Below are positions 1 through 64,000 of a stretch of 64,000 bases of DNA, piece after piece. How positions within the stretch are numbered: position 1 is the stretch's first letter; the number at the start of each line of letters is the position of its first letter. Origin of the DNA: Candidatus Sulfurimonas baltica (GTDB taxonomy: Bacteria > Campylobacterota > Campylobacteria > Campylobacterales > Sulfurimonadaceae); assembly GCF_015265455.1 (NCBI RefSeq), contig NZ_CP054492.1, positions 1 to 64,000 of the forward strand, in the 5' to 3' direction. Both the position numbers and the translations under genes were made by a program. The notes beneath the pieces were generated by a model. It was not told the origin of the DNA. It saw nothing but the letters and a program-made list of their open reading frames with translations, and searched no databases.

Positions 1-1311
1 GTGAATGTAGGTCAAAAAATTTTAGATTTGTTGAAAAAAGAGATAACAGAAGTTGAATATAACAGATATATAAAACATTTAGTATATGATACAAGAAAAT
101 CTAGCAGTGATTTGGCTATATTTTATGTTCCTAATACTTTAGTTTTAAATTGGATAAAAAATAAATATACTTCTAAAATTGAACATCTGTTTGAAATAAA
201 TAATAAAACAAAAGTAACTGTAAAAATCACACTTAAAAACTTTGAAACTAAAACAACTATTAAAAGTGAAAGTGAAAAAAAACCAACTCAACACTCACTT
301 TTAAACCCTTCTCACACATTTGACAATTTTATGGTTGGCGGTTCTAATCAATTTGCTTACGCTGCTGTTAAAAGTGTAAGCGAAAAAGCAGGTGAAGTTT
401 ATAATCCACTCTTTATATATGGTGGTGTTGGTCTAGGAAAAACTCACCTTATGCAAGCAGCTGGAAATGTTTTTCAAAATCAAGGTAAAATTGTTATATA
501 TACAACAGTTGAACAATTTTTAAACGATTTTATTAGGCATTTAAGAAATAAATCAATGCAGTTATTTCAGGAAAAATACCGTAAATGTGATGTACTACTT
601 ATTGATGATATTCAATTTTTAAGTAATAAAGACAGTATTCAAGAAGAATTTTTCCATACATTTGAAGCACTTAAAGGTGCCGGAAAACAAATAATTCTCA
701 CAGCTGATAAACATCCTAAAAAAATTGGCGGTTTAGAAGAGAGACTCCAGAGTAGATTTGAATGGGGCTTAGTTGCCGATATACAACCACCAGAATTAGA
801 GACTAAAATAGCAATTATTAAAAGTAAATGTGAAATAAATAAAGTTGTACTTACTAATGATATTATTAATTATATTGCTACCGTAATAGAGAGTAATGTT
901 CGTGAAATAGAGGGAATATTATCTAAACTACATGCTTATTCACAACTTATACATGTAGATATAAATTTAGAATTTACAAAAAATGTATTAAAAGATCAAC
1001 TTCAAGAAAATCTTGCTAATTTAACATTAGATACTATTACAAAAAGTGTATCAAAAGATTTAAATATAAAACCAAGTGAAATTCGTTCAAAAGGTAGAAG
1101 TAAAAATCTTGTATATGCAAGAAGAATAGCAATATATCTTTGTCGTGAGCTAACACAAAATACTATGCCTCAACTAGCTAAGTATTTTGGTATGAAAGAT
1201 CATACTGCTATTAGTCACACTCTTAAAAAAATAAATGAACTCCTTGAAAATGATGAAGATTTTAAAGTAAAAATAGAAGAATTAACAAATAAAATTACTT
1301 CATCTTCTTAA
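1..1311 (+). CDS. dnaA: Chromosomal replication initiator protein DnaA
   Basis: DnaA is the AAA+ ATPase that binds DnaA boxes at oriC, melts the origin and helps load the DnaB helicase. The 436-residue product has the family's four-domain layout. An N-terminal domain and a linker containing a lysine-rich SEKKPT stretch precede the AAA+ core, which has Walker A GGVGLGKTH near residue 141 and Walker B LLIDDIQF near 199. The C-terminal DNA-binding domain carries the signature MKDHTAISHT at about 398-407. The start is GTG at the first base of the window, consistent with a chromosome numbered from dnaA. The gene is followed by a probable origin and then dnaN, the usual bacterial order. Length and motifs are normal, so identity is very secure; only the upstream control region is out of view. 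Confidence 0.98.
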   Translation: MNVGQKILDLLKKEITEVEYNRYIKHLVYDTRKSSSDLAIFYVPNTLVLNWIKNKYTSKIEHLFEINNKTKVTVKITLKNFETKTTIKSESEKKPTQHSLLNPSHTFDNFMVGGSNQFAYAAVKSVSEKAGEVYNPLFIYGGVGLGKTHLMQAAGNVFQNQGKIVIYTTVEQFLNDFIRHLRNKSMQLFQEKYRKCDVLLIDDIQFLSNKDSIQEEFFHTFEALKGAGKQIILTADKHPKKIGGLEERLQSRFEWGLVADIQPPELETKIAIIKSKCEINKVVLTNDIINYIATVIESNVREIEGILSKLHAYSQLIHVDINLEFTKNVLKDQLQENLANLTLDTITKSVSKDLNIKPSEIRSKGRSKNLVYARRIAIYLCRELTQNTMPQLAKYFGMKDHTAISHTLKKINELLENDEDFKVKIEELTNKITSSS

Positions 1312-1486
1312 AAAGTAAAAATTAGTAAAAAAAAGATATAATCATATATGTGAACAGTTGTGAATAAAGTTGCATAAGTTAGCAACTTCTATACTGCTCT
1401 TAAAATAGGGGTTTTAAAGTGATTTTCACATATTCACTTACCACTACTACTATTACTATAATTTTATAATATAAATAGGAATTCGT
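1312..1486. other. oriC: Probable replication origin (oriC) between dnaA and dnaN
   Basis: This 175-base AT-rich gap holds four copies of the pentamer TTCAC or its complement GTGAA. Two are close together in one orientation, within TGTGAA at 1349-1354 and 1359-1364. Two are in the other orientation at 1425-1429 and 1433-1437. Directly after the last box comes CCACTACTACTATTACTA (1441-1458), whose complement reads as TAG/TAA triplets. This matches the DnaA-trio single-strand-binding element of other bacteria. An AT-only tract up to about 1474 could be the unwinding element. The box core and the dnaA-dnaN position agree with what is known for Epsilonproteobacteria. The dnaN ribosome site TAGGAA lies at the right edge. 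Confidence 0.75.
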
Positions 1487-2554
1487 ATGAAAATAATAAT
1501 ACAAAAATCTATAATAGAAAACATTTTGGTTCATGCTCAACCATTTCTAGAAAAAAAAGATACTTCTCAAATAACCTCACATATTTTTATGGATGTATCA
1601 AACTCAAATTTAACTATTAAAGCTACAGATTATGAAATTGGTTTTTTAGTATATACTGATAAAATTAATATTATTTCAAATGGTAGTGTTACAGCTAACG
1701 GTAAAAAATTTTTAGATATTGTTAGAATTTTAAAAGATGGTGAAATCAATTTAGAAGTTAAAAATGATATGTTATATATTTCTCAATCACATTCAAATTT
1801 TAAACTCCCTACATTTTCATATAATGAATTTCCAGAGTTTCCTAATTATGATGGAAAACCACGTATATCAATTGATTCACAAACATTAATTGAATCTCTT
1901 AAAAAAATTACACCTTCAATTGATACTAATAATCCTAAATTTGAATTAAACGGTGCTCTAATAGATATTAAACAAGATAGTATTAATTTTGCTTCTACTG
2001 ATACAAGAAGATTAGCAGTTGTTAATGTAATAAATAATGGAGCCATCGAATTATCTATTATTCTTCCAAAAAAAGCAATTATTGAAATTCAAAAACTTTT
2101 CTTTGATAATATTGAAATTTATTATGATGAAACTAACCTAATAATTCATTCTGATCAATACACATTTTTTACAAAACTAATAAATGGTAAATTCCCAGAA
2201 TATTCAAGAATTATTCCTAAAGAAATAGCAAATACCATAGTACTTCCTAAAGCTATAATGATAGAATCTATAAAACAAATTACTACAATTTCTTCAGATG
2301 TAAAAATAACTTTTTTAAATAATTTAATTACATTTGAATCACTTAGTGATGATAATATAGAAGCAAAAACTGATATAATTTTTGAAACAAGTTTTACATC
2401 CCCTTTCACTATTGCAATTAATAGTAAATATCTTTTAGATTTTTTAAATACAATTAATAATTCTGAATTTAGTATAGGATTAAATGAAGGTAATTTACCT
2501 TTTGTTTTAAGTGATGGCAACTTTAAAACAGTTGTTATGCCAATAGTAATATAA
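1487..2554 (+). CDS. dnaN: DNA polymerase III beta subunit (sliding clamp)
   Basis: The beta clamp is a ring-shaped homodimer that tethers DNA polymerase III and other clamp-binding proteins to DNA. The 355-residue product has the expected length for three repeated clamp domains. It contains family features such as TDTRRLAVV in the middle domain, a NGKFPEYSRIIP-type motif, and the terminal VMPIVI that contributes to the clamp's binding pocket (VMPMR/L in others). The ATG is preceded by ATAGGAATTC, a reasonable ribosome site. The gene follows the putative origin and precedes gyrB, the standard replication gene order. It probably shares transcription from upstream of dnaA or from the origin region. 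Identification is confident from sequence and context. Confidence 0.96.
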   Translation: MKIIIQKSIIENILVHAQPFLEKKDTSQITSHIFMDVSNSNLTIKATDYEIGFLVYTDKINIISNGSVTANGKKFLDIVRILKDGEINLEVKNDMLYISQSHSNFKLPTFSYNEFPEFPNYDGKPRISIDSQTLIESLKKITPSIDTNNPKFELNGALIDIKQDSINFASTDTRRLAVVNVINNGAIELSIILPKKAIIEIQKLFFDNIEIYYDETNLIIHSDQYTFFTKLINGKFPEYSRIIPKEIANTIVLPKAIMIESIKQITTISSDVKITFLNNLITFESLSDDNIEAKTDIIFETSFTSPFTIAINSKYLLDFLNTINNSEFSIGLNEGNLPFVLSDGNFKTVVMPIVI

Positions 2555-2570
2555 CTCTTTTTAATATTAA

Positions 2571-2596
2571 AATTATTCCTCTTTAGTGGAATAATT
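2571..2596 (+). terminator. Hairpin after dnaN, possible terminator
   Basis: A perfect 9-bp stem, AATTATTCC paired with GGAATAATT, encloses the 8-base loop TCTTTAGT, 17 bases past the dnaN stop codon. No run of T follows it, so it is a weak or processing-type terminator at best. Confidence 0.4.
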
Positions 2597-2673
2597 AATT
2601 TATACTTTCGCAAATAATAATCATAAAACTTATTTTTAGTAAACATTAGATAGAATATCCCTAATTATATTAA

Positions 2674-5010
<2,337 letters not shown>

Positions 5011-5018
5011 AAATTATA

Positions 5019-6413
5019 ATGTTACTTCCACAAACAAAAGAGAGAGAATACCGTTTTAGGTTAGCACTTAGAATGGTACTTCCTATTTTTGCTCTAGTTA
5101 TTGCTCTTATTTTTCATACATTTATTACAAGCAGTGAAAATTTAAGTAGTTCTTTTTATATTGAATCAATTTTAGTTTTATTATTTAGTATTTACTTTAT
5201 ATTTTATCTTATATATAAAGGGTTTGATACTAAAATAACAGATAGTGTAACCAAAGTATTTACAAGAGAATATTTATATAAATATTTAAAAAAAGAATTA
5301 AAAGAGAATAAAGAATATACGCTTTTACTTATAAGTATAGACAATTTAAATGAGATAAACAGTCGTTATGGTATAAAAAATGGTGATAAAGTACTTTTTG
5401 AAGTTGCTAAATGGATAGGTGAATATTTTAAAACTAAAGAGATAATTAATTTTCCACTTGGACATATAAAAGGTGGTGATTTTATAGTCGGGCTTAAAGG
5501 TGATAAAGCAAATTACAAAACAGTATTAGAACTTATGTTTTTAAAGGCTGATGAATTTAAAGTGGATGATATAGAAGTTAAAATATCTGGAGCTATAAAT
5601 GATACCGCTCTATCAATTGATATTTATTATCTTATAGAAAATCTTTTTGAATTACAAAATCAAAATTATAAACTTGTAGCAAATTTAGATGATGAGATGA
5701 ATCCTAGTGAGTTGGAATCACATGTAATAAATGCAATAAAAAATAGAGACTTTGAAATAATGACACAAGATGTATTTGAAAAAGATTCTGTAATAATAAG
5801 TGAGTGCTTTATAAAGTTAAAAACTCAAAATCATAAACTTATTCATCCAAAAAAATATATGAAAGTTTTAGATAAACTTAGACTTATGGTTGATTATGAT
5901 TTGATTGTTTTAGAAGAAAATATAAAAAATTGTAAAGCATCTAATAAAGATATATTTGCTATATCTATAACACCAACTTCTATTAGAAATCAGTTTTTTT
6001 TAAGTAGAGTAAAAGAGCTTATAAATAGTAATTCTAATGCAAAAAATAGAATAATTTTTTTACTTAGTGAAAAAGAGTATTATTCTAGAATTGAAAATTA
6101 TAATATAATTTTACAATCATTAAGAAATATAGGTATAAAAATAGCAATTGACAGACTAGGATCAATTCACACAAGTTTTTTATATCTTAGAGATTTGGAT
6201 ATTGACATTGTTAGGTTTGATAGTTATTATACTAAAGATACAAATGAGAATAAATATAAAAATGTAATAAACGGTTTTAATATAATGGCACACCAAAAAG
6301 GTGTAAAAACTTGGATTAAAATGGTTGAAAATGAAAAAGAATATAATTTGTCAAAAGAGTTAGATATTGATTATATACAAGGTAAATATATAACACCTTT
6401 AAAAAAATTATAA
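5019..6413 (+). CDS. Membrane protein with degenerate GGDEF and EAL domains
   Basis: The 464-residue protein has two N-terminal membrane helices (about residues 16-38 and 42-64), then a GGDEF-type and an EAL-type domain. Both look catalytically impaired. The GGDEF signature reads KGGDF within GHIKGGDFIVGL. The EAL motif reads ECFIKL, and the DDFGTGYSS segment reads DRLGSIHTS. The late glutamate of the usual AEGVE motif appears replaced (IKMVEN). The final QGKYI resembles the QGY ending of EAL domains. By analogy with other degenerate dual-domain proteins, it may sense c-di-GMP or act through protein contacts rather than make or degrade the messenger. It follows gyrB by 8 bases and precedes queF by 14 bases, so it is probably in the same transcript. 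The output partner is unknown. Confidence 0.8.
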   Translation: MLLPQTKEREYRFRLALRMVLPIFALVIALIFHTFITSSENLSSSFYIESILVLLFSIYFIFYLIYKGFDTKITDSVTKVFTREYLYKYLKKELKENKEYTLLLISIDNLNEINSRYGIKNGDKVLFEVAKWIGEYFKTKEIINFPLGHIKGGDFIVGLKGDKANYKTVLELMFLKADEFKVDDIEVKISGAINDTALSIDIYYLIENLFELQNQNYKLVANLDDEMNPSELESHVINAIKNRDFEIMTQDVFEKDSVIISECFIKLKTQNHKLIHPKKYMKVLDKLRLMVDYDLIVLEENIKNCKASNKDIFAISITPTSIRNQFFLSRVKELINSNSNAKNRIIFLLSEKEYYSRIENYNIILQSLRNIGIKIAIDRLGSIHTSFLYLRDLDIDIVRFDSYYTKDTNENKYKNVINGFNIMAHQKGVKTWIKMVENEKEYNLSKELDIDYIQGKYITPLKKL

Positions 6414-6427
6414 AATTAAGGATTAAA

Positions 6428-6805
6428 ATGAAATACGGTGAAAAAATTGTTAATGAATTTGATGTTGATAAAGATTTGGAAATTTGGCCAAATGAACATA
6501 AGAGAAATTATCTAATTAAAATGACTCTTCCAGAGTTTTCTTGCCTTTGTCCAAGAAGCGGATACCCTGATTATGCTACCATTTATTTAGAATATACACC
6601 AGATGAGTGGGTTGTAGAGTTAAAAGCTATTAAATTGTACATTAATTCATTTAGAGATAAACATGTATCTCATGAAAATAGTGCAAATGAAATCTATGAA
6701 CTACTTGAGAGAAAATTAAAACCAAAGTATATGAAAGTTATTGCTGATTATAATCCTCGTGGAAATGTTCATACTGTTATAGAGATTGATAGTTCTAAGC
6801 TTTAG
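6428..6805 (+). CDS. queF: NADPH-dependent 7-cyano-7-deazaguanine reductase QueF
   Basis: QueF reduces preQ0 to preQ1 with NADPH in the queuosine tRNA modification pathway. The 125-residue product is the short, single-domain (YkvM-type) form. It carries the catalytic cysteine in LCPRSGYPD (Cys41), the partner aspartate Asp48, the glutamate in VELKAIKLY (about Glu64) and the SHEN segment that corresponds to the conserved HE pair. The protein belongs to the tunnelling-fold superfamily and acts in the cytosol as a multimer. It is the last gene of the gyrB-side transcript, and its stop overlaps the end of the convergent cca gene by four bases. Start and length fit the family. No preQ1 riboswitch was recognised upstream. 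Confidence 0.95.
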   Translation: MKYGEKIVNEFDVDKDLEIWPNEHKRNYLIKMTLPEFSCLCPRSGYPDYATIYLEYTPDEWVVELKAIKLYINSFRDKHVSHENSANEIYELLERKLKPKYMKVIADYNPRGNVHTVIEIDSSKL

Positions 6806-8085
6806 TTTCTTTGAAAATCTTTAGCTTCTTTTAGGTGATTGCTTAACCAATCAATTGCCCCAATATGAGTGGTAAACTCACAACTCATTTGAGCTTCATA
6901 TGCTTCATCTAAAATTTTTGAAAATTCTGGAGACGGTTTAATTTTAAAATTCAAAATATCCTTCCCTTTTAAAAGAGGAGGGAGTTTTTCTTTTAATATA
7001 TTTAACTCTTTAGCCCTTTTATAAATAGCTTCACCAGCTTCATATATATTAGAACTATTATTAGTAAAATATATTGCATTGCTTAAAATCAAAAGCTCTT
7101 CAATTTTTACCTCTGTAGCTAGTTTATATAGTCTATAGTTACCTTCAGATGAATAAAATATTTTATTAATTTCATTATGATTTTTTATAAGAGGTAAAAC
7201 TCTATTAAGTAATTCTTTTTCATTTGTAAGATTTCGTATAAAATCTGTTGCTTGCTTATCATTATAATCAAAACACAAAGCTGCTAACATCAACACAGTG
7301 TTAGTAACTGAATTAGTTGTTAGTTGTTTTGATATTTCATCTAATACATAAATATTATTTGTATAAATATTAGTACCAAATTTTTTTAAAAGTTCAAAGC
7401 CAACAGAAGGTCTGTTTGATTTTAAAATAAGTTTTTTTATTTCCTCAAAAATTCTCTCTTTTGGTAATTCATTTAGCAATTGGTTGCTAACCATCTCTTT
7501 ACAAAGTTCAAATAGTTTTTCATCTATACTAAGTTCAAATCTGGCACAAAATTGTGTTGCTCTTAGAACTCTAAGTGGGTCTTCTATAAAACTGTGTTCA
7601 TTTACAGCTCTGAGTATTTTATTTTTTAAATCTATTAAACCATTAAACGGGTCAAGCAATATTTTATTTTTTACATCATACCCTATAGCATTTATTGTAA
7701 AATCTCTTCTGCTTGCTGCAGTTTTAAAATCTAAATTTGGGTTAATTTCTATTTGAAATCCACGATGACCAACATTATTTTTATTATCAACTCTGGGAAA
7801 CGAGAAGTCTAATTCATACCCTTGATATTGTAGTTTACATACTCCAAAACTTTTACCAACACTATTGACACTTCCGAACTCTTGCAATAACTCTTCGAGT
7901 TTTGAAAATAATGATATTCCATAAACTTCTATATCAATATCTTTTGAATTTAGACCTAGTATTTTATCTCTAATAAATCCACCAACCAGTATGGGTAAAG
8001 CGTTATTATTATAAAGTTTGTCAAAAATAACATCTAACTTTTTTGGATAATTAATCATTAATATCTTTTTCATTTGGTTTGACAA
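6802..8085 (-). CDS. cca: CCA tRNA nucleotidyltransferase / poly(A) polymerase family protein
   Basis: This class II nucleotidyltransferase adds or repairs the 3' CCA end of tRNAs, or in some relatives adds poly(A). The 427-residue protein begins with the nucleotidyltransferase head, LVGGFIRDKILGLNSKDID (about 34-52), which holds the GG nucleotide-binding loop and the metal-binding DxD. The RRDFTINAIGYD segment and an ERIFEEIKKLI-like neck region follow. The C-terminal half resembles the tRNA-binding body and tail and is more divergent. The tRNA-Ser gene in this window already encodes its CCA, so a repair role is plausible, but sequence alone does not separate CCA-adding from poly(A) activity. 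It is convergent with queF and divergent from typA. The ATG starts 100 bases upstream of the putative typA promoter region on the opposite strand. Confidence 0.85.
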   Translation of the reverse strand: MSNQMKKILMINYPKKLDVIFDKLYNNNALPILVGGFIRDKILGLNSKDIDIEVYGISLFSKLEELLQEFGSVNSVGKSFGVCKLQYQGYELDFSFPRVDNKNNVGHRGFQIEINPNLDFKTAASRRDFTINAIGYDVKNKILLDPFNGLIDLKNKILRAVNEHSFIEDPLRVLRATQFCARFELSIDEKLFELCKEMVSNQLLNELPKERIFEEIKKLILKSNRPSVGFELLKKFGTNIYTNNIYVLDEISKQLTTNSVTNTVLMLAALCFDYNDKQATDFIRNLTNEKELLNRVLPLIKNHNEINKIFYSSEGNYRLYKLATEVKIEELLILSNAIYFTNNSSNIYEAGEAIYKRAKELNILKEKLPPLLKGKDILNFKIKPSPEFSKILDEAYEAQMSCEFTTHIGAIDWLSNHLKEAKDFQRN

Positions 8086-8127
8086 AAGTATATCATTTAT
8101 TTTACTTCCTTATAACATTTATTTGGG

Positions 8128-8133
8128 TATAAT
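8128..8133 (+). promoter_or_regulatory. Probable sigma-70-type -10 box for typA
   Basis: A perfect TATAAT preceded by TTGGG lies 80 bases upstream of the typA ATG. In Campylobacterota the -35 element is poorly conserved, so a lone extended -10 is normal. Transcription would begin near 8140 and give a leader of about 70 bases. Confidence 0.55.
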
Positions 8134-8212
8134 CGCGAAAAATTTTCCCATATTTAAAAGAGTGCTTATTGCTTATTTATAATATTTGGGAATTACACAT
8201 GGAGAAAAATTA

Positions 8213-10015
8213 ATGCAAAAAATTAGAAATATTGCCGTTATCGCTCACGTTGACCACGGTAAAACTACACTTGTTGATGGATTATTAGAACAGTCTGGAA
8301 CATACGGTGCTCATGAAGCACACTCTGAAAGAGCAATGGATAGTAATGATTTAGAAAAAGAGCGTGGTATTACGATTCTTTCTAAAAATACAGCTATTCG
8401 TTATAAAGACTACAAAATTAATATTATCGATACTCCGGGTCACGCTGACTTTGGTGGAGAAGTTGAACGTGTTCTTAAAATGGTTGATGGTGTTTTAGTT
8501 CTTGTTGATGCTTATGAGGGTGTTATGCCTCAAACTAAGTTTGTTGTTAAAAAGATGTTAGCACTTGGTAAAAAGCCAATTGTTGTTATCAATAAAATTG
8601 ATAAACCTTCAGCTGATCCTGAGCGTGTTGTTGATGAGATGTTTGACCTATTTGCTGCAATGGATGCAACTGATGATCAACAAGATTTCCCAATTATTTA
8701 TGCTGCTGCACGTGATGGTATGGCAAAATTGAATATGAGTGATCCTGATGGAGATTTTGGATGTATCTTTGATGCTATATTAGAGCATGTTCCTGAGCCA
8801 GAGGGTGATAGAGAAAACCATACACAAGCTCAAGTATTTACACTTGATTATGACAATTATGTTGGTAAGATAGGTATTTCTCGTATTTTTAACGGTGTTA
8901 TTAGAAAAGGTGACAATATTATGCTTGCAAAAGCTGATGGCGCATTAGTTAAGGGTAAGATATCAAAACTTATAGGTTTTCATGGTCTTAACCGTATGGA
9001 AATTCAAGAGGCTGAAGCTGGTGACATCGTTGCATTTGCTGGTTTAGAGACTGTTGATGTTGGAGATACTGTTTGTGATCCTGCCAACCCAATGCCACTT
9101 GACCCAATGCACATCGAAGAGCCGACTCTAACTGTTGTTTTCGCTGTAAATGATTCTCCACTTGCAGGTCAAGAGGGTAAGCACGTTACTTCAAACAAAC
9201 TAAAAGAGAGACTTGAGTTTGAGATGAATACAAATGTTGCGATGAAGCTTGAAGTTGTTGGAGAAGGTAAATTTAAAGTTTCAGGACGTGGAGAACTTCA
9301 GATTACTGTACTTGCTGAAAATATGCGTCGTGAAAATTTTGAGTTTAGTATCTCTCGTCCAGAAGTTATCGTTAAAGAGATAGAAGGTGTTAAATGTGAA
9401 CCATTTGAACATCTTGTTATTGATGTACCTGAAGAGTTATCTGGTGGTGTTATTGAGCGTCTTGGTAAAAGAAAAGCTGAGATGAAATCAATGCTTCCAA
9501 TGGGGCAAGGTTTCCAAAGAATTGAGTTTGAAATCCCAGCTCGTGCTCTTATCGGTTTCCGTGGTCAATTCTTAACAGATACTAAGGGTGAAGGTATTAT
9601 GAATCACTCTTTCTTAGAGTTCCGTCCTTATTCTGGAACTGTTGAATCAAGATCTTATGGTGCATTAGTATCTATGACTCCAGGTTCTACTTTAGCATTT
9701 TCATTATTTGGTATTCAAGATCGTGGTGTTCTTTTTATCGGTGTTCAAACTGAAGTTTATGAAGGTATGATTATTGGTGAACATTCACGTTCAAATGATT
9801 TAGTTGTTAACCCTATTAAAGGTAAAGCACAATCAAATGTACGTTCATCAGGTGCAGATGAGGCTATTAAACTTATTCCACCACGTGACATGTCACTAGA
9901 GCGTGCACTAGAGTGGATTGAAGATGATGAGCTTCTTGAAGTAACTCCTAAATCTGTTCGTATCCGTAAAAGATATTTAACAGAAGCTGAAAGAAAAAGA
10001 CACTCTCGTAAATAG
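8213..10015 (+). CDS. typA: Ribosome-associated GTPase TypA/BipA
   Basis: TypA/BipA is a translational GTPase related to EF-G that binds ribosomes and supports growth under stress or low temperature. The 600-residue product starts [20 protein letters not shown], containing the G1 P-loop, followed by [13 protein letters not shown] (G3) and NKIDKP (G4). The EF-G-like beta-barrel and the TypA C-terminal domain occupy the rest, with a lysine/arginine-rich tail. An in-frame TTG at 8186 would add nine residues, but the ATG at 8213 directly follows GGAGAAAAATTA and gives the family's conserved N-terminus, so it is preferred. The gene appears monocistronic, with its own -10 box upstream and a strong hairpin downstream. 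Confidence 0.96.
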
Positions 10016-10044
10016 TAGTAATTTCTACACTCTTCAATTAATAT

Positions 10045-10076
10045 TTTCACATATGCCATATTTGTCATATGTGAAA
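10045..10076 (+). terminator. Strong hairpin downstream of typA
   Basis: TTTCACATATG (10045-10055) is perfectly complementary to CATATGTGAAA (10066-10076), giving an 11-bp stem with a 10-base loop, 29 bases after the typA stop. It lacks a clean T-tract on either side, so efficiency is uncertain, but the position fits a transcript end. Confidence 0.55.
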
Positions 10077-10157
10077 TCTCCTCATTTAATAAACTTTAAT
10101 AAATTTTAATTATTATAAATATGATATACTTTTATAAAATAACTAAAAGGATAAATA

Positions 10158-10427
10158 ATGGATGATTTAATATACCCAGCTTCTTTACTTGCAATTGTTA
10201 TAACAGCTTTTAGTTTCTTCCAGAGTGGCAATACTAAGTTTGCTTTATTTGTATTGGCAATAGGTATTTATATTATATATTCTCATGAAACTGGGAATAC
10301 AGCAACAGATTTTAAAAATAATATGATTAACTCAATAGATGAAAAAGCTACAGAGTTCAAGAAAACTGATGATACAGGAAGATATGACACATATAGTGCG
10401 AAAAAGCTGGTAGATAAGGGGAAATAA
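10158..10427 (+). CDS. Small membrane protein of unknown function
   Basis: This 89-residue protein has two closely spaced hydrophobic segments, about residues 5-24 and 27-43, followed by a charged, lysine-rich, probably cytosolic tail. No catalytic motif or known domain was recognised. The ATG follows AAAAGGATAAATA, a convincing ribosome site. A -10-like TATGATATACTT run lies about 30 bases further upstream, so it may have its own promoter. Its stop codon lies inside a 24-bp palindrome shared with the convergent msrBA gene. It could be a small stress or envelope protein, but nothing in the sequence decides this. Confidence 0.7.
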   Translation: MDDLIYPASLLAIVITAFSFFQSGNTKFALFVLAIGIYIIYSHETGNTATDFKNNMINSIDEKATEFKKTDDTGRYDTYSAKKLVDKGK

Positions 10428-10444
10428 TAATTAATTATTATTTC
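10421..10444. terminator. Perfect 24-bp palindrome between convergent genes
   Basis: Positions 10421-10432 (GAAATAATAATT) are the exact reverse complement of 10433-10444. The palindrome contains the stop codon of the small membrane protein and ends 2 bases before the msrBA stop. In RNA it would fold with a minimal loop on either strand, so it may end both convergent transcripts. It is entirely AT apart from its outer pair. Confidence 0.5.
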
Positions 10445-10446
10445 TC

Positions 10447-11373
10447 TTAAAATCTTTTTCTATAACCATGACAATATGGTTTTGTTCCCTTTTTATTGTA
10501 GTAGTTTTGATGGTCTTCTTCAGCCTTATAAAACTCTTGTTTTTCTAGTATTTTTGTAGCAATATCAAAACCATTCTGCTTAAGTTGAGAAATAAGCTCT
10601 CTTATTGTATTTTTTTCGTTTTCATTATTCACAAAAACTGCCGAGAGATACTGTTCTCCTATGTCTGGACCTTGACCATTAGCTTGAGTAGGATCGTGAA
10701 TCTCAAAAAAAGTTTTTGCAATCATTTTGTAAGATATTTTTGAACTGTCATAAATTACTTCAACTGCCTCAAGATGCCCTGTATTGGAGCGAACTACCTC
10801 ATAATAGCTTGGGTTTTTTACATGTCCGCCCATAAAGCCAGAGTGAACCTCTTTTACACCATCTAGTTTTTCTAAGTAGTATTCAACTCCCCAAAAACAA
10901 CCACCAGCGAAATAAGCTTTTGATAGATTGTCTACTTTAGCATCATCTTTTTTGTTAAATTCTAATGAGATTGAATTTACACAGTGTCTAGTGTTTTTGT
11001 CAGTATAGCCTTCGCCTTCAAATACATGTCCCAGGTGTCCGCCACATTTTGCACAAACTATTTCAACACGTCTGCCATCTGCATCAGGAACTCTTTTTAC
11101 AGCCCCAGCAATTGCATCATCGAAACTTGGCCATCCACAGCTGGATTTAAATTTATCATCCGATTTGTAAAGTGGTGTCTGACATATCTTACATGTATAT
11201 ACACCACCATCTGTTGTGTCGGTATATTTCCCCACAAAAGGTCTCTCTGTACCTTTGTTTATAAGTACATATTTCTCTTCTTCACTAAGCTGTTCTATCC
11301 TACCCTTCCAGGGTTTTAAATCAATTGCATTCATTGTTGTAATTAAAAGTATGAAAGATATAAAAAGTTTCAT
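10447..11373 (-). CDS. msrBA: Exported bifunctional methionine sulfoxide reductase MsrB-MsrA
   Basis: This 308-residue fusion repairs oxidised methionine. The N-terminal MsrB domain acts on the R-sulfoxide. It shows a structural zinc site (Cys61/Cys64 in TCKIC, Cys107/Cys110 in CAKC), the CGWPSF motif and the catalytic Cys131 in RHCVNS. The C-terminal MsrA domain acts on the S-sulfoxide and has GGCFWG with catalytic Cys159. A hydrophobic N-terminus (about residues 2-17, ending NA) looks like a signal peptide, so the enzyme probably works in the periplasm or at the outer face of the membrane. Order here is B then A. It is convergent with the preceding small gene and divergent from nrdB. Both domains look complete. 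Confidence 0.93.
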   Translation of the reverse strand: MKLFISFILLITTMNAIDLKPWKGRIEQLSEEEKYVLINKGTERPFVGKYTDTTDGGVYTCKICQTPLYKSDDKFKSSCGWPSFDDAIAGAVKRVPDADGRRVEIVCAKCGGHLGHVFEGEGYTDKNTRHCVNSISLEFNKKDDAKVDNLSKAYFAGGCFWGVEYYLEKLDGVKEVHSGFMGGHVKNPSYYEVVRSNTGHLEAVEVIYDSSKISYKMIAKTFFEIHDPTQANGQGPDIGEQYLSAVFVNNENEKNTIRELISQLKQNGFDIATKILEKQEFYKAEEDHQNYYNKKGTKPYCHGYRKRF

Positions 11374-11486
11374 ACATTATCCTTTATAATAATTTTATTG
11401 GACTATTATAAGAAAATATTGTTTTATTAAAGTATCGTTTTGAAATTTGTCACAAATATGTAAAGTTAAATTTATATAGAGATGGC

Positions 11487-11492
11487 TATAAT
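11487..11492 (+). promoter_or_regulatory. Probable -10 box for nrdB
   Basis: A perfect TATAAT, preceded by ATGGC, lies 26 bases upstream of the nrdB ATG, and AAGGGTGTGAG follows as the likely ribosome site. No convincing -35 box is visible, as usual in this group. Confidence 0.5.
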
Positions 11493-11518
11493 CGTACACT
11501 AAAATTTAAGGGTGTGAG

Positions 11519-12541
11519 ATGAATAGAAAAAAAATATATAATCCAGAATCTAAAGAAAATGTAAATGATAGAAAAATATTTGGTGGAGATCCGACAGGGA
11601 TATTTGAGCTAAATAATATAAAATATCAGTGGGCATATAATCTTTGGGAAGTGATGTTGAACAACACTTGGTTCCCAAAAGAGGTCGATATGACTCGCGA
11701 TGTTATAGACTATAAAAATATTACACAAGCAGAAAAAGATGCTTATGACAAAGCTCTTTCACAGCTGATTTTTATGGATTCTCTTCAAACAAATAATATA
11801 ATGGATAATATAAACCCTTACGTAACATCTCCAGAAGTCAACCTTATACTTGTTAGACAATCATTTGAGGAGGCGCTTCACTCACAAAGCTATGCCGTTA
11901 TGGTAGATAGCATATCTACAAACTCTGAAGAAATTTATGACCTTTGGCGTCGAGATATGATGCTAAAGACAAAAAATGATGCTATTGCCAGTATTTATGA
12001 TGACCTCTCTTCAAACCCCACTGAGCACAATTTTGTAAAAGCTTGTTTTGCAAATCAAATCTTAGAGGGAATCTATTTCTATAGTGGCTTTGCTTATATT
12101 TACACGTTGGCTAGAAGTGGCAAAATGCTGGGTTCTGCACAAATGATTAGATTTATTCAAAGAGATGAAGTTACTCACTTGGTTCTTTTTCAAAACCTTA
12201 TAAATACACTTAGAAAAGAGAGACCTGATTTATTTACTGATAAGCTCAAAGAAGAGGTTATAGCAATGTTTAAACAGGCTGTACAACTTGAAACAGATTG
12301 GGGCAGATACATAACACAAGGGCAAATATTGGGCTTAACTGACACTATTATTGAACAGTACATTCAATATCTTGCAGATGACAGACTAGCGTCTGTTGGT
12401 TTTGAGAAGCTTTACAATGTAACAAATCCTATTAAGTGGGTTGATGACTTCTCAAAATTTAACGACCAAAAAACAAACTTCTTTGAGGGAACTGTTGCTA
12501 ATTACTCAAAAGGAAGCCTTACTTTTGATGATGATTTTTAG
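11519..12541 (+). CDS. nrdB: Class I ribonucleotide reductase beta subunit
   Basis: NrdB carries the diiron-tyrosyl cofactor that starts reduction of ribonucleotides to deoxyribonucleotides in the NrdA subunit. The 340-residue protein retains all the expected residues: Asp87 in FMDS, Glu118 and His121 in [10 protein letters not shown], radical tyrosine Tyr125, Glu183 in ILEGIYF, and Glu217/His220 in RDEVTHL. The retained tyrosine argues against the tyrosine-less class Ic. The partner nrdA is not in the window, so the subunits are encoded apart here. The gene has its own -10 box and overlaps the convergent MerR-family gene by 23 bases at its 3' end. Length and motifs are normal. Confidence 0.95.
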
Positions 12542-13211
12542 AAATCTCATCTTTAAGCGCTTTAAATAATACCTTATAAGTATAACGGCTAAAAAGGTAC
12601 TCTTTAGCGTTAAAAAGAGTCTCAAACATAATTTTCCATAGTGTTGAAAAGTTTTCATCACTACGAACACTGCAAAGCTGAATTTGCATCTCATACTCTA
12701 TTTTGGCTAACTCTTTTGCGTGATGAACATAGTTTTTTATCAGAGTGTAATTAACACCAGTTTCTCTGATATCCTCAATCAATCTAATAATAGAAGCTTC
12801 TTTTTCAGTAAAATCATCATCTGCTAGCGGTACAAGTACGCCGTCACTTAGAAGTTGTTCTAAAAGTTTAATATCAAAGTCATAATGCTCTATAAATTGC
12901 TCTTTAGTATAGTGTTTAGCCCCTGCAGGTATAGCGCTTAGTGTTTGCATAAGTGGGGCTAACATTGAAAATGAACTTGAAAGAGATTGGTTTTTATGTT
13001 GCAGGGCAGTTTTTATCTGCTCATTTGAGCTTCCCAGCTCTTGCTTCATATATTTTATGTACTTAATCAGTTCTACATGTTCTTCACTATATCTGTGTAC
13101 ATTTGATTTAAATTTTTTTGCTTCAGGAAGTAAACCTTCTCTTATATAGTAAAGAATCGTTGATTTTGGTACATCTGTTTGTGTGACTATTTCTGATATT
13201 TTATATTCCAT
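12519..13211 (-). CDS. MerR-family transcriptional regulator of the YeeE/AhpD-like locus
   Basis: The 230-residue protein begins with a MerR-type winged helix-turn-helix: [19 protein letters not shown] (about 4-22), then IREGLLP and [16 protein letters not shown] helical region follows, and its long C-terminal half has no recognisable ligand domain. Only one cysteine, in the late LCSVRSDE segment, is visible, so a multi-cysteine metal site as in classic MerR is unlikely. It is divergent from the yeeE pair, with a perfect 11-bp dyad between them that also covers the likely -35 region of its own promoter, consistent with autoregulation. Its 3' end overlaps nrdB by 23 bases on the opposite strand. 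The inducing signal is unknown; reactive sulfur or oxidants would suit the neighbouring genes. Confidence 0.87.
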
Positions 13212-13257
13212 CTATTAGCCTATTAATATTGATATAAGAATTATACCCTATAATTTT

Positions 13258-13280
13258 AACGTTAAGTAGTACTTAACGTT
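13258..13280. promoter_or_regulatory. Perfect 11-bp dyad, probable MerR-family operator O1
   Basis: AACGTTAAGTA (13258-13268), a single central G, and the exact reverse complement (13270-13280) form a perfect inverted repeat between the divergent merR-like and yeeE genes. It starts 4 bases after a + strand TATAAT (13249-13254), so a bound dimer would cover the + transcription start. On the minus strand it overlaps the place of a -35 element about 16 bases before another TATAAT-like box. This geometry suits a repressor. Confidence 0.7.
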
Positions 13281-13301
13281 TTTCAAACAAAGGATTAAAT
13301 A

Positions 13302-13817
13302 ATGCCTCGTTCAATACCTTGGTGGGTTGGTGGTATAGCCATGAGCTTACTGTTTTTTATTAGTTTTTCAGTTTGGGGTGCAGATAGACCAATCGGCGCT
13401 TCTACTGGGATGAGTTACCTTGCAAACTTAATTTTTGGTCTTGATGCCGAGGACCATAAATATGTTGCAATTATACAGGAGAGTGGTGCCTGGGAAGGTG
13501 TAATGCTTATTGGTGTATTTTTTGGTGGACTATTTATGTCTGTCTTTGTTACAAAAACGTTTCGCATTAGCTACATACCTACACTTTGGAAGGAGCGTAA
13601 AAATAGCTCTGTTAAATCTCGAATGGTTTGGAGTTTTATAGCAGGTTTTATGCTGGTTTTTGGAGCACGCTTAGCTGGTGGATGTAATGCTGGACATATA
13701 CTCTCAGGTGGTTCACAAATAGCAGTTAGCGGGATTATATTTGCTGTTGTTGCATTAGGTACAGGAATGATAACAGGTAGATTTTTTTATAAGAAAAAGA
13801 GGTGTAGAGAATGTTAG
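13302..13817 (+). CDS. YeeE/YedE-family (DUF395) half-size permease, first subunit
   Basis: YeeE/YedE proteins are membrane transporters or channels; the full-length YeeE imports thiosulfate and passes it between conserved cysteines. This 171-residue protein corresponds to half of that fold. It has hydrophobic segments at about 8-26, 63-84, 107-121 and 138-157, and the hallmark cysteine Cys128 in LAGGCNAGH. It ends with a cysteine-bearing KKKRCREC tail that could face the cytosol. The next gene, overlapping by 7 bases, encodes the other half, so a two-subunit carrier like the PmpA/PmpB pairs of other proteobacteria is likely. It follows the dyad operator and AAAGGATTAAATA. Substrate (thiosulfate or another sulfur species) is inferred from family, not shown. 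Confidence 0.85.
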   Translation: MPRSIPWWVGGIAMSLLFFISFSVWGADRPIGASTGMSYLANLIFGLDAEDHKYVAIIQESGAWEGVMLIGVFFGGLFMSVFVTKTFRISYIPTLWKERKNSSVKSRMVWSFIAGFMLVFGARLAGGCNAGHILSGGSQIAVSGIIFAVVALGTGMITGRFFYKKKRCREC

Positions 13818-14416
13818 ATCGTATTTCAAATATGTTTAGCCTTGTAGCAAATCAAGCACATGGTTCTGTATGGCTTGTACTTTTTATAGGTTTTTGTTTT
13901 GGTGCAATTATTCTTTATTCACGTCTTGATAAGTTTGAAAAAATGGCCGGTTTTATGATTTTTGAGGATACTTTAGTTCCAAGAATGGCAATGACTACTG
14001 TTGCATTATCAAGCATAGGTTTTTACTTTTTAGTTGATTCTGGTTATGCTAGTTATGCTATCAAACCTACTATTTTAGGTGGCCTGATTGTTGGCGCAAT
14101 AATCTTTGGTATTGGTTTAGTTATATTAGGAAAATGCCCATCAGCATTTTTTGTTTCAGTTTCAGAAGGTCGCGTTGATACTTTTGTTGGTGTTGTTGGA
14201 GGTATGGTTGGTGGAGCGGTTTTTACTCTTGTTTATCCGTGGATTGAAAATATTATAGGACCCAATTTGGGTAAGATAAGACTATCCGATGTATTTGGCG
14301 GATACGACTTGGCGATTGTTCTTGTATTAAGTAGTGTACTTTTGATAACAGCTTATCTTCTTCCAACCATTAATTATGAAGACCCTGCTGATAATAGAGA
14401 AACCAGAGTAAAATAG
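13811..14416 (+). CDS. YeeE/YedE-family (DUF395) half-size permease, second subunit
   Basis: This 201-residue membrane protein is the partner of the preceding half-permease. It has about five hydrophobic segments (roughly 18-36, 57-76, 87-107, 127-146 and 165-184). It carries the second family cysteine Cys109 in LGKCPSAFF, matching the GKC-type motif of YeeE. Its ATG overlaps the end of the upstream gene by 7 bases, indicating translational coupling and equal synthesis. The pair together would recreate the pseudo-symmetric YeeE fold with one cysteine from each subunit along the path. A 99-base gap with its own promoter and a second operator-like dyad separates it from the AhpD-like gene. Confidence 0.85.
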   Translation: MLDRISNMFSLVANQAHGSVWLVLFIGFCFGAIILYSRLDKFEKMAGFMIFEDTLVPRMAMTTVALSSIGFYFLVDSGYASYAIKPTILGGLIVGAIIFGIGLVILGKCPSAFFVSVSEGRVDTFVGVVGGMVGGAVFTLVYPWIENIIGPNLGKIRLSDVFGGYDLAIVLVLSSVLLITAYLLPTINYEDPADNRETRVK

Positions 14417-14447
14417 TTGAATAAAACATTATCTAAGAAATAAACTC

Positions 14448-14481
14448 TATAATTATAAAACGATAAGTCAAACTTAATGTT
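14448..14481. promoter_or_regulatory. Promoter -10 box with second operator-like dyad O2
   Basis: TATAAT at 14448-14453 is followed 5 bases later by an imperfect 23-base dyad (14459-14481), whose left part reads AACGATAAGT and whose right part reads ACTTAATGTT. By hand alignment it matches the perfect dyad O1 at 18 of 23 positions and sits at nearly the same distance from a -10 box. It lies upstream of the AhpD-like gene, so that gene and its followers probably share the MerR-family regulator. Confidence 0.6.
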
Positions 14482-14515
14482 TTGGCAATAATTTTTAAAT
14501 AACAAAGGAAAAAAA

Positions 14516-15046
14516 ATGGCACATATAAAACTACCGGAATTTGAAGATATGAGTCCTGCAATTCAAGATAAAGCTCGTCCAATTTTAGAAAAAACAGGCA
14601 AACTAGGTGAAATATTTAAACTAATGGCACTTGATGATAAAATATATTTTGCAACAGACGGGATGATTCAAAAGTATCTACTTGATGAAACAACATTGTC
14701 TTATGATATTAAAGAGTCAATTGCACTTCTTATATCAGTAGAAAATGGCTGTAAAATGTGTGTTGATGTACATAAAGGTATCGCAGAAATGCTTGGACTA
14801 TCAGATGAGAGAATAGCAGAAGTTTTACAAGGTGTTGATGCTATCAATACTGATGATAAAGAAAAAGCTCTTTTAAATTTTTGTATTAGAGCCTCTAAAA
14901 AAGATAACTACAAAGTACTTAAAAGTGAAATTGATGCACTGAAAGATATGGGTTATAGTGATGTTCAAATAGTTGAGGCAGTAGCAATAACAGGATACTT
15001 CAACTATATAAACACGCTATCAAATGTTTTTGCTTTAGGTCAATAA
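14516..15046 (+). CDS. AhpD-like (carboxymuconolactone decarboxylase family) CxxC protein
   Basis: The 176-residue protein is all-helical and carries the AhpD-type redox motif: Cys79 and Cys82 in GCKMC and His86 in VDVHKG. In AhpD this CxxC...H arrangement performs disulfide exchange supporting peroxide reduction. The ATG follows AACAAAGGAAAAAAA, a strong ribosome site. The gene is led by its own -10 box and operator-like dyad O2, and is followed after 6 bases by an exported DsrE-like gene. Context with YeeE-type permeases suggests handling of reactive sulfur or thiol disulfides rather than aromatic degradation; that is an inference. No decarboxylase pathway genes are nearby. Confidence 0.85.
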   Translation: MAHIKLPEFEDMSPAIQDKARPILEKTGKLGEIFKLMALDDKIYFATDGMIQKYLLDETTLSYDIKESIALLISVENGCKMCVDVHKGIAEMLGLSDERIAEVLQGVDAINTDDKEKALLNFCIRASKKDNYKVLKSEIDALKDMGYSDVQIVEAVAITGYFNYINTLSNVFALGQ

Positions 15047-15052
15047 AAGATT

Positions 15053-15502
15053 ATGAAATATATATTTTTAGCACTTATACTACTCTCTGGTATAGTTCAA
15101 GCAAAAGAGTTCAAAGCTGTTTTTGACTGCAGTTCGAAGAACAGCGGATACATTGTTAGCCGTATGTTTTTAATCGAGAGAACTATAGATATGATTGAGG
15201 AAAAAGGCGATAGCGTGAAATTTGCCATTACGATTCACGGCAGTTGCGCCCCTATAGTTTCAAAAAATATAGATGAGATTATAATGGATGATGCAGAGTT
15301 GGCAAATATGCAAAAAGCAAGAGAACAACTTGAGAGATTAGCTACTAAAAAAGGTGTTGATGTAACTGTTTGCGCGATGAGCCTAAATGCCAATACAATA
15401 GATAAAGATTATGTTCTCCCTTTTGTTAAAATATCAGAAAACAGTTTTATTGATACAATTGGTTATCAAAATGATGGCTATGCTCTTATGACATTTAAAT
15501 AA
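15053..15502 (+). CDS. Exported DsrE-family protein
   Basis: A signal peptide (about residues 1-17, ending VQA) precedes a 130-residue DsrE/DsrF-like fold. Family features are the FAITIHGSCAPIV strand, with Cys65, and the VDVTVCAMSLNANTI segment, with Cys107 at the position where sulfur-carrying DsrE proteins place their reactive cysteine. DsrE relatives carry persulfide sulfur or bind thiols. The location outside the cytosol distinguishes this one from the classic DsrEFH complex. It starts 6 bases after the AhpD-like gene and ends 11 bases before the pseudo-deformylase gene, so all three are probably one operon. Sulfur transfer in the periplasm is plausible but not proven. Confidence 0.8.
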   Translation: MKYIFLALILLSGIVQAKEFKAVFDCSSKNSGYIVSRMFLIERTIDMIEEKGDSVKFAITIHGSCAPIVSKNIDEIIMDDAELANMQKAREQLERLATKKGVDVTVCAMSLNANTIDKDYVLPFVKISENSFIDTIGYQNDGYALMTFK

Positions 15503-15513
15503 GGATAAATATA

Positions 15514-16317
15514 ATGGTAAAAAAAATTGTTACATACCCGACAACTCCAAGTTTGGAATTTGGTGCAAATGTTAGATTCTTTAATGATGAGCTATTCGCA
15601 ATTGTCCAAGATTTAAAAGATACAATCCAAGCGAATGATTTAGATGCACTTGCGGCATTTCAGATAGGTTCACCACTCTCCGTTGTAGTAGTAAAAAAAG
15701 ATGGCGAGTTTATAGAGTTGGTAAATCCGAGAGTTTTAAAAAGAGAAGGGAGTATTACGCCGGTTGAGACTACAGCCTATTTCCCCGGTATGAGTGCTAA
15801 AACAATAAGATATAAAAAAATCACCCTTATGTATGAGGACAGAAGTGGCAATCAGCAATTTTTAGAGGCTGATGGGGAGTTAGCCATAACTATTCAGAGA
15901 AAAATTGATTATGTTTTTGGCTCAAACTTTCGAGTAAGACTTGATGAGGCTGAGAAAAAACTTTTTGATTCAAAGCTGGAGTTTGGAACGGATGCGATTA
16001 CGCAAAACGATTGTCCGACAGTGTTTAAAAGAGATAGAATACTTCAAGCTTTTAAATATCTTTTCATTTTTGGAATTATTGGTGTAGTATCGAGCTTTTT
16101 TATGAGTGATGAGAGTTTAAAGAGTTTGGTAACAGTAGAAAATTATATTATGATTTTAATGAGTTTTCTTATTGTTATTTATTTCTTATATGCGCAATAT
16201 GAAGGGAAACAATATAAGCACTGCACCTCTTGTCAGATTGGAAATATAATAGGCACCACAATAGTTTTATTAATGAAGCTAACGGTACTTTTTTTAGCAT
16301 ACTATTTTATAATTTAA
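15514..16317 (+). CDS. Pseudo-peptide-deformylase fused to a C-terminal membrane domain
   Basis: Residues 1-155 align by eye with peptide deformylase. LDALAAFQIG (about 43-52) matches the GxGLAAxQ motif, ETTAYFPG (85-92) matches EGCLSxPG, and the segment ending IQRKIDY (127-133) matches QHEIDH. Every metal ligand and the catalytic glutamate are changed. The cysteine is Thr87, the two histidines are Arg129 and Tyr133, and the glutamate is Lys130. Deformylase activity is therefore very unlikely. The C-terminal part has three probable membrane helices (about 180-196, 211-227 and 245-266) with a CTSC pair at 237-240 between the last two. RBS AAGGATAAATATA supports the start. It closes the operon with the AhpD-like and DsrE-like genes. 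Its role may be ligand binding or a structural one; none is established. Confidence 0.75.
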   Translation: MVKKIVTYPTTPSLEFGANVRFFNDELFAIVQDLKDTIQANDLDALAAFQIGSPLSVVVVKKDGEFIELVNPRVLKREGSITPVETTAYFPGMSAKTIRYKKITLMYEDRSGNQQFLEADGELAITIQRKIDYVFGSNFRVRLDEAEKKLFDSKLEFGTDAITQNDCPTVFKRDRILQAFKYLFIFGIIGVVSSFFMSDESLKSLVTVENYIMILMSFLIVIYFLYAQYEGKQYKHCTSCQIGNIIGTTIVLLMKLTVLFLAYYFII

Positions 16318-16355
16318 AGATATAATAATATACTAAATTCCTATCGGAGAGTAAT

Positions 16356-17105
16356 ATTATTAAAGAAAATATATCTAAAAGCGGTGAGTACAAACTCTGC
16401 TCACTACTTTTTGACACTACTAACAACTATAACACTAACCTGCAAACACTTTTAGAACTTATAAGTAAAACGGATGAAAAATCATTAATAGTCGCACCTG
16501 AAGTTTGTTTGACATCTTTTGATTATGAGAATATTGAAAAGGTGGTAGAGTTTTCACATGTAGCAAATGAAGCATTGATTAAAGCTTCAAAAAACAAAAT
16601 AATTATAGCAACTATGATTGAGAAAAAAGATGGTGAAGTCTTTAATTTTGCTAAAATTTTTCACAATGGCGAGATAGTTCACACTCAAGCAAAAGCGAGA
16701 CTGTTTCGTTTTGGTGATGAACATAAGTACATGTCGCAAGGTGAAGATAAAGATATTAAGATTGTTGAAGTTGACGGGATTAAAATAGGGATTTTAATCT
16801 GTTTTGAACTTCGCTTTAAAGAGTTGTGGCTTCGTCTTGAGGGGTGTGACGTTATAGCCGTTCCGGCTTGGTGGGGTGTTTTAAGAACTCAGCACTACAA
16901 AACACTAACACAAGCTCTTGCTATAATCAATCAGTGCTATGTCGTTGCAAGCGACTCTCTTAATAAAGAGTGCAGTAAAATGAGTGGTATTATAAAGCCA
17001 CAAGGTGAAGTTGAGCTAAATGGGAATAAGCCTTGCTTAGAAGTGCCATATGATAAAAAAGAAATTGCCACAATGAGGCGATATATGGATGTAGGTATTG
17101 GATAG
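16356..17105 (+). CDS. Carbon-nitrogen hydrolase (nitrilase superfamily), non-canonical start likely
   Basis: Nitrilase-superfamily enzymes hydrolyse amides or nitriles with a Glu-Lys-Cys triad. Counting from an ATT at 16356, the triad is Glu49 (in VAPEVC), Lys113 (in TQAKARLF) and Cys149 (in LICFELRF). The reading frame is open from 16329, but the first ATG/GTG/TTG is TTG 16509, which lies after the catalytic glutamate. The real start must therefore be upstream. CGGAGA at 16345-16350 sits 5 bases before ATT 16356, and a second ATT follows at 16359, so an AUU start like that of infC is the best guess. With this start the product is 249 residues, near the family norm. The pcm gene overlaps its end by 8 bases. 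The substrate is unknown. Confidence 0.8.
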   Translation: MIKENISKSGEYKLCSLLFDTTNNYNTNLQTLLELISKTDEKSLIVAPEVCLTSFDYENIEKVVEFSHVANEALIKASKNKIIIATMIEKKDGEVFNFAKIFHNGEIVHTQAKARLFRFGDEHKYMSQGEDKDIKIVEVDGIKIGILICFELRFKELWLRLEGCDVIAVPAWWGVLRTQHYKTLTQALAIINQCYVVASDSLNKECSKMSGIIKPQGEVELNGNKPCLEVPYDKKEIATMRRYMDVGIG

Positions 17106-17736
17106 AATTACAGCAACAAAGACAGCTCGATTAGCAAACGATTGCCACCAAATATTTTCACTTGATGATGATGTAAAAGAGGCTATTTCCAGAACCAATA
17201 GAGAAGAGTTTGTGCCAATCGGTTTTAAACACAATGCCTATAAGTTAGATGCTCTTCCTTTGGGTTCATCACAATGGATAAGTTCACCTCTAACAGTTGC
17301 TAAAATGACCCAGTATTTAGAGACCAAGGGTGCAGATAGAGTTTTAGAAGTAGGGTGCGGAAGCGGTTATCAGGCTGCAGTTTTATCGCATCTGTTTCGC
17401 GGGGTGTTTACTATTGAGAGAATAGAGCCTTTGATGATAGAAGCAAAACTGCGCTTTAGAAAACTTGGAATTAACAATATTCACACAAGAACAGATGATG
17501 GACAAAACGGCTGGATTCAGTATGCTCCGTACGATAGAATTCTTTTCTCTGCAACCGCAAAAGAGGTTCCGCAAAAACTTTTTGAACAACTGCGTGATGG
17601 CGGGATATTAGTAGCTCCGATGCAGGTTGGATTAAAGCAGGTCATAACACGTTTTAGAAAAATAGGAGACTCCGTAGAGAGAGAAGAGTTGGAAGAGTGC
17701 GATTTTGTACCTATATTGGACGGGGTGCAGAAGTAA
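17098..17736 (+). CDS. pcm: Protein-L-isoaspartate O-methyltransferase
   Basis: Pcm methylates isoaspartyl residues with S-adenosylmethionine so damaged proteins can be repaired. The 212-residue product has the Pcm hallmark LGSSQWISSPLTVAKMTQYL, corresponding to the GQTISQPYIVA segment. It also has the SAM-binding motif I VLEVGCGSGYQAAVLSH (about 80-96) and a later DRILFSATAKEVP region. The likely start is TTG at 17098, overlapping the nitrilase stop by 8 bases. No better in-frame ATG exists before the conserved region, and overlap suggests translational coupling. The pairing of pcm with a nitrilase suggests a protein- or metabolite-repair unit, but this is only context. Confidence 0.9.
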   Translation: MDRITATKTARLANDCHQIFSLDDDVKEAISRTNREEFVPIGFKHNAYKLDALPLGSSQWISSPLTVAKMTQYLETKGADRVLEVGCGSGYQAAVLSHLFRGVFTIERIEPLMIEAKLRFRKLGINNIHTRTDDGQNGWIQYAPYDRILFSATAKEVPQKLFEQLRDGGILVAPMQVGLKQVITRFRKIGDSVEREELEECDFVPILDGVQK

Positions 17737-17741
17737 TATAA

Positions 17742-18818
17742 ATGAAACTATTTTTTGCAGCACTTCTTTTAGCTCTCTGCCTTGACGCCTCAACAAAGTT
17801 TGAGGATGCTCACGCTGTATATAAAAAGGGTGACTTCAAAAAATCATTTGAAATGTTTAAAAAACTGGCAAAAGATGACTCAGATGCCGCATATATTTTA
17901 GCTTACATGTACGAACAAGGCGAAGGGCATGAAGTAGACAAAGAAGAGGCTTCAAAATGGTATAAAATTTCATCTGAGAGTTACTACAAGCAAGCTAAAT
18001 ACAACTATAGCAGAGAGATAGAAAAAGAGCAAAAAAAATTATACACTTCTTTAGACAGACTAGATCAAAATGAAACAGAAGATACAATAAGGCAATACTC
18101 ACAATCTCTTTATAATTTCAAAGCTCATAATGCCAACTATTTTTTGCCTATAAGTTACAGATATGACGGTGACTATGCAAATACGAACGGACATAAAGCA
18201 AAAGAGATAGAGACAGAGTTTCAAATTAGCGTTAAGTTTGATGTGGCAGCAAATATCCTTGGTCTCAACGAGATATACTCAATTGCTTATACCCAAAAGT
18301 CATTTTGGCAGTTTTATTCAGATTCGGCTTTTTTTAGAGAAACAAACTATAACCCTGAGGTTTTTGTTATGTTTCCAACCTCAGAGTTAAGCGATGGAAG
18401 GCTTATAAAGTCCATACGATTAGCAATTGCACATGAATCAAACGGAAGAGGCGGGGACGAAGAGCGCTCATGGAATTTTTTTAGTGGCAGCTTCTTGCTT
18501 CAGTATAAAACCTTGTTTGCAGAGTTGAAACTTTGGACAAGATTACCAGATACTAATGACTACAACCCTGATTTGATAGATTACATGGGACACGGTCATA
18601 TAAAGTTTATGGTCCCATATAAAAAACATCTTTTAGAATTGAAGTTGAAATACAGTTATAGTAATAAAGGGGCTGCAGAGATAAACTACAGTTATCCCGC
18701 TTTTGGCAGAGATGATCTTTTTTTATATGTAAAACTATTCAGTGGATATGGTGAGAGTCTTATTGATTATAACAATCGCATAAAAAAGTTTGCAATTGGG
18801 TTTAGCATCTCAAGGTAG
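17742..18818 (+). CDS. pldA: Sel1-repeat protein fused to outer-membrane phospholipase A1
   Basis: A signal peptide (about 1-17) precedes a region of roughly 100 residues with a Sel1/TPR-like helical unit (AAYILAYMYEQGEG and EEASKWYKIS, about 49-80) and a charged helix. The rest is an OMPLA-type beta barrel. Catalytic residues are visible as His231 and Ser233 in AHESNGRGG and Asn245 in ERSWN; the 14-residue His-Asn spacing equals that of Escherichia coli OMPLA. OMPLA is a calcium-dependent phospholipase activated by dimerisation when the outer membrane is disturbed. The periplasmic Sel1-like extension is unusual and may bring a partner to the barrel. The gene follows pcm by 5 bases and is probably cotranscribed with it. 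Confidence 0.85.
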   Translation: MKLFFAALLLALCLDASTKFEDAHAVYKKGDFKKSFEMFKKLAKDDSDAAYILAYMYEQGEGHEVDKEEASKWYKISSESYYKQAKYNYSREIEKEQKKLYTSLDRLDQNETEDTIRQYSQSLYNFKAHNANYFLPISYRYDGDYANTNGHKAKEIETEFQISVKFDVAANILGLNEIYSIAYTQKSFWQFYSDSAFFRETNYNPEVFVMFPTSELSDGRLIKSIRLAIAHESNGRGGDEERSWNFFSGSFLLQYKTLFAELKLWTRLPDTNDYNPDLIDYMGHGHIKFMVPYKKHLLELKLKYSYSNKGAAEINYSYPAFGRDDLFLYVKLFSGYGESLIDYNNRIKKFAIGFSISR

Positions 18819-18876
18819 CAGATATATACTAAGTTTATTATTGTAAAATGTCAATCAATATAATATAGGATAGATT

Positions 18877-19710
18877 ATGGAAGATATGTATGGCATAAAG
18901 TATTCAAAACCTGAAGTAGTCTTAATGCAAGAGACAGGTATTGGTGTGGCTGAAGCAGCGGCTAGAACTTGTTATGACTCGTTTGAGAACAGTGAAAATG
19001 AGGCTATAAAATATATTGAAAATCACATGCCGGATGATTCTACATGTAGAAAAATAAATGATATTGAAGAATCAAATCTTTTAGATGATTTGGCTTGGAC
19101 ATATTTTCACCACTCAATCTTAGAACATGCAAATCTTAGTTTTTTGATACGCTCAACTTCAAGGGGTGTTCTTCAAGAGCATGCTCGCCACCGCATACAA
19201 GCTATAAGTGTAAGAAGCACCAGATATACGATGAGTTCTATCATAAACGCATTCACGGCATCGCAAACTTCTGACAGTAAAGATTTTTTTGTAGAGAAAG
19301 TTTTAGGCTTTAATATGTTTGTAACTCAAGATGAAGAGTATAACAAAATCGAAATAGGTGCTATTTATGATAAGCTAAAATATCAATCATCAAAAGTGGA
19401 TAATTTTGATGATATAGCAGTAGCAAAAAGCTCATTGGAATTTTTACAAGAGTTCAAAGGTGATTCAGAGGCACTTTTTTCTGCTTTAGAATCAGGGAAA
19501 AAGAAACGTAATGTCGGTGATGCTTTTAAGCATATAATAACAGACAATGTAAAAGTTGATATGGTTGTTACATTCAATCTCAGAAGCCTTAAAAACTACC
19601 TTACACTTAGAGACAGCGGTGCTGCATTTTTTCAAATAAGATGGCTGGCACAAGAGATGATGCGAAAAACACCATCAAAATATTTAGATTTAATTATTAA
19701 AAGGAAGTAG
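18877..19710 (+). CDS. thyX: Flavin-dependent thymidylate synthase ThyX
   Basis: ThyX methylates dUMP to dTMP using methylenetetrahydrofolate and reduced FAD. The 277-residue product contains the ThyX motif RHRIQAISVRSTRY (RHRxxSxxxxSxRY type, with Ala before Ile-Ser) and the C-terminal RSLKNYLTLRDSGAAFFQIR segment, which includes the nucleotide-binding arginine. This is the usual thymidylate synthase of Campylobacterota, used instead of ThyA. A TATAAT at 18859-18864 lies only 12 bases before the ATG, so the leader may be very short, and a second in-frame ATG occurs at 18886. The gene is followed after 5 bases by a small lipoprotein gene. Confidence 0.95.
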   Translation: MEDMYGIKYSKPEVVLMQETGIGVAEAAARTCYDSFENSENEAIKYIENHMPDDSTCRKINDIEESNLLDDLAWTYFHHSILEHANLSFLIRSTSRGVLQEHARHRIQAISVRSTRYTMSSIINAFTASQTSDSKDFFVEKVLGFNMFVTQDEEYNKIEIGAIYDKLKYQSSKVDNFDDIAVAKSSLEFLQEFKGDSEALFSALESGKKKRNVGDAFKHIITDNVKVDMVVTFNLRSLKNYLTLRDSGAAFFQIRWLAQEMMRKTPSKYLDLIIKRK

Positions 19711-19715
19711 TTCAT

Positions 19716-19952
19716 ATGAAAAAATATATTTTAATATCTGGTTTTTTATTTGCTGTGTTATTCAGTGGATGTTCATATTTTAAAGTAAATGCTGCAATGT
19801 GTGATCAGATTGCAAAAGAGCCTAACGCTGTTATACCTCAAGAGTGCAGAAATTACAGTGAAGCAGATGCTCAAAAAGCATTTGATAAAACTAAGACTAA
19901 AACATCTACGCAGTTGAAAGATGATATAGAGTTTCATAAAGAGGGGAAATAG
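19716..19952 (+). CDS. Small lipoprotein
   Basis: The 78-residue product has a type II signal peptide: a short MKK head, a hydrophobic stretch and the lipobox LFSGC, with Cys19 as the predicted lipidated residue. The mature part is small and charged, has two further cysteines (about 29 and 43) that could form a disulfide, and ends in a lysine-rich segment. No known domain was recognised. It starts 5 bases after thyX and its stop directly abuts the phnA-like start, so it is probably part of that transcript. The final location, inner or outer membrane, cannot be told. Confidence 0.75.
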   Translation: MKKYILISGFLFAVLFSGCSYFKVNAAMCDQIAKEPNAVIPQECRNYSEADAQKAFDKTKTKTSTQLKDDIEFHKEGK

Positions 19953-20507
19953 ATGAGTATAGTAAAAGAGTTACAAAGCAGAAGTGGCGGCGTATGTGAG
20001 TTATGCGGAGGGAGTGACGGGCTGACTGATTTTGAAGTTGCACCCTCTGATGGAAGCAGTGAAACATCTGTTTGTATATGCTCTACATGTAGAGCTCAAA
20101 TAGAGAATCCTGACAGCATGGATGAGAACCATTTTAACTGCTTAAATGACAGCATGTGGAGCGAAATTCCCGCTGTAAAAGTTTTAACTTTTAGACTTTT
20201 AAGTTTACTCAATCGCCAAGATTTAATGGATATGATGTATCTTGAAGAGATCGAAAGAGCTTGGGCAGAATCCGGTATAGGCAGTAAATCATCGGTAGTT
20301 CATAAAGACTCTAACGGGGTTGTACTTCAGGCTGGTGATACAGTTGTAATCATAAAAGATTTAGAGGTTAAGGGTGCAGGTTTTACAGCAAAGCGTGGTA
20401 CAGCAGTTAGAAATATTTCATTGGTTCATGATGATGCGGAGCATATAGAAGGTCGCGTAAACGGAACAAAGATTTTTATTCTTACAAAGTTTCTTAAAAA
20501 ATCATAA
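19953..20507 (+). CDS. phnA: PhnA/YjdM-family zinc-ribbon protein
   Basis: The 184-residue protein matches the PhnA (YjdM) family. An N-terminal zinc ribbon is formed by VCELCGG and VCICSTCRAQ, and the C-terminal PhnA domain carries VLQAGDTVVIIKDLEVKGAG and the final VNGTKIFILTKFLKKS. Despite its name the family is not a proven phosphonate hydrolase. The E. coli protein is dispensable for phosphonate use, so no phosphonate function should be read into it. The ATG directly follows the stop of the small lipoprotein gene, indicating an operon. The middle region of about 55 residues is longer than in minimal PhnA proteins. Confidence 0.85.
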   Translation: MSIVKELQSRSGGVCELCGGSDGLTDFEVAPSDGSSETSVCICSTCRAQIENPDSMDENHFNCLNDSMWSEIPAVKVLTFRLLSLLNRQDLMDMMYLEEIERAWAESGIGSKSSVVHKDSNGVVLQAGDTVVIIKDLEVKGAGFTAKRGTAVRNISLVHDDAEHIEGRVNGTKIFILTKFLKKS

Positions 20508-20537
20508 TCTGATTTATTAATACCCATAAAGAGATAA

Positions 20538-21701
20538 ATGAATCCTCTAAAATCTATAGCACTAAACATATCAATTCCTATACTGATATCTTTGGTGTTT
20601 GCGTTGATTGTTTTTAATGAAACAAAAATCCCGACCGCAATAATTGAATTAGTCCCGTATCTTTTTTATGCCATGAGTGCGCTCATAATATGGGTATCAT
20701 GGCATTTTAACCGTAACAGATTTATCTTTGTTATAGTGCCGCTTCTTTTTATGCAAATTGGATTTGAATACCTAGGTGCTGCAAAAGCAACAGATTTGTT
20801 TTTGTATGTTTCACTTCTTTATCCTCTGCATATTCTTGTTTTTTTATTATTAAGAGAGAGAGGACTATTCTCAATCTGGGGCATTTTCAAGATTGTTTTT
20901 TTTGTTGTTGAGATAACAGCCGTCTTATATTTTATTTATTATCCCAATGCGGAGCTACTGGAAATGTTAAAGATAAAAATATTTGCAATATCTTTTTATC
21001 CGCTTAAAGATTTATCTGTAGCTATTGGTATTTTTGTAATGTTTATTATGAGTGCGTTAGTGATATTTAATAGACTGCTGATGTACAATAGCTCATTTTT
21101 AATTTTGACAATTACCTTTTATGGCGGCCTATACTTTATAAAAACGCAATATGTGAATGATCTTTCTCTCTTGGCTATAAGTGTGATTATCTTTGCTCTT
21201 CTTATCAGAGAGTCTTACCGCTTGGCTTTTTACGACGAACTTACATCCTTGCCAGGGAGAAGAGCGTTGGTCGAAGATATGGCAAAACTTGGTATAAGAT
21301 ATTCACTTGCTATGATAGATATAGACCATTTTAAAAAGTTTAACGATACATACGGACATGATACCGGCGATGAAGTCTTGAAGATGGTTGCATCAAAATT
21401 GTCAAATGTGACCGGCGGTGGAAAAGCTTACAGATATGGAGGAGAGGAGTTCGTACTACTCTTTCCATCAAAAGACTCAGGTGAGTCCTACACTCATACA
21501 GATATATTAAGGGATATAATTGCCAAAAGCCCTTTTAAAGTCAGAAACAAAGAGAGCTTTAAAGAGATATATATAAATATATCAGCTGGGGTCGTACAAA
21601 AAGCTTCAAAAGAGAGTAACCCGTTTACAGTTATGAAAAGAGCTGACAATGCTCTTTACAAGGCTAAAAAAGCTGGTAGAAACCAGGTAATAAAAGCATA
21701 A
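20538..21701 (+). CDS. Integral membrane diguanylate cyclase (GGDEF)
   Basis: The N-terminal 220 residues contain about seven hydrophobic segments, suggesting a multi-pass membrane sensor. They are followed by a GGDEF domain beginning YDELTSLPGRRALVEDM (about 235-251). The active-site signature is intact, YRYGGEEFVLLFPS, and the nucleotide-binding segment IDIDHFKKFNDTYGHDTGDEV is present just before it. Unlike the other two GGDEF-containing proteins in the window, this one should be an active cyclase making c-di-GMP. No inhibitory RxxD site immediately before GGEEF was recognised. It lies between the phnA-like gene and dgt, all on the same strand with short gaps. The signal sensed is unknown. 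Confidence 0.9.
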   Translation: MNPLKSIALNISIPILISLVFALIVFNETKIPTAIIELVPYLFYAMSALIIWVSWHFNRNRFIFVIVPLLFMQIGFEYLGAAKATDLFLYVSLLYPLHILVFLLLRERGLFSIWGIFKIVFFVVEITAVLYFIYYPNAELLEMLKIKIFAISFYPLKDLSVAIGIFVMFIMSALVIFNRLLMYNSSFLILTITFYGGLYFIKTQYVNDLSLLAISVIIFALLIRESYRLAFYDELTSLPGRRALVEDMAKLGIRYSLAMIDIDHFKKFNDTYGHDTGDEVLKMVASKLSNVTGGGKAYRYGGEEFVLLFPSKDSGESYTHTDILRDIIAKSPFKVRNKESFKEIYINISAGVVQKASKESNPFTVMKRADNALYKAKKAGRNQVIKA

Positions 21702-21715
21702 AAGGCACTATTGAT

Positions 21716-22813
21716 ATGCAAGCACATAATAGATTTTACAAGATAGATAAAGATTTTAGAAACCCTTATGCAAGAGACAGAGACAGAATTATTCACTGTG
21801 GAAGTTTTAGAAAACTAGAGTATAAAACGCAGGTTTTTTTAAACCAAGACGGGGACTTTTTTCGTACCCGCTTGACTCACTCTATTGAAGTTTCGCAGAT
21901 TGCCCGCTCAATCACTTCCCATCTAGGACTGAATGAATCATTGGCAGAAGCTATTGCACTTGCTCATGATTTAGGGCATACCCCTTTTGGACATATAGGA
22001 GGAGACACTCTTAACAAGTGTTTAAGGGATGATGGGTTTGAGAATGGTTTTGAGCATAATTTTCAAAGTTTTAGAGTTGTTTCATCAATCGAGAAGAGGT
22101 ATAAAGATTTTAATGGGCTAAATCTTACGTTTGCGACACTTGAAGGTATCTTAAAACACTCTTACCCATATAAAAAAAGCTTCTTACCCTCTATAATAGA
22201 TGAGCAGTTTAACTTAGAGACGCATCCATCCATAGAGGCTATGGTCGTTGACAGAGCTGATGAGATAGCGTATATCAGTCACGATATTGATGATGGGATA
22301 AACTCGGGGCTAATATCTTTCAATGATCTCAAAGAGAGTGAGTTGATAAGTGAGATTTTAGAAAAAGTAGAAGCAGAAGGGATATCTGAAGATGAAGATG
22401 AGATGTTCCGTTACCGCTTTAGTTCACATCTGATAAACCATCTGGTTTTCTCTCTTTTAGAAAACTCTAAAGATAAAATTGACAATAGAGAGGTTTTTAG
22501 TGCTGTTTTGGATACAAAAATTGAGATTCCAATAGGTTTTAAACCAGAGCTTGAGAGTAAAATAAAAAAGCTAAAAAAGCTACTTTTTAACAAGCTTTAT
22601 CAGCATAAAAAGATAGTAATAAAAATGTTTGCAGGCAAACAGGCTATCAAAGGCCTCTACAGAGGGCTTATGGAAGAGGAAAAAATGCTTCCAACATTTT
22701 ATCGTGAGCAGCTAAAGAGCAGAAAAAAACATAGAGTTATAGCCGATTATATTGCTTCGATGAGTGACAGACATGCGTTAAGTTTTTATAATGAGATGTA
22801 TGGAAAATTATAG
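21716..22813 (+). CDS. dgt: dGTP triphosphohydrolase-like HD protein
   Basis: This HD-domain hydrolase family cleaves dNTPs to the nucleoside and triphosphate. The 365-residue protein shows the family metal-site motifs: RLTHSIEVSQIARS (HxxE type, near residue 45), AHDLGHTPFGHIG (HD motif, near 83) and a later AMVVDRADEIAYISHDIDDG segment. The N-terminus AHNRFYKIDKDFRNPYARDRDRIIHCGSF, quoted here only by its start and end, is typical of bacterial Dgt-like proteins. Length is that of the shorter dNTPase type rather than E. coli Dgt. It follows the diguanylate cyclase by 14 bases. Balancing dNTP pools near thyX and nrdB is plausible, but they are separate transcripts. Confidence 0.9.
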   Translation: MQAHNRFYKIDKDFRNPYARDRDRIIHCGSFRKLEYKTQVFLNQDGDFFRTRLTHSIEVSQIARSITSHLGLNESLAEAIALAHDLGHTPFGHIGGDTLNKCLRDDGFENGFEHNFQSFRVVSSIEKRYKDFNGLNLTFATLEGILKHSYPYKKSFLPSIIDEQFNLETHPSIEAMVVDRADEIAYISHDIDDGINSGLISFNDLKESELISEILEKVEAEGISEDEDEMFRYRFSSHLINHLVFSLLENSKDKIDNREVFSAVLDTKIEIPIGFKPELESKIKKLKKLLFNKLYQHKKIVIKMFAGKQAIKGLYRGLMEEEKMLPTFYREQLKSRKKHRVIADYIASMSDRHALSFYNEMYGKL

Positions 22814-22893
22814 GTAGATAAACTTTTAGATTTTATGTGATTTGGAGGTTTTTGAGGTTGTTTTAAAAGTAAACACAGCCCGAAGGCTTATGT

Positions 22894-23106
22894 CTATAGG
22901 CGTGATTCGTAACGTCTCATCATATAAAGACGCTTAAGCATTTTCTTACGAGATGCTATTAAGAACTTCTTACGTTTTTCAGTTTGCGTTTCATGGAAAC
23001 GGCGAGCACGAGCTTCAGTAACGATTAAGTTACGGTCAGTCTGCTTTTTGAAACGACGATAAGATGCATCAAAATTGTCATCACTACGTAGTACTATACC
23101 AGGCAT
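22894..23106 (-). CDS. rpsU: 30S ribosomal protein S21
   Basis: The 70-residue, strongly basic protein starts [20 protein letters not shown] and matches bS21. The N-terminal beta-strand is followed by long arginine- and lysine-rich helices, including [16 protein letters not shown] and [17 protein letters not shown]. It binds the small subunit near the anti-Shine-Dalgarno region and helps initiation. It is divergent from dnaG here, whereas in many bacteria rpsU precedes dnaG on the same strand. The rpsU and dnaG promoters must share the 101-base gap. It is convergent with dgt. Identification is secure. Confidence 0.96.
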
Positions 23107-23195
23107 ATCACATCACCCACTTTCTGTAAAAATTTTTGGAATGGAATTGTATCATAATATTTTATAATTACATAGCTTCTTAAACCACTTAAGAG

Positions 23196-23201
23196 TATAA
23201 T
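23196..23201 (+). promoter_or_regulatory. -10 box very close to the dnaG start
   Basis: A perfect TATAAT ends only 6 bases before the dnaG ATG at 23208, so transcription from it would begin at or next to the start codon. The only SD-like sequence (AAGAG) lies within and before this box. Confidence 0.4.
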
Positions 23202-23207
23202 ATTTTT

Positions 23208-24857
23208 ATGATTACCCAAGATTCTATAGAAGCCCTTAAAGCACGCCTTGATGTTGTTGATGTTGTAGGCTCTTATGTCGAGCTGAAAAAGTCAGGTGCA
23301 AACTATAAAGCACCATGCCCTTTTCATGATGAAAAATCTGCCTCTTTTGTTGTAAGCCCGACAAAGCAGATATATCACTGCTTTGGATGCGGAGCAGGCG
23401 GTGACAGCATTAAGTTTACGATGGAGTATGAAAAACTCAACTACCCAGAGGCCTTGGAAAAACTAGCATCAACTTATAATTTTTCACTCTCTTATACAGA
23501 CAATAAGCAAAATAAGCCACGTTCACAACTTATGGATAAGTTAAATGAGTGGTATCAAAATCTTTTAACCTCTAAGCCAGCGGCAACACAGTATATAAAA
23601 GAGCGCGGAATCTATGAGAGTAGTGTTGAAAAATTCGGTATAGGTTATGCACCTGACACTGATGCTACGATAAACTATATAAAATCTCATCTTTTTAATA
23701 TGAGCGAAGCTGTAGAGATGGGCGTTGTCGGCTTTGATAGCGGAAGATATTTTGCGAGATTTATAGAGAGGATCACTTTTCCTATCCACTCCGCTAATGG
23801 CTCTATAGTTGGTTTTGGTGGCAGAACTATAACAGGGCATCAGGCAAAGTATATAAACTCTCCGGAGACTCCATTTTTTAATAAGTCTCGTCTTTTGTAC
23901 GCTTATCATCATGCAAGACAAGAGGTTTATAAAACAAAAGAGATAGTTATAACAGAGGGGTATCTTGATGTTATTATGCTGCATCAAGCTGGGTTTACAA
24001 ACGCAGTAGCAACTTTAGGAACAGCTTTGACTGCGGAACATTTGCCACTACTGAGAAAGGGTGAACCTAAAGTTATAATGGCGTACGATGGGGATAAACC
24101 AGGACGAGCAGCTGCACTTAAAGCATCAAGAATTCTAAGTGCAGGCGGTTTCAGTGGAGGTGTTGTTATTTTCTCAGATGGACTTGATCCGGCAGATATG
24201 GTGAAAAATGGCAAAGTAGAAGAACTTGCGACCATGTTCAGAACACCAAAACCATTTATAGAGTTTGTTTTAGAAGAGATAATCTCAAGCTACAATCTAC
24301 GTGACCCAAAAGCAAAAGAGGCTTGCATGCAAGATGGAATAGGGTATCTTAAAACTTTATCTCCAATGTTGCAGGAAAAATATAAATCATATTTGGCTTC
24401 ACGACTAGGATTGAACCCATCATACGTTAAGCTAACTAACCAGACTAACCAAGCTAACATAAACAAGATTGACAGTAGTCGCCACCGGGATATGTGGGAA
24501 CTCAGTCTTATAAAAACTGTTTTGGAAAAACCAGAGTTAATAAACCAGATATTAGATGTTTTAGACCCATCACTTTTGCAGTTTCACTCTTTAGAGTTGG
24601 CACTGGCTCTTGGAGGAAAGTTTGATGAACCAAAGCTTATGGCAATATCGGTGGATGATAAGATAAAATCGCTTATAGATGAAGAGTCATTAAAGGCTGA
24701 ACTGATAGCTTTTTTAACAAAACATTATGAGCGTGAGTTAAAAAAAGTAAATATGCAAAACGCTGTCTCTTTTGAAGAGAAAGCGTTTTATATTCGTAAA
24801 TTTCGTGGGAAGATAGCAACACTAAAAAGAGGTGAACTTGTAGCTTTTAAAAGCTAA
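23208..24857 (+). CDS. dnaG: DNA primase
   Basis: DnaG makes RNA primers for replication with the DnaB helicase. The 549-residue product has the CHC2 zinc-binding domain with Cys37, His40, Cys58 and Cys61 (CPFH and CFGC). The RNA polymerase domain follows, with its TOPRIM motifs VITEGYLDVIML (acidic glutamate) and AYDGDKPGRAA (DxD type) between about residues 245 and 305. The C-terminal helicase-binding region is more divergent, as expected. Upstream lies a -10 box so close that the transcript may be leaderless. The gene is divergent from rpsU and convergent with the pseudo-helicase gene downstream. Length is normal for Campylobacterota. Confidence 0.95.
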   Translation: MITQDSIEALKARLDVVDVVGSYVELKKSGANYKAPCPFHDEKSASFVVSPTKQIYHCFGCGAGGDSIKFTMEYEKLNYPEALEKLASTYNFSLSYTDNKQNKPRSQLMDKLNEWYQNLLTSKPAATQYIKERGIYESSVEKFGIGYAPDTDATINYIKSHLFNMSEAVEMGVVGFDSGRYFARFIERITFPIHSANGSIVGFGGRTITGHQAKYINSPETPFFNKSRLLYAYHHARQEVYKTKEIVITEGYLDVIMLHQAGFTNAVATLGTALTAEHLPLLRKGEPKVIMAYDGDKPGRAAALKASRILSAGGFSGGVVIFSDGLDPADMVKNGKVEELATMFRTPKPFIEFVLEEIISSYNLRDPKAKEACMQDGIGYLKTLSPMLQEKYKSYLASRLGLNPSYVKLTNQTNQANINKIDSSRHRDMWELSLIKTVLEKPELINQILDVLDPSLLQFHSLELALALGGKFDEPKLMAISVDDKIKSLIDEESLKAELIAFLTKHYERELKKVNMQNAVSFEEKAFYIRKFRGKIATLKRGELVAFKS

Positions 24858-24867
24858 ATTCATTAGC

Positions 24868-25680
24868 CTATTCTTCGGGCGCTTCTTTAGGTTTACGGGC
24901 TTTAATGTTTATTTTTCTTCCAACTTTTTTAGGAGCATCATAACTCTCTCTTTTGCTTCCGTCATGACGATGGTTTCTGTCACCACTTTTACCTGAAAAG
25001 ATTGATTTACCATTCTCGTCTTTACCTAAAAATTTATTAGGCTGTTTATCTTTCTTTTCCCATTTTTTCGCTTTATCGCCTGAATCACCATCTCTTTTTG
25101 GTTTATCGAACTTGGGTTTATCAAATGGCTTCTTGTCATATTTGGGCTTGTCAAACGACTTTTTGTCAAATGGTTTTTTATCATATTTAGGTTTATCTTC
25201 AGGGTCTGTTTTAAAAGCGTACTCTCTTTTTGGTCTCTCAACAGGTTTTTGTGCTACAACCATTTTTGTACTCTCTTCGTAAGCAAAACCCTCTACTAGG
25301 TCCTGCTTAATCACTCTACCGAGAAGTGTTTCAATTGGGTATAGTTGCTTTTGCTCGCTGGAGTCAAGAAGTATCAGTGCCGCATCTGTCGCGCGAGCTA
25401 ATCTTGACATGTAAACAATTGCCGCAATTGGCAGATCATAGCTGATTAAAAGCTCACATGTAACATCTTTGGAACCTAAAAGCTCTTTGTCATCCATAAT
25501 AGTAACATTTTCACAATTTACAGATTCCTTAAGAAGTTCAGGAGAGTTTGCGGTTACCACAAGAATTTTTGACTTTGTATTATTAGCTATAAGTAAATTA
25601 AGCAGAGATAGTTTTTTATCATTAGGACAAGGGTGAATGCGGTGTTTGTTGTGTTTTACAGTGATTGAGTTGGCTGACAT
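24868..25680 (-). CDS. Pseudo-helicase: degenerate DEAD-box C-terminal domain with Lys-rich repeat tail
   Basis: Residues 20-125 resemble by eye the second RecA-like domain of DEAD-box helicases. KILVVTANSPELLKES corresponds to the strand entering motif IV, LLISYDLPIAAIVYMSRLAR (78-96, by its ends) to the VNYDLP...[10 protein letters not shown] region containing motif VI, and AALILLDSSEQ to the following strand. The HRxGRxxR arginines are mostly lost and the ATP-binding first domain is absent, so helicase activity is not expected. Residues 150-250 are a low-complexity basic tail with repeats of KPKYDKKPFD and shorter FDKP units, of the kind that binds RNA in helicase tails. The gene is divergent from the complete helicase rhlE. 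An RNA-binding accessory role is an inference; the family assignment is tentative. Confidence 0.6.
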   Translation of the reverse strand: MSANSITVKHNKHRIHPCPNDKKLSLLNLLIANNTKSKILVVTANSPELLKESVNCENVTIMDDKELLGSKDVTCELLISYDLPIAAIVYMSRLARATDAALILLDSSEQKQLYPIETLLGRVIKQDLVEGFAYEESTKMVVAQKPVERPKREYAFKTDPEDKPKYDKKPFDKKSFDKPKYDKKPFDKPKFDKPKRDGDSGDKAKKWEKKDKQPNKFLGKDENGKSIFSGKSGDRNHRHDGSKRESYDAPKKVGRKINIKARKPKEAPEE

Positions 25681-25778
25681 AAGAGGTCCTAGTGAGGTTT
25701 TTATAAATATTGCAAAGATTATATCTCATATTACCATAAATTATGCTATTATGAACCAATATTAAGACTAGGAATTTT

Positions 25779-27047
25779 ATGTCGTTTACAACACTCGGTT
25801 TATCAGCACCATTATTAAAAGCTATTAAGGAGCAAGGTTACACAGAACCTACTCCGATTCAAAAGCAGGCTATCCCTGTTATATTAGAGAGAAGAGATAT
25901 ACTCGCAGGTGCTCAGACTGGTACCGGCAAAACTGCAGGTTTTACACTGCCACTACTAGAGCTATTAAGCAGAGCTAAACCTACAAAAGCAAAACATACT
26001 GTTAGGGCACTTATACTAACACCAACCAGAGAGTTAGCTGCCCAAGTTGGAGAGAGTGTTGAACTTTACGGAAAACATCTTCCATTTAAATCAACTGTAA
26101 TATTTGGCGGGGTAAAAATAAATCCTCAAATTACACAACTTCGCAAAGGTGTAGATATTATCATCGCAACACCTGGGCGATTGCTAGATCACATGTCGCA
26201 AAAAACTGTAGATTTAAGACATATAGAATTTCTTATACTTGATGAAGCAGACAGAATGTTGGATATGGGTTTTATAAATGATATTAGAAAAATATTAGAA
26301 GTGCTACCTAAACAAAAGCAGACACTTCTTTTTTCAGCAACTTACTCAGATGAGATTAAAAAACTATCAGACCGCTTGTTAAACTCTCCGGCTCTTATAG
26401 AAGTTGCCCGTCGCAATACTGCTTCTGAGACTGTTCAGCAGGCAGTTTACCATGTTGACCAAGTTCGCAAGAGAGAGTTATTGACACACTTGATTAATGA
26501 GGGAAAATGGAAGCAGGTTCTTGTCTTTACTAGAACAAAACATGGAGCGAACCGTCTTACAGGGCAACTTGAAAAAGATGGTATTACCGCTGTAGCAATT
26601 CATGGAAATAAGAGCCAAAATGCAAGAACAAAAGCACTAGCTGATTTTAAAAAAGGTGAAGTGAGAGTTTTGGTCGCAACAGATATTGCTGCTCGCGGAA
26701 TAGACATTGACCAGCTTCCACATGTAGTGAATTATGAACTTCCAAATGTCAGTGAAGATTATGTTCACCGTATTGGAAGAACAGGACGTGCAGGCAATGA
26801 AGGTGAAGCAATCTCGTTGGTTTGTGTAGATGAACATGAGTTCTTAGAAAATATAGAGAAGCTGATTAAAAAAGATATCCCTAAGGTATGGCTAAAAGGT
26901 TTCAAACCTGATCCATCAATTAAGGCAGAACCTATAAATCAAGGTGGTGGTAGAGGTGCTAGGGGTTCAAATTCAAGACAAAGACCTCAAAATAAGCCAA
27001 GTCAGCGTTCACCAAGAGGCTCTTCTGGGGCTAGAGGCAATAAATAG
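25779..27047 (+). CDS. rhlE: DEAD-box ATP-dependent RNA helicase, RhlE type
   Basis: The 422-residue protein has the complete DEAD-box set: Q motif with [11 protein letters not shown], motif [22 protein letters not shown], motif [11 protein letters not shown], motif III SAT, then in domain two [20 protein letters not shown] and motif [12 protein letters not shown]. The glycine/arginine/serine-rich tail from about residue 385 is typical of RhlE-like helicases that remodel rRNA or assist mRNA decay. The ATG follows TAGGAATTTT. It is divergent from the pseudo-helicase gene, with about 98 bases between them, so the two may be co-regulated. A short 44-base gap leads to the PP-loop gene. Confidence 0.93.
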
Positions 27048-27091
27048 TATATTATTCTATAATTTAAATTATCAATTTAGTAAGGAAAAAG

Positions 27092-28069
27092 ATGAAAGCA
27101 ATCGCACTGTTCAGTGGTGGGTTAGACTCAACTTTAGCTATAAAGCTTATTATAGACCAAGGCATTGAGGTTTTGGCTGTAAATATCAATACAGGCTTTG
27201 GAAGTACAAAAGACAGGCTTGAACATATGCAAAGTATGTGTGAACAAGTTGGTGCAGAGTTGAAAATTATAGATATTCAGAGTGAATATCTCCAAGATGT
27301 TTTGTTTGATCCAAAACATGGTTACGGTAAAAACTTTAATCCATGCATAGATTGTCATGCCAAGATGTTTACAGTTGCAAAACGGATTATGGAAGCTGAA
27401 GGTGCTTCATTTCTTATAAGTGGTGAAGTTATGGGTCAGCGCCCAATGAGCCAAAACAAAGATGCACTCCAAATAGTTCTAAATGAGAGTAACTGCGACG
27501 GATTGCTTCTGCGCCCTTTGTCTGCAAAAATGTTAGCTCCAACTATTGCTGAGACAAATGGCTGGGTAGATAGAGAAAAACTAGAAGGTATAACTGGCAG
27601 AAGTCGTGACAGACAGATGGAGATGGTAAAAGAGATAGGACTTGACAACTTTGAGAGCCCAGGCGGAGGATGTCTTTTAACTGACGAGAATTTTGCTAAA
27701 AAAATGTTTGACTTTATTAAGTATGATAAGTTTGAAGTACGTGATATTCCACTTATGAAATACGGTCGCCATTTTCGTCTAAGTGACGGCGCAAAACTAG
27801 TAGTTGGAAGAAACAAAGATGAGAATGGTTACTTGCAGGATATAGACAATGCTAAGTACTACCATGTGAAAACAATTGGAATTCCCGGTCCTCATGCCAT
27901 GCTTAGCAAAAACGCAAGTGAGGCTGACAAAGAGTTGGCGACAAAAATAATTTTAACTTACTGTAAAACGAAAGAGGATAGTAATTATACTATCTCTTAT
28001 GACGATGCAGAGGTTCAGGGTTCGCCATTTATTTCAAGGGACGAAATAAAACCTTATTCAATAATGTAA
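27092..28069 (+). CDS. PP-loop ATPase with NFACT-R-like C-terminal domain, probable tRNA-modifying enzyme
   Basis: The N-terminus MKAIALFSGGLDSTLA carries the SGGxDS PP-loop of the ThiI/MnmA-type adenylating enzymes that activate tRNA bases for thiolation. CIDCHAKMF near residue 86 supplies a CxxC that could take part in sulfur transfer or bind metal. After a segment with ESPGGGCLLTDENFAKK, the C-terminal region (about 205-325) resembles the NFACT-R/DUF814-like RNA-binding domain found fused to such ATPases. Related proteins are often annotated as thiouridylases, but the exact nucleoside is not established. RBS AAGGAAAAAG precedes the ATG. It follows rhlE by 44 bases on the same strand. Confidence 0.75.
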   Translation: MKAIALFSGGLDSTLAIKLIIDQGIEVLAVNINTGFGSTKDRLEHMQSMCEQVGAELKIIDIQSEYLQDVLFDPKHGYGKNFNPCIDCHAKMFTVAKRIMEAEGASFLISGEVMGQRPMSQNKDALQIVLNESNCDGLLLRPLSAKMLAPTIAETNGWVDREKLEGITGRSRDRQMEMVKEIGLDNFESPGGGCLLTDENFAKKMFDFIKYDKFEVRDIPLMKYGRHFRLSDGAKLVVGRNKDENGYLQDIDNAKYYHVKTIGIPGPHAMLSKNASEADKELATKIILTYCKTKEDSNYTISYDDAEVQGSPFISRDEIKPYSIM

Positions 28070-28130
28070 AACTTTACACTTAAGTATTTTTTTCGATATA
28101 CTTTGTGCAACTTAAAACAAGAGGTGTAAT

Positions 28131-28550
28131 ATGGCTGGTGTTCATTTTGGATTTGACAATTTTAAACAACTTCTAGAGTTAAATATAGGTATATCCGAGA
28201 GACTTGACGAGAGTCGTTCAGAGAGTTTCACACTTTTGTATTGTGACTTCTCTACCGTCTCTAAAGAAGTAATAAAAAGTTCTCTAGAGAGTGTTCTTAG
28301 AACTTCTGACGCTATTGTAAACAACGAGTCGGACTACTTTTTTGTTCTTCCGTATACAGACAAGTATGGAGCAGAAATTGTGAAAAATATGTTTATAGAA
28401 TTTTTTGCTAGAGACTTAGACTCAAGTAAAGTAAGCTATCCAAAGGATGGAGAGACACCACAGCAACTTCTTGAAGAGTTAAGGGATATGGTTAGTGTAA
28501 CATATAAAAATGAGTTGAGATGTCTTGACAAGTTTATTCAATACCGCTAA
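28131..28550 (+). CDS. Small cytosolic protein with possible degenerate GGDEF fold
   Basis: The 139-residue protein has no signal peptide or membrane segment. Its pattern of strands (FTLLYCDFS, DAIVNNESDYFFVLPYTD) and the late SYPKDGETPQQLLEELRDMV segment resemble the second half of GGDEF domains, in which a strand and loop precede the last helix. The GGDEF signature itself is absent and the domain is short. It could equally be an unrelated alpha/beta protein. The ATG follows AAGAGGTGTAAT, a good ribosome site. Its 3' end overlaps by 17 bases with a small gene on the other strand. The function is unknown. Confidence 0.7.
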   Translation: MAGVHFGFDNFKQLLELNIGISERLDESRSESFTLLYCDFSTVSKEVIKSSLESVLRTSDAIVNNESDYFFVLPYTDKYGAEIVKNMFIEFFARDLDSSKVSYPKDGETPQQLLEELRDMVSVTYKNELRCLDKFIQYR

Positions 28551-28788
28551 AAGTGTACTCTCTGTTATTTTTGTAAAACAACACAGCATCTGATATTTTC
28601 TGCTCTTTATACATTCTCTTGTCACACACACATCTACATCTGATTTGTGTGTTTTTAGATGCCACAATCTTCTTATTACTTTTATTTATTTTATGCGTTG
28701 AGCTTTTAAAACTATCACTATTTGACGACTCAAACGGGCTAAGTCCAAACAGCAGTAACGGAAATAATAAAATCAATATCTTAATCAT
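28534..28788 (-). CDS. Small exported cysteine-containing protein
   Basis: The 84-residue product has a clear signal peptide (MIKILILLFPLLLFGLS, about 1-17). The mature chain is serine- and lysine-rich and contains a CRCVC cluster (about 51-55) before a hydrophilic end. No domain was recognised; clustered cysteines could bind a metal or form a disulfide in the periplasm. The signal peptide is the main reason to believe it, since the ribosome site is weak. It overlaps the end of the upstream gene by 17 bases and faces away from the flagellar module, whose sigma-54-type promoter starts about 40 bases upstream of its ATG. Confidence 0.5.
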   Translation of the reverse strand: MIKILILLFPLLLFGLSPFESSNSDSFKSSTHKINKSNKKIVASKNTQIRCRCVCDKRMYKEQKISDAVLFYKNNREYTFSGIE

Positions 28789-28824
28789 GCGGACAATATC
28801 GGTAATTTTTAAATATTTTTAACA

Positions 28825-28840
28825 TTGGAATAATTTATGC
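28825..28840 (+). promoter_or_regulatory. Sigma-54-type promoter of the hook module (before fliK)
   Basis: TTGGAATAATTTATGC contains GG at 28827-28828 and GC at 28839-28840, separated by exactly 10 bases, which is the required -24/-12 arrangement. Transcription would begin near 28852. Middle flagellar genes of Campylobacterota are known to depend on sigma-54, which fits the downstream fliK gene. Confidence 0.7.
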
Positions 28841-28885
28841 TTTATTATTTAAAACCATCTAAAGCTTTTGAGTAAAAACTTTCTT

Positions 28886-28950
28886 GCCATTAGGCAAAGC
28901 TTTAGTGATTGAGTATAGTTTGGAGTTATTCAAACTATACAAGATTAACA
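28886..28950 (+). repeat. Leader element D before fliK, diverged member of a repeated structured element
   Basis: GCC-ATTA-GGC (28886-28895) is followed by AAAGCTTTAGT and a strong 10-bp hairpin, GTATAGTTTG (28913-28922) with CAAACTATAC (28931-28940), then AAGATTAACA. The short GCC hairpin plus AAGCTTTAGT block matches elements A, B and C elsewhere in the window, but the second small stem is missing. It lies in the likely fliK 5' leader. Confidence 0.5.
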
Positions 28951-28963
28951 ATAGGAGCAAAAA

Positions 28964-30703
28964 ATGATTTCATTAGATATAAAAAGTGAAGCTAAAACTG
29001 CGTCTTCACCTCTAAATTTGTCAACTCCAAAGGATGAGCCAAAACTATCATTCTCAGAACTTTTAAAAGGTCAGAGTGAGAAAAAAGATGGTAAGCTTAT
29101 TCAAAACGGCGCTTTGATACTATCGCTTGGTGAACAGGTAAAAGAGAGCAGTGGCTCAAAAACTGTATCAAAAGCAGATATGCTTATATCTCTTTTGAAA
29201 AATGAAGATAGTTTAGATGAGAATATAGAAGAGTTAATGGAGCTTAATCCAAAATTAGTATCTTCTTTAAGTGCAAAAGAGATAAAAACCTTAGTCTTTG
29301 AGGCAAAAGATTACTTAAAAACGAAGATAGAGGGTAGTGATGATTATAAAAAATCACTTATTAAAGAGCTCCCACATACCCTTAAAGGTTTAACTGAAGT
29401 TGCTAAAAAACTCGGTATTGATATTAGTAAAATAACACTAGAAGACGTTAAAGTTCAATCTGATTCAAAAGTTCAATCTGATTCAAAAGTTAAAACTCCA
29501 GAGATAAGAGTTGATACTTCTCATGTAAAAGATACATCACAAGATAATAAGGCAAAAGTTCAACCTCTGCATGTAAAAGATATACCACAAGATAAAGAGG
29601 TAAAAGTTCAACCTCTGCATGTAAAAGATACATCACAAGATAATAAGGCAAAAGTTCAACCTCTGCATGTAAAAGATATACCACAAGATAAAGAGGTAAA
29701 AGTTCAACCTCTGCATGTAAAAGATGCATCACAAGATAAAGAGGTAAAAGTTCAACCTCTACATGTAAAAGATATATCACAAGATAAAGAGATGAAAGCA
29801 ATCACTCCGGATGCCAAAAAAACATCAAAAAATGCAGATACCACAGTGAGTGAATTTCCAAAAGACCAGCAATACAAAGAGCAAGCAACTGATGAAAAGA
29901 TATCACAAATTTCAAAAGAAGTAAGAACTACACCACTTTTTAAGGCTCAGGCGGTTGTTGAACATACGACCACTGAACAGATTGTTCAGGCCAAAGCGAG
30001 CAGTTCAATAAGCACAGAGCAAAAAACACCAAAAGATAGAGCAGACGAAACATTAAAACTTCTTTTGCGGGGTGAGAAACCGGCTATAAGTAACTCAATA
30101 ATGACGGCAGATTTTTCCGTTGCAACGGCTAAAGTGATTGCACCGAGTGCAGCTTCAGATGCCGCAAAATCATTAGAAAAACTTTTACACGGTGAATCTT
30201 CATCATCTGAGCAAACAACATCAACTTCAAAAATAGATGGGTTGACGACGCACAAAGTGGACAGTTTTGAAGTTAAGCTAAATGAAGCCAAGCAGATGAT
30301 TAAATATCTTTCAACGGATGTGAAAACAGCGATAGAAGATTATAAGTCTCCATTTACCAGAGTAAAAGTTCAGCTCAATCCGCAAAGATTGGGTGAAATT
30401 GATTTGACTATAGTTCAAAGAGGTAAAAACCTACATGTAAATATCAGCTCGAACAACACTGCCGTAAATACTTTGGCGATGAATGCTAATGAGCTGAGAG
30501 TACAGCTAAGCAATAATGGAATAAATAATGCTACATTGAACTTTAGTAACAACTCACAAAATGGTGACTCTAATGCCGGTGGACAACATCAGCAAAAACA
30601 AAATGGGCAACAAGCTCATAAAGAGTATAACTATTTTGATAACGAAGAGGCGAATGAAGAGATTTTAAGCTCTTTAGAAATTATTGTGCCTCATTATGGT
30701 TAA
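28964..30703 (+). CDS. fliK: Flagellar hook-length control protein FliK-like, with internal 16-residue repeats
   Basis: FliK is the secreted ruler that sets hook length and switches export to filament proteins. The 579-residue product ends with the conserved Flg_hook domain (about 450-535: VKVQLNPQRLGEIDLTIVQR and ANELRVQLSNNGI). The N-terminal region is disordered and lysine-, serine- and aspartate-rich. Its middle (about residues 187-282) is a tandem array of six 16-residue units of the HVKD..QD...KVQPL type. The repeat count would alter ruler length directly. The gene heads the hook module, led by a sigma-54-type promoter and RBS AGGAGC, and is followed by flgD after a structured gap. The family call rests on the C-terminal domain and context. 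Confidence 0.88.
   Translation: MISLDIKSEAKTASSPLNLSTPKDEPKLSFSELLKGQSEKKDGKLIQNGALILSLGEQVKESSGSKTVSKADMLISLLKNEDSLDENIEELMELNPKLVSSLSAKEIKTLVFEAKDYLKTKIEGSDDYKKSLIKELPHTLKGLTEVAKKLGIDISKITLEDVKVQSDSKVQSDSKVKTPEIRVDTSHVKDTSQDNKAKVQPLHVKDIPQDKEVKVQPLHVKDTSQDNKAKVQPLHVKDIPQDKEVKVQPLHVKDASQDKEVKVQPLHVKDISQDKEMKAITPDAKKTSKNADTTVSEFPKDQQYKEQATDEKISQISKEVRTTPLFKAQAVVEHTTTEQIVQAKASSSISTEQKTPKDRADETLKLLLRGEKPAISNSIMTADFSVATAKVIAPSAASDAAKSLEKLLHGESSSSEQTTSTSKIDGLTTHKVDSFEVKLNEAKQMIKYLSTDVKTAIEDYKSPFTRVKVQLNPQRLGEIDLTIVQRGKNLHVNISSNNTAVNTLAMNANELRVQLSNNGINNATLNFSNNSQNGDSNAGGQHQQKQNGQQAHKEYNYFDNEEANEEILSSLEIIVPHYG
29522..29809 (+). repeat. Tandem array of six 48-bp units inside fliK
   Basis: Six in-frame units of 48 bp encode HVKDTSQDNKAKVQPL variants. 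Units 1 and 3 encode the same peptide, as do 2 and 4, so a 96-bp higher-order duplication is visible; units 5 and 6 diverge, with 6 losing the KVQPL end. Such arrays can gain or lose units by slippage without breaking the frame. Confidence 0.9.
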
Positions 30704-30727
30704 GTAGCTAGGCTATTTTAAGAATCT

Positions 30728-30838
30728 GCCTTTTATAAAAGGCAAGCTTCAGTCGCCACAGCGGTGAGAGCAAAATAAAAGGGGCTTGTTCCTTTTGTGA
30801 ACTAACAATAATGGTTATTCCCTTTATATGAGGGAACC
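30728..30838 (+). repeat. Structured leader element A between fliK and flgD
   Basis: The element starts with a 16-base perfect palindrome (30728-30743, GCCTTTTATAAAAGGC). AAGCTTCAGT follows, then a small stem TCGCC/GGTGA (30753-30767) and a stem AAAAGG/CCTTTT (30777-30796) with loop GGCTTGTT, closing with GTGAACTAAC. A further hairpin (GGT...TCCCT with AGGGAACC, 30813-30838) ends just before the flgD ribosome site AAAGGATA. The same order of parts occurs in element B. Confidence 0.6.
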
Positions 30839-30855
30839 CTAATAAAGGATATATT

Positions 30856-31521
30856 ATGGCTATCAATTCAATAGGACAAAATGCAGCGTTATATAGTGAG
30901 CCAACAGTCTCAACAGCAGCTAAAGATAAAACTGCTTTGGGTAAAGATGATTTTATGACTCTTCTTTTGGTTGAACTGCAACATCAAGATCCAACCGAAC
31001 CTATGGACAGTGAGAAAATTTTAACTCAGACTTCTCAGCTTGCAGGTTTGGAATCATCAGAAAATACAAATAAAGCTTTAGCAGAATTAGCTGCAACGCT
31101 TGGCGGAACACAACAGTTTTCAACAATTGCTGCAATAGGCAAAACAGCAGACTTGGGAAGTAACGCTATTACTTATGATGAGGGTTCTAGCAGTACATTT
31201 GAAGTATACTTTCCATCAGACATTCAGCAAGGCTCTATTCAAGTAGTTGACAGCTCTGGGAGTTTGATTAAAACTTTAGATGTTGGAACAAACAAATCCG
31301 GTGTATATCAGTTTGATTGGGATGGAAAAGATAATAATGGAAATGAAGCAGATAGTGGAATTTATTATGTCAATGCAAACTACACCGACCCTGCCGGAAA
31401 TAATTTAGAGACGAGACTTGGCGCTTACCCGATAGAATCAGTTAGATTTGACGGTGGACAAACACTAGTAAAAGTTGGTTCAAATTATGTTCCATTAGAG
31501 AATATTAAAGAAGTATATTAA
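30856..31521 (+). CDS. flgD: Flagellar hook assembly scaffold FlgD
   Basis: FlgD caps the growing hook and is later displaced. The 221-residue product has the conserved N-terminal signature GKDDFMTLLLVELQHQDPTEP (by its ends, about 29-49) and MDSEKILTQTSQLAGLESSEN. These are followed by a FlgD Ig-like/tudor region, with FDWDGKDNNGNEADSGIYYV near residue 156. The start ATG is preceded by AAAGGATATATT. It sits between fliK and the first flgE-type gene, the same order as in Campylobacter. It is secreted by the flagellar type III apparatus without a cleaved signal peptide. Confidence 0.93.
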   Translation: MAINSIGQNAALYSEPTVSTAAKDKTALGKDDFMTLLLVELQHQDPTEPMDSEKILTQTSQLAGLESSENTNKALAELAATLGGTQQFSTIAAIGKTADLGSNAITYDEGSSSTFEVYFPSDIQQGSIQVVDSSGSLIKTLDVGTNKSGVYQFDWDGKDNNGNEADSGIYYVNANYTDPAGNNLETRLGAYPIESVRFDGGQTLVKVGSNYVPLENIKEVY

Positions 31522-31558
31522 AAAGGCACAAGTGTCTTAATAAATTAAGGAGCATGTC

Positions 31559-32821
31559 ATGATGACTCAAGCTTTTTATACAGGACTTAGCGGACTGAGA
31601 TCACAACAACAGGCTATTGATGTTGTTTCAAATAATTTGGCAAATACAAGTACAGTTGGATTTCGTGGATACTCTTCTGAGTTTTCATCTATGTTTGAAG
31701 AGATGCTTGTCACTAATGCAGCAGCCTCTAGCGTAAACAGTAGTGTAGGTGTAGGTACAAAACTAAATACCATTGCAATGGATGAGTCAAGAGGAGTATT
31801 TCAGTTAACTGAAAGAAGTACAGACTTGGCTATATTAGGAGATGGGTGGTTTGGTATTCAAGGTGAGTCTGATCCGCTTTATACAAGAGACGGTAGTTTC
31901 ACTTTTGATGAGAGTAGAGATTTAGTTACACATGATGGCTATTATGTTCTAGGTACTATGGGTTCAAATATTGAAAATGGTGTACTGACAGAGCAATTAG
32001 CTAGTATCCCGCTTGGAGAAGTTGCTACTCAGCAAAAACTTCGTTTTCCAACGACTTTATCTTACCCATCAACTCCAACAACTGAAGCAACTTTTGGTGG
32101 AAATTTGAGTTTACTTGAAGATGAAACAGCACTTACTATTAGTGCTGGAGTTATAAATTCACAAGATGTAAAAAATAATTTAAGACTTGAGTTTACAAAA
32201 GTAGACCCGCAAGTTGCACCTGGAAGCCAGTGGAATGTAAAAGCAACAACTGAAACTTTAGATGGTGAAACTATATATGATACACAAAATGGTGTTGTCA
32301 ATTTTAACGAGAGAGGTGCCTTAATCTCAAGTACTCTAACAAGTATAGATAACCAAGGTACAACAGTTAGTATTGACTTGGGGATAGATTATGATGGAAT
32401 CATATCATCTGGTGGAACTTTTTCATCTTCAAGTTCTTCAAATGGTACTCCAGCCGGTGACCTTATTGGTTATGATATAAATAAAAATGGAGAAGTGCTA
32501 GCTACTTTTACAAATGGTGCACAGAGTAACGTTGGTACAATAGCAGTATATCACTTTGCAAATGACAGAGGACTAGAGAGAGTAAACGGAGCTAGGTTTA
32601 GTGAGAGTTCAAACAGCGGGGCGGCAAAGTTTTTTCAAGATGCATTCGGCAATAATATTATAGGTACTGATATAACAAACTTTAAACTAGAAGGCTCAAA
32701 CGTAAGAATGGAAGTTGGATTGACAGACCTTATAATTATGCAAAGGTCGTATGATGCAAATTCTAAGTCTATAACAACAGCTGATGAAATGCTTAAAAAA
32801 GCGCTAGATATGGGTGCATAG
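31559..32821 (+). CDS. flgE: Flagellar hook-basal body protein of the FlgE/FlgF/FlgG family, short form
   Basis: The 420-residue product has the family N-terminus AFYTGLSGLRSQQQAIDVVSNN and NTSTVGFRG, and the C-terminal VGLTDLIIMQRSYDANSKSI helix that polymerises in the axial core. The middle contains a FlgE-type D2 region (LGIDYDGIISSGG, PAGDLIGYDINKNGEV). Two consecutive ATG codons begin the gene, and AAGGAG lies 6 bases before the first, which is preferred. It follows flgD by 37 bases and precedes a second, much longer hook protein. It may be a hook-junction or minor hook protein, as in Campylobacterota with two flgE genes; the exact role is not decided here. Confidence 0.88.
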   Translation: MMTQAFYTGLSGLRSQQQAIDVVSNNLANTSTVGFRGYSSEFSSMFEEMLVTNAAASSVNSSVGVGTKLNTIAMDESRGVFQLTERSTDLAILGDGWFGIQGESDPLYTRDGSFTFDESRDLVTHDGYYVLGTMGSNIENGVLTEQLASIPLGEVATQQKLRFPTTLSYPSTPTTEATFGGNLSLLEDETALTISAGVINSQDVKNNLRLEFTKVDPQVAPGSQWNVKATTETLDGETIYDTQNGVVNFNERGALISSTLTSIDNQGTTVSIDLGIDYDGIISSGGTFSSSSSSNGTPAGDLIGYDINKNGEVLATFTNGAQSNVGTIAVYHFANDRGLERVNGARFSESSNSGAAKFFQDAFGNNIIGTDITNFKLEGSNVRMEVGLTDLIIMQRSYDANSKSITTADEMLKKALDMGA

Positions 32822-32900
32822 GGTTAAGCATCCATCCTGCATTATTTATAAACTGCTAACAAAATCAATACTTCTTACTCTCAATAATCTTTTTAATATA

Positions 32901-32916
32901 TTGGAACACTAAATGC
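32901..32916 (+). promoter_or_regulatory. Sigma-54-type promoter before the long flgE gene
   Basis: TTGGAACACTAAATGC has GG at 32903-32904 and GC at 32915-32916 with 10 bases between, and the GGAA start matches the Campylobacter sigma-54 consensus. Transcription would begin near 32928, about 70 bases before the ATG at 32999. Confidence 0.75.
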
Positions 32917-32998
32917 TCTATATCTATTACAGAAAAAAATATTTAGCTCTTAGAGGAACTTCTTCCTTTAGAGAATTAAATATAATAAAGGATTTAAT

Positions 32999-35416
32999 AT
33001 GTTGAAATCATTATATGCCGGTGTATCCGGGCTGCAATCGCATCAAATTGCGATGGATGTTGAATCAAACAATATTGCAAATGTTAACACTACAGGTTTT
33101 AAATACTCTCGTGCTAACTTCTCTGACCTTTTAGCTCAAACAAAATCAATTGCAACAGCTCCACAAGGTGAACTTGGTGGTAAAAATGCTGTTCAAGTAG
33201 GACTTGGTTCAACTGTAAGCTCTATGACGACTATCCACTCTCAGGGTTCGATTCAAAACTCTGATAAAAATACAGATGTAGCTATTCAAGGAGATGGATT
33301 TTTTATAGTCTCTCCAGATAATGGTAAAAGTTATAAGTATACTCGTGCCGGAGACTTTAAGTTTGATGCTAGCGGAAACTTTGTAGATAATAATGGTTTT
33401 ATTGTTCAGGGTTGGGTAAGAGATAGTGTCACAGGTAAAGTTGACGCAACTGCTCCAATTGAGAGTATACGAATTCCGCCTGGACTTACAACACCTGCAA
33501 GCCCTACAACTGAGGTATCATTAAAAGCAAACCTTAATGCAGGTATATTTGTAGAAAGTTACTCACCTGCTTACGAAGTTAAATCTGGTATACCACCAGC
33601 AGCACCTACTCCACCAGCACTTGATGCAGATGGAAGAGCTATAGAGTCTGGAGACTTAGGCGTAATGTTTAATGATACAGGAGAGGGGTTTGCTCTTCAA
33701 CCAAATCAAGGTATTTGGGCATCATTTGAGGCCGCTACACTAACAGCCCCTACAGTAGTTCTAGGCAGTAGTTTAGTGAGTACGTTTAGTAGAGCAATCG
33801 CTATTGGTGATACTATTAGCGCAACGGTTAATGGCACTCTTTATTCTAATACAACATATGCTGCTTTTGCAGCTGATGTTCTTGCAGGAGAAGGTGATAT
33901 CTCTGTTGGTATTGCAGGTGATACTCTTACATTTGATAGTGCTACTGATGTTTCTTTTACTGTAGTAGGTTTAGCAAATGACAATGGTAGTGCAACTGGA
34001 GCTGTCACTGTTTCATCAAATAATAGTGCAAGCGAGATGGATGTTACATTTACATTGGACAATGGCGTAGATACGGTTAATGTAACAACCAGCGGCTCTA
34101 CAGGAACAGAGAGTGCTGCTCAAAATGGTTCTAGATTTGTAACTGCTATTAACTCAAAAACAGCACTTACAGGAATTTCAGCTACTTACGACAGTGTTAA
34201 TAATAAGATAAACTTGGTTAATACGAATGATAATGCTGCCGCATCACATAATATTAAAATAAGTGCAGTGGGTACTGCAAACTCAGGTTTCGTGGCTACT
34301 GCCCAAGATACTGCAAACCATACGGCTTATAGATATCAGTATAATCCAACTGGTGCCAATGGTGGTGCCGGCGGTAACGGTTTTGATAAAACATTCAAAA
34401 CAATTGCTGATTTACGTAATCAGCTAGAGATTCAAGGGCAAGATAATAATGGGGATACTGCCCTTAGTGCTTTAACTGTAAAAGTAAACTCTCAAGGTAA
34501 GCTAGAGATAGAAAATCCAGCTGGTGGTGCAGATCCTTATGATGTAGCTCTTGCAATTACTGGAATAACAACAGCTAATACGTCAAGTGCACCATCTGAA
34601 AATACACGCTTTACAAGAAACCTTGAGGCACTTAATTCTTCTTTATCTTCAGGAAGTACTGGTAAAGCATTTTCTCAGTCTTTTAATGCGGCAACACACT
34701 CTAGTTCGATAGATATTTTTGACTCACTTGGTTCTAAGCACACTATTAGAATGGAGTTTAGAAAAACAGATGTGGATTTAGCGACAGGTAGTACATGGAA
34801 TATGAGAATATCAGTTCCAGCACCAGCAACAATTGACAACACAGTTCCATATGATCAAAAAGATGGTTCAATCCGTTTTAATAGTGATGGATCATTAGCA
34901 ACTTATAATCCGCCAAATGTTTCTTTTACTGGTAACAATGGTTCTGCTGCAGATCAGCAAGTAAGTTTTAGTTTTGGTACATCAAACCTTTTTGACGGTA
35001 TGACTAGTTTTGACTCAAGAAGTTCTACATCTGGTATATCACAAGATGGTTTTACTGGTGGGGATTTAGTTGGTATTAGAATTGATCAGAGTGGTACTAT
35101 GGTTGGTTCATTCTCAAATGGTCGTTCATTTGGTCTTGCTCAAGTTGGTATGGCTAAATTTACAAATAATGAAGGTTTAGCAACTGAAGGTGGTAGTGTA
35201 TACGTACAAACTGCCAACTCAGGCGATCCAATTATTGGTTCAGCTGCAACATCTGGTCGTGGATTTATTCAAAGTTCAGCACTTGAAGCATCAAATGTTG
35301 ACTTGTCACGTTCATTGACACAGCTTATTATTATTCAAAGGGGTTATCAGGCAAATGGTAAAACAATTACCACTTCAGATCAGCTTTTAGAAACACTTAT
35401 TGGACTTAAACGATAA
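32999..35416 (+). CDS. flgE2: Flagellar hook protein FlgE, long form
   Basis: At 805 residues this is the long hook protein typical of Campylobacterota. It has the conserved N-terminus LYAGVSGLQSHQIAMDVESNN with NVNTTGFKYSRANFSDL, and a C-terminal DLSRSLTQLIIIQRGYQANGK helix. The large variable central region (about residues 215-480) is rich in threonine, serine, alanine and asparagine and probably forms the exposed outer domains. It is likely the main hook subunit, exported through the hook channel and assembled under FlgD. A sigma-54-type promoter and RBS ATAAAGGATTTAAT precede it. A strong hairpin follows its stop, so it is the last gene of the hook module. Confidence 0.94.
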   Translation: MLKSLYAGVSGLQSHQIAMDVESNNIANVNTTGFKYSRANFSDLLAQTKSIATAPQGELGGKNAVQVGLGSTVSSMTTIHSQGSIQNSDKNTDVAIQGDGFFIVSPDNGKSYKYTRAGDFKFDASGNFVDNNGFIVQGWVRDSVTGKVDATAPIESIRIPPGLTTPASPTTEVSLKANLNAGIFVESYSPAYEVKSGIPPAAPTPPALDADGRAIESGDLGVMFNDTGEGFALQPNQGIWASFEAATLTAPTVVLGSSLVSTFSRAIAIGDTISATVNGTLYSNTTYAAFAADVLAGEGDISVGIAGDTLTFDSATDVSFTVVGLANDNGSATGAVTVSSNNSASEMDVTFTLDNGVDTVNVTTSGSTGTESAAQNGSRFVTAINSKTALTGISATYDSVNNKINLVNTNDNAAASHNIKISAVGTANSGFVATAQDTANHTAYRYQYNPTGANGGAGGNGFDKTFKTIADLRNQLEIQGQDNNGDTALSALTVKVNSQGKLEIENPAGGADPYDVALAITGITTANTSSAPSENTRFTRNLEALNSSLSSGSTGKAFSQSFNAATHSSSIDIFDSLGSKHTIRMEFRKTDVDLATGSTWNMRISVPAPATIDNTVPYDQKDGSIRFNSDGSLATYNPPNVSFTGNNGSAADQQVSFSFGTSNLFDGMTSFDSRSSTSGISQDGFTGGDLVGIRIDQSGTMVGSFSNGRSFGLAQVGMAKFTNNEGLATEGGSVYVQTANSGDPIIGSAATSGRGFIQSSALEASNVDLSRSLTQLIIIQRGYQANGKTITTSDQLLETLIGLKR

Positions 35417-35420
35417 TTCA

Positions 35421-35442
35421 TTACCACGCTAGAGCGTGGTAA
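35421..35442 (+). terminator. Terminator hairpin after the long flgE gene
   Basis: TTACCACGC (35421-35429) pairs perfectly with GCGTGGTAA (35434-35442) around a TAGA loop, four bases after the stop codon. A pyrimidine-rich stretch ending TTCTTCTTTTG follows after about 10 bases. The compact GC-containing stem makes this the best terminator in the window. Confidence 0.75.
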
Positions 35443-35490
35443 CTCAAAATAACTTCTTCTTTTGTAAACCTCATTTTATTCACATTTTGA

Positions 35491-35644
35491 TATAATCCTT
35501 TTCATAAAAATCATGCCTTTTTAAAGGCTAGCTTTTAGGAATGCTAACATATGGCATTCTCCACGCTGAGTCGCCTCAGTGGCGCAAACGAGTAAAAGGG
35601 ACTTTGTTCCTTTTGCGGACTAATAGATGAAGGTTTTCCTTCAT
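35491..35644 (+). repeat. purT promoter and structured leader element B
   Basis: A perfect -10 box TATAAT (35491-35496) predicts transcription from about 35503, so nearly the whole region up to purT is a leader of about 165 bases. It folds as GCCTTT..AAAGGC (35515-35528), an inserted GAATGC/GCATTC hairpin (35539-35559), CGCC/GGCG (35572-35584) with loop TCAGT, AAAAGG/CCTTTT (35594-35614) with loop GACTTTGTT, then GCGGACTAA. ATGAAGG/CCTTCAT with a TTTT loop (35627-35644) follows. The core matches elements A and C. Confidence 0.6.
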
Positions 35645-35671
35645 TTTGTGAAATAAAATTAAGGAATTTCT

Positions 35672-36835
35672 ATGCAATTTTCTGCTCCGTTAAAATCAAA
35701 TTCTAAAAAAGTTATGTTACTTGGTTCAGGTGAACTTGGTAAAGAAGTAGCTATTGAGGCTCAAAGACTTGGTCTTGAAGTTGTTGCAGTTGATAGATAT
35801 CAAAATGCACCTGCTCATCATGTGGCTCACCGCTCATATGTTGTTAATATGCAAGATAAAGATGCTCTTTTAGAGATAATATATCGCGAAAAACCTGACT
35901 ATATTTTGCCAGAGATAGAGGCTATATCTATAGATGCTCTTTTTGCAGCAGAAGATAAAGGTTATAACGTTATACCTAATGCTAATGCTGTTAGTAAAAC
36001 AATGAACAGAAAAAATATTCGTACTTTTGCAGCGGAGGTGCTTGGACTCAAAACAGGTCCTTATGAGTTTGTAACTACGGAAGATGGACTAAGAGAAGCT
36101 TCTAAACGTATGGGCTATCCTTGTGTTATTAAGCCTGTTATGAGCTCTTCGGGTCATGGTCAAAGTGTTTGTAAAAGCGAAGAAGATGTTTCAAAATCTT
36201 GGGAAATAGCAAAAGAGGCTCGCGGTGATGCTAGTGAGTTAATTGTTGAAGCCTTTGTAGATTTTGATTATGAGATAACAATGCTAACTGCAAGAAATGG
36301 GCAAGAGACAGTTTTTTGTGAGCCGATAGGTCATGAGCAAAGAGATGGTGATTATGTTTTTTCATGGCAGCCAATGCAAATGAGTGAAGTTGCAAAGAAA
36401 AAATCACAAGAGATGGCTAAAACTATAACAGATGGGCTTGGCGGTCGCGGTTTGTTTGGTGTTGAACTTTTTGTAAAGGGAGATGAGGTTTATTTCTCAG
36501 AAGTTTCCCCTCGTCCACATGATACTGGAATGGTAACTCTTATAACTCAGTCTCAAAGTGAATTCGCACTTCACCTTCGCGCAGTTCTTGGTCTTCCTTT
36601 AGGGTTTACATTTTACGGTCCAGGTGCATCAGCAGCCTTTAAATCAGAAGTTCACAATAATGCCCCTGTAATCAAAGTGGATGAGAGCCTCTTTAGTGAT
36701 AACAGTTTTGTTAGAGTTTTCTCCAAGCCTGAGACACATAAGGGGAGACGTTTAGCGGTCGCTCTTGTGTTTGACGAAGTTGAAGCAGCGTTAGAGAAGT
36801 CTAGAGAGTTAATAACAAAAATAAAAGACTATTAA
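35672..36835 (+). CDS. purT: Formate-dependent glycinamide ribonucleotide transformylase PurT
   Basis: PurT makes formyl-GAR in purine synthesis from GAR, formate and ATP, an alternative to the folate-dependent PurN. The 387-residue ATP-grasp protein starts with a nucleotide-binding domain ([20 protein letters not shown]) and has [16 protein letters not shown] and [17 protein letters not shown]. The later metal-site segment [25 protein letters not shown] is quoted only by its ends. Length is the family norm. The leader carries a structured element. The next gene starts on the base after its stop codon, so a dehydrogenase is cotranscribed. Use of formate suits an autotroph or anaerobe. Confidence 0.95.
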
Positions 36836-37759
36836 ATGAAAATAGTTCTACTAGATGCTCTTACTTTTGGTGAGACTGATTTAAGTGGGTTTTATAAGCT
36901 TGGAGAAGTTCAAGTTTATAAAACCACATCTGCTGATGAAGTTCAAGATAGGATAACAGATGCAGATGTTATTGTTACAAACAAAGTTGTTATAACTGAC
37001 GAGTTAATGGCTACATGTACAAATTTAAAGCTTATATGTGTGGCTGCTACTGGCATGAATAATGTTGACTTAGAATCAGCAAAGAGTAGAAATATTGAAG
37101 TGAAAAATGTGGCTGGCTACTCAACTGATTCAGTAATTCAACACACTTTCTCAATGCTTTTTTATCTTGTAGGACACTCAAGATATTATGATGAGTATGT
37201 CAAAGATGGCAGATACTCAAGAAGTAAAATATTTACGGATGTCTCAAAAGAATTTTTTGAGATTAAAGGTAAAAAGTGGGGAATTATTGGACTTGGCTCA
37301 ATTGGTCGCGGAGTTGCAAATATTGCAGCGGCATTTGGAGCAGAGGTATGTTATCACTCAACAAGCGGTAAAAACTCTACAAAAGATTTTCTACATGTAG
37401 AACTCTCCGAACTTCTCAAAACTTGTGATATTATCTCAATACATGCACCTCTAAACGAGAAAACAAATAATCTTCTAGACTATGAACAGTTGTTAACATG
37501 TAAGGATGGAGCTACTCTTTTAAACCTTGGACGCGGCGGTATCATTAATGAAGAGGCAGTTGCAAGGATGGTTGATGAAAAAAATATCTATTTTGGTTTA
37601 GATGTTTTAACGGCAGAGCCAATGAGAGAGAACCATCCTCTTTTGTACGTTAAAAACAAAGAAAATATATATGTAACCCCTCATATAGCTTGGGCATCTG
37701 TTGAAGCCAGAGAGACTCTTATCGCCAGCGTAGTTGAGAACATCTCATCGCTGAACTAG
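36836..37759 (+). CDS. D-isomer-specific 2-hydroxyacid dehydrogenase
   Basis: The 307-residue protein has the catalytic domain first, then an NAD-binding domain with GIIGLGSIGRGVANIAAAFG (about 149-168). The family's catalytic residues are visible: the arginine in NLGRGGIINEEAV, a downstream acidic residue, and the histidine in TPHIAWAS near the end. This family includes hydroxypyruvate and glycerate dehydrogenases, so a role in serine or glycine metabolism is likely, but the substrate cannot be read from sequence. It begins immediately after purT, and its end overlaps the probable true start of the following membrane-protein gene. Glycine and one-carbon supply would fit with purT. Confidence 0.88.
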   Translation: MKIVLLDALTFGETDLSGFYKLGEVQVYKTTSADEVQDRITDADVIVTNKVVITDELMATCTNLKLICVAATGMNNVDLESAKSRNIEVKNVAGYSTDSVIQHTFSMLFYLVGHSRYYDEYVKDGRYSRSKIFTDVSKEFFEIKGKKWGIIGLGSIGRGVANIAAAFGAEVCYHSTSGKNSTKDFLHVELSELLKTCDIISIHAPLNEKTNNLLDYEQLLTCKDGATLLNLGRGGIINEEAVARMVDEKNIYFGLDVLTAEPMRENHPLLYVKNKENIYVTPHIAWASVEARETLIASVVENISSLN

Positions 37760-38151
37760 GATTATTCTTTTCTGCATTTTTTGCAGCTACCATTCTCCCT
37801 TTTAGTTCAGAGGTTGTATTTATTACAGCTTTGGCTAACGATATGCCACTTTTAATCGCTCTTGTTTTTGCCTCGACAGGAAATATACTTGCCATAATTG
37901 TAAACTATATTTTAGGCTATTTCCTTTATGAAAAAACACATACAAAACTAAACAGTTCCAAAATCGGAGCTAAAGCATTTCTGTACGGACACAAGTATGG
38001 CTACTATGCACTACTCTTGTCATGGCTTCCGATTATAGGTGACCCACTAACAGTAGTTGCTGGTTTAGTTAGACTCAAGTTTGTTTGGTTTGTTTTAATA
38101 GGCGGCAGCTTGCGAGTGTTGCGGTATTATTTTTTAGCTATAATAATATAA
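37747..38151 (+). CDS. yqaA: YqaA/DedA-like membrane protein, non-canonical start likely
   Basis: The product resembles YqaA, a small DedA-superfamily membrane protein. The first ATG/GTG/TTG in frame is TTG 37831, but the open frame runs upstream to 37738. There it encodes AELGLFFSAFFAATILPFSS followed by EVVF, matching the conserved YqaA N-terminal helix and its P(x)nSEVV motif. The start is therefore upstream, most simply ATC at 37747, which overlaps the dehydrogenase stop by 13 bases. Downstream are a small-residue-rich helix (GNILAIIVNYILG), a GHKYGYYALLLSWLPIIGDPL segment given only by its ends, and a last helix. With this start the length is 134 residues, near the family norm. Function in envelope homeostasis or lipid transport is inferred from the superfamily. 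Confidence 0.7.
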   Translation: MAELGLFFSAFFAATILPFSSEVVFITALANDMPLLIALVFASTGNILAIIVNYILGYFLYEKTHTKLNSSKIGAKAFLYGHKYGYYALLLSWLPIIGDPLTVVAGLVRLKFVWFVLIGGSLRVLRYYFLAIII

Positions 38152-38173
38152 ATTAATATTTGGCTATATAACA

Positions 38174-40780
38174 ATGAAGTATGTTTTTATTTTACTATCT
38201 CTTTTTTTATCTCTTGGCATATCAGTCCATGCACTAGAAAAAGTATCACTACAACTTCAATGGTTCGATCAGTTTCAATTCGCCGGATACTATATGGCAA
38301 AAGAGAAAGGGTTTTATAAAGAGGCTGGGTTAGATGTGCAAATAAACAAAATGACACCATCGATGAATACACTTGATGAGGTTCTAAGTGGTAAGTCTGT
38401 TTATGGTGTTGGTAGCTCAAGTCTTATATGGGAACATTCTAACGGAAAAAAAATAAGCCTGATATCTGCTATATTTCAGTCATCACCTTATGTTTTGATA
38501 GCTCTTAAATCTTCAAATATAAAGAGCGTAAAAGATTTTGCTGGCAAAACAGTTATGTTGAGAGATCAAGATATAGATACAGCATCTGTTCATGCGATGC
38601 TAAACTCTGCATATACAGATGAAAATAGCTTGACTACAAAAGAACATACATATGACATAAACGAGCTAATCGATGGAAAAGTTGATTTATATGCCGGATA
38701 CACATCAAATGAAACATATACACTAAAAGAGATGGGGATTCCTTTTACAGTTTTTTCCCCAAAAGAGAGGGGATTTGATTTTTATAGTGATATTCTTTTT
38801 ACAACTCAAAAAGAGGTTTTACAAAACCCACAGAGAGTAAAAAGATTTAGAGATGCATCTTTAAAAGGGTGGGAGTATGCATTTGCAAATATTAGCGAAA
38901 CCGTTGATATTATCTATAGTAAATACAACCCACAAAACAAAACAAAAGATGCATTGATATTTGAAGCTTTGGAGCTAAAAAAATTGGTTTACGCAAACAA
39001 TAAAGCTTTTGGTGATATTGACAAACAAAAAGTAGAAAGAATTTTAGATGTTTACAAGGTGCTTGGTTTTACAAATGGCAATGCCGACATAGACGAGTTG
39101 TTATTTAGTGATGGAGATGTTTATTTATCGAGAGATGAGCTTACATATTTAAAAGAAAAAAAAGTTATTCGTGTTTGTGTCGCACCATCTTCTTTGCCAT
39201 ATAGTGCTATTGAAAATGGGGAGTTTATAGGGGTCGGTGCAGATATTTTAGAATTATCACATAACATTACAAATATACAATACACGCTAGTTGAAACTAA
39301 AACATGGAAAGAGTCTTTGGAGCGTGCTGAAAATAGAGAGTGCGATATGATGCCTATTGTAAGTAAAACACAATCAAGAGAAAAATATCTGGATTTTACT
39401 ACCCCATATCATAGTGATAAATTGGTTATAGTTTCTAAAAAATCAACAAATTATATTTTAGATTTTGGCTCCATTAGAAATAAAACGTTTTCTATTATGA
39501 AGGGTAGTTCAAGTATAGATATACTGCGTGAAAAATACCCATATATAAAACTGAGTGTTGTTGATTTAATTGAGGAAGGGTTACTTGGTGTTGAGAGAGG
39601 GGATTACTATGGACATATAGATGTTATGATGCGCTCTGCTTATTATATACAGAAAATGTCTAAAGTAGATTTGAAGATAAACACCCAACTTGAAGATACG
39701 GTAGAGATTGGTTTTGCAGTAAGAAATGATGATAAAGTGCTTCTCGATATATACGAAAAGGTCTCCAAAAGTCTAAAAAAATCTGACCTGCAAAAAGTTA
39801 TAAATAGCTGGGTGCAACTAAACTATACAAACAATATTGAATTTAAATATTTAATAGAGATTATAATTTTTATAATTCTGGCAGTAGTGATATTTTATCA
39901 TAGACACTATATTTTGAGTAAAAGAAACAAAGAGTTGAAACTCTTACAAGATGAGTTGCTGGAGTTAAATAAAACTCTAGAATCGAAAGTAAAAGATGCT
40001 GTTGATGAGATGCAAAAAAAAGATACTTATATGCTCCATAGGTCTCGATTAACTCAGATGGGTGAGATGATTAGTATGATAGCCCACCAGTGGAAACAGC
40101 CGCTTGGCTCAATTTCTGCACTTAATATATCAATGCTAATGGCAATTGAACTTGAAAAATATGATTTAAAAGATGAGAAACAAAGAGAAGAATTTCTAGA
40201 TTTTTTCAATGAAAAACTAAAAAAAATAGACTCTCATGCTCTAAATCTAAGTAATGTTATCGCTGATTTTAGAGATTTTTACAAACCTAGTGCAAACGTA
40301 AGATTGATGCATATGAATGAAGCGGTAATAAAAGCGTATGAATTTTTAATAGAGAGTTTAGACTCCAGTGGAATAGCCGTTAGAATGGATTTAAATTCAA
40401 AAAAAGAGGCAGAGTTGCACGAAAATGAGTTTATACAGGTTGTTTTAAATATTTTAGGTAATGCGAAAGAGCAGCTGATACTAAAAAAAATAAATAATCC
40501 GGAAATTTTTGTAAAAACTTATGATGATAAAACAAAAGTTGTTTTGGAGATTAGTGACAATGCGGGAGGAATTAGCGAGGATATAATTGATAGCATATTT
40601 GAGCCGTATTTTTCTACAAAAATGGATGCAAATGGTACAGGACTTGGTCTTTACATGTCTAAAAGTATAATAAAAGAACATCATAATGGAAAAATATATG
40701 CTAAAAATAGCGAAGTCGGTGCAGTCTTTGTTATTGAAATAAAAGCTAAAAAGAGAATTGCAACAGAGGATGAAGTATGA
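38174..40780 (+). CDS. Membrane sensor histidine kinase with two periplasmic binding-protein domains
   Basis: An N-terminal signal/anchor (1-20) leads into an NMT1/THI5/SsuA-like binding domain (KVSLQLQWFDQFQFAGYYMA onward, about 22-250). A second SBP_bac_3-type binding domain follows (VIRVCVAPSSLPYSAIENG onward, about 328-545). After a membrane helix (about 555-575) and a coiled coil comes the kinase. Phospho-acceptor His638 is in SMIAHQWKQPLG, the N-box in VVLNILGNAKEQ, and the G-boxes in DNAGGISED and GTGLGLYMSK. No receiver domain is attached. NMT1/SsuA-type domains bind thiamine precursors, sulfonates or nitrate-like ligands, so a small nutrient is the likely signal. Its stop overlaps the sdhA-like ATG (ATGA), so the sensor and that enzyme are translationally coupled. 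No cognate response regulator is nearby. Confidence 0.88.
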   Translation: MKYVFILLSLFLSLGISVHALEKVSLQLQWFDQFQFAGYYMAKEKGFYKEAGLDVQINKMTPSMNTLDEVLSGKSVYGVGSSSLIWEHSNGKKISLISAIFQSSPYVLIALKSSNIKSVKDFAGKTVMLRDQDIDTASVHAMLNSAYTDENSLTTKEHTYDINELIDGKVDLYAGYTSNETYTLKEMGIPFTVFSPKERGFDFYSDILFTTQKEVLQNPQRVKRFRDASLKGWEYAFANISETVDIIYSKYNPQNKTKDALIFEALELKKLVYANNKAFGDIDKQKVERILDVYKVLGFTNGNADIDELLFSDGDVYLSRDELTYLKEKKVIRVCVAPSSLPYSAIENGEFIGVGADILELSHNITNIQYTLVETKTWKESLERAENRECDMMPIVSKTQSREKYLDFTTPYHSDKLVIVSKKSTNYILDFGSIRNKTFSIMKGSSSIDILREKYPYIKLSVVDLIEEGLLGVERGDYYGHIDVMMRSAYYIQKMSKVDLKINTQLEDTVEIGFAVRNDDKVLLDIYEKVSKSLKKSDLQKVINSWVQLNYTNNIEFKYLIEIIIFIILAVVIFYHRHYILSKRNKELKLLQDELLELNKTLESKVKDAVDEMQKKDTYMLHRSRLTQMGEMISMIAHQWKQPLGSISALNISMLMAIELEKYDLKDEKQREEFLDFFNEKLKKIDSHALNLSNVIADFRDFYKPSANVRLMHMNEAVIKAYEFLIESLDSSGIAVRMDLNSKKEAELHENEFIQVVLNILGNAKEQLILKKINNPEIFVKTYDDKTKVVLEISDNAGGISEDIIDSIFEPYFSTKMDANGTGLGLYMSKSIIKEHHNGKIYAKNSEVGAVFVIEIKAKKRIATEDEV

Positions 40781-42384
40781 GAAGTGATGTAGTTATAATC
40801 GGTGCAGGCGGTGCAGGTTTAGTCTCAGCGATTCATGCTCATGAGAGTGGAGCCAAAGTTATAGTCTTAACAAAAGAGTATCCTACCAGAAGTCAGACAT
40901 GCATGGCACAGGGCGGCATAAATGCAGCTTTGTCGAACGTAGGCGAAGATAGTGTTGAAGCACACATTCAAAATACACTGAAATCGGCTCATTCTATTGC
41001 AGACGAGAGTGCCGTAAAGTTTTTATGCGAAGAGGCAATAGGTGCCGTAGAGTGGTTAGACAGCATCGGTGTACCGTTTAGCAGAACAAAAGATGGCAAG
41101 ATAGCACAAAGGACTCTAGGAGGGGCATCTGCACCGCGTGCATGTTATGCGCAAGACTATACAGGATTAAAAATCCTTCATACACTTTATGACAGATGTC
41201 TTTCTCTAGGTATTGAGATTTTAGATGAGAGATATCTTTTAGAGTTCATAACAAACAAAAGTGAAAACAAACTATCAGTTTGCGGCGTTAGTGTTTTAAA
41301 TAAACGAAGCGGTGAAGTTGAGATATATGAGAGTTCAAGTGTAATAGTGGCAACCGGCGGATATAGCAGAATTTTTCATAAGCATACAACAAACTCATCA
41401 AGCTCAACAGGAGACGGAATAGCCTCAGCACTACGAGCGGGAGCTAGACTTAGCGATATGGAGTTTATACAGTTTCATCCGACAGCCCTTAAAAACTCAT
41501 CCATACTTATATCCGAGAGTGCCAGAGGTGCAGGTGGTTATCTTTTGAACTCAAAACTAGAGAGATTTACAAATGAGTTGGCTCCACGCGATGAGGTAGC
41601 ACGTGCAATTTATGATGAGATGCAAAAGGGTGAGGATGTTTTTTTGGATATTCGTCATCTTGGAGAAAAGTTTATAGATGAGGAGCTTCCTCAAGAGAGA
41701 AAACTTGCAAAGCTTTATGAGAACATTGATCCGGTAAGTGATTTAGTTCCAATAAAGCCGGTTGCCCACTACACAATGGGCGGAATAGAGGTAGACTCAG
41801 AATCAATGACAAACGTGATGGGTCTTTTTGCTGTTGGTGAGTGTGCTAACCATAAGGTTCATGGAGCGAATAGACTAGGTGGAAACTCACTTTTAGAGTT
41901 GATAGTCTTTGGAAAACAAGCCGGGAACAATGCGGCTAGTTATGCAAATAATGTGAAAGCATACGAGAATTTATCCTTACATGTAGAAGCTCAAAGCGAA
42001 ATACTACAGAATATAAGAAACGCTACATGTAGAGTTAGTTTTTATGAAAAACATAAACTTATTGGAGATATTTTTTATAAAAATGTAGGGATCAAAAGAG
42101 ATAAAAAAGAGTTGATTTTTGCCTTGGATGAAGTATATAAAATTAAAGATGAATTGCCGTTGATGGGAGTTGACGATAAATCAAAAATATACAACAGTAA
42201 TTTAATAGAATTTTTGGAGTTCAAAAATATGCTTCAACTTTGTGAGATGGTGCTGATATGTGCAATTGCAAGAGACGAGAGCCGCGGTGCCCATTTCAGA
42301 GTAGATGCACCAAACGAGAATGATGTAATGTTTAAAGCTCACAGTATAGTAGATGATAACACAAGGGTTAGTTATGAAAATTAA
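40777..42384 (+). CDS. sdhA: Fumarate reductase/succinate dehydrogenase flavoprotein-like subunit without the FAD-linking histidine
   Basis: The 535-residue protein begins with the FAD-binding VVIIGAGGAGLVSAI. It retains the active-site features HPTAL, SARGAGGYLLN, PRDEVARAI (catalytic arginine), AHYTMGGI and NRLGGNSLLE. At the place of the histidine that binds FAD covalently in Sdh/Frd (RSHT.AAQGG), it reads RSQTCMAQGG, with Gln40, so FAD is probably non-covalent, as in soluble and thiol-dependent fumarate reductases. L-aspartate oxidase was considered, but the adjacent iron-sulfur subunit argues for Frd/Sdh. It overlaps the sensor kinase gene by 4 bases and the sdhB-like gene by 11 bases. 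No membrane-anchor gene follows. The physiological direction is unknown. Confidence 0.85.
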   Translation: MRSDVVIIGAGGAGLVSAIHAHESGAKVIVLTKEYPTRSQTCMAQGGINAALSNVGEDSVEAHIQNTLKSAHSIADESAVKFLCEEAIGAVEWLDSIGVPFSRTKDGKIAQRTLGGASAPRACYAQDYTGLKILHTLYDRCLSLGIEILDERYLLEFITNKSENKLSVCGVSVLNKRSGEVEIYESSSVIVATGGYSRIFHKHTTNSSSSTGDGIASALRAGARLSDMEFIQFHPTALKNSSILISESARGAGGYLLNSKLERFTNELAPRDEVARAIYDEMQKGEDVFLDIRHLGEKFIDEELPQERKLAKLYENIDPVSDLVPIKPVAHYTMGGIEVDSESMTNVMGLFAVGECANHKVHGANRLGGNSLLELIVFGKQAGNNAASYANNVKAYENLSLHVEAQSEILQNIRNATCRVSFYEKHKLIGDIFYKNVGIKRDKKELIFALDEVYKIKDELPLMGVDDKSKIYNSNLIEFLEFKNMLQLCEMVLICAIARDESRGAHFRVDAPNENDVMFKAHSIVDDNTRVSYEN

Positions 42385-43069
42385 TATTCAAAGAGAGAAG
42401 CTTACTGAGTATGAGTTTGATTTAGAAGATGCAACTTTGCTTGAGGCTTTGAATGAGATTAAAACCAAACAAGACCCGTCGTTAGTATATGCCAGCGGCT
42501 GCAGAAGCAGTGTATGCGGAAGTTGCGCTATGAGAGTAAATGGAAAAGAAATCTTGGCATGTGCGTATAAAGTTCAAGATGGCGATTTAGTAGAGCCTCT
42601 TAACAATGTTCCTGTTATACGTGACCTAGTAGTAAATATGAACAAGGCATATAAGTTTAATTTTAAGGCGAAAGCTTGGCAGAGCTCACCTGCTAAAAAA
42701 ATATCTATAACTCAAGAGGAGGAGAAGATAAATGAAGTACAGAGTGATTGTATTTTATGTGGTTCATGTTATAGCGCTTGTCCTGTTTATGCCGTAAACA
42801 GTGAGTTTTTAGGACCATTTTCTCTAACAAGAGTTTGGAGATATGTTAGCGACAAAAGAGAAGAAAACACTAAAGATAAAATAGACACTATTCAAACTAA
42901 CGGTGTTTGGGACTGCACTTTGTGCAACGAGTGTACAATTGTCTGTCCGCAGGATATTTCAAGTAAGGCAGATATAGAGAAGCTTAGAGCAAAGAGTGCA
43001 ATGGCGGGCTATATGGATCCAAGTTTTGGAAGTTTTGGCGGTTCGTTTGATGGAAGTCCAACTTTTTAG
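42374..43069 (+). CDS. sdhB: Fumarate reductase/succinate dehydrogenase iron-sulfur subunit
   Basis: From ATG 42374 the product has 231 residues. An N-terminal ferredoxin domain binds the 2Fe-2S centre through Cys43, Cys48, Cys51 and Cys63 (SGCRSSVCGSC and LAC). A C-terminal domain has CILCGSCYSACP and CTLCNECTIVCP for the remaining clusters. An in-frame ATG at 42353 would add seven residues, but MKINIQREK gives the usual start. It overlaps sdhA by 11 bases. Its end is glycine-, serine- and phenylalanine-rich (FGSFGGSFDGSP). No SdhC/D/E or CCG-domain subunit follows, since the next gene is yajQ. Electron exchange with a separately encoded partner or a soluble donor is therefore implied. Confidence 0.88.
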   Translation: MKINIQREKLTEYEFDLEDATLLEALNEIKTKQDPSLVYASGCRSSVCGSCAMRVNGKEILACAYKVQDGDLVEPLNNVPVIRDLVVNMNKAYKFNFKAKAWQSSPAKKISITQEEEKINEVQSDCILCGSCYSACPVYAVNSEFLGPFSLTRVWRYVSDKREENTKDKIDTIQTNGVWDCTLCNECTIVCPQDISSKADIEKLRAKSAMAGYMDPSFGSFGGSFDGSPTF

Positions 43070-43161
43070 AAATACTAACAAACTTCAAATATGTTATAAT
43101 CTGCTAAATTGTTATAAAACAGGTGCCTATTGAGGGTGTGAAATAAAATTAAGGAAAGAAA

Positions 43162-43659
43162 ATGGCAAAAGAATATTCGTTTGATATAAGTGCAAAGATA
43201 GATATGCAAAATTTTAAGAATGCTATAAATATGGTAGATAAAGAGGTTGCAAATCGTTATGATTTTAAGGGGACTACTTATGAGGTCGACTACAATGAAA
43301 AAGCTAAGACTTTAGTTTTGATAGCATCTAGTGATAATAAGCTTGATGCTCTAAAAGATGTTGTAGTAGCAAAATTTTTAAAACAAGGGCTAAGCTCTAA
43401 AGTTTTGGAAGAACAAAAAGTAGAAGACTCTAGCGGTAACAACAGAAAAGTTACTTTTAAAGTTGTTGATTATATTGAGTCCAAAGAGGCTAAAAAAATA
43501 GTAGCAGAGATAAAAAAACTCAAACTCAAAGTTAATGCTCAGATAGAGGGTGATGCTATACGTGTAAAGGGTGCAAAACTAGATGACTTACAAAAAGTTA
43601 TAGCAGAGATTCGTGGACAAGAGTGGGAAGCTCCTCTTGTTTTTGAAAACATGAGATAA
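43162..43659 (+). CDS. yajQ: YajQ-family nucleotide-binding protein
   Basis: The 165-residue cytosolic protein matches YajQ from end to end: EYSFDISAKIDMQNFKNAIN and NRYDFKGT near the N-terminus, and IAEIRGQEWEAPLVFENMR (by its ends) near the C-terminus. YajQ has two ferredoxin-like subdomains. Some relatives bind c-di-GMP and act as effectors of virulence or biofilm genes, others bind nucleic acid. With several c-di-GMP-linked proteins in this window, an effector role is possible. A TATAAT box at 43095-43100 and RBS AAGGAAAGAAA precede it. The following HTH gene begins 12 bases after its stop, suggesting cotranscription. Confidence 0.93.
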   Translation: MAKEYSFDISAKIDMQNFKNAINMVDKEVANRYDFKGTTYEVDYNEKAKTLVLIASSDNKLDALKDVVVAKFLKQGLSSKVLEEQKVEDSSGNNRKVTFKVVDYIESKEAKKIVAEIKKLKLKVNAQIEGDAIRVKGAKLDDLQKVIAEIRGQEWEAPLVFENMR

Positions 43660-43671
43660 GAAAGGTTTTAT

Positions 43672-44307
43672 ATGTCAAAGTTAACTATTGCAGATGCTGC
43701 TGAGATACTCGGTGTCTCAAAAGAGGCTATTCACAACCGCATAAGAAGAGGTTCCCTTCAGAGTGAAGTTGAAAACGGGGTAAAGCTAGTTGTACTTGAC
43801 GGTGATGCAAATGCTAAAACACCACAAAAAAGAGCAATTAATATAAAGGCATCACCTGTAGTAGATGACAGGTATTATAAACTTTTAGAAGAACAAAATG
43901 CAAAGCTCCAGCAAAAAATAGAGACCCTTGAGGGCGAAACAAAAAGCTTGAGAGATCAAAAAGAGCAGATGCTAATCGCTGAGAGAAAAAAAATCGAGCA
44001 GATTTACAAAGATAAAGATGAACAGCTTAAAAATATACTAAATGCAATATCGTCTAAGTTTATGTTAAGTGCACCGGATGAAGTAATAGAAGAGATGGTT
44101 GATGCTGAAATAGATGAGCCTGAGCAGGTTAGCAGGCTTATCTCTCTTGGTAAATATTTAAAAAGTAAAGATTTTTCAAAGAAAAAAACTTCAAAAATTA
44201 AAGAGAAGTTCAAAAAACAAGCAGAGATTGATTCGAGAATTATTACTATAGGAAAAAAGTACTATGTTGATTTGGATAAGTATGACTATAGCGATTTATC
44301 GCTATAA
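43672..44307 (+). CDS. Helix-turn-helix protein with long coiled coil
   Basis: The 211-residue protein starts with an excisionase/MerR-like helix-turn-helix, [20 protein letters not shown] then RIRRGSL (about 3-30). A linker and a long coiled coil follow (about 65-125: [19 protein letters not shown] and onward), then a basic, lysine-rich segment ([20 protein letters not shown]). The layout suggests a DNA-binding protein that oligomerises, possibly a nucleoid or replication-associated factor, but no family function is known to me. It follows yajQ by 12 bases. Its stop overlaps by 6 bases the end of the DUF1538 gene on the other strand. Confidence 0.75.
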
Positions 44308-46233
44308 ATCACCTATCTTAAGTGTTAAACCTTTTAAGTGAGTTATTGGGTATGAGTAGGCTATCCCTTCTCCTCCACCTGTAATATCCAAATCATCCAT
44401 GACTTTTTTAATGATTTGACCAACATTTTTTGTTGGTGTGATAAACATTAAGTTTGAATCGGTCTCTTCACTGTGAAGTCTATTATAAAAATTGGCCATT
44501 TCATCGAGTCCCATACCGTGAGCACTCATAATTGTTACACCTCTAGCTCCTGCATCTTTGGCAGCGAGTAAAGCTTTCTCCTCTAAGTTTTTAGGAACTA
44601 CTACATGTACAGCAGAGAATTGAATTTTGTATGAGTGTCTTTTATCTGTTCCATATACGCTGACAGTTGAGAGCCCCATATCTTCAGCATGTTCTAGGGC
44701 ATGCTGAAGTTCATCAAGGTGAATCTCTTCAAGCTCATGCTGACCTTTGACTCCCATTTTCTCGGTAATAATACCATATGCCATTACTGTTAGCATAGGA
44801 AATAGTGATGCAAATGCTATAAGCCCAAAACCATCAATAAGAGGATCGCGACCATCTATGTTTGTAGCAAGTCCAAGTCCAAGTGCAGCAACTAGAGGAA
44901 CGGTTACTGTAGAAGTTGTAACTCCACCACTGTCATAAGCAATAGGAACTATGTATTTAGGAGCCATAAATGTTAGAACTATAACAAACATATATCCAGC
45001 CATGATATAGTAAACAATTTCACCTCCGTTTACAATACGAAAAGCTCCAAGTGCAATACCCATAGCAACTCCAAGCGCAACAAAAAGACGAAGGACAAAA
45101 TCATTAATTTTTCCATCGCTAATCTCTTTGGCTTTTTTGGCAATAGCAGTTAAAGAAGGCTCGGCCATAGTTGTTGAAAACCCAATTGCAAAAGAGAAGG
45201 CGTAGATAATAACCGTACTGTCATTTTGAGTGAGTTGCAGAGCCATTGTCTCACCAAGAGAGAAAAGACCCATCTCTAAACCGATAATAAATGCATCAAG
45301 ACCAATGATAACAAGTCCAAAACCAATAATAACCTCTTTTAGGTTATCAATATGCTTTTTGATTATCACATATTGAAAAAAGAGGATAACTGCTAAGATA
45401 GGTATAACATCCATAGCAACACTTAGGATGCCTCTTAGTAGTGTTACTAGGTTAAAATTAAATGCGGCAGCAGTTTCTGCGGTATGCATTACAACTGGAG
45501 CAACTATCTTAGAAGCTTCCACGAACTCATATACGTATATCCCATAAAACTGAACAAATATCATAGGAGTAAGAGAGGCAAAAGCTATAAGACCAAAGCC
45601 ATCTAAAACAGGATTTCGACCCTTAATAGTAGAAGCAAGACCAATTCCCAGTGCTGCAACAAGCGGGACTGTTACTGTTGAAGTTGTAACTCCACCCAAG
45701 TCATAAGCAAGACCAACTATCTCTTCAGGTGCAAACGCAGTAGCAGCAACAACCATAATATAACCAGCTATTATGTAGTAGTGAATAGGGTGACCTTTAA
45801 TAATTCTCCACACACCAAGCACGATAGCAAAGCCAACAGAAAAAGCAACAACCATTCTAAGAACAAAAGCGTCAATTCTTCCACTGCTTATACCGGCTGC
45901 TTTATCGGCGATAACTAGAAGAGCGGGCTCCGCTACCGTAGTACCAAAACCAATCATAAATGCGAATATTACTATCCACATTGTAGAACCTTTATGTGCA
46001 AAATCGCTTGCTAGCCCCTCCCCAACAGGAAAAATACCAACCTCAAGTCCTAAAAGAAAAACAGCTAGACCAACACCTACAATAGCCAAACCGATTGCTG
46101 TGCTAAGCCAGTTTTCCGGCACACTCTGAATTATTGCTAGTTGAAAAAATATAATAACCATTATTATTGGCAATAAATCTCTAAACGATTCTTTTAAAAG
46201 CTTTAAAAATGAACCTATGTTCAGCATATACAC
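44302..46233 (-). CDS. DUF1538 membrane transporter with C-terminal PII-like domain
   Basis: The 643-residue protein contains two tandem copies of the DUF1538 membrane unit (about 10-260 and 265-510). Both copies carry the near-identical blocks [11 protein letters not shown] / [28 protein letters not shown] and [11 protein letters not shown], indicating an internal duplication with an inverted-repeat transporter fold. Residues about 535-643 are soluble and PII-like ([42 protein letters not shown]), suggesting nucleotide or metabolite control of transport. The substrate is unknown; DUF1538 proteins are sometimes linked to cation or carbon/nitrogen traffic. It is convergent with the HTH gene (6-base overlap) and is the last gene before tRNA-Ser on the other strand. 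It probably has its own promoter. Confidence 0.85.
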
Positions 46234-46310
46234 CCTTTTAATTTATTTATTTATTTTATCATCTAGAACCATAAATTAAGATTTTTTAGATAAAATTCCA
46301 GTTACATATT

Positions 46311-46398
46311 GGACAGCTGGCCGAGTGGTCGAAGGCGCTCGCCTGGAACGCGGGTATAGGGTAACCTATCTAGGGTTCGAATCCCTAGCTGTCCACCA
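46311..46398 (+). tRNA. tRNA-Ser (anticodon GGA)
   Basis: The acceptor stem GGACAGC (46311-46317) pairs with GCTGTCC (46388-46394), followed by A and an encoded CCA. The anticodon stem CTCGC/GCGGG encloses the loop CTGGAAC, giving anticodon GGA at 46345-46347, which reads UCC and UCU serine codons. The long variable arm (TATAGGGTAACCTA region) is typical of tRNA-Ser. The T arm is CTAGG-GTTCGAAT-CCTAG. Confidence 0.96.
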
Positions 46399-46497
46399 TT
46401 GTGCTTAAAATATTCTAGCAAAATCCCCGAAAAATACTTTTTTTTATTGATGGTAAGATATAATAACTAAAAAAAATAATAGTAAAAAGCAGTATTA

Positions 46498-46980
46498 ATG
46501 GAAATTGGGTTAATAGAGACAGAGTTAATTGTAGAATCTATAATGGGATTAGTTGCAGTTCTTGCGTTCTTAGTCTTTTTACTATTTTTTATTCCAAATG
46601 ATGAAAAAAGAGAGAGAGAAAAGAAAAGAGAAGAGGAAAAAGTTTCGTCTGCTCCTGAACTTTCTAGTCAAGTTAAAATGCCGACAGACTTAGAGTCTTT
46701 AAGGTTAATCATAAAAGATAAAGAATCTTCTACTCAAACTCTAGGAGAGGCACTTGATTTGGTTATAAAATACCATGGAACTGTGCATACCAAGTTAGGT
46801 ATAAGAGCTCACCCTGATTTTGATGTTTATGCTGATATTTTATTTACGCTTTGTAGACATAGAAACGCAAGCAAAGATATTATACTTAAATTTGATAAAG
46901 CGCTTGCAAGACTAAATCCTGACTATAAAGAGGATATAAACGAAGCTGTGACAAAGGGGTTGAACTCAAGAAGAGTTTAA
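46498..46980 (+). CDS. Single-pass membrane protein of unknown function
   Basis: The 160-residue protein has one membrane helix (about 14-32) after a short acidic N-terminus. A highly charged segment (DEKREREKKREEEK, about 35-48) likely faces the cytosol. A soluble C-terminal helical domain of about 100 residues follows (LGEALDLVIKYHGTVHTKLG and a conserved-looking FTLCRHRNASKDIILKFDKAL, by its ends). No known domain was recognised. It starts 99 bases after the tRNA, and its stop codon overlaps the lapD stop on the other strand. The conserved residue pattern suggests a real protein of the group, but the function is open. Confidence 0.75.
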   Translation: MEIGLIETELIVESIMGLVAVLAFLVFLLFFIPNDEKREREKKREEEKVSSAPELSSQVKMPTDLESLRLIIKDKESSTQTLGEALDLVIKYHGTVHTKLGIRAHPDFDVYADILFTLCRHRNASKDIILKFDKALARLNPDYKEDINEAVTKGLNSRRV

Positions 46981-48893
46981 ATCTCGATTTGCTCTGTCGC
47001 CAACCCTTGAATTATATATATGCCTTTCTTCTCAAGCTCATCAACAGTCTTCATATCCATAACGCCAACAGCTATAAGAGAGATACTTATACTGTCTGTA
47101 ATAAGCCTAAGAGCGGAGAGTGATTGAGCACTCTGGTTTACAAAATAGCTACTCTCAGCTTTTATATATACAGGTCTTAACTCTTGGAGATATTGATAGT
47201 CATCACTCTCTCCTATAAATTCGAATATACCAATCTCAATACCATATTTTTGGAATAAATCTTTATATAATTTTATATGCTGAGAATCTTTACGAACCAT
47301 CTTGTCTGGCATCTCAATGATTAATTTAAAAGGAAGCGCTTTATTCTTGAGAAGTTCACGTATCTCCTCATAAGTCTCTTTCATATCCAGATATTCATAC
47401 GGTAGTCTGAGCGAGTAAGTGGAGTGACTTAAAATCATATCTGGAGTCTTAAAAAGCATACTTACAACATTTTTATATACATTGTTACTTAGTCCTGTTT
47501 GTATCGCAGGTGCCATAAATTGAGCGTAACTATAAGAGGTACTTTTATCCAATGCAAGGTTTATACTAAGAACGTGATGTTCAAGTTTTTTAGCTCTAGT
47601 GTCTATTACGGACCAAGAGACAAAGTTAAACCTATTTTTAAGCAATGCTTGATTAATAATCTTCTTCCACGCTTCTTTACCCATAACTTCATTTATATTT
47701 TCTGTTTTTACTAAATGAATGTTGTTTTTGTTAAATTTTGCTTGGGCCAGTGCATTGTCAGAGTTTGAAAATAGTTGAGCAATAGTATCTGTATGATTAT
47801 ATGCGTATAGCCCAAGAGAGACAAATGTTTCATCTTTATTTAAGCCACTCTCTTCAATCTCGTTTGTAATATTGTCATATATATCTTTTGCTATTCCTAA
47901 ACCTTTCTCGCTAGTGCAATCAGGCAACAAAAGAGAAAACTCTGTAGGATTAATTCTAGCGACGATAGAGTTTTTAAATATTTTGGAATTACTTCTGAAT
48001 ATATCTGCTATTTTAAGAAAAAGCTTATCCACATCTTGGTGACCTAGCTTTTCATTTGCTTCTATCATTCCACTTAGAGCAACTATAATATTTATGCCGC
48101 CTTTTGAGCTTGCATCAATCTTAAGATACTCTGGGAGTCTATCTATAAGATATTGGCGATTTTTAAGAGAAGTGTTTTGATCAATATATTCTAGCTCTTT
48201 ATGCATTTTTAGCTCTTCGTTGCCTTTATCAAACATAGCTTTTACTTTTGAGACCATATTATTCATGCCAAGAACAACATCTTTGAACTCTTTTGTATAA
48301 GGAATTGTATTTTGTATAATAAACTCATTGCGTATAACAGCAGAAGCTTGCTTTTGTACCTCTCTTAAAGGCCTTAAAATTGCATGTATAAGTAGATTTA
48401 TAATAATTAGACTAAGCGAGGCAATTACACAAAAAGAGATAACGAGGTCTATTAGGATTGCGTATAGTTGCTTGTAAGCGTATGTAGCATCACTCTGTAC
48501 TCTAAGTATTCCAACTTGACTCCAGCCAGCAGAAACGTTAGCAGATGCTATAGGTGCTTCAATCTTTATAGCATTAAAAAACCATTCGGGAATTGCTGTT
48601 ATATCACCTTCGATAGTTCTGTCATAAAGGGCAATGTTGTCAACATCAAGAAGGGTTATATTGCGATAGTTTCCACTATCAAAGTTTGCATTAATCATGG
48701 TTGACATCATAGATAGGTCGCCGTTGGCACTTCCCAGTGAAAGACTAAGTGAGGTAGCAGTATTTTTAGCATCTTCGTAAAGCCTGTCCTGAACACCCTT
48801 GTTGGCACTTTGAAAGTTTAATATTAAAACTGTTGTTAAAATAGTGAGTAAAAAGAGTGAGAGCAGTAAGGCTATCTGTTTAAAGAGTGTCAT
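46977..48893 (-). CDS. lapD: LapD-like c-di-GMP receptor (degenerate GGDEF-EAL)
   Basis: LapD is an inner-membrane receptor that, when bound to c-di-GMP, holds the periplasmic protease LapG away from surface adhesins. From ATG 48893 the 638-residue product has an N-terminal helix, a periplasmic LapD/MoxY-type domain (about 25-145), a second helix and HAMP region. A degenerate GGDEF domain follows (INPTEFSLLLPD instead of GGDEF), then a degenerate EAL domain (EHHVL, and no canonical EAL or DDFG motif). An in-frame upstream ATG would add 13 residues but overlaps lapG more. The chosen start gives a 4-base ATGA overlap with lapG. The pairing with lapG makes the function convincing; the adhesin itself is not in view. 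Confidence 0.87.
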   Translation of the reverse strand: MTLFKQIALLLSLFLLTILTTVLILNFQSANKGVQDRLYEDAKNTATSLSLSLGSANGDLSMMSTMINANFDSGNYRNITLLDVDNIALYDRTIEGDITAIPEWFFNAIKIEAPIASANVSAGWSQVGILRVQSDATYAYKQLYAILIDLVISFCVIASLSLIIINLLIHAILRPLREVQKQASAVIRNEFIIQNTIPYTKEFKDVVLGMNNMVSKVKAMFDKGNEELKMHKELEYIDQNTSLKNRQYLIDRLPEYLKIDASSKGGINIIVALSGMIEANEKLGHQDVDKLFLKIADIFRSNSKIFKNSIVARINPTEFSLLLPDCTSEKGLGIAKDIYDNITNEIEESGLNKDETFVSLGLYAYNHTDTIAQLFSNSDNALAQAKFNKNNIHLVKTENINEVMGKEAWKKIINQALLKNRFNFVSWSVIDTRAKKLEHHVLSINLALDKSTSYSYAQFMAPAIQTGLSNNVYKNVVSMLFKTPDMILSHSTYSLRLPYEYLDMKETYEEIRELLKNKALPFKLIIEMPDKMVRKDSQHIKLYKDLFQKYGIEIGIFEFIGESDDYQYLQELRPVYIKAESSYFVNQSAQSLSALRLITDSISISLIAVGVMDMKTVDELEKKGIYIIQGLATEQIEI

Positions 48894-49513
48894 ATTTTTT
48901 TCCTTTTCATGTTGAGCTTTAGTTGGTCCCATTTTTTATGAGATTTTTTCGTATCTTTGCCTATCTGATTAAGTACATCACCATTGAAGTTGTAGATTGG
49001 GGTTAAATCTTTTCTTTGTGATGCTGAAAATATTTTATGATTGTTGTTGTCTAAAATAAGCGGTTCACTTCTTGGTGTTTCAAAGTATGTTAAAACCATA
49101 TGAGGTTCTTTAAATTTTGTAGAACGAACATATGTAAAAAAAAGTTTTTTATAGTCTATACCTAAATACTTGAGAGCAAAGTATTTGCTTATTACATAGT
49201 CTTCGCAATCTCCCATATCTTTACCTAAAAATTCCCAAGGTGTAGCCCAATAATCTCTCATGTTATAGATTTTCATATCAGAAGAGTATCTAACATCATT
49301 AAAAAATTTGTTCACCGCTTCGAGTTTTTCCAAATCACTTTTATCTTTTACAGAATTAAGAGTTTCTTGAAGAAGAAAAAATCTTTTTTTTGCAAACACT
49401 TTATACTTCTGGGCAATCTCATCTAAAAGAGGTTTTTCTACATAATCTTCACTTGAAAAAGTGGTATTTACGAGCAATAATGATAATAGTATAAGAACTC
49501 TTAGTTTAAACAT
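48890..49513 (-). CDS. lapG: LapG-like periplasmic cysteine protease (BTLCP family)
   Basis: LapG cleaves large surface adhesins when c-di-GMP is low, releasing cells from biofilms. The 207-residue protein has a signal peptide (about 1-20) and a transglutaminase-like cysteine protease fold. The triad is Cys103 in MGDCEDYV, His138 in EPHMVL and Asp155 in LILDNN. The YWATPWEFL segment before the cysteine is characteristic of the family. Calcium-binding acidic residues near DMGDCED are consistent with the calcium dependence of LapG. Its stop overlaps the lapD start (ATGA), so protease and receptor are translationally coupled. The target would be a RTX-type adhesin with a cleavable N-terminus, encoded elsewhere. 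Confidence 0.9.
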   Translation of the reverse strand: MFKLRVLILLSLLLVNTTFSSEDYVEKPLLDEIAQKYKVFAKKRFFLLQETLNSVKDKSDLEKLEAVNKFFNDVRYSSDMKIYNMRDYWATPWEFLGKDMGDCEDYVISKYFALKYLGIDYKKLFFTYVRSTKFKEPHMVLTYFETPRSEPLILDNNNHKIFSASQRKDLTPIYNFNGDVLNQIGKDTKKSHKKWDQLKLNMKRKKI

Positions 49514-49541
49514 AAGTGATTATATCCAAAAAATTCTGAGA

Positions 49542-51050
49542 TTATTGCTGTCTCTTATTGAAACCAGATGTGCCATCTTTTGATTGTGTTACAAAGTTAT
49601 TTGAGTATGCTTTTAGATAGCTTGGGATTGCTCTGCCTTTTAGTTTCATCATATCTCCAAGCATTATATGGGCAACTTTCTCATTTTTCATTCCCTTGAC
49701 TTTACACAGATACATAAAAAGGAGCTCCCCTAGCCTTGTTAATGAAATATTGTGGGTAGAGTCAGTCTGCTTATATATCCACATGTTAAAGGTATAAAAA
49801 TTCTCATAAACACTTTTATCTTGCCAGATTAGTTTAACACTCTCTTTGAAATTTCCGCTGTTATAAGTCAAATCCCAAAATCTTGAAAATCTTTTCATAA
49901 TTTGAATATCATTGAAGCTCAGCTCACTATTTTTCAAAATATCATATGGAGGAATGTCGCTGTACACCATTTTATGCTCGATATCATGTCTGTTTATAAA
50001 GGTTCCAGATAGTTTTTTAAGTATCCCTATTTGTATCTCACAACTACTTAAGCTTACCAGTTCATCTAAATTTTTACCAAAGCTCTCTAGGGATTCCCCA
50101 GGAAGTCCAACTATAAGGTCGAGATGGATATGCGCATCTGTTTCATTCTCTAAAAATTTTATATTTTCTTTAATCTTATCCAGTTTCAGTGGTCTTGAAA
50201 TATTGTTTGCAATCTCAAGGTTGAGTGTTTGTATACCTATCTCTAGTTGCAGTGCGCCATGTGGAAATTGCGATATTTTTTCTTTTATTGAGTCTGGAAA
50301 ATGATCAGGAATAACTTCAAAGTGAGCAAAGTAAGGAGCTTTATCCTCTTTTGATAAAAAGAAATCCAAAAGCCTGTTTGCAGTTTTCATATTTAGATTA
50401 AAAGTTCTATCAATGAACTTAAAATTGCGTGCTCCTCTTTGCCAAAGTAGTTCGAACTCCTTTAGAAGTTCATCTAAATTAAAAGCTCTTACTTTTTCAT
50501 CCATAGATGAGAGGCAAAATTCACACTCAAAAGGGCAACCTCTTGAAGCTTCTACATAAATATAGCGATTTTTAATATCGTCATCTGTGTAAAATTTATA
50601 TGGAAGTTCTAAGTTTTTAAGAGATGGCATTGCAGCTTTTATAACTCTATTTGAGAAAGTTTTATCTTTTAAGATATCTCTGCAAAGCTCATAAAATGCT
50701 AAATCAGCCTCTCCTTGAATGATAAAGTCTGCCAAATCCATACTTACACGAAATGGCTCATGTGAAACTTCGGGACCACCTAGCACTATTTTTGTATCAG
50801 GGGAGACTTTTTTAATGATATGTATAAGTTCATTTACTTGTGTAACATTCCAGATATAAACACCTATACCTATAATATCCGGGGTATGGATAAGTATTTT
50901 TTCAGCGACAGTTTGCATAGCGTCATTTATGCTAAACTCCAATATGGCAGTGTTTCCCTGCAGTTCTTTAAGATTTGCATATAAGTATCTTAAAGCTATT
51001 GACGTGTGAGTAAATCTTGAGTTGAGTGTTGTGAGGATGATTTTTTTCAT
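49542..51050 (-). CDS. B12-binding-domain radical SAM protein (DUF4080)
   Basis: The 502-residue protein has a cobalamin-binding-type Rossmann domain at the N-terminus (about 1-130, including IGIGVYIWN and VLGGPEVSHEP). A radical SAM domain follows, with the iron-sulfur motif Cys172, Cys176, Cys179 in SRGCPFECEFC. The C-terminal part is DUF4080-like. Such enzymes catalyse methylations or rearrangements, but this subfamily's substrate is unknown. The ATG is preceded on this strand by GAGGAAATC. About 40-130 bases further upstream lie two hairpins whose loops could pair with that ribosome site. Conservation across anaerobes suggests a metabolic role, possibly tRNA or lipid related; this is a guess. 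Confidence 0.87.
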   Translation of the reverse strand: MKKIILTTLNSRFTHTSIALRYLYANLKELQGNTAILEFSINDAMQTVAEKILIHTPDIIGIGVYIWNVTQVNELIHIIKKVSPDTKIVLGGPEVSHEPFRVSMDLADFIIQGEADLAFYELCRDILKDKTFSNRVIKAAMPSLKNLELPYKFYTDDDIKNRYIYVEASRGCPFECEFCLSSMDEKVRAFNLDELLKEFELLWQRGARNFKFIDRTFNLNMKTANRLLDFFLSKEDKAPYFAHFEVIPDHFPDSIKEKISQFPHGALQLEIGIQTLNLEIANNISRPLKLDKIKENIKFLENETDAHIHLDLIVGLPGESLESFGKNLDELVSLSSCEIQIGILKKLSGTFINRHDIEHKMVYSDIPPYDILKNSELSFNDIQIMKRFSRFWDLTYNSGNFKESVKLIWQDKSVYENFYTFNMWIYKQTDSTHNISLTRLGELLFMYLCKVKGMKNEKVAHIMLGDMMKLKGRAIPSYLKAYSNNFVTQSKDGTSGFNKRQQ

Positions 51051-51086
51051 GATTTCCTCTGTAGTTGAGGTTTTGAGTTAGTGTTT

Positions 51087-51179
51087 GTCTAAGCCAAAAA
51101 GGGGAGGAAAAGGCTTAGACGGTTCTAGCAAATTTATAAATTTTTTAAATCCAATTATGAAAAGGGGAGAAACATAATT
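51087..51179. ncRNA. Twin hairpins with matching purine-rich (or, on the minus strand, C/U-rich) loops
   Basis: Hairpin one has stem GTCTAAGCC/GGCTTAGAC (51087-51095 with 51112-51120) and loop AAAAAGGGGAGGAAAA. Hairpin two has stem AATTATG/CATAATT (51153-51159 with 51173-51179) and loop AAAAGGGGAGAAA. Stems differ while loops are nearly equal, as expected when loops are the functional part. On the minus strand the loops read TTTCCTCCCC-like and lie in the probable 5' leader of the radical SAM gene. The whole gap 51051-51278 holds only these hairpins and the MFS promoter (TATAAT 51248-51253). Confidence 0.5.
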
Positions 51180-51278
51180 AAGATTCCTAATTGTATTGGT
51201 TATAAGTTAATAATGGGTAAATGCCTACACATCTTCTTACATTCTGTTATAATTTCATCCTAATCAAAGAGGATAACC

Positions 51279-52391
51279 ATGTCAACACTTTTAGCTACCT
51301 TTTACTTCTTCTATTTTTCAATTATAGGTGTTTATATAATTTTTATGCCAAAAGTGTTAGCTATGTCAGGATACTCTGCTAGTGAGATAGGTATTATCTT
51401 TGCGGCAGGACCATTGGTTCGTTTTTTAGTCCCTTTTGCTTTTATAAAAGGTCTGAAATTAACTATAAATATGTTTAAAGCCGCTCTTGCCGTAATGTTT
51501 TTAAGCGCACTCTCTTTTTACTTCTCTCTAGATAGCTTCTATAAGTTGCTATTTTCAAATATAGGATTAGGAGTAGGACTTAGTTTAGTACTTCCATATA
51601 TAGAGTTGATATCACTAAAGCATATAGGCAAAGAGAGGTATGGGAAAATAAGGCTTTTTGGTTCAGTCGGTTTTGTTTTAGTGGCGTTAGTGTTAGTAAA
51701 GTTTTTAAGCTCCGGAAATATTGCACTTAACTATCTCTTAGTCTTAACTTTCATAACGACCATCATAGCTTTTATTATTGCAAAGAATGCTCAAGCAATA
51801 CTTGATAATACAGAAGCTGTACAAAACGATATAGATATCCTAGCAGATTGGAAATTGTGGGCTGGACTTACCCTTATGCAGGTTAGTTTTGGCTCATTTT
51901 ATAACTTCTTTACTATTTATGAGACAGATTATGGGGTCAGTTTGGATATGACCATATATCTTTGGAGCTTTGGTGTCGTAGCTGAGATATTTATGCTCTT
52001 TTTCCAAGGCAAACTTCTACGAAACAATCTTCTTCTAATACTTCAAATAACTACTTTTGTAACTTCCATTAGATGGTTTTTACTTTTTTTATTTCCTCAA
52101 AATTTAATGGTTCTTTTCTTTGCACAGGGAATGCACGCACTTAGTTTCGCACTGTTTCACTCAGCGGCAATTAGTTATCTTTACTATCTATATAAACATA
52201 AGTCTTTGGCTCAACAGTTTTTTTCAGGAATTACTTACGGTGCAGGGGCTTTTATGGGGGCTTTAATTGCCGGTTACGTCTATGAGTGGTATCCGAAGTA
52301 TCTGTTTTTCAGTGCGACTCTAATCGCACTAATGGCAACTCTGTTTTTATATCTCTGGGGAGTGAATACAAAAAAATCAAATCTGCTATGA
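51279..52391 (+). CDS. Major facilitator superfamily transporter
   Basis: The 370-residue protein has about eleven to twelve hydrophobic helices and belongs to the MFS_1-like group that includes HcaT and nucleoside transporters. RYGKIRLFGSVGFVLVALVL (about 116-135) resembles the conserved RxWGSIGF region of that group. No substrate can be assigned. A TATAAT box (51248-51253) and RBS AGAGGATAACC precede the ATG. The gene ends exactly where the convergent mscS gene ends, with the two stop codons adjacent. The length, slightly short for 12 helices, is normal for this subgroup. Confidence 0.83.
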   Translation: MSTLLATFYFFYFSIIGVYIIFMPKVLAMSGYSASEIGIIFAAGPLVRFLVPFAFIKGLKLTINMFKAALAVMFLSALSFYFSLDSFYKLLFSNIGLGVGLSLVLPYIELISLKHIGKERYGKIRLFGSVGFVLVALVLVKFLSSGNIALNYLLVLTFITTIIAFIIAKNAQAILDNTEAVQNDIDILADWKLWAGLTLMQVSFGSFYNFFTIYETDYGVSLDMTIYLWSFGVVAEIFMLFFQGKLLRNNLLLILQITTFVTSIRWFLLFLFPQNLMVLFFAQGMHALSFALFHSAAISYLYYLYKHKSLAQQFFSGITYGAGAFMGALIAGYVYEWYPKYLFFSATLIALMATLFLYLWGVNTKKSNLL

Positions 52392-53204
52392 TTAAATTTT
52401 ATCTGTATGAATATCCATCTGAGGATAAGGGATTGAGATTCCTTTTTCATCGAATGTTAGTTTTACTTTTTCTAACATGTCAAAATAAACATCCCAATAA
52501 TCATCTGTTTTAACCCATACACGAAATGTAAAGTTTACACTGCTCTCACCCAATTCACTTACAGCAACAAGTGGTGCAGGCTCTTTTAAAGCTCTCTCAT
52601 CGGCATTTATAATCTCTATCAGAGTCTCTTTTGCAAGTTTTAAATCATCGCCGTAGCCGATTCCAAATATGTGATCAACTCGACGTTGTTCTCTTTGCGA
52701 GAAGTTTATAATATTTCCACCAATAATAGAGGAGTTAGGAACTATAACAATGCTTTTATCTATTGGTTCAATGATTGTTGAAAATAAGTTTATATCCTTT
52801 ACTGTACCAGTTGCTCCGCCTGCTTGAATGGTGTCTCCAACTTTAAAAGGACGGAATATTATAATTAATACAGCAGCTCCTATGTTTGAAAGTGAGTCTT
52901 TTAGGGCTAAACCTATAGCTAAACCGGCTGCACCAAATATAGCGAGGAAAGACGTGGTATTTATACCTAGAGCATTTAAAGCCGCTAAAACTACTACAAG
53001 CATCAAAACAAAATATATAACTGACTCTAAAAACTCAACAAATGTTTTGTCTATATTTGCTTTTATCATAAGGTGCTTTAGTAGGGCGGTTAACTTTTTA
53101 ACAACAATTTTACCAATGAAAAAGATAAGTAATGCAGCAACAATTTTTAGTGAGTATTCACTGGCGTATTGAGTAACTATATCTGTGTATTTAGAAAAAT
53201 CCAT
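52392..53204 (-). CDS. mscS: Small-conductance mechanosensitive channel MscS
   Basis: MscS opens under membrane tension and releases solutes during hypo-osmotic shock. The 270-residue protein has three membrane helices. TM3 contains the small-residue-rich pore sequence TSFLAIFGAAGLAIGLALKD (about 86-105), followed by LSNIGAAVLIIIFRPFKVGD. The beta domain (VGDTIQAGGATGTVKDINLFST, by its ends) and the VPNS motif complete the family signature. Length is close to E. coli MscS (286). It stands alone on this strand, 20 bases after the DUF481 gene reading toward the MFS gene, and may be cotranscribed with the genes upstream of it. Confidence 0.94.
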   Translation of the reverse strand: MDFSKYTDIVTQYASEYSLKIVAALLIFFIGKIVVKKLTALLKHLMIKANIDKTFVEFLESVIYFVLMLVVVLAALNALGINTTSFLAIFGAAGLAIGLALKDSLSNIGAAVLIIIFRPFKVGDTIQAGGATGTVKDINLFSTIIEPIDKSIVIVPNSSIIGGNIINFSQREQRRVDHIFGIGYGDDLKLAKETLIEIINADERALKEPAPLVAVSELGESSVNFTFRVWVKTDDYWDVYFDMLEKVKLTFDEKGISIPYPQMDIHTDKI

Positions 53205-53224
53205 AAGAATCTTCTCCTTTTATT

Positions 53225-53980
53225 TTAGAAATTAAAGACGAATGTTGTTGTCTGCGTAAAATCAGACTTTTTAACACCTACGGGAGGGTTGGTGTCCGTA
53301 TCCCATGTAGTGTTGAATTTTAAAAATAGCTCTTTGAAGAGATTTATTTTTAGCTCTAACTTATTTGTTTGTATGTAGTCGCTAAAGTCATTGAGTTTAG
53401 GCTGGTAGTATAATGAACACGAAAATGTTGAATTCGTAGAGAAGCCAACACTGTAAGCAAGATATGAATTTAATCTTATATTGTTTTCTGATGGATCTAT
53501 TTGTGGATTGGTATATCTTATATCTTCATTGAAGAGACCAAGCCCAAAAAAACCTTTGCCGTTTTGAGCACTGTTAAACACTCTGTATCTTAGTCCGGCC
53601 CCACCTAATATTCTGCTGTTAATTCGCTTGAAATCATCATTTTCGAATTGAGCAAAGAGTTCATATCTTAAATTTTCATCTGTTGTTAATGAGTGTATAT
53701 ATCTAAAGTGGGAAAAAGCTTTATTTGTATCTTTTACATTGTTAGATTTTCCATACTCTCCAGATATCTCTGCCCACGCTACACAGCTAGTGTTGTTGTC
53801 ATAAGAGAGCCTTGCAGAGGCTTTATAGTTGTCCTTTTCTGTATTGCCACGTTTTGTTTCAAGACCTATCTCAATATTTGTGGAAAAACCAGCTTTATTG
53901 CCAATTTCAACGGGAGCAATTGAGACTATCGCGAATAGATATTGTGTTGTAAAAATAGTGATTAGTAAGAGTAGTTTCAT
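53225..53980 (-). CDS. DUF481 outer-membrane protein
   Basis: The 251-residue protein has a signal peptide (about 1-17) and alternating-hydrophobicity strands consistent with a small beta barrel. It ends in phenylalanine (TTTFVFNF), the usual C-terminal signal of outer-membrane proteins. The pattern GFSTNIEIGLETKRGNTEKD near the N-terminus is typical of DUF481 (YdiY-like) proteins, some of which are salt- or stress-induced. It lies upstream of mscS on the same strand, and the pairing of a salt-inducible-type porin with an osmotic channel is suggestive, but no function is shown. A gap of 47 bases separates it from the DUF309 gene. Confidence 0.8.
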   Translation of the reverse strand: MKLLLLITIFTTQYLFAIVSIAPVEIGNKAGFSTNIEIGLETKRGNTEKDNYKASARLSYDNNTSCVAWAEISGEYGKSNNVKDTNKAFSHFRYIHSLTTDENLRYELFAQFENDDFKRINSRILGGAGLRYRVFNSAQNGKGFFGLGLFNEDIRYTNPQIDPSENNIRLNSYLAYSVGFSTNSTFSCSLYYQPKLNDFSDYIQTNKLELKINLFKELFLKFNTTWDTDTNPPVGVKKSDFTQTTTFVFNF

Positions 53981-54027
53981 TGTTTTAGTGCCTATTTAAT
54001 TTTTTTGGAATTATACAATAAGGTTAT

Positions 54028-54354
54028 TTAGATGTAACTTTCTTTTATTTTTTCTACATGTAGAGCAATGGTGTGGTACTCTTTTGTATACTTGGAGTCT
54101 ACTACATGTAAGAGTGGTTTGTACTTCAAGTAAGTTTCCCAAACCTTTTCACTTGAGCTTAGCCTACCTTTTTTTATAAGTTCAAAACAAACCGCAGCAT
54201 TTATAAAACCTTTTAAAAGTTTTACTTCATCACTCTCTTCAAATCTTCGGGGAAACCATATAGCTTCTAAACTTTCATGGGCATCATAAAATTTCTCTTC
54301 ATCAAGTTGTTGTATAAATTTTTTTAAAAGTTCTTTGTGGCTTATGGTTGTCAT
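54028..54354 (-). CDS. DUF309-family protein
   Basis: The 108-residue cytosolic protein is helical and contains the DUF309 hallmark FYDAHESLEAIWFPRR (about 22-37), the yeAHEvlE.xW pattern. It is followed by KLLKGFINAAVCFELIKKG (by its ends), which matches the second conserved helix. The family function is unknown, although the clustered His/Glu residues could bind a metal. It is 5 bases downstream of the rhodanese-like gene on the same strand, and the histidine kinase gene lies before that, so the four small genes from 56025 down to 54028 may form one operon. Confidence 0.82.
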   Translation of the reverse strand: MTTISHKELLKKFIQQLDEEKFYDAHESLEAIWFPRRFEESDEVKLLKGFINAAVCFELIKKGRLSSSEKVWETYLKYKPLLHVVDSKYTKEYHTIALHVEKIKESYI

Positions 54355-54359
54355 GCTAT

Positions 54360-54677
54360 CTACTCATTGTCCTCTAAAACCATCATGTTTTTTCGCCAGT
54401 AACCCCTACCGCCCTTTAGTGATATGCAGTGGTGCAGAGGGAACTTCTCCTTGTACTCTTGAAGTCTGTTAAGGGTAGCTTTACCACTGTCGCAGTAAAA
54501 GACAAAGACACTTCCCTCAGCCTCTTGACTCAGTAAATATGGGTTGTAGAGAAATGTGTCAGCTTTTTCAATAGGAGAGAGGATAGTGTCAATTAGGATA
54601 ACCTTGATACCATCAGCTTCAAGCTTTTGTTTATTTTGCAAAAACTCTTTTTGAGTCCATTCATCTGGGTATTTCAT
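54360..54677 (-). CDS. Rhodanese-like domain protein
   Basis: The 105-residue protein resembles a single rhodanese domain. VFVFYCDSGKATLNRL gives the strand and active-site loop with Cys62, and CISLKGGRGYWRKN matches the closing GGxxxW motif. The N-terminal part (KVILIDTILSPIE) corresponds to the substrate-binding D-R/D-V region, though the loop is short. Rhodanese domains carry persulfide sulfur or act as phosphatases. The active-site cysteine is retained, so activity is possible. It lies between the histidine kinase and DUF309 genes on the same strand with gaps of 11 and 5 bases. The substrate is unknown. Confidence 0.75.
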   Translation of the reverse strand: MKYPDEWTQKEFLQNKQKLEADGIKVILIDTILSPIEKADTFLYNPYLLSQEAEGSVFVFYCDSGKATLNRLQEYKEKFPLHHCISLKGGRGYWRKNMMVLEDNE

Positions 54678-54688
54678 AAAACTCTTTT

Positions 54689-55690
54689 TTAAGCAGATTC
54701 AATTGGAAAATTTATACTAAACAAAGCGCCCTTATATGTAACACCTTCATACTTATACTCTGAGTTTGAAGCAGATATTTCCCCGTTGAGATGTTTATTG
54801 ATTATAGACCCTGTCATGTGCAAACCAATTCCTGTTCCGTGCGACTTAGCTTTAGTTGTAAAATATGATTCAAACACTTTGTCTATTATGCGCTCAGGAA
54901 TTCCGCCACCATTATCTTTTATCTCTATAAAAGCTCTATCATTTTTTTTGTAAATATCTATAAAAATCAGTTTTCTATTCTGATGAGAAAGTGTGAGTAG
55001 AGCATCTTTAGCATTTTTTAAAATATTAAGTATAGCTTGAGTCAGTTCATTCTCCAAAGCTGTTACTTCTACATATTCTATATTTTCTATGAGTTCTATA
55101 TTGTGTGTTTTAAATAAATCTTTCATAAGAGACATTGTCTTATCAACGCAGCTTTTTAACGTGAAGGTTGATTTGTTTTTGTTTGGGATGTAAAAGTTTC
55201 TAAAATCATCTATTGTATGAGATAAATATTGTGTCTGGTCGTTGATATTTACAGCATATTCTCTTAATTGCTTATTTTCAATATCTTTCAAATCTATATC
55301 TACTATTATGTTGTTTGCCCACATGGATATAATTGATATAGGCTGTCTCCACTGGTGGGTGATATTCCCTATCATTTCTCCCATTGAAGCCATCTTTGAT
55401 TGTTGGAAAAGTAAAATATCTTTTTTATCATTAGCCTCTTGTAGCTCTTTTGTACGCTCTAAAACTATTTCTTCCAACATCAAGTTTGATTTTAACAGCT
55501 CTCTGTTTCTGTCAGAAACCTGGTTAAACAAAGTATTCAATGAAAACAGTAGTGCTTCTCTGGCATTATTCCCCTCTGCTATATCCTCTTCATATGCTTC
55601 ATGTGGAGTTTGTCCAGCTTCAATTTTTTTAATCTGCCTTGCCATATTTTGGTCTTTTCCAAGAATATGATAAGCGAGCCAATGAACCAA
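54689..55690 (-). CDS. Histidine kinase, C-terminal part of a frameshifted hemerythrin-kinase gene
   Basis: The reading frame encodes a kinase with phospho-acceptor His112 in GNITHQWRQPIS, N-box LNILKNAKDALL, and G-boxes DNGGGIPERI and GTGIGLHM. Before it comes a coiled coil (LKSNLMLEEIVLERTKELQ). The apparent TTG start at 55690 is not convincing, because the first residues MVHWLAYHILGKDQ are the final helix of a hemerythrin domain (WLxxHI...D). The frame continues upstream past 55690 with no stop until about 55741. It therefore joins the hemerythrin ORF at 55736-55740 by a 2-base shift. In an intact form the protein would be an oxygen- or nitric-oxide-sensing cytosolic kinase. Confidence 0.75.
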   Translation of the reverse strand: MVHWLAYHILGKDQNMARQIKKIEAGQTPHEAYEEDIAEGNNAREALLFSLNTLFNQVSDRNRELLKSNLMLEEIVLERTKELQEANDKKDILLFQQSKMASMGEMIGNITHQWRQPISIISMWANNIIVDIDLKDIENKQLREYAVNINDQTQYLSHTIDDFRNFYIPNKNKSTFTLKSCVDKTMSLMKDLFKTHNIELIENIEYVEVTALENELTQAILNILKNAKDALLTLSHQNRKLIFIDIYKKNDRAFIEIKDNGGGIPERIIDKVFESYFTTKAKSHGTGIGLHMTGSIINKHLNGEISASNSEYKYEGVTYKGALFSINFPIESA

Positions 55691-55695
55691 AAAAT

Positions 55696-56025
55696 CTAAT
55701 AACTCATCTGATATGCTAGACTGTCCGTCAATAGACTCTCATGCATTCTGGTGATTTCATCCAAAAAATATCTGTGATTTTTGATATGACTACTGATGTG
55801 ACGCTCATCAACATTCATAGTTCTCATCAACTGCTCTTCTTCGTCAAAATGATAGAGTGTGTAGTCAAATAGTTCTTTAAAGACTCTCTCAAGGCTTACT
55901 GTATTTAACTTATCATCAGATAGTAAACTTCCATACTCGTTAATAATATCTACAAGCTTTTTATGTTGCTCGTCAATCATTTTCATATCAGTCAAATAGT
56001 ACTTATCCCAGTGAAACGATTCCAT
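55696..56025 (-). CDS. Hemerythrin domain, N-terminal part of the frameshifted hemerythrin-kinase gene
   Basis: The 109-residue ORF carries most of a bacteriohemerythrin. HWDKYYLTDMKMIDEQHKKL gives an early iron ligand (His21), YHFDEEEQLM supplies His59 and Glu63, and HISSHIKNHRYF supplies the next histidines (about 80 and 84). The last two diiron ligands, expected in the WLxxHI...D helix, are missing; they are encoded in the overlapping frame that belongs to the kinase ORF. The ORF ends with a non-homologous tail, TDSLAYQMSY, then a stop. The frame change can be explained by a GA duplication at 55736-55740 on this strand (GAGAG). Standing alone, the domain would lack a complete diiron site. 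Confidence 0.75.
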   Translation of the reverse strand: MESFHWDKYYLTDMKMIDEQHKKLVDIINEYGSLLSDDKLNTVSLERVFKELFDYTLYHFDEEEQLMRTMNVDERHISSHIKNHRYFLDEITRMHESLLTDSLAYQMSY

Positions 56026-56072
56026 AGTTATTGCCTTGTTTTATTTTAAAATATTATTATATATTAAAATAT

Positions 56073-56825
56073 CTAGTTTTGTGCTGAGTTTTTCTTCGAG
56101 CTAAATAAAACTATAGTTGAGCTGAGAAGTGCACCTAAGAAAACTATGCTGTATCCAGTTGGTAAATCAAAATAGTATGAGGCTATAATGGCAACTATGC
56201 TAAAAAACCATCCAAAAAAGAAACTGTAAAGGAGTGGTTTTTTAAGCTCGAGAGATATCGCAACAAATGCTGGGGCAATTAAAAGGACAAACACTACTAA
56301 TACGCCAGCTAGCTGTACTGATGATGTAACAGTTAGAGCCAGCAGGGAGAAAAACAGCAACTCCCTAACAAAGCCTTTTGTTTTAGGCAATATTTTCCAT
56401 AATGCTAAGGCGATAAAAGCGTATATAATGGCACTTTTGTATAAATCGTTAGGAGAAGTAAAGAGTATATCGCTTGCTAGTAAAGATTTAAAATGCTCCA
56501 TACCCTCAGCAGAGTGTGAAAGAACCATCATAATTCCACTCGCTCCCAAGACATATAAAAGACCTATAAAAGCCTCTAGCTTTATCTCTCTTTGAGATGC
56601 GATAGCTATTAAAAAAGCACTGAGCAGTGCAAAGGACAAAGTAAGAATGTAAAAATACTCTTCGTGAAAATAGCCCAAACTTATGGCAGAACCAAGTGCT
56701 GCGAATTGTGCTATTGCTAAATCTGTAAAGATTATTCCTCTTTTTAAAATTCCGACACCAAACCATGCATGAAGCATAACCAACACAACAACAAGTGCTA
56801 TTGGGACTAAAAAAATATCTATCAT
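56073..56825 (-). CDS. znuB: Metal ABC transporter permease (ABC-3 family)
   Basis: The 250-residue protein has about seven to eight membrane helices and is typical of the ABC-3 permeases that carry zinc or manganese. ILKRGIIFTDLAIAQFAALG (about 28-47) matches the conserved core. It contains a further helix pattern SVQLAGVLVVFVLLIAPAFV (about 165-184). Its ATG overlaps the end of the binding-protein gene by 4 bases, so the two are translationally coupled. An ABC ATPase gene (ZnuC type) is not present on either side in this window, so it must be encoded elsewhere. Zinc versus manganese cannot be decided from the permease; the symbol is only a best guess. Confidence 0.83.
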   Translation of the reverse strand: MIDIFLVPIALVVVLVMLHAWFGVGILKRGIIFTDLAIAQFAALGSAISLGYFHEEYFYILTLSFALLSAFLIAIASQREIKLEAFIGLLYVLGASGIMMVLSHSAEGMEHFKSLLASDILFTSPNDLYKSAIIYAFIALALWKILPKTKGFVRELLFFSLLALTVTSSVQLAGVLVVFVLLIAPAFVAISLELKKPLLYSFFFGWFFSIVAIIASYYFDLPTGYSIVFLGALLSSTIVLFSSKKNSAQN

Positions 56826-57697
56826 TTTATAGCGCTTGTAAGATAATCAAACAGTGATGTCAAATCTTCCACAGACTCCAAGGCACCAACATCATGGGGC
56901 ATTACAATAAGCGGTATATCTGCTTTAGATGATATAAACTGTGCCGTTTTTGTCGAGTGGTAAACATCGTGAAATATGGCATACGGCTTCTCATCTTCGA
57001 TAAGCTTAATTAAGTTTAAAGTGTGTTTTGATGATGGTGGTATCCCAGGAAGCGGCTCAATGGCTCCTATATTCACTAGTCCGTAAGCTTCAAGAAAGTA
57101 GGCTAGAACATTATGAAATTGGATAATTTTCGTCCCTTTTTTATCAGCCATCTTCTCATTCCAAAGAGTGAGTTTTTTATTCCACTCTTGTGAAAAATCG
57201 GCATAATTTTTTTCATAAATATCACTATGCTCAATATCTATAGATGACAAAAACTCTTTAATAGTTTTTGCCAATACTAATATATTGTTGGGGTTGAGGT
57301 GAAAGTGGGGATTTCCGTCTGGGTGCAAATCTCCGCCCGAACGGTTTACACTTTGTGGCTTGTTTATCAATGCGACATAATTTGATAAGTTTAAAAAAGT
57401 TTTAGCATTAACATTTGTTTTTGGGTTGGCAGCTCTTTTTATAAGTGGAGGTAGCCAGCCGATTTCTAGTTGAGCACCATTCATAATAAGTGCATCAGCA
57501 TTTCTTACTTTTGATATAAGAGATGGACGGGGGACTATAAAGTGCGGATCCCAATTTCCATTGGCAAGAACGATAGTATCTATATGCTCAGCACCAATGC
57601 TCTTTGTAATTGCCCCTATATAAGGGTAGCTGACCGCTATGTTCATATGAGCAAAAAGGGCAAGAGGTGTTAATATAATCAATAATAATTTATACAT
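56822..57697 (-). CDS. znuA: Periplasmic metal-binding protein of an ABC transporter (ZnuA/TroA family)
   Basis: The 291-residue protein has a signal peptide (about 1-16) and a helix-backboned TroA fold. Probable metal ligands are in DPHFIVPR, in NPHFHLNPNN and in QFHNVLAYFLEAYG, and an aspartate/histidine near FHDVYHS or MPHDVGAL. ZnuA typically has a histidine-rich acidic loop; here there is only a short SVNRSGGDLHPDGNPHFH segment. The ligands therefore allow zinc or manganese. It overlaps the permease gene by 4 bases, and a 98-base gap containing element C separates it from the porin gene upstream. Together with the porin it forms a metal-uptake unit without its ATPase. Confidence 0.85.
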   Translation of the reverse strand: MYKLLLIILTPLALFAHMNIAVSYPYIGAITKSIGAEHIDTIVLANGNWDPHFIVPRPSLISKVRNADALIMNGAQLEIGWLPPLIKRAANPKTNVNAKTFLNLSNYVALINKPQSVNRSGGDLHPDGNPHFHLNPNNILVLAKTIKEFLSSIDIEHSDIYEKNYADFSQEWNKKLTLWNEKMADKKGTKIIQFHNVLAYFLEAYGLVNIGAIEPLPGIPPSSKHTLNLIKLIEDEKPYAIFHDVYHSTKTAQFISSKADIPLIVMPHDVGALESVEDLTSLFDYLTSAIK

Positions 57698-57721
57698 GTA
57701 TTTTCCTTATTTATTTTTCTG

Positions 57722-57796
57722 ATACCAAAGGCATCAAGCTTTAGTGGGCACAGCGCCCCAAGCGAGACAAAGTGACTTGTTGCTTTGTCGGACTAT
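57722..57796 (+). repeat. Structured element C between the porin and znuA-like genes
   Basis: On the + strand, AAGCTTTAGT (57736-57745) precedes GGGC/GCCC (57746-57758, loop ACAGC) and ACAAAG/CTTTGT (57767-57788, loop TGACTTGTTG), followed by CGGACTA. TAGT (57742-57745) pairs with ACTA (57792-57795), closing a three-way junction. GATACC/GGCATC just upstream forms an imperfect stem like the GCC hairpins of elements A and B. Flanking genes are on the minus strand, so here the element is antisense to them. Confidence 0.6.
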
Positions 57797-59166
57797 CAAA
57801 AAGAGTGGGCGCCATGAGCGCCTATTGCTATATTTGCTTGAAAGATAAGCGTATTGACACTTTGTTGCACACCATCTTCGTTGTACAAAGCATTATTTCG
57901 GCTGTACTGAAGACTAAATCTTGCAAATTCGCTTGTTCTGTACTCTAGCATTGCTGAGTATTTATCTAGGTTATTTGCTTCGTTTTGGTTTATGCCATCT
58001 GAGATAACATCATTTTTATAGATAGATTCGTATCTAAAGCCGACTTTGTAGCTTTGGTTCATTTGGTACTCTAGTTGAGTATAGAATCCGGCTTGTTTTT
58101 TTCTAAGATTTGCATTTCCTACTACATCACCAGTTGCATTTAGGTCATACTGAACTCCATCCATATCTCTCATAAGCAATTCACCCTGTAGAGAGATATA
58201 ACTGTATGAATCCAAGTAGTGCTTTGCAAGTAAGTCAATCCCATAAAGTGAGCTGTCTCCACTAAACACATATGGTTCTTCAAGTCCGGAATAGTCAAGC
58301 CTTGAACTGCCGCTTGCATATGAAATACCACCAAAAATAGTAGTATCTCCAATGTCAAAAGATGATTTAACATAAGCTACAAAGAGTGATGGAGCACTAG
58401 ACTCACCTGCAATAGGATTCTCCTCATCACCAAGTGCTGCTCTGCCAAACATCTGCTCATTTTCACCCTGTAAAATCTCTGCACCAACCATAAGATATGT
58501 ATCTGTTGGAGCAGTCCACTGCAGTTGAAGTCCTGTCTCATTGATTGCGTGAAGACCTAAAAAGCTTTGGTAAACTAAAGGCATATCGCTAAAACTCCAT
58601 AGGTGATGGTGTTTTTCTGTAAGGTAACCAAAATTTGAGAGAAATTTCCCCATTTTTACTTTTAAACCATGCCCTAATACGGTTGAAGTTATATATGCCT
58701 CTTCTATCTCAACCCCGTTTTGACTGTAGTGAAATATAGCATCCATTGTAAAGAATGGATCAACTGCACTAGAGATTGCCAACTCTGCATAGTTTAGGTT
58801 AAAGCCGCTATTTGCATTGTATGTTGAGTGGGTTATATCACCATCTGAATGAGAGCCAAGAAGACCGTGAATAACTCCTGGAACTTCAAGATGACCTATT
58901 TCACTATCTTTTTTATTTCTATTAACATAAGATGCATCCATTATAAGTGATATATCCGGCAAAAATTTTGACTGAGAGAAAGCACCGCTTTGGATTTGTG
59001 GTGTCTGCTCTTGAATAAGGTTTGCACTTTCAAGTTTTTCTATTTTTTCTTCTAGTTTTTGTATTGTAAGCTGCTGTTTACTCATCTGTGTTTTTAACTG
59101 ATCAAAATCTGTATCAGCTAAAAGAAATGACGATGCAACTAATAGTAAGCATATTAGCTTTTTCAT
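57796..59166 (-). CDS. Outer-membrane porin-like protein with N-terminal coiled coil
   Basis: The 456-residue protein has a signal peptide (about 1-18) and a short coiled coil (QLKTQMSKQQLTIQKLEEKI, about 24-43) of the kind that links porins to the cell wall. About 390 residues of alternating amphipathic strands follow. It ends with a cluster of His residues and aromatic phenylalanine (ANIAIGAHGAHSF), and the last residue is Phe, as in outer-membrane barrels. It lies directly upstream of the znuA-znuB-like pair on the same strand, so zinc or another divalent metal may enter through it. A porin-type barrel is inferred from pattern, not from a matched motif. It lacks a TonB box, which argues against a TonB receptor. 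Confidence 0.75.
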   Translation of the reverse strand: MKKLICLLLVASSFLLADTDFDQLKTQMSKQQLTIQKLEEKIEKLESANLIQEQTPQIQSGAFSQSKFLPDISLIMDASYVNRNKKDSEIGHLEVPGVIHGLLGSHSDGDITHSTYNANSGFNLNYAELAISSAVDPFFTMDAIFHYSQNGVEIEEAYITSTVLGHGLKVKMGKFLSNFGYLTEKHHHLWSFSDMPLVYQSFLGLHAINETGLQLQWTAPTDTYLMVGAEILQGENEQMFGRAALGDEENPIAGESSAPSLFVAYVKSSFDIGDTTIFGGISYASGSSRLDYSGLEEPYVFSGDSSLYGIDLLAKHYLDSYSYISLQGELLMRDMDGVQYDLNATGDVVGNANLRKKQAGFYTQLEYQMNQSYKVGFRYESIYKNDVISDGINQNEANNLDKYSAMLEYRTSEFARFSLQYSRNNALYNEDGVQQSVNTLIFQANIAIGAHGAHSF

Positions 59167-59228
59167 AGTTCTATCCTATTAATAATAATATTTTATTTTT
59201 ATAAAGTTTTTTGTTTTATTTTGGGTAG

Positions 59229-59495
59229 TTAAGAAATGAAAGGAGGTGCGCGGTTTTGGTTGCTAGTTGCTTTTACATGTAGAGTTGAAAGTAGATTCTT
59301 TTGTGAAATTTTTTCAAAGTGGGAAATCTCAATATATTGAGTTTTACTTATAATATCTGCAGAAACTAAGTGGTTATCAACTATACAAACTTCACATGTA
59401 TAACCATCAGTATGCATAATATGCTCAACTTCGTGTATAACACTAAATGTTGTAGCGATGACAAAAAGTATTGATAATAAAGCTCTGATTTTCAT
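59229..59495 (-). CDS. Small exported His/Cys protein
   Basis: The 88-residue protein begins with a signal peptide or anchor (about 3-19). HEVEHIMH follows immediately (about 21-28), then CEVC (about 34-37). It continues with a hydrophilic segment containing further histidines (HLVS, SHFEK, LHVKA) and has no recognised domain. Clustered His and Cys residues next to a divalent-metal uptake cluster suggest metal binding, possibly zinc or copper, in the periplasm. It ends 62 bases upstream of the porin ATG and may be the first gene of that operon. The start is supported by the signal peptide, but the ribosome site is weak. Confidence 0.65.
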   Translation of the reverse strand: MKIRALLSILFVIATTFSVIHEVEHIMHTDGYTCEVCIVDNHLVSADIISKTQYIEISHFEKISQKNLLSTLHVKATSNQNRAPPFIS

Positions 59496-59599
59496 AAACG
59501 TATTATAGTGTGTAGATGTTTAAGTGATAGTTATATTATTTTGTTAGTTGATGAGTGGTGCATATTTAATTATCAAGCACCACCCACCCAAACTATTTT

Positions 59600-59797
59600 T
59601 TAAGCTAGTTCTTCTAAAGCTTTTTTAATGGCTAAAGGAAGAGGTAAGTCAACTTTATCACAATCTTTTTCAAGGCAACATCCGCACGTGGTTCCTGCGT
59701 CAGTCTCTTCCATAATAGCATCTAAGTTATCACCATGTTTTTTAACAGCCTCTTTAATAGCATCATATTTAACTTCATTACATTCGCATACTAACAT
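59600..59797 (-). CDS. Bfd-like [2Fe-2S] protein
   Basis: From ATG 59797 the product is 65 residues. It has Cys4 and Cys6 in VCECNEV and Cys38 with Cys41 in TTCGCC, the CxC...CxxC pattern of the Bfd/NirB-type [2Fe-2S] domain; the extra Cys40 is unusual. Bacterioferritin-associated ferredoxin supplies electrons to release stored iron. The longer reading frame from 59854 starts inside the rubrerythrin gene and is not preferred. The next gene upstream on the same strand, rubrerythrin, ends 11 bases before this start. Its pairing with rubrerythrin suggests a role in oxidative-stress or iron handling. Confidence 0.82.
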   Translation of the reverse strand: MLVCECNEVKYDAIKEAVKKHGDNLDAIMEETDAGTTCGCCLEKDCDKVDLPLPLAIKKALEELA

Positions 59798-59808
59798 TAT
59801 ATTTTTCC

Positions 59809-60306
59809 TTATATTTGAGTGAAAGTAGAGCCTGGGACTCCACATACTGGACATTTTTCAGGCAGTGTGCCCAACTCTATATAACCACATGTAGGGCATA
59901 GATAGATATTTACTTCGTCTAAATCTTTTCCATCTCTTACGGCTTGAAGTGCTTTTTGGTAAAGCTCTGCATGTACTTTTTCAGCTTCAAGAGCATAGCC
60001 AAACATCTTTTTTGCTTTATGGTTGTCTTTAACCGCTTGCTCATGCATAGGAGGATACATATCTTCAAACTCGTAAGTCTCTCCTCCGATAGCAGCTTCA
60101 AGGTTTTCTATGGTTGAACCAACTTTGTCCATAGCTTTTAAGTGACCTTCAGCATGTATCTTCTCGGCCTCCGCTGTTGTACGAAACAGTTTAGCAATAT
60201 TTTCAAAGCCATCTTTTTGTGCTTTTTTAGCAAAAGCACTATATTTCTGATACGCTTGACTCTCTCCGCAAAACGCAGTATCTAAGTTCTCATTTGTAGT
60301 AGGCAT
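59809..60306 (-). CDS. rbr: Rubrerythrin
   Basis: Rubrerythrin reduces hydrogen peroxide in anaerobes and microaerophiles. The 165-residue protein has an N-terminal ferritin-like four-helix domain with diiron glutamates and histidines (NLDTAFCGESQAYQKY, AEAEKIHAEGHLKA, ALEAEKVHAELYQKAL). A C-terminal rubredoxin-like domain follows with CPTCGY and CPVCGVPG (about 137-157) binding one iron. Electrons could come from the Bfd-like protein that follows. RBS AAGGAAATG-type sequence precedes the ATG on this strand. The gene belongs to a small redox-stress group with the Bfd-like and DUF2202 genes, though the 118-base gap to the latter may hold a promoter. Confidence 0.94.
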   Translation of the reverse strand: MPTTNENLDTAFCGESQAYQKYSAFAKKAQKDGFENIAKLFRTTAEAEKIHAEGHLKAMDKVGSTIENLEAAIGGETYEFEDMYPPMHEQAVKDNHKAKKMFGYALEAEKVHAELYQKALQAVRDGKDLDEVNIYLCPTCGYIELGTLPEKCPVCGVPGSTFTQI

Positions 60307-60424
60307 AACATTTCCTTATATATGTTTTATAGAAAAAGAATATTCTTTTGACCATTGTATCTCTGTTGGACTTAAATGGAAATAATTATTTTTTATTTTA
60401 TGATATAACCTTTTACTCAGTAAA

Positions 60425-61009
60425 TTAGCTTTCTCTCGCTATGGCTTTTTCAAAAGCATCCAAGTGGTTGAGACTTCCATTTTTTAAGTTTTCATAAGTG
60501 TTAACTACATCGGACGGCATCCCCTCCGCTGCTTTTTCAAGGTCTTCAATATCAGTTACCTCAATAAAGCGACCAACTTTAAGTGCTTCAAGTAAAGAGA
60601 CTTGACCAAGCTCTATACACTGATTATACAACTCTTGCATACTGTGAAGTTCAAACTGTCCAATATAATTGTCATCAAGTGATAGGTTTACACTGGATGT
60701 GTCAATCCCATAACGTTCACAAAGAACCTGAGCAGACAAGATATGCTCTTGTTCTGAAATTTGAATATTAGCAAAAGTAGTCTCATCAGTATACATTTTA
60801 CCTAAGGTAATATAAACATCCCTAGCCACTTTCTCTTCTTGAAAAATAAAGAAAAGAGTATCTTTTTGCTCATCGCTCAACTCAACAACAGTGCTACTAC
60901 CTCTCTTTCTAGCACCTGCCGCAAACGCCGAAGACGCAACAACAACCGCACCAACCCCTAAACTTCTCATAAATTTTCTACGTGTGAAATCTGTAATTGT
61001 AGTTTTCAT
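60425..61009 (-). CDS. Tat-exported DUF2202 ferritin-like protein
   Basis: From ATG 61009 the 194-residue product begins MKTTITDFTRRKFMRSLG, a twin-arginine signal (TRRKF) with a hydrophobic stretch ending AFAAGA, so it is probably folded and exported by Tat. The mature part is helical and DUF2202-like, with EEKVARDVYITLG, ISEQEHILSAQVLCERYG and LNHLDAFEKAI, where E/H residues recur as in ferritin-like diiron proteins. The longer frame from 61039 adds ten residues without an RBS; GGATTTATT directly precedes 61009. Exported diiron proteins fit with the neighbouring rubrerythrin, but no activity is established. Confidence 0.8.
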   Translation of the reverse strand: MKTTITDFTRRKFMRSLGVGAVVVASSAFAAGARKRGSSTVVELSDEQKDTLFFIFQEEKVARDVYITLGKMYTDETTFANIQISEQEHILSAQVLCERYGIDTSSVNLSLDDNYIGQFELHSMQELYNQCIELGQVSLLEALKVGRFIEVTDIEDLEKAAEGMPSDVVNTYENLKNGSLNHLDAFEKAIARES

Positions 61010-61110
61010 AATAAATCCTTTTTTATTTATAGATACCATAAGTATAAAGTAAGAGTGTAAGTTAAGTATAAGCGTGATATTTTTACAATAATATATATTG
61101 TTTTATTTTA

Positions 61111-61193
61111 TTTTATTTTAATGTTTTATGATTTATAATTCTTGACGTAGAATTTAATTGTGAATATTTTATTATTACCTTTACCTTTACCTT
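61111..61193 (+). repeat. Short tandem repeats upstream of hsp20
   Basis: Four copies of TTTTA (61111-61130) lie upstream, and nearly three copies of ACCTTT (61177-61193) lie between the promoter and the hsp20 ribosome site. They flank a likely promoter. Unit numbers are small, so length variation is possible but unproven. The rest of the gap 61010-61221 is plain AT-rich sequence. Confidence 0.5.
61142..61170 (+). promoter_or_regulatory. Sigma-70-type promoter of hsp20
   Basis: TTGACG (61142-61147) and TATTTT (61165-61170) are separated by 17 bases, the best -35/-10 pair seen in the window. Transcription would start near 61177, about 45 bases before the ATG. No HspR- or CIRCE-type repeat was recognised. 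Confidence 0.45.
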
Positions 61194-61221
61194 CTGCTAA
61201 ATTTCTAGTGAGGAGTTAGCT

Positions 61222-61671
61222 ATGCTAATTACAAAATATGACCCGTTCAAAGATTTGAAAGAGATTAATAAAAGATTTTTCAATCTCAGTAGTGCGTTCC
61301 CAAAGTTGGATTTAGAGTTTGAGTCCTCAATTTCAGGTTTTGTTCCTGTCGTGAACACTCGTGAGGGGGAGTTTGCCTATCATGTTGATGTTGACTTGCC
61401 AGGAGTAGATAAAGATGATATAAAAGTGGATGTGGAAGATAATGTGCTGAAGATTTCAGGAGAGAGAAATTTTAAAAAAGAGGTAAAAGAGGAAGATTAT
61501 CATAAGGTGGAGACATCGTTTGGTAGGTTTCAGAGAAATTTTACTTTGCCAAACAATGTAGATGCTGAAAATATAAGTGCATCATCAAAAGATGGGGTTC
61601 TTGAGGTGATTATTCCTAAAGTTGATGCGAAAAAAAGCAAAAAAGAGACCAAGAAGATAAAAGTAAAATAA
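61222..61671 (+). CDS. hsp20: Small heat-shock protein Hsp20 (alpha-crystallin family)
   Basis: Small heat-shock proteins bind unfolding proteins without ATP. The 149-residue product has a variable N-terminal arm (LITKYDPFKDLKEINKRFFN). It is followed by an alpha-crystallin domain with VDLPGVDKDDIKVDVEDNVLK (given by its ends, about 55-75) and the conserved FQRNFTLPNNVDAENISASSKDG segment. The C-terminal VEVIIPK-type motif (VLEVIIPKVDAK) is the family IxI/V signature, and the basic tail KKSKKETKKIKVK is typical. GAGGAG precedes the ATG by 7 bases. The promoter carries short tandem repeats nearby. The gene is monocistronic, with repeat sequences between it and ppsA. Confidence 0.94.
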   Translation: MLITKYDPFKDLKEINKRFFNLSSAFPKLDLEFESSISGFVPVVNTREGEFAYHVDVDLPGVDKDDIKVDVEDNVLKISGERNFKKEVKEEDYHKVETSFGRFQRNFTLPNNVDAENISASSKDGVLEVIIPKVDAKKSKKETKKIKVK

Positions 61672-61702
61672 GGTTTTAAATCTCTAAGTTTTTCCCGGAC
61701 AA

Positions 61703-61807
61703 GACCCTGAATCAAGTTCAGGGTGACGGAGGGGAGGGGTGCCACCATTCCAAACCAAAGTTTCGTCATTCCAACCAAAGTTTCGTCATTCCAAACTTGA
61801 TTTGGAA
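61703..61807. repeat. Cluster of related palindromic repeats before ppsA
   Basis: The first palindrome is CCCTGAA-TCAAG-TTCAGGG (61705-61723), followed by GTGACG. The second is TTCCAAA-CTTGA-TTTGGAA (61789-61807), preceded by CGTCA. The 5-base centres are reverse complements, so the two share one core in opposite orientation. Between them lie two exact 20-base copies starting ACCAAAGTTTCGTCATTCCA (61754-61773 and 61774-61793). They are of the REP-like kind dispersed in many Proteobacteria. They explain most of the gap 61672-61873. Confidence 0.75.
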
Positions 61808-61873
61808 TCCCATATACTCTTTAATTAAAATAATTATGATAAAATAATAATATATATTTTTAAAGGTTATCTT

Positions 61874-64000
61874 ATGCAATATATTCGCTTCTTTAAAGAG
61901 CTTACAATAGATGATATTTCAACAGTAGGCGGTAAGAATGCTTCACTTGGGGAGATGTATAAGAAGCTATCTGCCAAGGGGATAAATATTCCTAATGGTT
62001 TTGCTACAACCAGTGAGGCATACTGGTTACTGCTAGAAGAAAACCAAATCAAAAACTCAATCAAAGAAATATTGTACGACCTCGATATATCAGATACAAA
62101 GAACCTTCAAAAAAGAGGTCTGGCTGTACGTAAACTAATTCTTGACTCAAAACTTCCAAAAGTGCTTGAATATGAGGTTATTGAGGCTTATTCTATCTTA
62201 TCTCAGCAGTATGGCGTAAAGAGCGTTGACGTAGCAGTTCGCTCATCAGGGACGGCGGAAGATTTGCCAGATGCCAGTTTTGCAGGACAGCAAGAAACAT
62301 TTTTAAATGTGAACACTGCCGACATGCTGCTTGAGAGTGTTAAAAAGTGCTTTGCATCTTTGTTTACAGACCGTGCCATCAGCTACCGGACAAGTCGTGG
62401 TTTTAACCACCTTAAGGTTGCCCTCTCAGTGGGCGTGCAGAAGATGGTGCGTAGTGATAACTCTTCAAGCGGCATTATGTTTACTATAGACACAGAGAGT
62501 GGAAGTGATAATTTAGTGCTTATTAACTCTATATGGGGACTTGGTGAAAATGTAGTCAGCGGGCGGGTAAATGCAGATGAGTTTTTCATCTTTAAACCCA
62601 CCCTGAGAAATGGCATAGAGACTATCTTAAAACACTCTCTTGGGAGTAAAAAAGAGAAGATGCTTTATGCCGACAATGGAGAAAGAACATATAACGTCCA
62701 GACAAGCCAAGATGAGCAAAATAGTTTTTCAATAAACGATAATGAAGTTATCAACTTAGCTAAACAGGCGATAATTATCGAAGATCACTACAATTGTCCT
62801 ATGGATATTGAGTGGGCAAAAGATGCAAACGACAGCAAACTATATATTGTTCAAGCAAGACCTGAAACTGTTATGAGCAAACAAAAAAATGACATAAGCA
62901 TTGAGAAGTATTCTTTAACTTTGACAGAAGATGCCAAGGTACTCGCATCCGGACGTTCTGTTGGCGATAAAATCGGTGTTGGAAAGATAAGAATCATAAA
63001 TGATACATCTGAATTTGCCTTATTTAATGAGGGTGAGGTTTTGGTTGCAGACACTACAAACCCTGATTGGGAACCTATCATGAAAAAAGCATCAGCTGTT
63101 GTAACCAACCGTGGAAGCCGCACATGTCATGCTGCAATAGTAGCTCGTGAAATTGGAGTACCTGCTGTTGTTGGATGTACTAACGCAACAGATGTGTTAG
63201 AGAGTGGTGTTAGTGTTACTGTTAGCTGTTCTCAGGGAGATGAGGGTTATATATATAAAGGTGAACTCCCATACTCAGTAAATAAAATTGATATAAGCCA
63301 TCTTATACCAACTAAAACTAAACTTTACATGAATGTCGGAAACCCAGCTGAGGCTTTTAATCTTGCCAAAATGCCTAATGATGGTGTCGGACTTGCCCGA
63401 ATGGAGTTTATTATGACCAATTCCATAAACGCCCACCCTATGGCACTTGTAGATATGCACAAAGGAAAAAGCGTTAAAGATGAGAATAAAATTCGTACTT
63501 TTATGACTCCATTTAGCGATGCAAAGGAGTTCTTCTTGCAAAAACTAAGCGAAGGCGTCGGCACAATAGCGGCCGCTTTTTACCCAAGACCGGTAATTAT
63601 AAGATGCAGCGATTTTAAGAGCAATGAGTACCGCAATATGCTTGGCGGTTTTGCTTACGAGGCAATTGAAGAGAACCCTATGATAGGCTTTCGCGGGGCA
63701 AGCAGATACTATGATAAAAGCTATAAAGAAGCTTTTGAGTGGGAGTGTGAAGCATTAAAGCGTGTTCGTGACGAGATGGGGCTGACTAATATTAAGATTA
63801 TGATCCCTTTTGTTCGGACACCCGATGAAGGTAAAAAAGTAATAGAGATTATAAACTCAAAAGGGCTTATTCAAGGGGTAAATGGACTTGAGATATATGC
63901 AATGTGTGAAATACCGGCTAATGTTATTTTAGCAGATGAGTTTTTAAAAATATTCGACGGTTACTCCATAGGCTCAAACGACTTAACACAGCTCACCCTT
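61874..64000 (+). CDS. ppsA: Phosphoenolpyruvate synthase, 3' end outside the window
   Basis: PpsA converts pyruvate, ATP and water to phosphoenolpyruvate, AMP and phosphate, feeding gluconeogenesis. The 709 codons in view cover the ATP-binding domain (VGGKNASLGEMYKKLS near the start; VRSSGTAEDLPDASFAGQQE, by its ends). They also cover the phosphohistidine domain with His419 in GSRTCHAAIVARE, and much of the C-terminal TIM-barrel domain up to GSNDLTQLTL. His419 matches the position of E. coli PpsA His421. The family is about 790 residues, so roughly 80 codons are missing at the right edge. AAGG lies 8 bases before ATG 61874. The enzyme suits an autotroph that fixes carbon through the reductive TCA cycle. 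Confidence 0.93.
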   Translation, partial: MQYIRFFKELTIDDISTVGGKNASLGEMYKKLSAKGINIPNGFATTSEAYWLLLEENQIKNSIKEILYDLDISDTKNLQKRGLAVRKLILDSKLPKVLEYEVIEAYSILSQQYGVKSVDVAVRSSGTAEDLPDASFAGQQETFLNVNTADMLLESVKKCFASLFTDRAISYRTSRGFNHLKVALSVGVQKMVRSDNSSSGIMFTIDTESGSDNLVLINSIWGLGENVVSGRVNADEFFIFKPTLRNGIETILKHSLGSKKEKMLYADNGERTYNVQTSQDEQNSFSINDNEVINLAKQAIIIEDHYNCPMDIEWAKDANDSKLYIVQARPETVMSKQKNDISIEKYSLTLTEDAKVLASGRSVGDKIGVGKIRIINDTSEFALFNEGEVLVADTTNPDWEPIMKKASAVVTNRGSRTCHAAIVAREIGVPAVVGCTNATDVLESGVSVTVSCSQGDEGYIYKGELPYSVNKIDISHLIPTKTKLYMNVGNPAEAFNLAKMPNDGVGLARMEFIMTNSINAHPMALVDMHKGKSVKDENKIRTFMTPFSDAKEFFLQKLSEGVGTIAAAFYPRPVIIRCSDFKSNEYRNMLGGFAYEAIEENPMIGFRGASRYYDKSYKEAFEWECEALKRVRDEMGLTNIKIMIPFVRTPDEGKKVIEIINSKGLIQGVNGLEIYAMCEIPANVILADEFLKIFDGYSIGSNDLTQLTL

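Follow-up and report, generated by a model that had tools for sequence, protein, structure and literature searches.

Which protein acts at the two inverted repeats that follow TATAAT boxes in a cluster of YeeE-, AhpD- and DsrE-like genes of Candidatus Sulfurimonas baltica, and what does it do there? The cluster lies in the window, the 64,000-nucleotide stretch of DNA that was analysed, and the region studied belongs to a single-contig genome of 2,737,757 bases (2.74 Mb). An earlier note had assigned both repeats, here called O1 and O2, to the MerR-type protein encoded beside them. Our comparisons make it quite likely that O1 and O2 are operators of the protein encoded at 12519–13211, a MerR-superfamily regulator that would act as an autoregulated repressor and receive its signal, likely, through the cysteine C180.

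The locus and its genes

The genes and sites of the locus, in order along the window, are:

12519–13211, minus strand: MerR-superfamily regulator, 230 aa, one cysteine (C180); Pfam MerR_1, E 6.7e-17
13240–13245, minus strand: predicted −10 box (TATAAT) of the merR promoter, back to back with the YeeE −10 box; from sequence
13249–13254, plus strand: predicted −10 box (TATAAT) of the YeeE-pair promoter; from sequence
13258–13280, no strand: O1, perfect 11-bp inverted repeat with a 1-nt centre, AACGTTAAGTAGTACTTAACGTT; from sequence, proposed operator
13302–13817, plus strand: half-length YeeE/YedE protein, PmpA-like, 171 aa; Pfam PF04143, profile positions 175–309, E 3.7e-15
13811–14416, plus strand: half-length YeeE/YedE protein, PmpB-like, 201 aa; Pfam PF04143, profile positions 11–148, E 3.7e-17
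14448–14453, plus strand: predicted −10 box (TATAAT) of the AhpD-like operon promoter; from sequence
14459–14481, no strand: O2, weaker dyad, AACGATAAGTCAAACTTAATGTT; from sequence, proposed second operator
14516–15046, plus strand: carboxymuconolactone decarboxylase (CMD)/AhpD-core protein; Pfam CMD, E 7.9e-11; TIGR00778, E 2.4e-14
15053–15502, plus strand: DsrE/DsrF-like protein; Pfam PF02635, E 4.4e-11
15514–16317, plus strand: deformylase-fold protein without catalytic motifs; Pfam PF01327, E 3.9e-25

These Pfam and TIGR matches bear out the gene identities of the earlier note, which had placed a YeeE pair and AhpD-like, DsrE-like and pseudo-deformylase genes in one regulon next to a MerR-type gene. 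EGCLS and HExxH are the catalytic motifs of deformylase, and both are absent from the deformylase-fold protein in 14/14 sequences examined (window included). The gene is kept near merR in many relatives; motif-less yet retained, its product looks like a conserved pseudo-enzyme. By eye, the C-terminal part of this protein is hydrophobic, and the DsrE-like protein has a hydrophobic start with the look of a signal peptide. In Pfam, the 13302–13817 protein matches the C-terminal half of Sulf_transp and the 13811–14416 protein the N-terminal half. PmpB is described as the N-terminal and PmpA as the C-terminal half of YeeE proteins in the available passages of PMC11582611; the window pair is like PmpA/PmpB, as described there, in this assignment of halves, with 171 and 201 aa as against about 130 aa.

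The merR gene and a ribonucleotide reductase small-chain gene are convergent, their 3′ ends overlapping by 23 nt (12519–12541); the same convergent pair is found in loci L004, L005, L006, L007, L020, L021, L022 and L024. A 308-aa protein encoded at 10447–11373 adjoins the cluster and resembles, by eye, a fused methionine sulfoxide reductase; such a gene is also near the cluster in L004, L020 and L021.

The dyads O1 and O2

O1 is a perfect 11-bp inverted repeat at 13258–13280, O2 is identical to it at 18/23 positions, and TATAAT occurs at 13249–13254 and 14448–14453, all as first reported. The spacing from box to dyad, given as 4 and 5 bases, is 5 bases at O2 as claimed and 3 bases at O1. Within the window O1 is the sole perfect inverted repeat of its geometry (0.042 expected). 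A pattern merged from O1 and O2, allowing up to three mismatches, was run on the window and on the 2,737,757-base genome. O1 and O2 are the only places that it matches in the window, where shuffles average 0.03 matches, and the only places in the whole genome, where the pattern read backwards matches one. A profile of the dyad alone ranks O1 first in the whole genome (E 9.9e-6) and O2 second (E 0.03), the third place having an E of 0.33; a profile that includes the −10 box gives E 8.8e-11 for O1 and 2.7e-5 for O2. O2 is weaker than O1 (PWM scores 19.7 and 31.1). In G032, a sister genome, the O2 counterpart departs from the pattern at three positions and has a PWM score of 16.2. A chance origin of the dyads was rejected on the grounds of this rarity in the genome, of conservation beside merR and of co-occurrence with a close MerR.

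Conservation beside the regulator

Close orthologues of the regulator were taken from whole genomes and from named public genomes, mostly of Sulfurimonas, Sulfuricurvum and other Campylobacterales, giving 44 loci with 41 distinct proteins. A dyad was counted as present if it scored at least 15 within 220 nt before merR. By score it is found at merR in 42 of the 44 loci; L036 has a 22-bp form with a centre one base shorter, recognised by eye. With L036 so counted, the dyad stands beside the regulator gene in 40/40 testable distinct close orthologues. The dyads are conserved with the regulator in relatives, a point on which the earlier note had made its proposal depend. L041 lies outside the testable set, its contig ending with no upstream DNA; the start of the regulator recurs on another contig of the presumed L041 genome (G155), and the dyad is present there.

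The dyad is 44–53 nt from the merR start codon in 39/42 loci and further away in L023, L025 and L037 (83, 84 and 113 nt over the three). The gap between the predicted −10 box and the dyad is 4 nt in 31, 3 nt in 6, 5 nt in 4 and 6 nt in 1 of 42 regions, copies included. The aligned set of 38 segments leaves out duplicates, the distant homologues, L036, L041 and also L038, which has a second site with a higher score. In this set the TATA of the YeeE-side −10 box is invariant (38/38), as are several positions of the dyad. An opposite −10 box faces the first in 42/49 upstream regions searched with a loose pattern, which makes back-to-back promoters for regulator and target probable.

The neighbourhoods of the merR loci were read by tblastn; on the divergent side lie AhpD-like, DsrE-like, deformylase-like and YeeE genes in varying subsets. 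A related dyad is also found next to three distant MerR homologues of about 30–38% identity (L016, L019 and G109). The loci of the distant homologues L015, L017 and L018 have no convincing dyad (best scores 8.4, −0.5 and 4.4; L018 begins near its contig end). Contig JALSLQ010000013.1 (L033, L051) carries two copies of the regulator, each divergent from YeeE and each with a dyad, and might reveal whether variants of the regulator are matched by variants of the operator.

Distribution across the genus

Across 135 genomes of the genus we scanned for sites with profile R1, built from 38 segments next to merR, and searched for the regulator protein. A MerR match occurs in 42/135 genomes; 40 of these have a close orthologue (window included), and G109 and G007 have distant ones only. 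G134, in which the close orthologue is broken off by a contig end, is counted among the 40. Among the matches listed, an R1 site at E ≤ 1e-4 is present in 40/40 genomes with a close MerR and in 1/95 of the others (Fisher 1.3e-33 for the co-occurrence of site and close MerR, at a threshold chosen after the list was seen). The one exception, G080, has a weak site and no close MerR. At the lax limit of E ≤ 0.5, 120/135 genomes have some match among those listed, as chance predicts. Since the merR-proximal sites trained R1, recall in the 40 genomes is partly built in; the negatives and the unlinked sites are not. This concentration of sites in close-MerR genomes, 40/40 against 1/95 among the matches listed, is the outcome of the motif search of genome and relatives that the earlier note had suggested.

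The plain pattern was run on 60 relatives, the window genome included. It matched 10/60 genomes, nine of them with MerR, and 13/60 when read backwards, so that with three mismatches the pattern alone is unspecific and its value lies in the concentration of its matches in MerR genomes. It missed 3/12 close-MerR genomes (G011, G013 and G040), in which the PWM finds the dyad beside merR. The plain-pattern matches L061, within coding sequence, and L058, from a genome without MerR (G036), were taken as chance.

Homologues of the target genes were compared in the same way. Close YeeE orthologues (79–100% identity) have the dyad in 6/6 cases, including two that are not linked to merR; among distant YeeE copies it occurs in 0/3 rows from close-MerR genomes and in 0/11 testable rows without close MerR. 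AhpD-like homologues have it in 7/8 rows from close-MerR genomes and in 0/8 without close MerR, including G004 and G026 at 82–84% identity, which brings the YeeE- and AhpD-like homologues from genomes without a close orthologue to 0/19 testable rows. The AhpD-like gene of G011 is without a dyad of its own and follows the YeeE pair there. Row L083, in which the gene start falls off the contig, was excluded from these counts; rows L073 and L082 have less than 200 nt of upstream sequence, and the rows G007 and G042, counted as without close MerR, do have a distant MerR homologue. Training of the PWM used 36 distinct sites; these overlap in part with the tested rows, and O1 is identical to the training site from L007. 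The positive rows that the training did not include are O2 and its G032 counterpart, and the YeeE sites unlinked from merR in G009 and G031.

Unlinked sites and a proposed wider regulon

At E ≤ 1e-3, at least 16 places among the matches listed are not upstream of merR, O2 and its G032 counterpart included; 20 site-bearing stretches out of the matches listed were inspected. A YeeE pair away from merR has its own dyad in G009, G031, G065 and G069. Unlinked dyads precede an HpcH/HpaI-type gene and a DsbD gene in G031, G069 and G148 (assigned by Pfam for the G031 copies, judged by sequence for those of G069 and G148). The DsbD dyads (L167:2467–2489, L166:2488–2510 and L163:2525–2547) lie, by eye, before a candidate −10 box, unlike O1 and O2; not every target has the geometry of O1, therefore, and the effect at DsbD may differ. 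A second DsrE-like gene is preceded by a dyad in G068 and also in G096, where it lies directly behind merR. Five loci carry a thioredoxin-like gene on the divergent side of merR, as the first gene in L005 and behind a short unclassified frame in L009, L023, L025 and L044 (the call rests on Pfam for L005 and L009 only). The unlinked dyad before a histidine-kinase gene in G065 has no obvious regulon gene, and neither do matches in G080 and G017, both without close MerR. Two weaker matches lie at a junction of coding genes in a genome without MerR (G106) and beside DsbD but preceding an unclassified gene (G079). We interpret the common thread of the targets as sulfur transport, DsrE-type sulfur transfer and disulfide handling.

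The regulator protein

The N-terminal winged helix–turn–helix (HTH) is of the MerR superfamily (PF13411, 61.8 bits against a cut-off of 21.6). Its fold matches PbrR691 (Z 13.4, rmsd 1.3 over 73 residues), and the structural matches of this domain also include GlnR and CvkR. The assignment to the MerR family in the earlier note holds at this level (MerR_1, E 6.7e-17) and fails for the classic metal-sensing type, as the protein has one conserved cysteine and the dyad follows the −10 box. A search for the two conserved cysteines of the C-terminal metal-binding loop of the classic MerR/CueR/SoxR type found one conserved cysteine column, at position 180. MerR-superfamily proteins act as dimers on inverted repeats; here a conserved inverted repeat co-occurs with the regulator, a predicted dimer.

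The modelled regulator (mean pLDDT 83.0) also includes another HTH-like segment and a long hairpin of helices. Its confidence drops around C180: the blocks from residue 171 have values of 83, 76 and 74, below most of the C-terminal domain. Because the N-terminal domain dominates a fold search with the full-length model, we folded the C-terminal domain separately (mean pLDDT 91.7) and searched with it on its own. Its best-ranked neighbour is Rv1828 (5ydc_B; Z 8.9, rmsd 5.0 over 119 residues, 17% identity), a match within the range that helical models reach without kinship, and the fold is possibly Rv1828-like.

C180 is invariant in 41/41 close orthologues, the next best cysteine column reaching 7/41. 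Four aligned distant homologues have L, L, I and E at this position (0/4 cysteine); L017, outside the protein alignment, has cysteines at 39, 71 and 229. In the model, C180 is located at the end of the first long helix of the C-terminal hairpin, just before a highly conserved stretch. Since 13 C-terminal positions are invariant in the 41 close orthologues, C180 is one of several. Its conservation, together with the gene set, suggests that C180 is a thiol or sulfane-sulfur sensor; this single conserved cysteine may be structural instead.

Proposed mode of action

The sequences themselves show the dyad and where it lies, its conservation, its co-occurrence with the regulator and its unlinked targets; we infer the promoter boxes, the starts, direct binding, repression, sensing by the cysteine and the identity of the signal as follows. 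The 23-bp dyad AACGTWAAGT-N3-ACTTWACGTT would be bound by a dimer of the regulator. Where the promoter is of the YeeE or AhpD type, this dyad starts 3–6 nt beyond the predicted −10 box, over the predicted transcription start; a start 6–8 nt after the −10 box would fall in the left arm at O1 and O2, so that a bound dimer would block RNA polymerase at these promoters (simple repression). The earlier note had argued that a placement over the start suits a repressor, and the distances agree with this. The dimer bound to O1 would also occupy the merR −35 region on the divergent side and so give autoregulation; O1 covers the place of the predicted merR −35 box, in keeping with the proposal that the regulator overlaps its own promoter. 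The predicted promoters of this locus have no good −35 box. Campylobacterota promoters are often without one. For their sigma-70 promoters, the passages available of PMC3847290 give a −10 box of the form gnTAnaAT. The regulon would here comprise the half-permease YeeE (PmpAB-like) pair and the AhpD-like/DsrE-like/pseudo-deformylase operon, and in relatives would add thioredoxin-like, DsbD, second DsrE-like and HpcH-type genes. C180 would most likely read a thiol-reactive sulfur or oxidant species as the signal, and modification of this cysteine would release the DNA.

Classic activators of the family bind an operator between the −35 and −10 boxes, in a spacer of 19–20 bp. Such a spacer operator of the classic MerR/CueR/SoxR type was considered and finds no support in the position of the dyads, which begin 3–6 nt after the predicted −10 box in 42/42 scored merR-divergent regions. 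To our knowledge, activators of the MerR family are not known to act from a position just after the −10 box. An activating or dual role of the regulator at the dyads, in place of simple repression, we regard as unlikely. A change from repressor to activator is common among MerR-family proteins, according to the part of PMC9909328 available, and the dyad is upstream of a candidate −10 box at the merR promoter and at DsbD of G031, G069 and G148. The dyads of the YeeE- and AhpD-type promoters, however, start 3–6 nt after the −10 box, those of the unlinked YeeE and HpcH-type genes also follow a TATAAT-like box, and the gap varies by up to 3 nt, as against the fixed distance from site to promoter that the excerpt of PMC5045206 describes for metal-responsive MerR activators.

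Binding of the dyads by a different regulator, co-inherited with merR, is improbable. Two linked genes could be lost together; yet the dyad stays beside merR whatever the divergent gene (AhpD-like, YeeE, thioredoxin-like or deformylase-like), it is found beside three distant MerR homologues, and it co-occurs with the close MerR across the genus (40/40 against 1/95, among the matches listed). Least probable of all is that the inverted repeat works as RNA, as a 5′ hairpin or attenuator, and not as a DNA operator: a short T run follows O1, 82.8% of alignment cells would pair against 79.0% in shuffles (0/500 as high), and few shuffles reach the covariation score (0/500 as high) or the cells changed on both sides (3/500 as high), but for related sequences, values above those of such shuffles need not reflect a structure. 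Shuffles contain as many pairs changed on both sides (4.3, against 4 observed) and as many further pair types (10.5, against 10 observed), and 15 or 16 of the 38 sequences have no pair at positions 5/25, 9/21 and 14/16. The dyads near L016 and L019 are without an adjacent TATAAT, and the predicted start lies inside the left arm, so that part of this arm would be missing from the transcript and the arm would be too near +1 to act in termination.

Likely origin of O2

The 40 bases before O2 align with the 40 before O1 with a score of 13.5, reached by 1/2000 base-order shuffles, and the scores of the former against the merR–AhpD intergenic regions of six relatives are reached by 0 to 12/2000 shuffles. 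For the G032 counterpart of O2 against the relatives' merR–AhpD intergenic regions the figure is 0 to 3/2000, except for L006 (127/2000); all these shuffles keep base content only. O2 looks like a copy or relic of the merR–AhpD intergenic region. It is likely that the YeeE pair, with its own promoter–operator, ended up between merR and the AhpD-like operon, and that the old promoter–operator persists as O2.

Discussion

HspR, GlnR and CvkR are MerR-superfamily repressors with which the regulator shares the MerR-type HTH; their operators, targets and effector domains differ from those of this regulator. NmlR and AdhR are members of the family that sense electrophiles or oxidants through a conserved cysteine. 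We take that cysteine to lie in their DNA-binding domain; C180 is instead in the C-terminal helix hairpin, and the match to the NmlR profile is weak (30.8 against a cut-off of 175 bits). Rv1828/FtsR, of the MerR superfamily in Actinobacteria, is like the regulator in its N-terminal MerR HTH and possibly in its C-terminal fold. It is unlike it in profile score (37.1 bits against a cut-off of 150), in sequence (17% identity in the aligned domain) and in phylum.

In the genes that it would control, the regulator resembles repressors of the ArsR type. The excerpt of PMC7315123 describes Acinetobacter BigR as an ArsR-type protein with a cysteine pair, C34/C100, that controls the yeeE-yedE-pdo2 operon, and in Hyphomicrobium the ArsR-type SoxR works with the YeeE-family protein SoxT (available parts of PMC11582611 and the related PMC12423496). 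As described for BigR, SqrR and sHdrR in the passages available, the system here would join a cysteine-bearing repressor to a two-gene YeeE/YedE transporter and sulfur-handling genes. Unlike the persulfide sensors BigR and SqrR as described there, with an ArsR fold and a cysteine pair, the regulator has a MerR-type HTH and one conserved cysteine; unlike the BigR operon in those passages, the genes classified here include no persulfide dioxygenase. In the literature searched (open-licence PMC) we found no MerR-type regulator of YeeE, DsrE or AhpD-like genes and no sulfur-responsive regulator of Sulfurimonas. MerR has 0 occurrences in PMC11582611, the PmpA/PmpB and SoxT paper, and the MerR passages seen of PMC6501319 are about mercury.

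A new regulon with a new-variant regulator is well supported by these sequence data. More tentatively, it is quite possible that the regulator stands for an undescribed class of single-cysteine MerR-superfamily repressors in Campylobacterota, in which C180 would sense sulfane sulfur or thiol oxidation and which would run a regulon for sulfur import and periplasmic thiols (YeeE/PmpAB, DsrE-like, AhpD-like, thioredoxin-like and DsbD), as the Sulfurimonas counterpart of the ArsR-type BigR and SoxR.

Sulfurimonas are widespread sulfur oxidisers. Sensing by the regulator is directly testable, since an operator is defined, one cysteine is invariant and the sulfur and thiol genes concerned are few. 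The regulon would also give a shared regulatory context to poorly understood families, namely the half YeeE proteins, the AhpD-like proteins and the pseudo-deformylase. Sulfur sensing is a job described for ArsR, CsoR/CstR, FisR, OxyR and MarR proteins (available passages of PMC11211675). If C180 is the sensor, this regulator would be a MerR-type solution to a job described for other regulator families.
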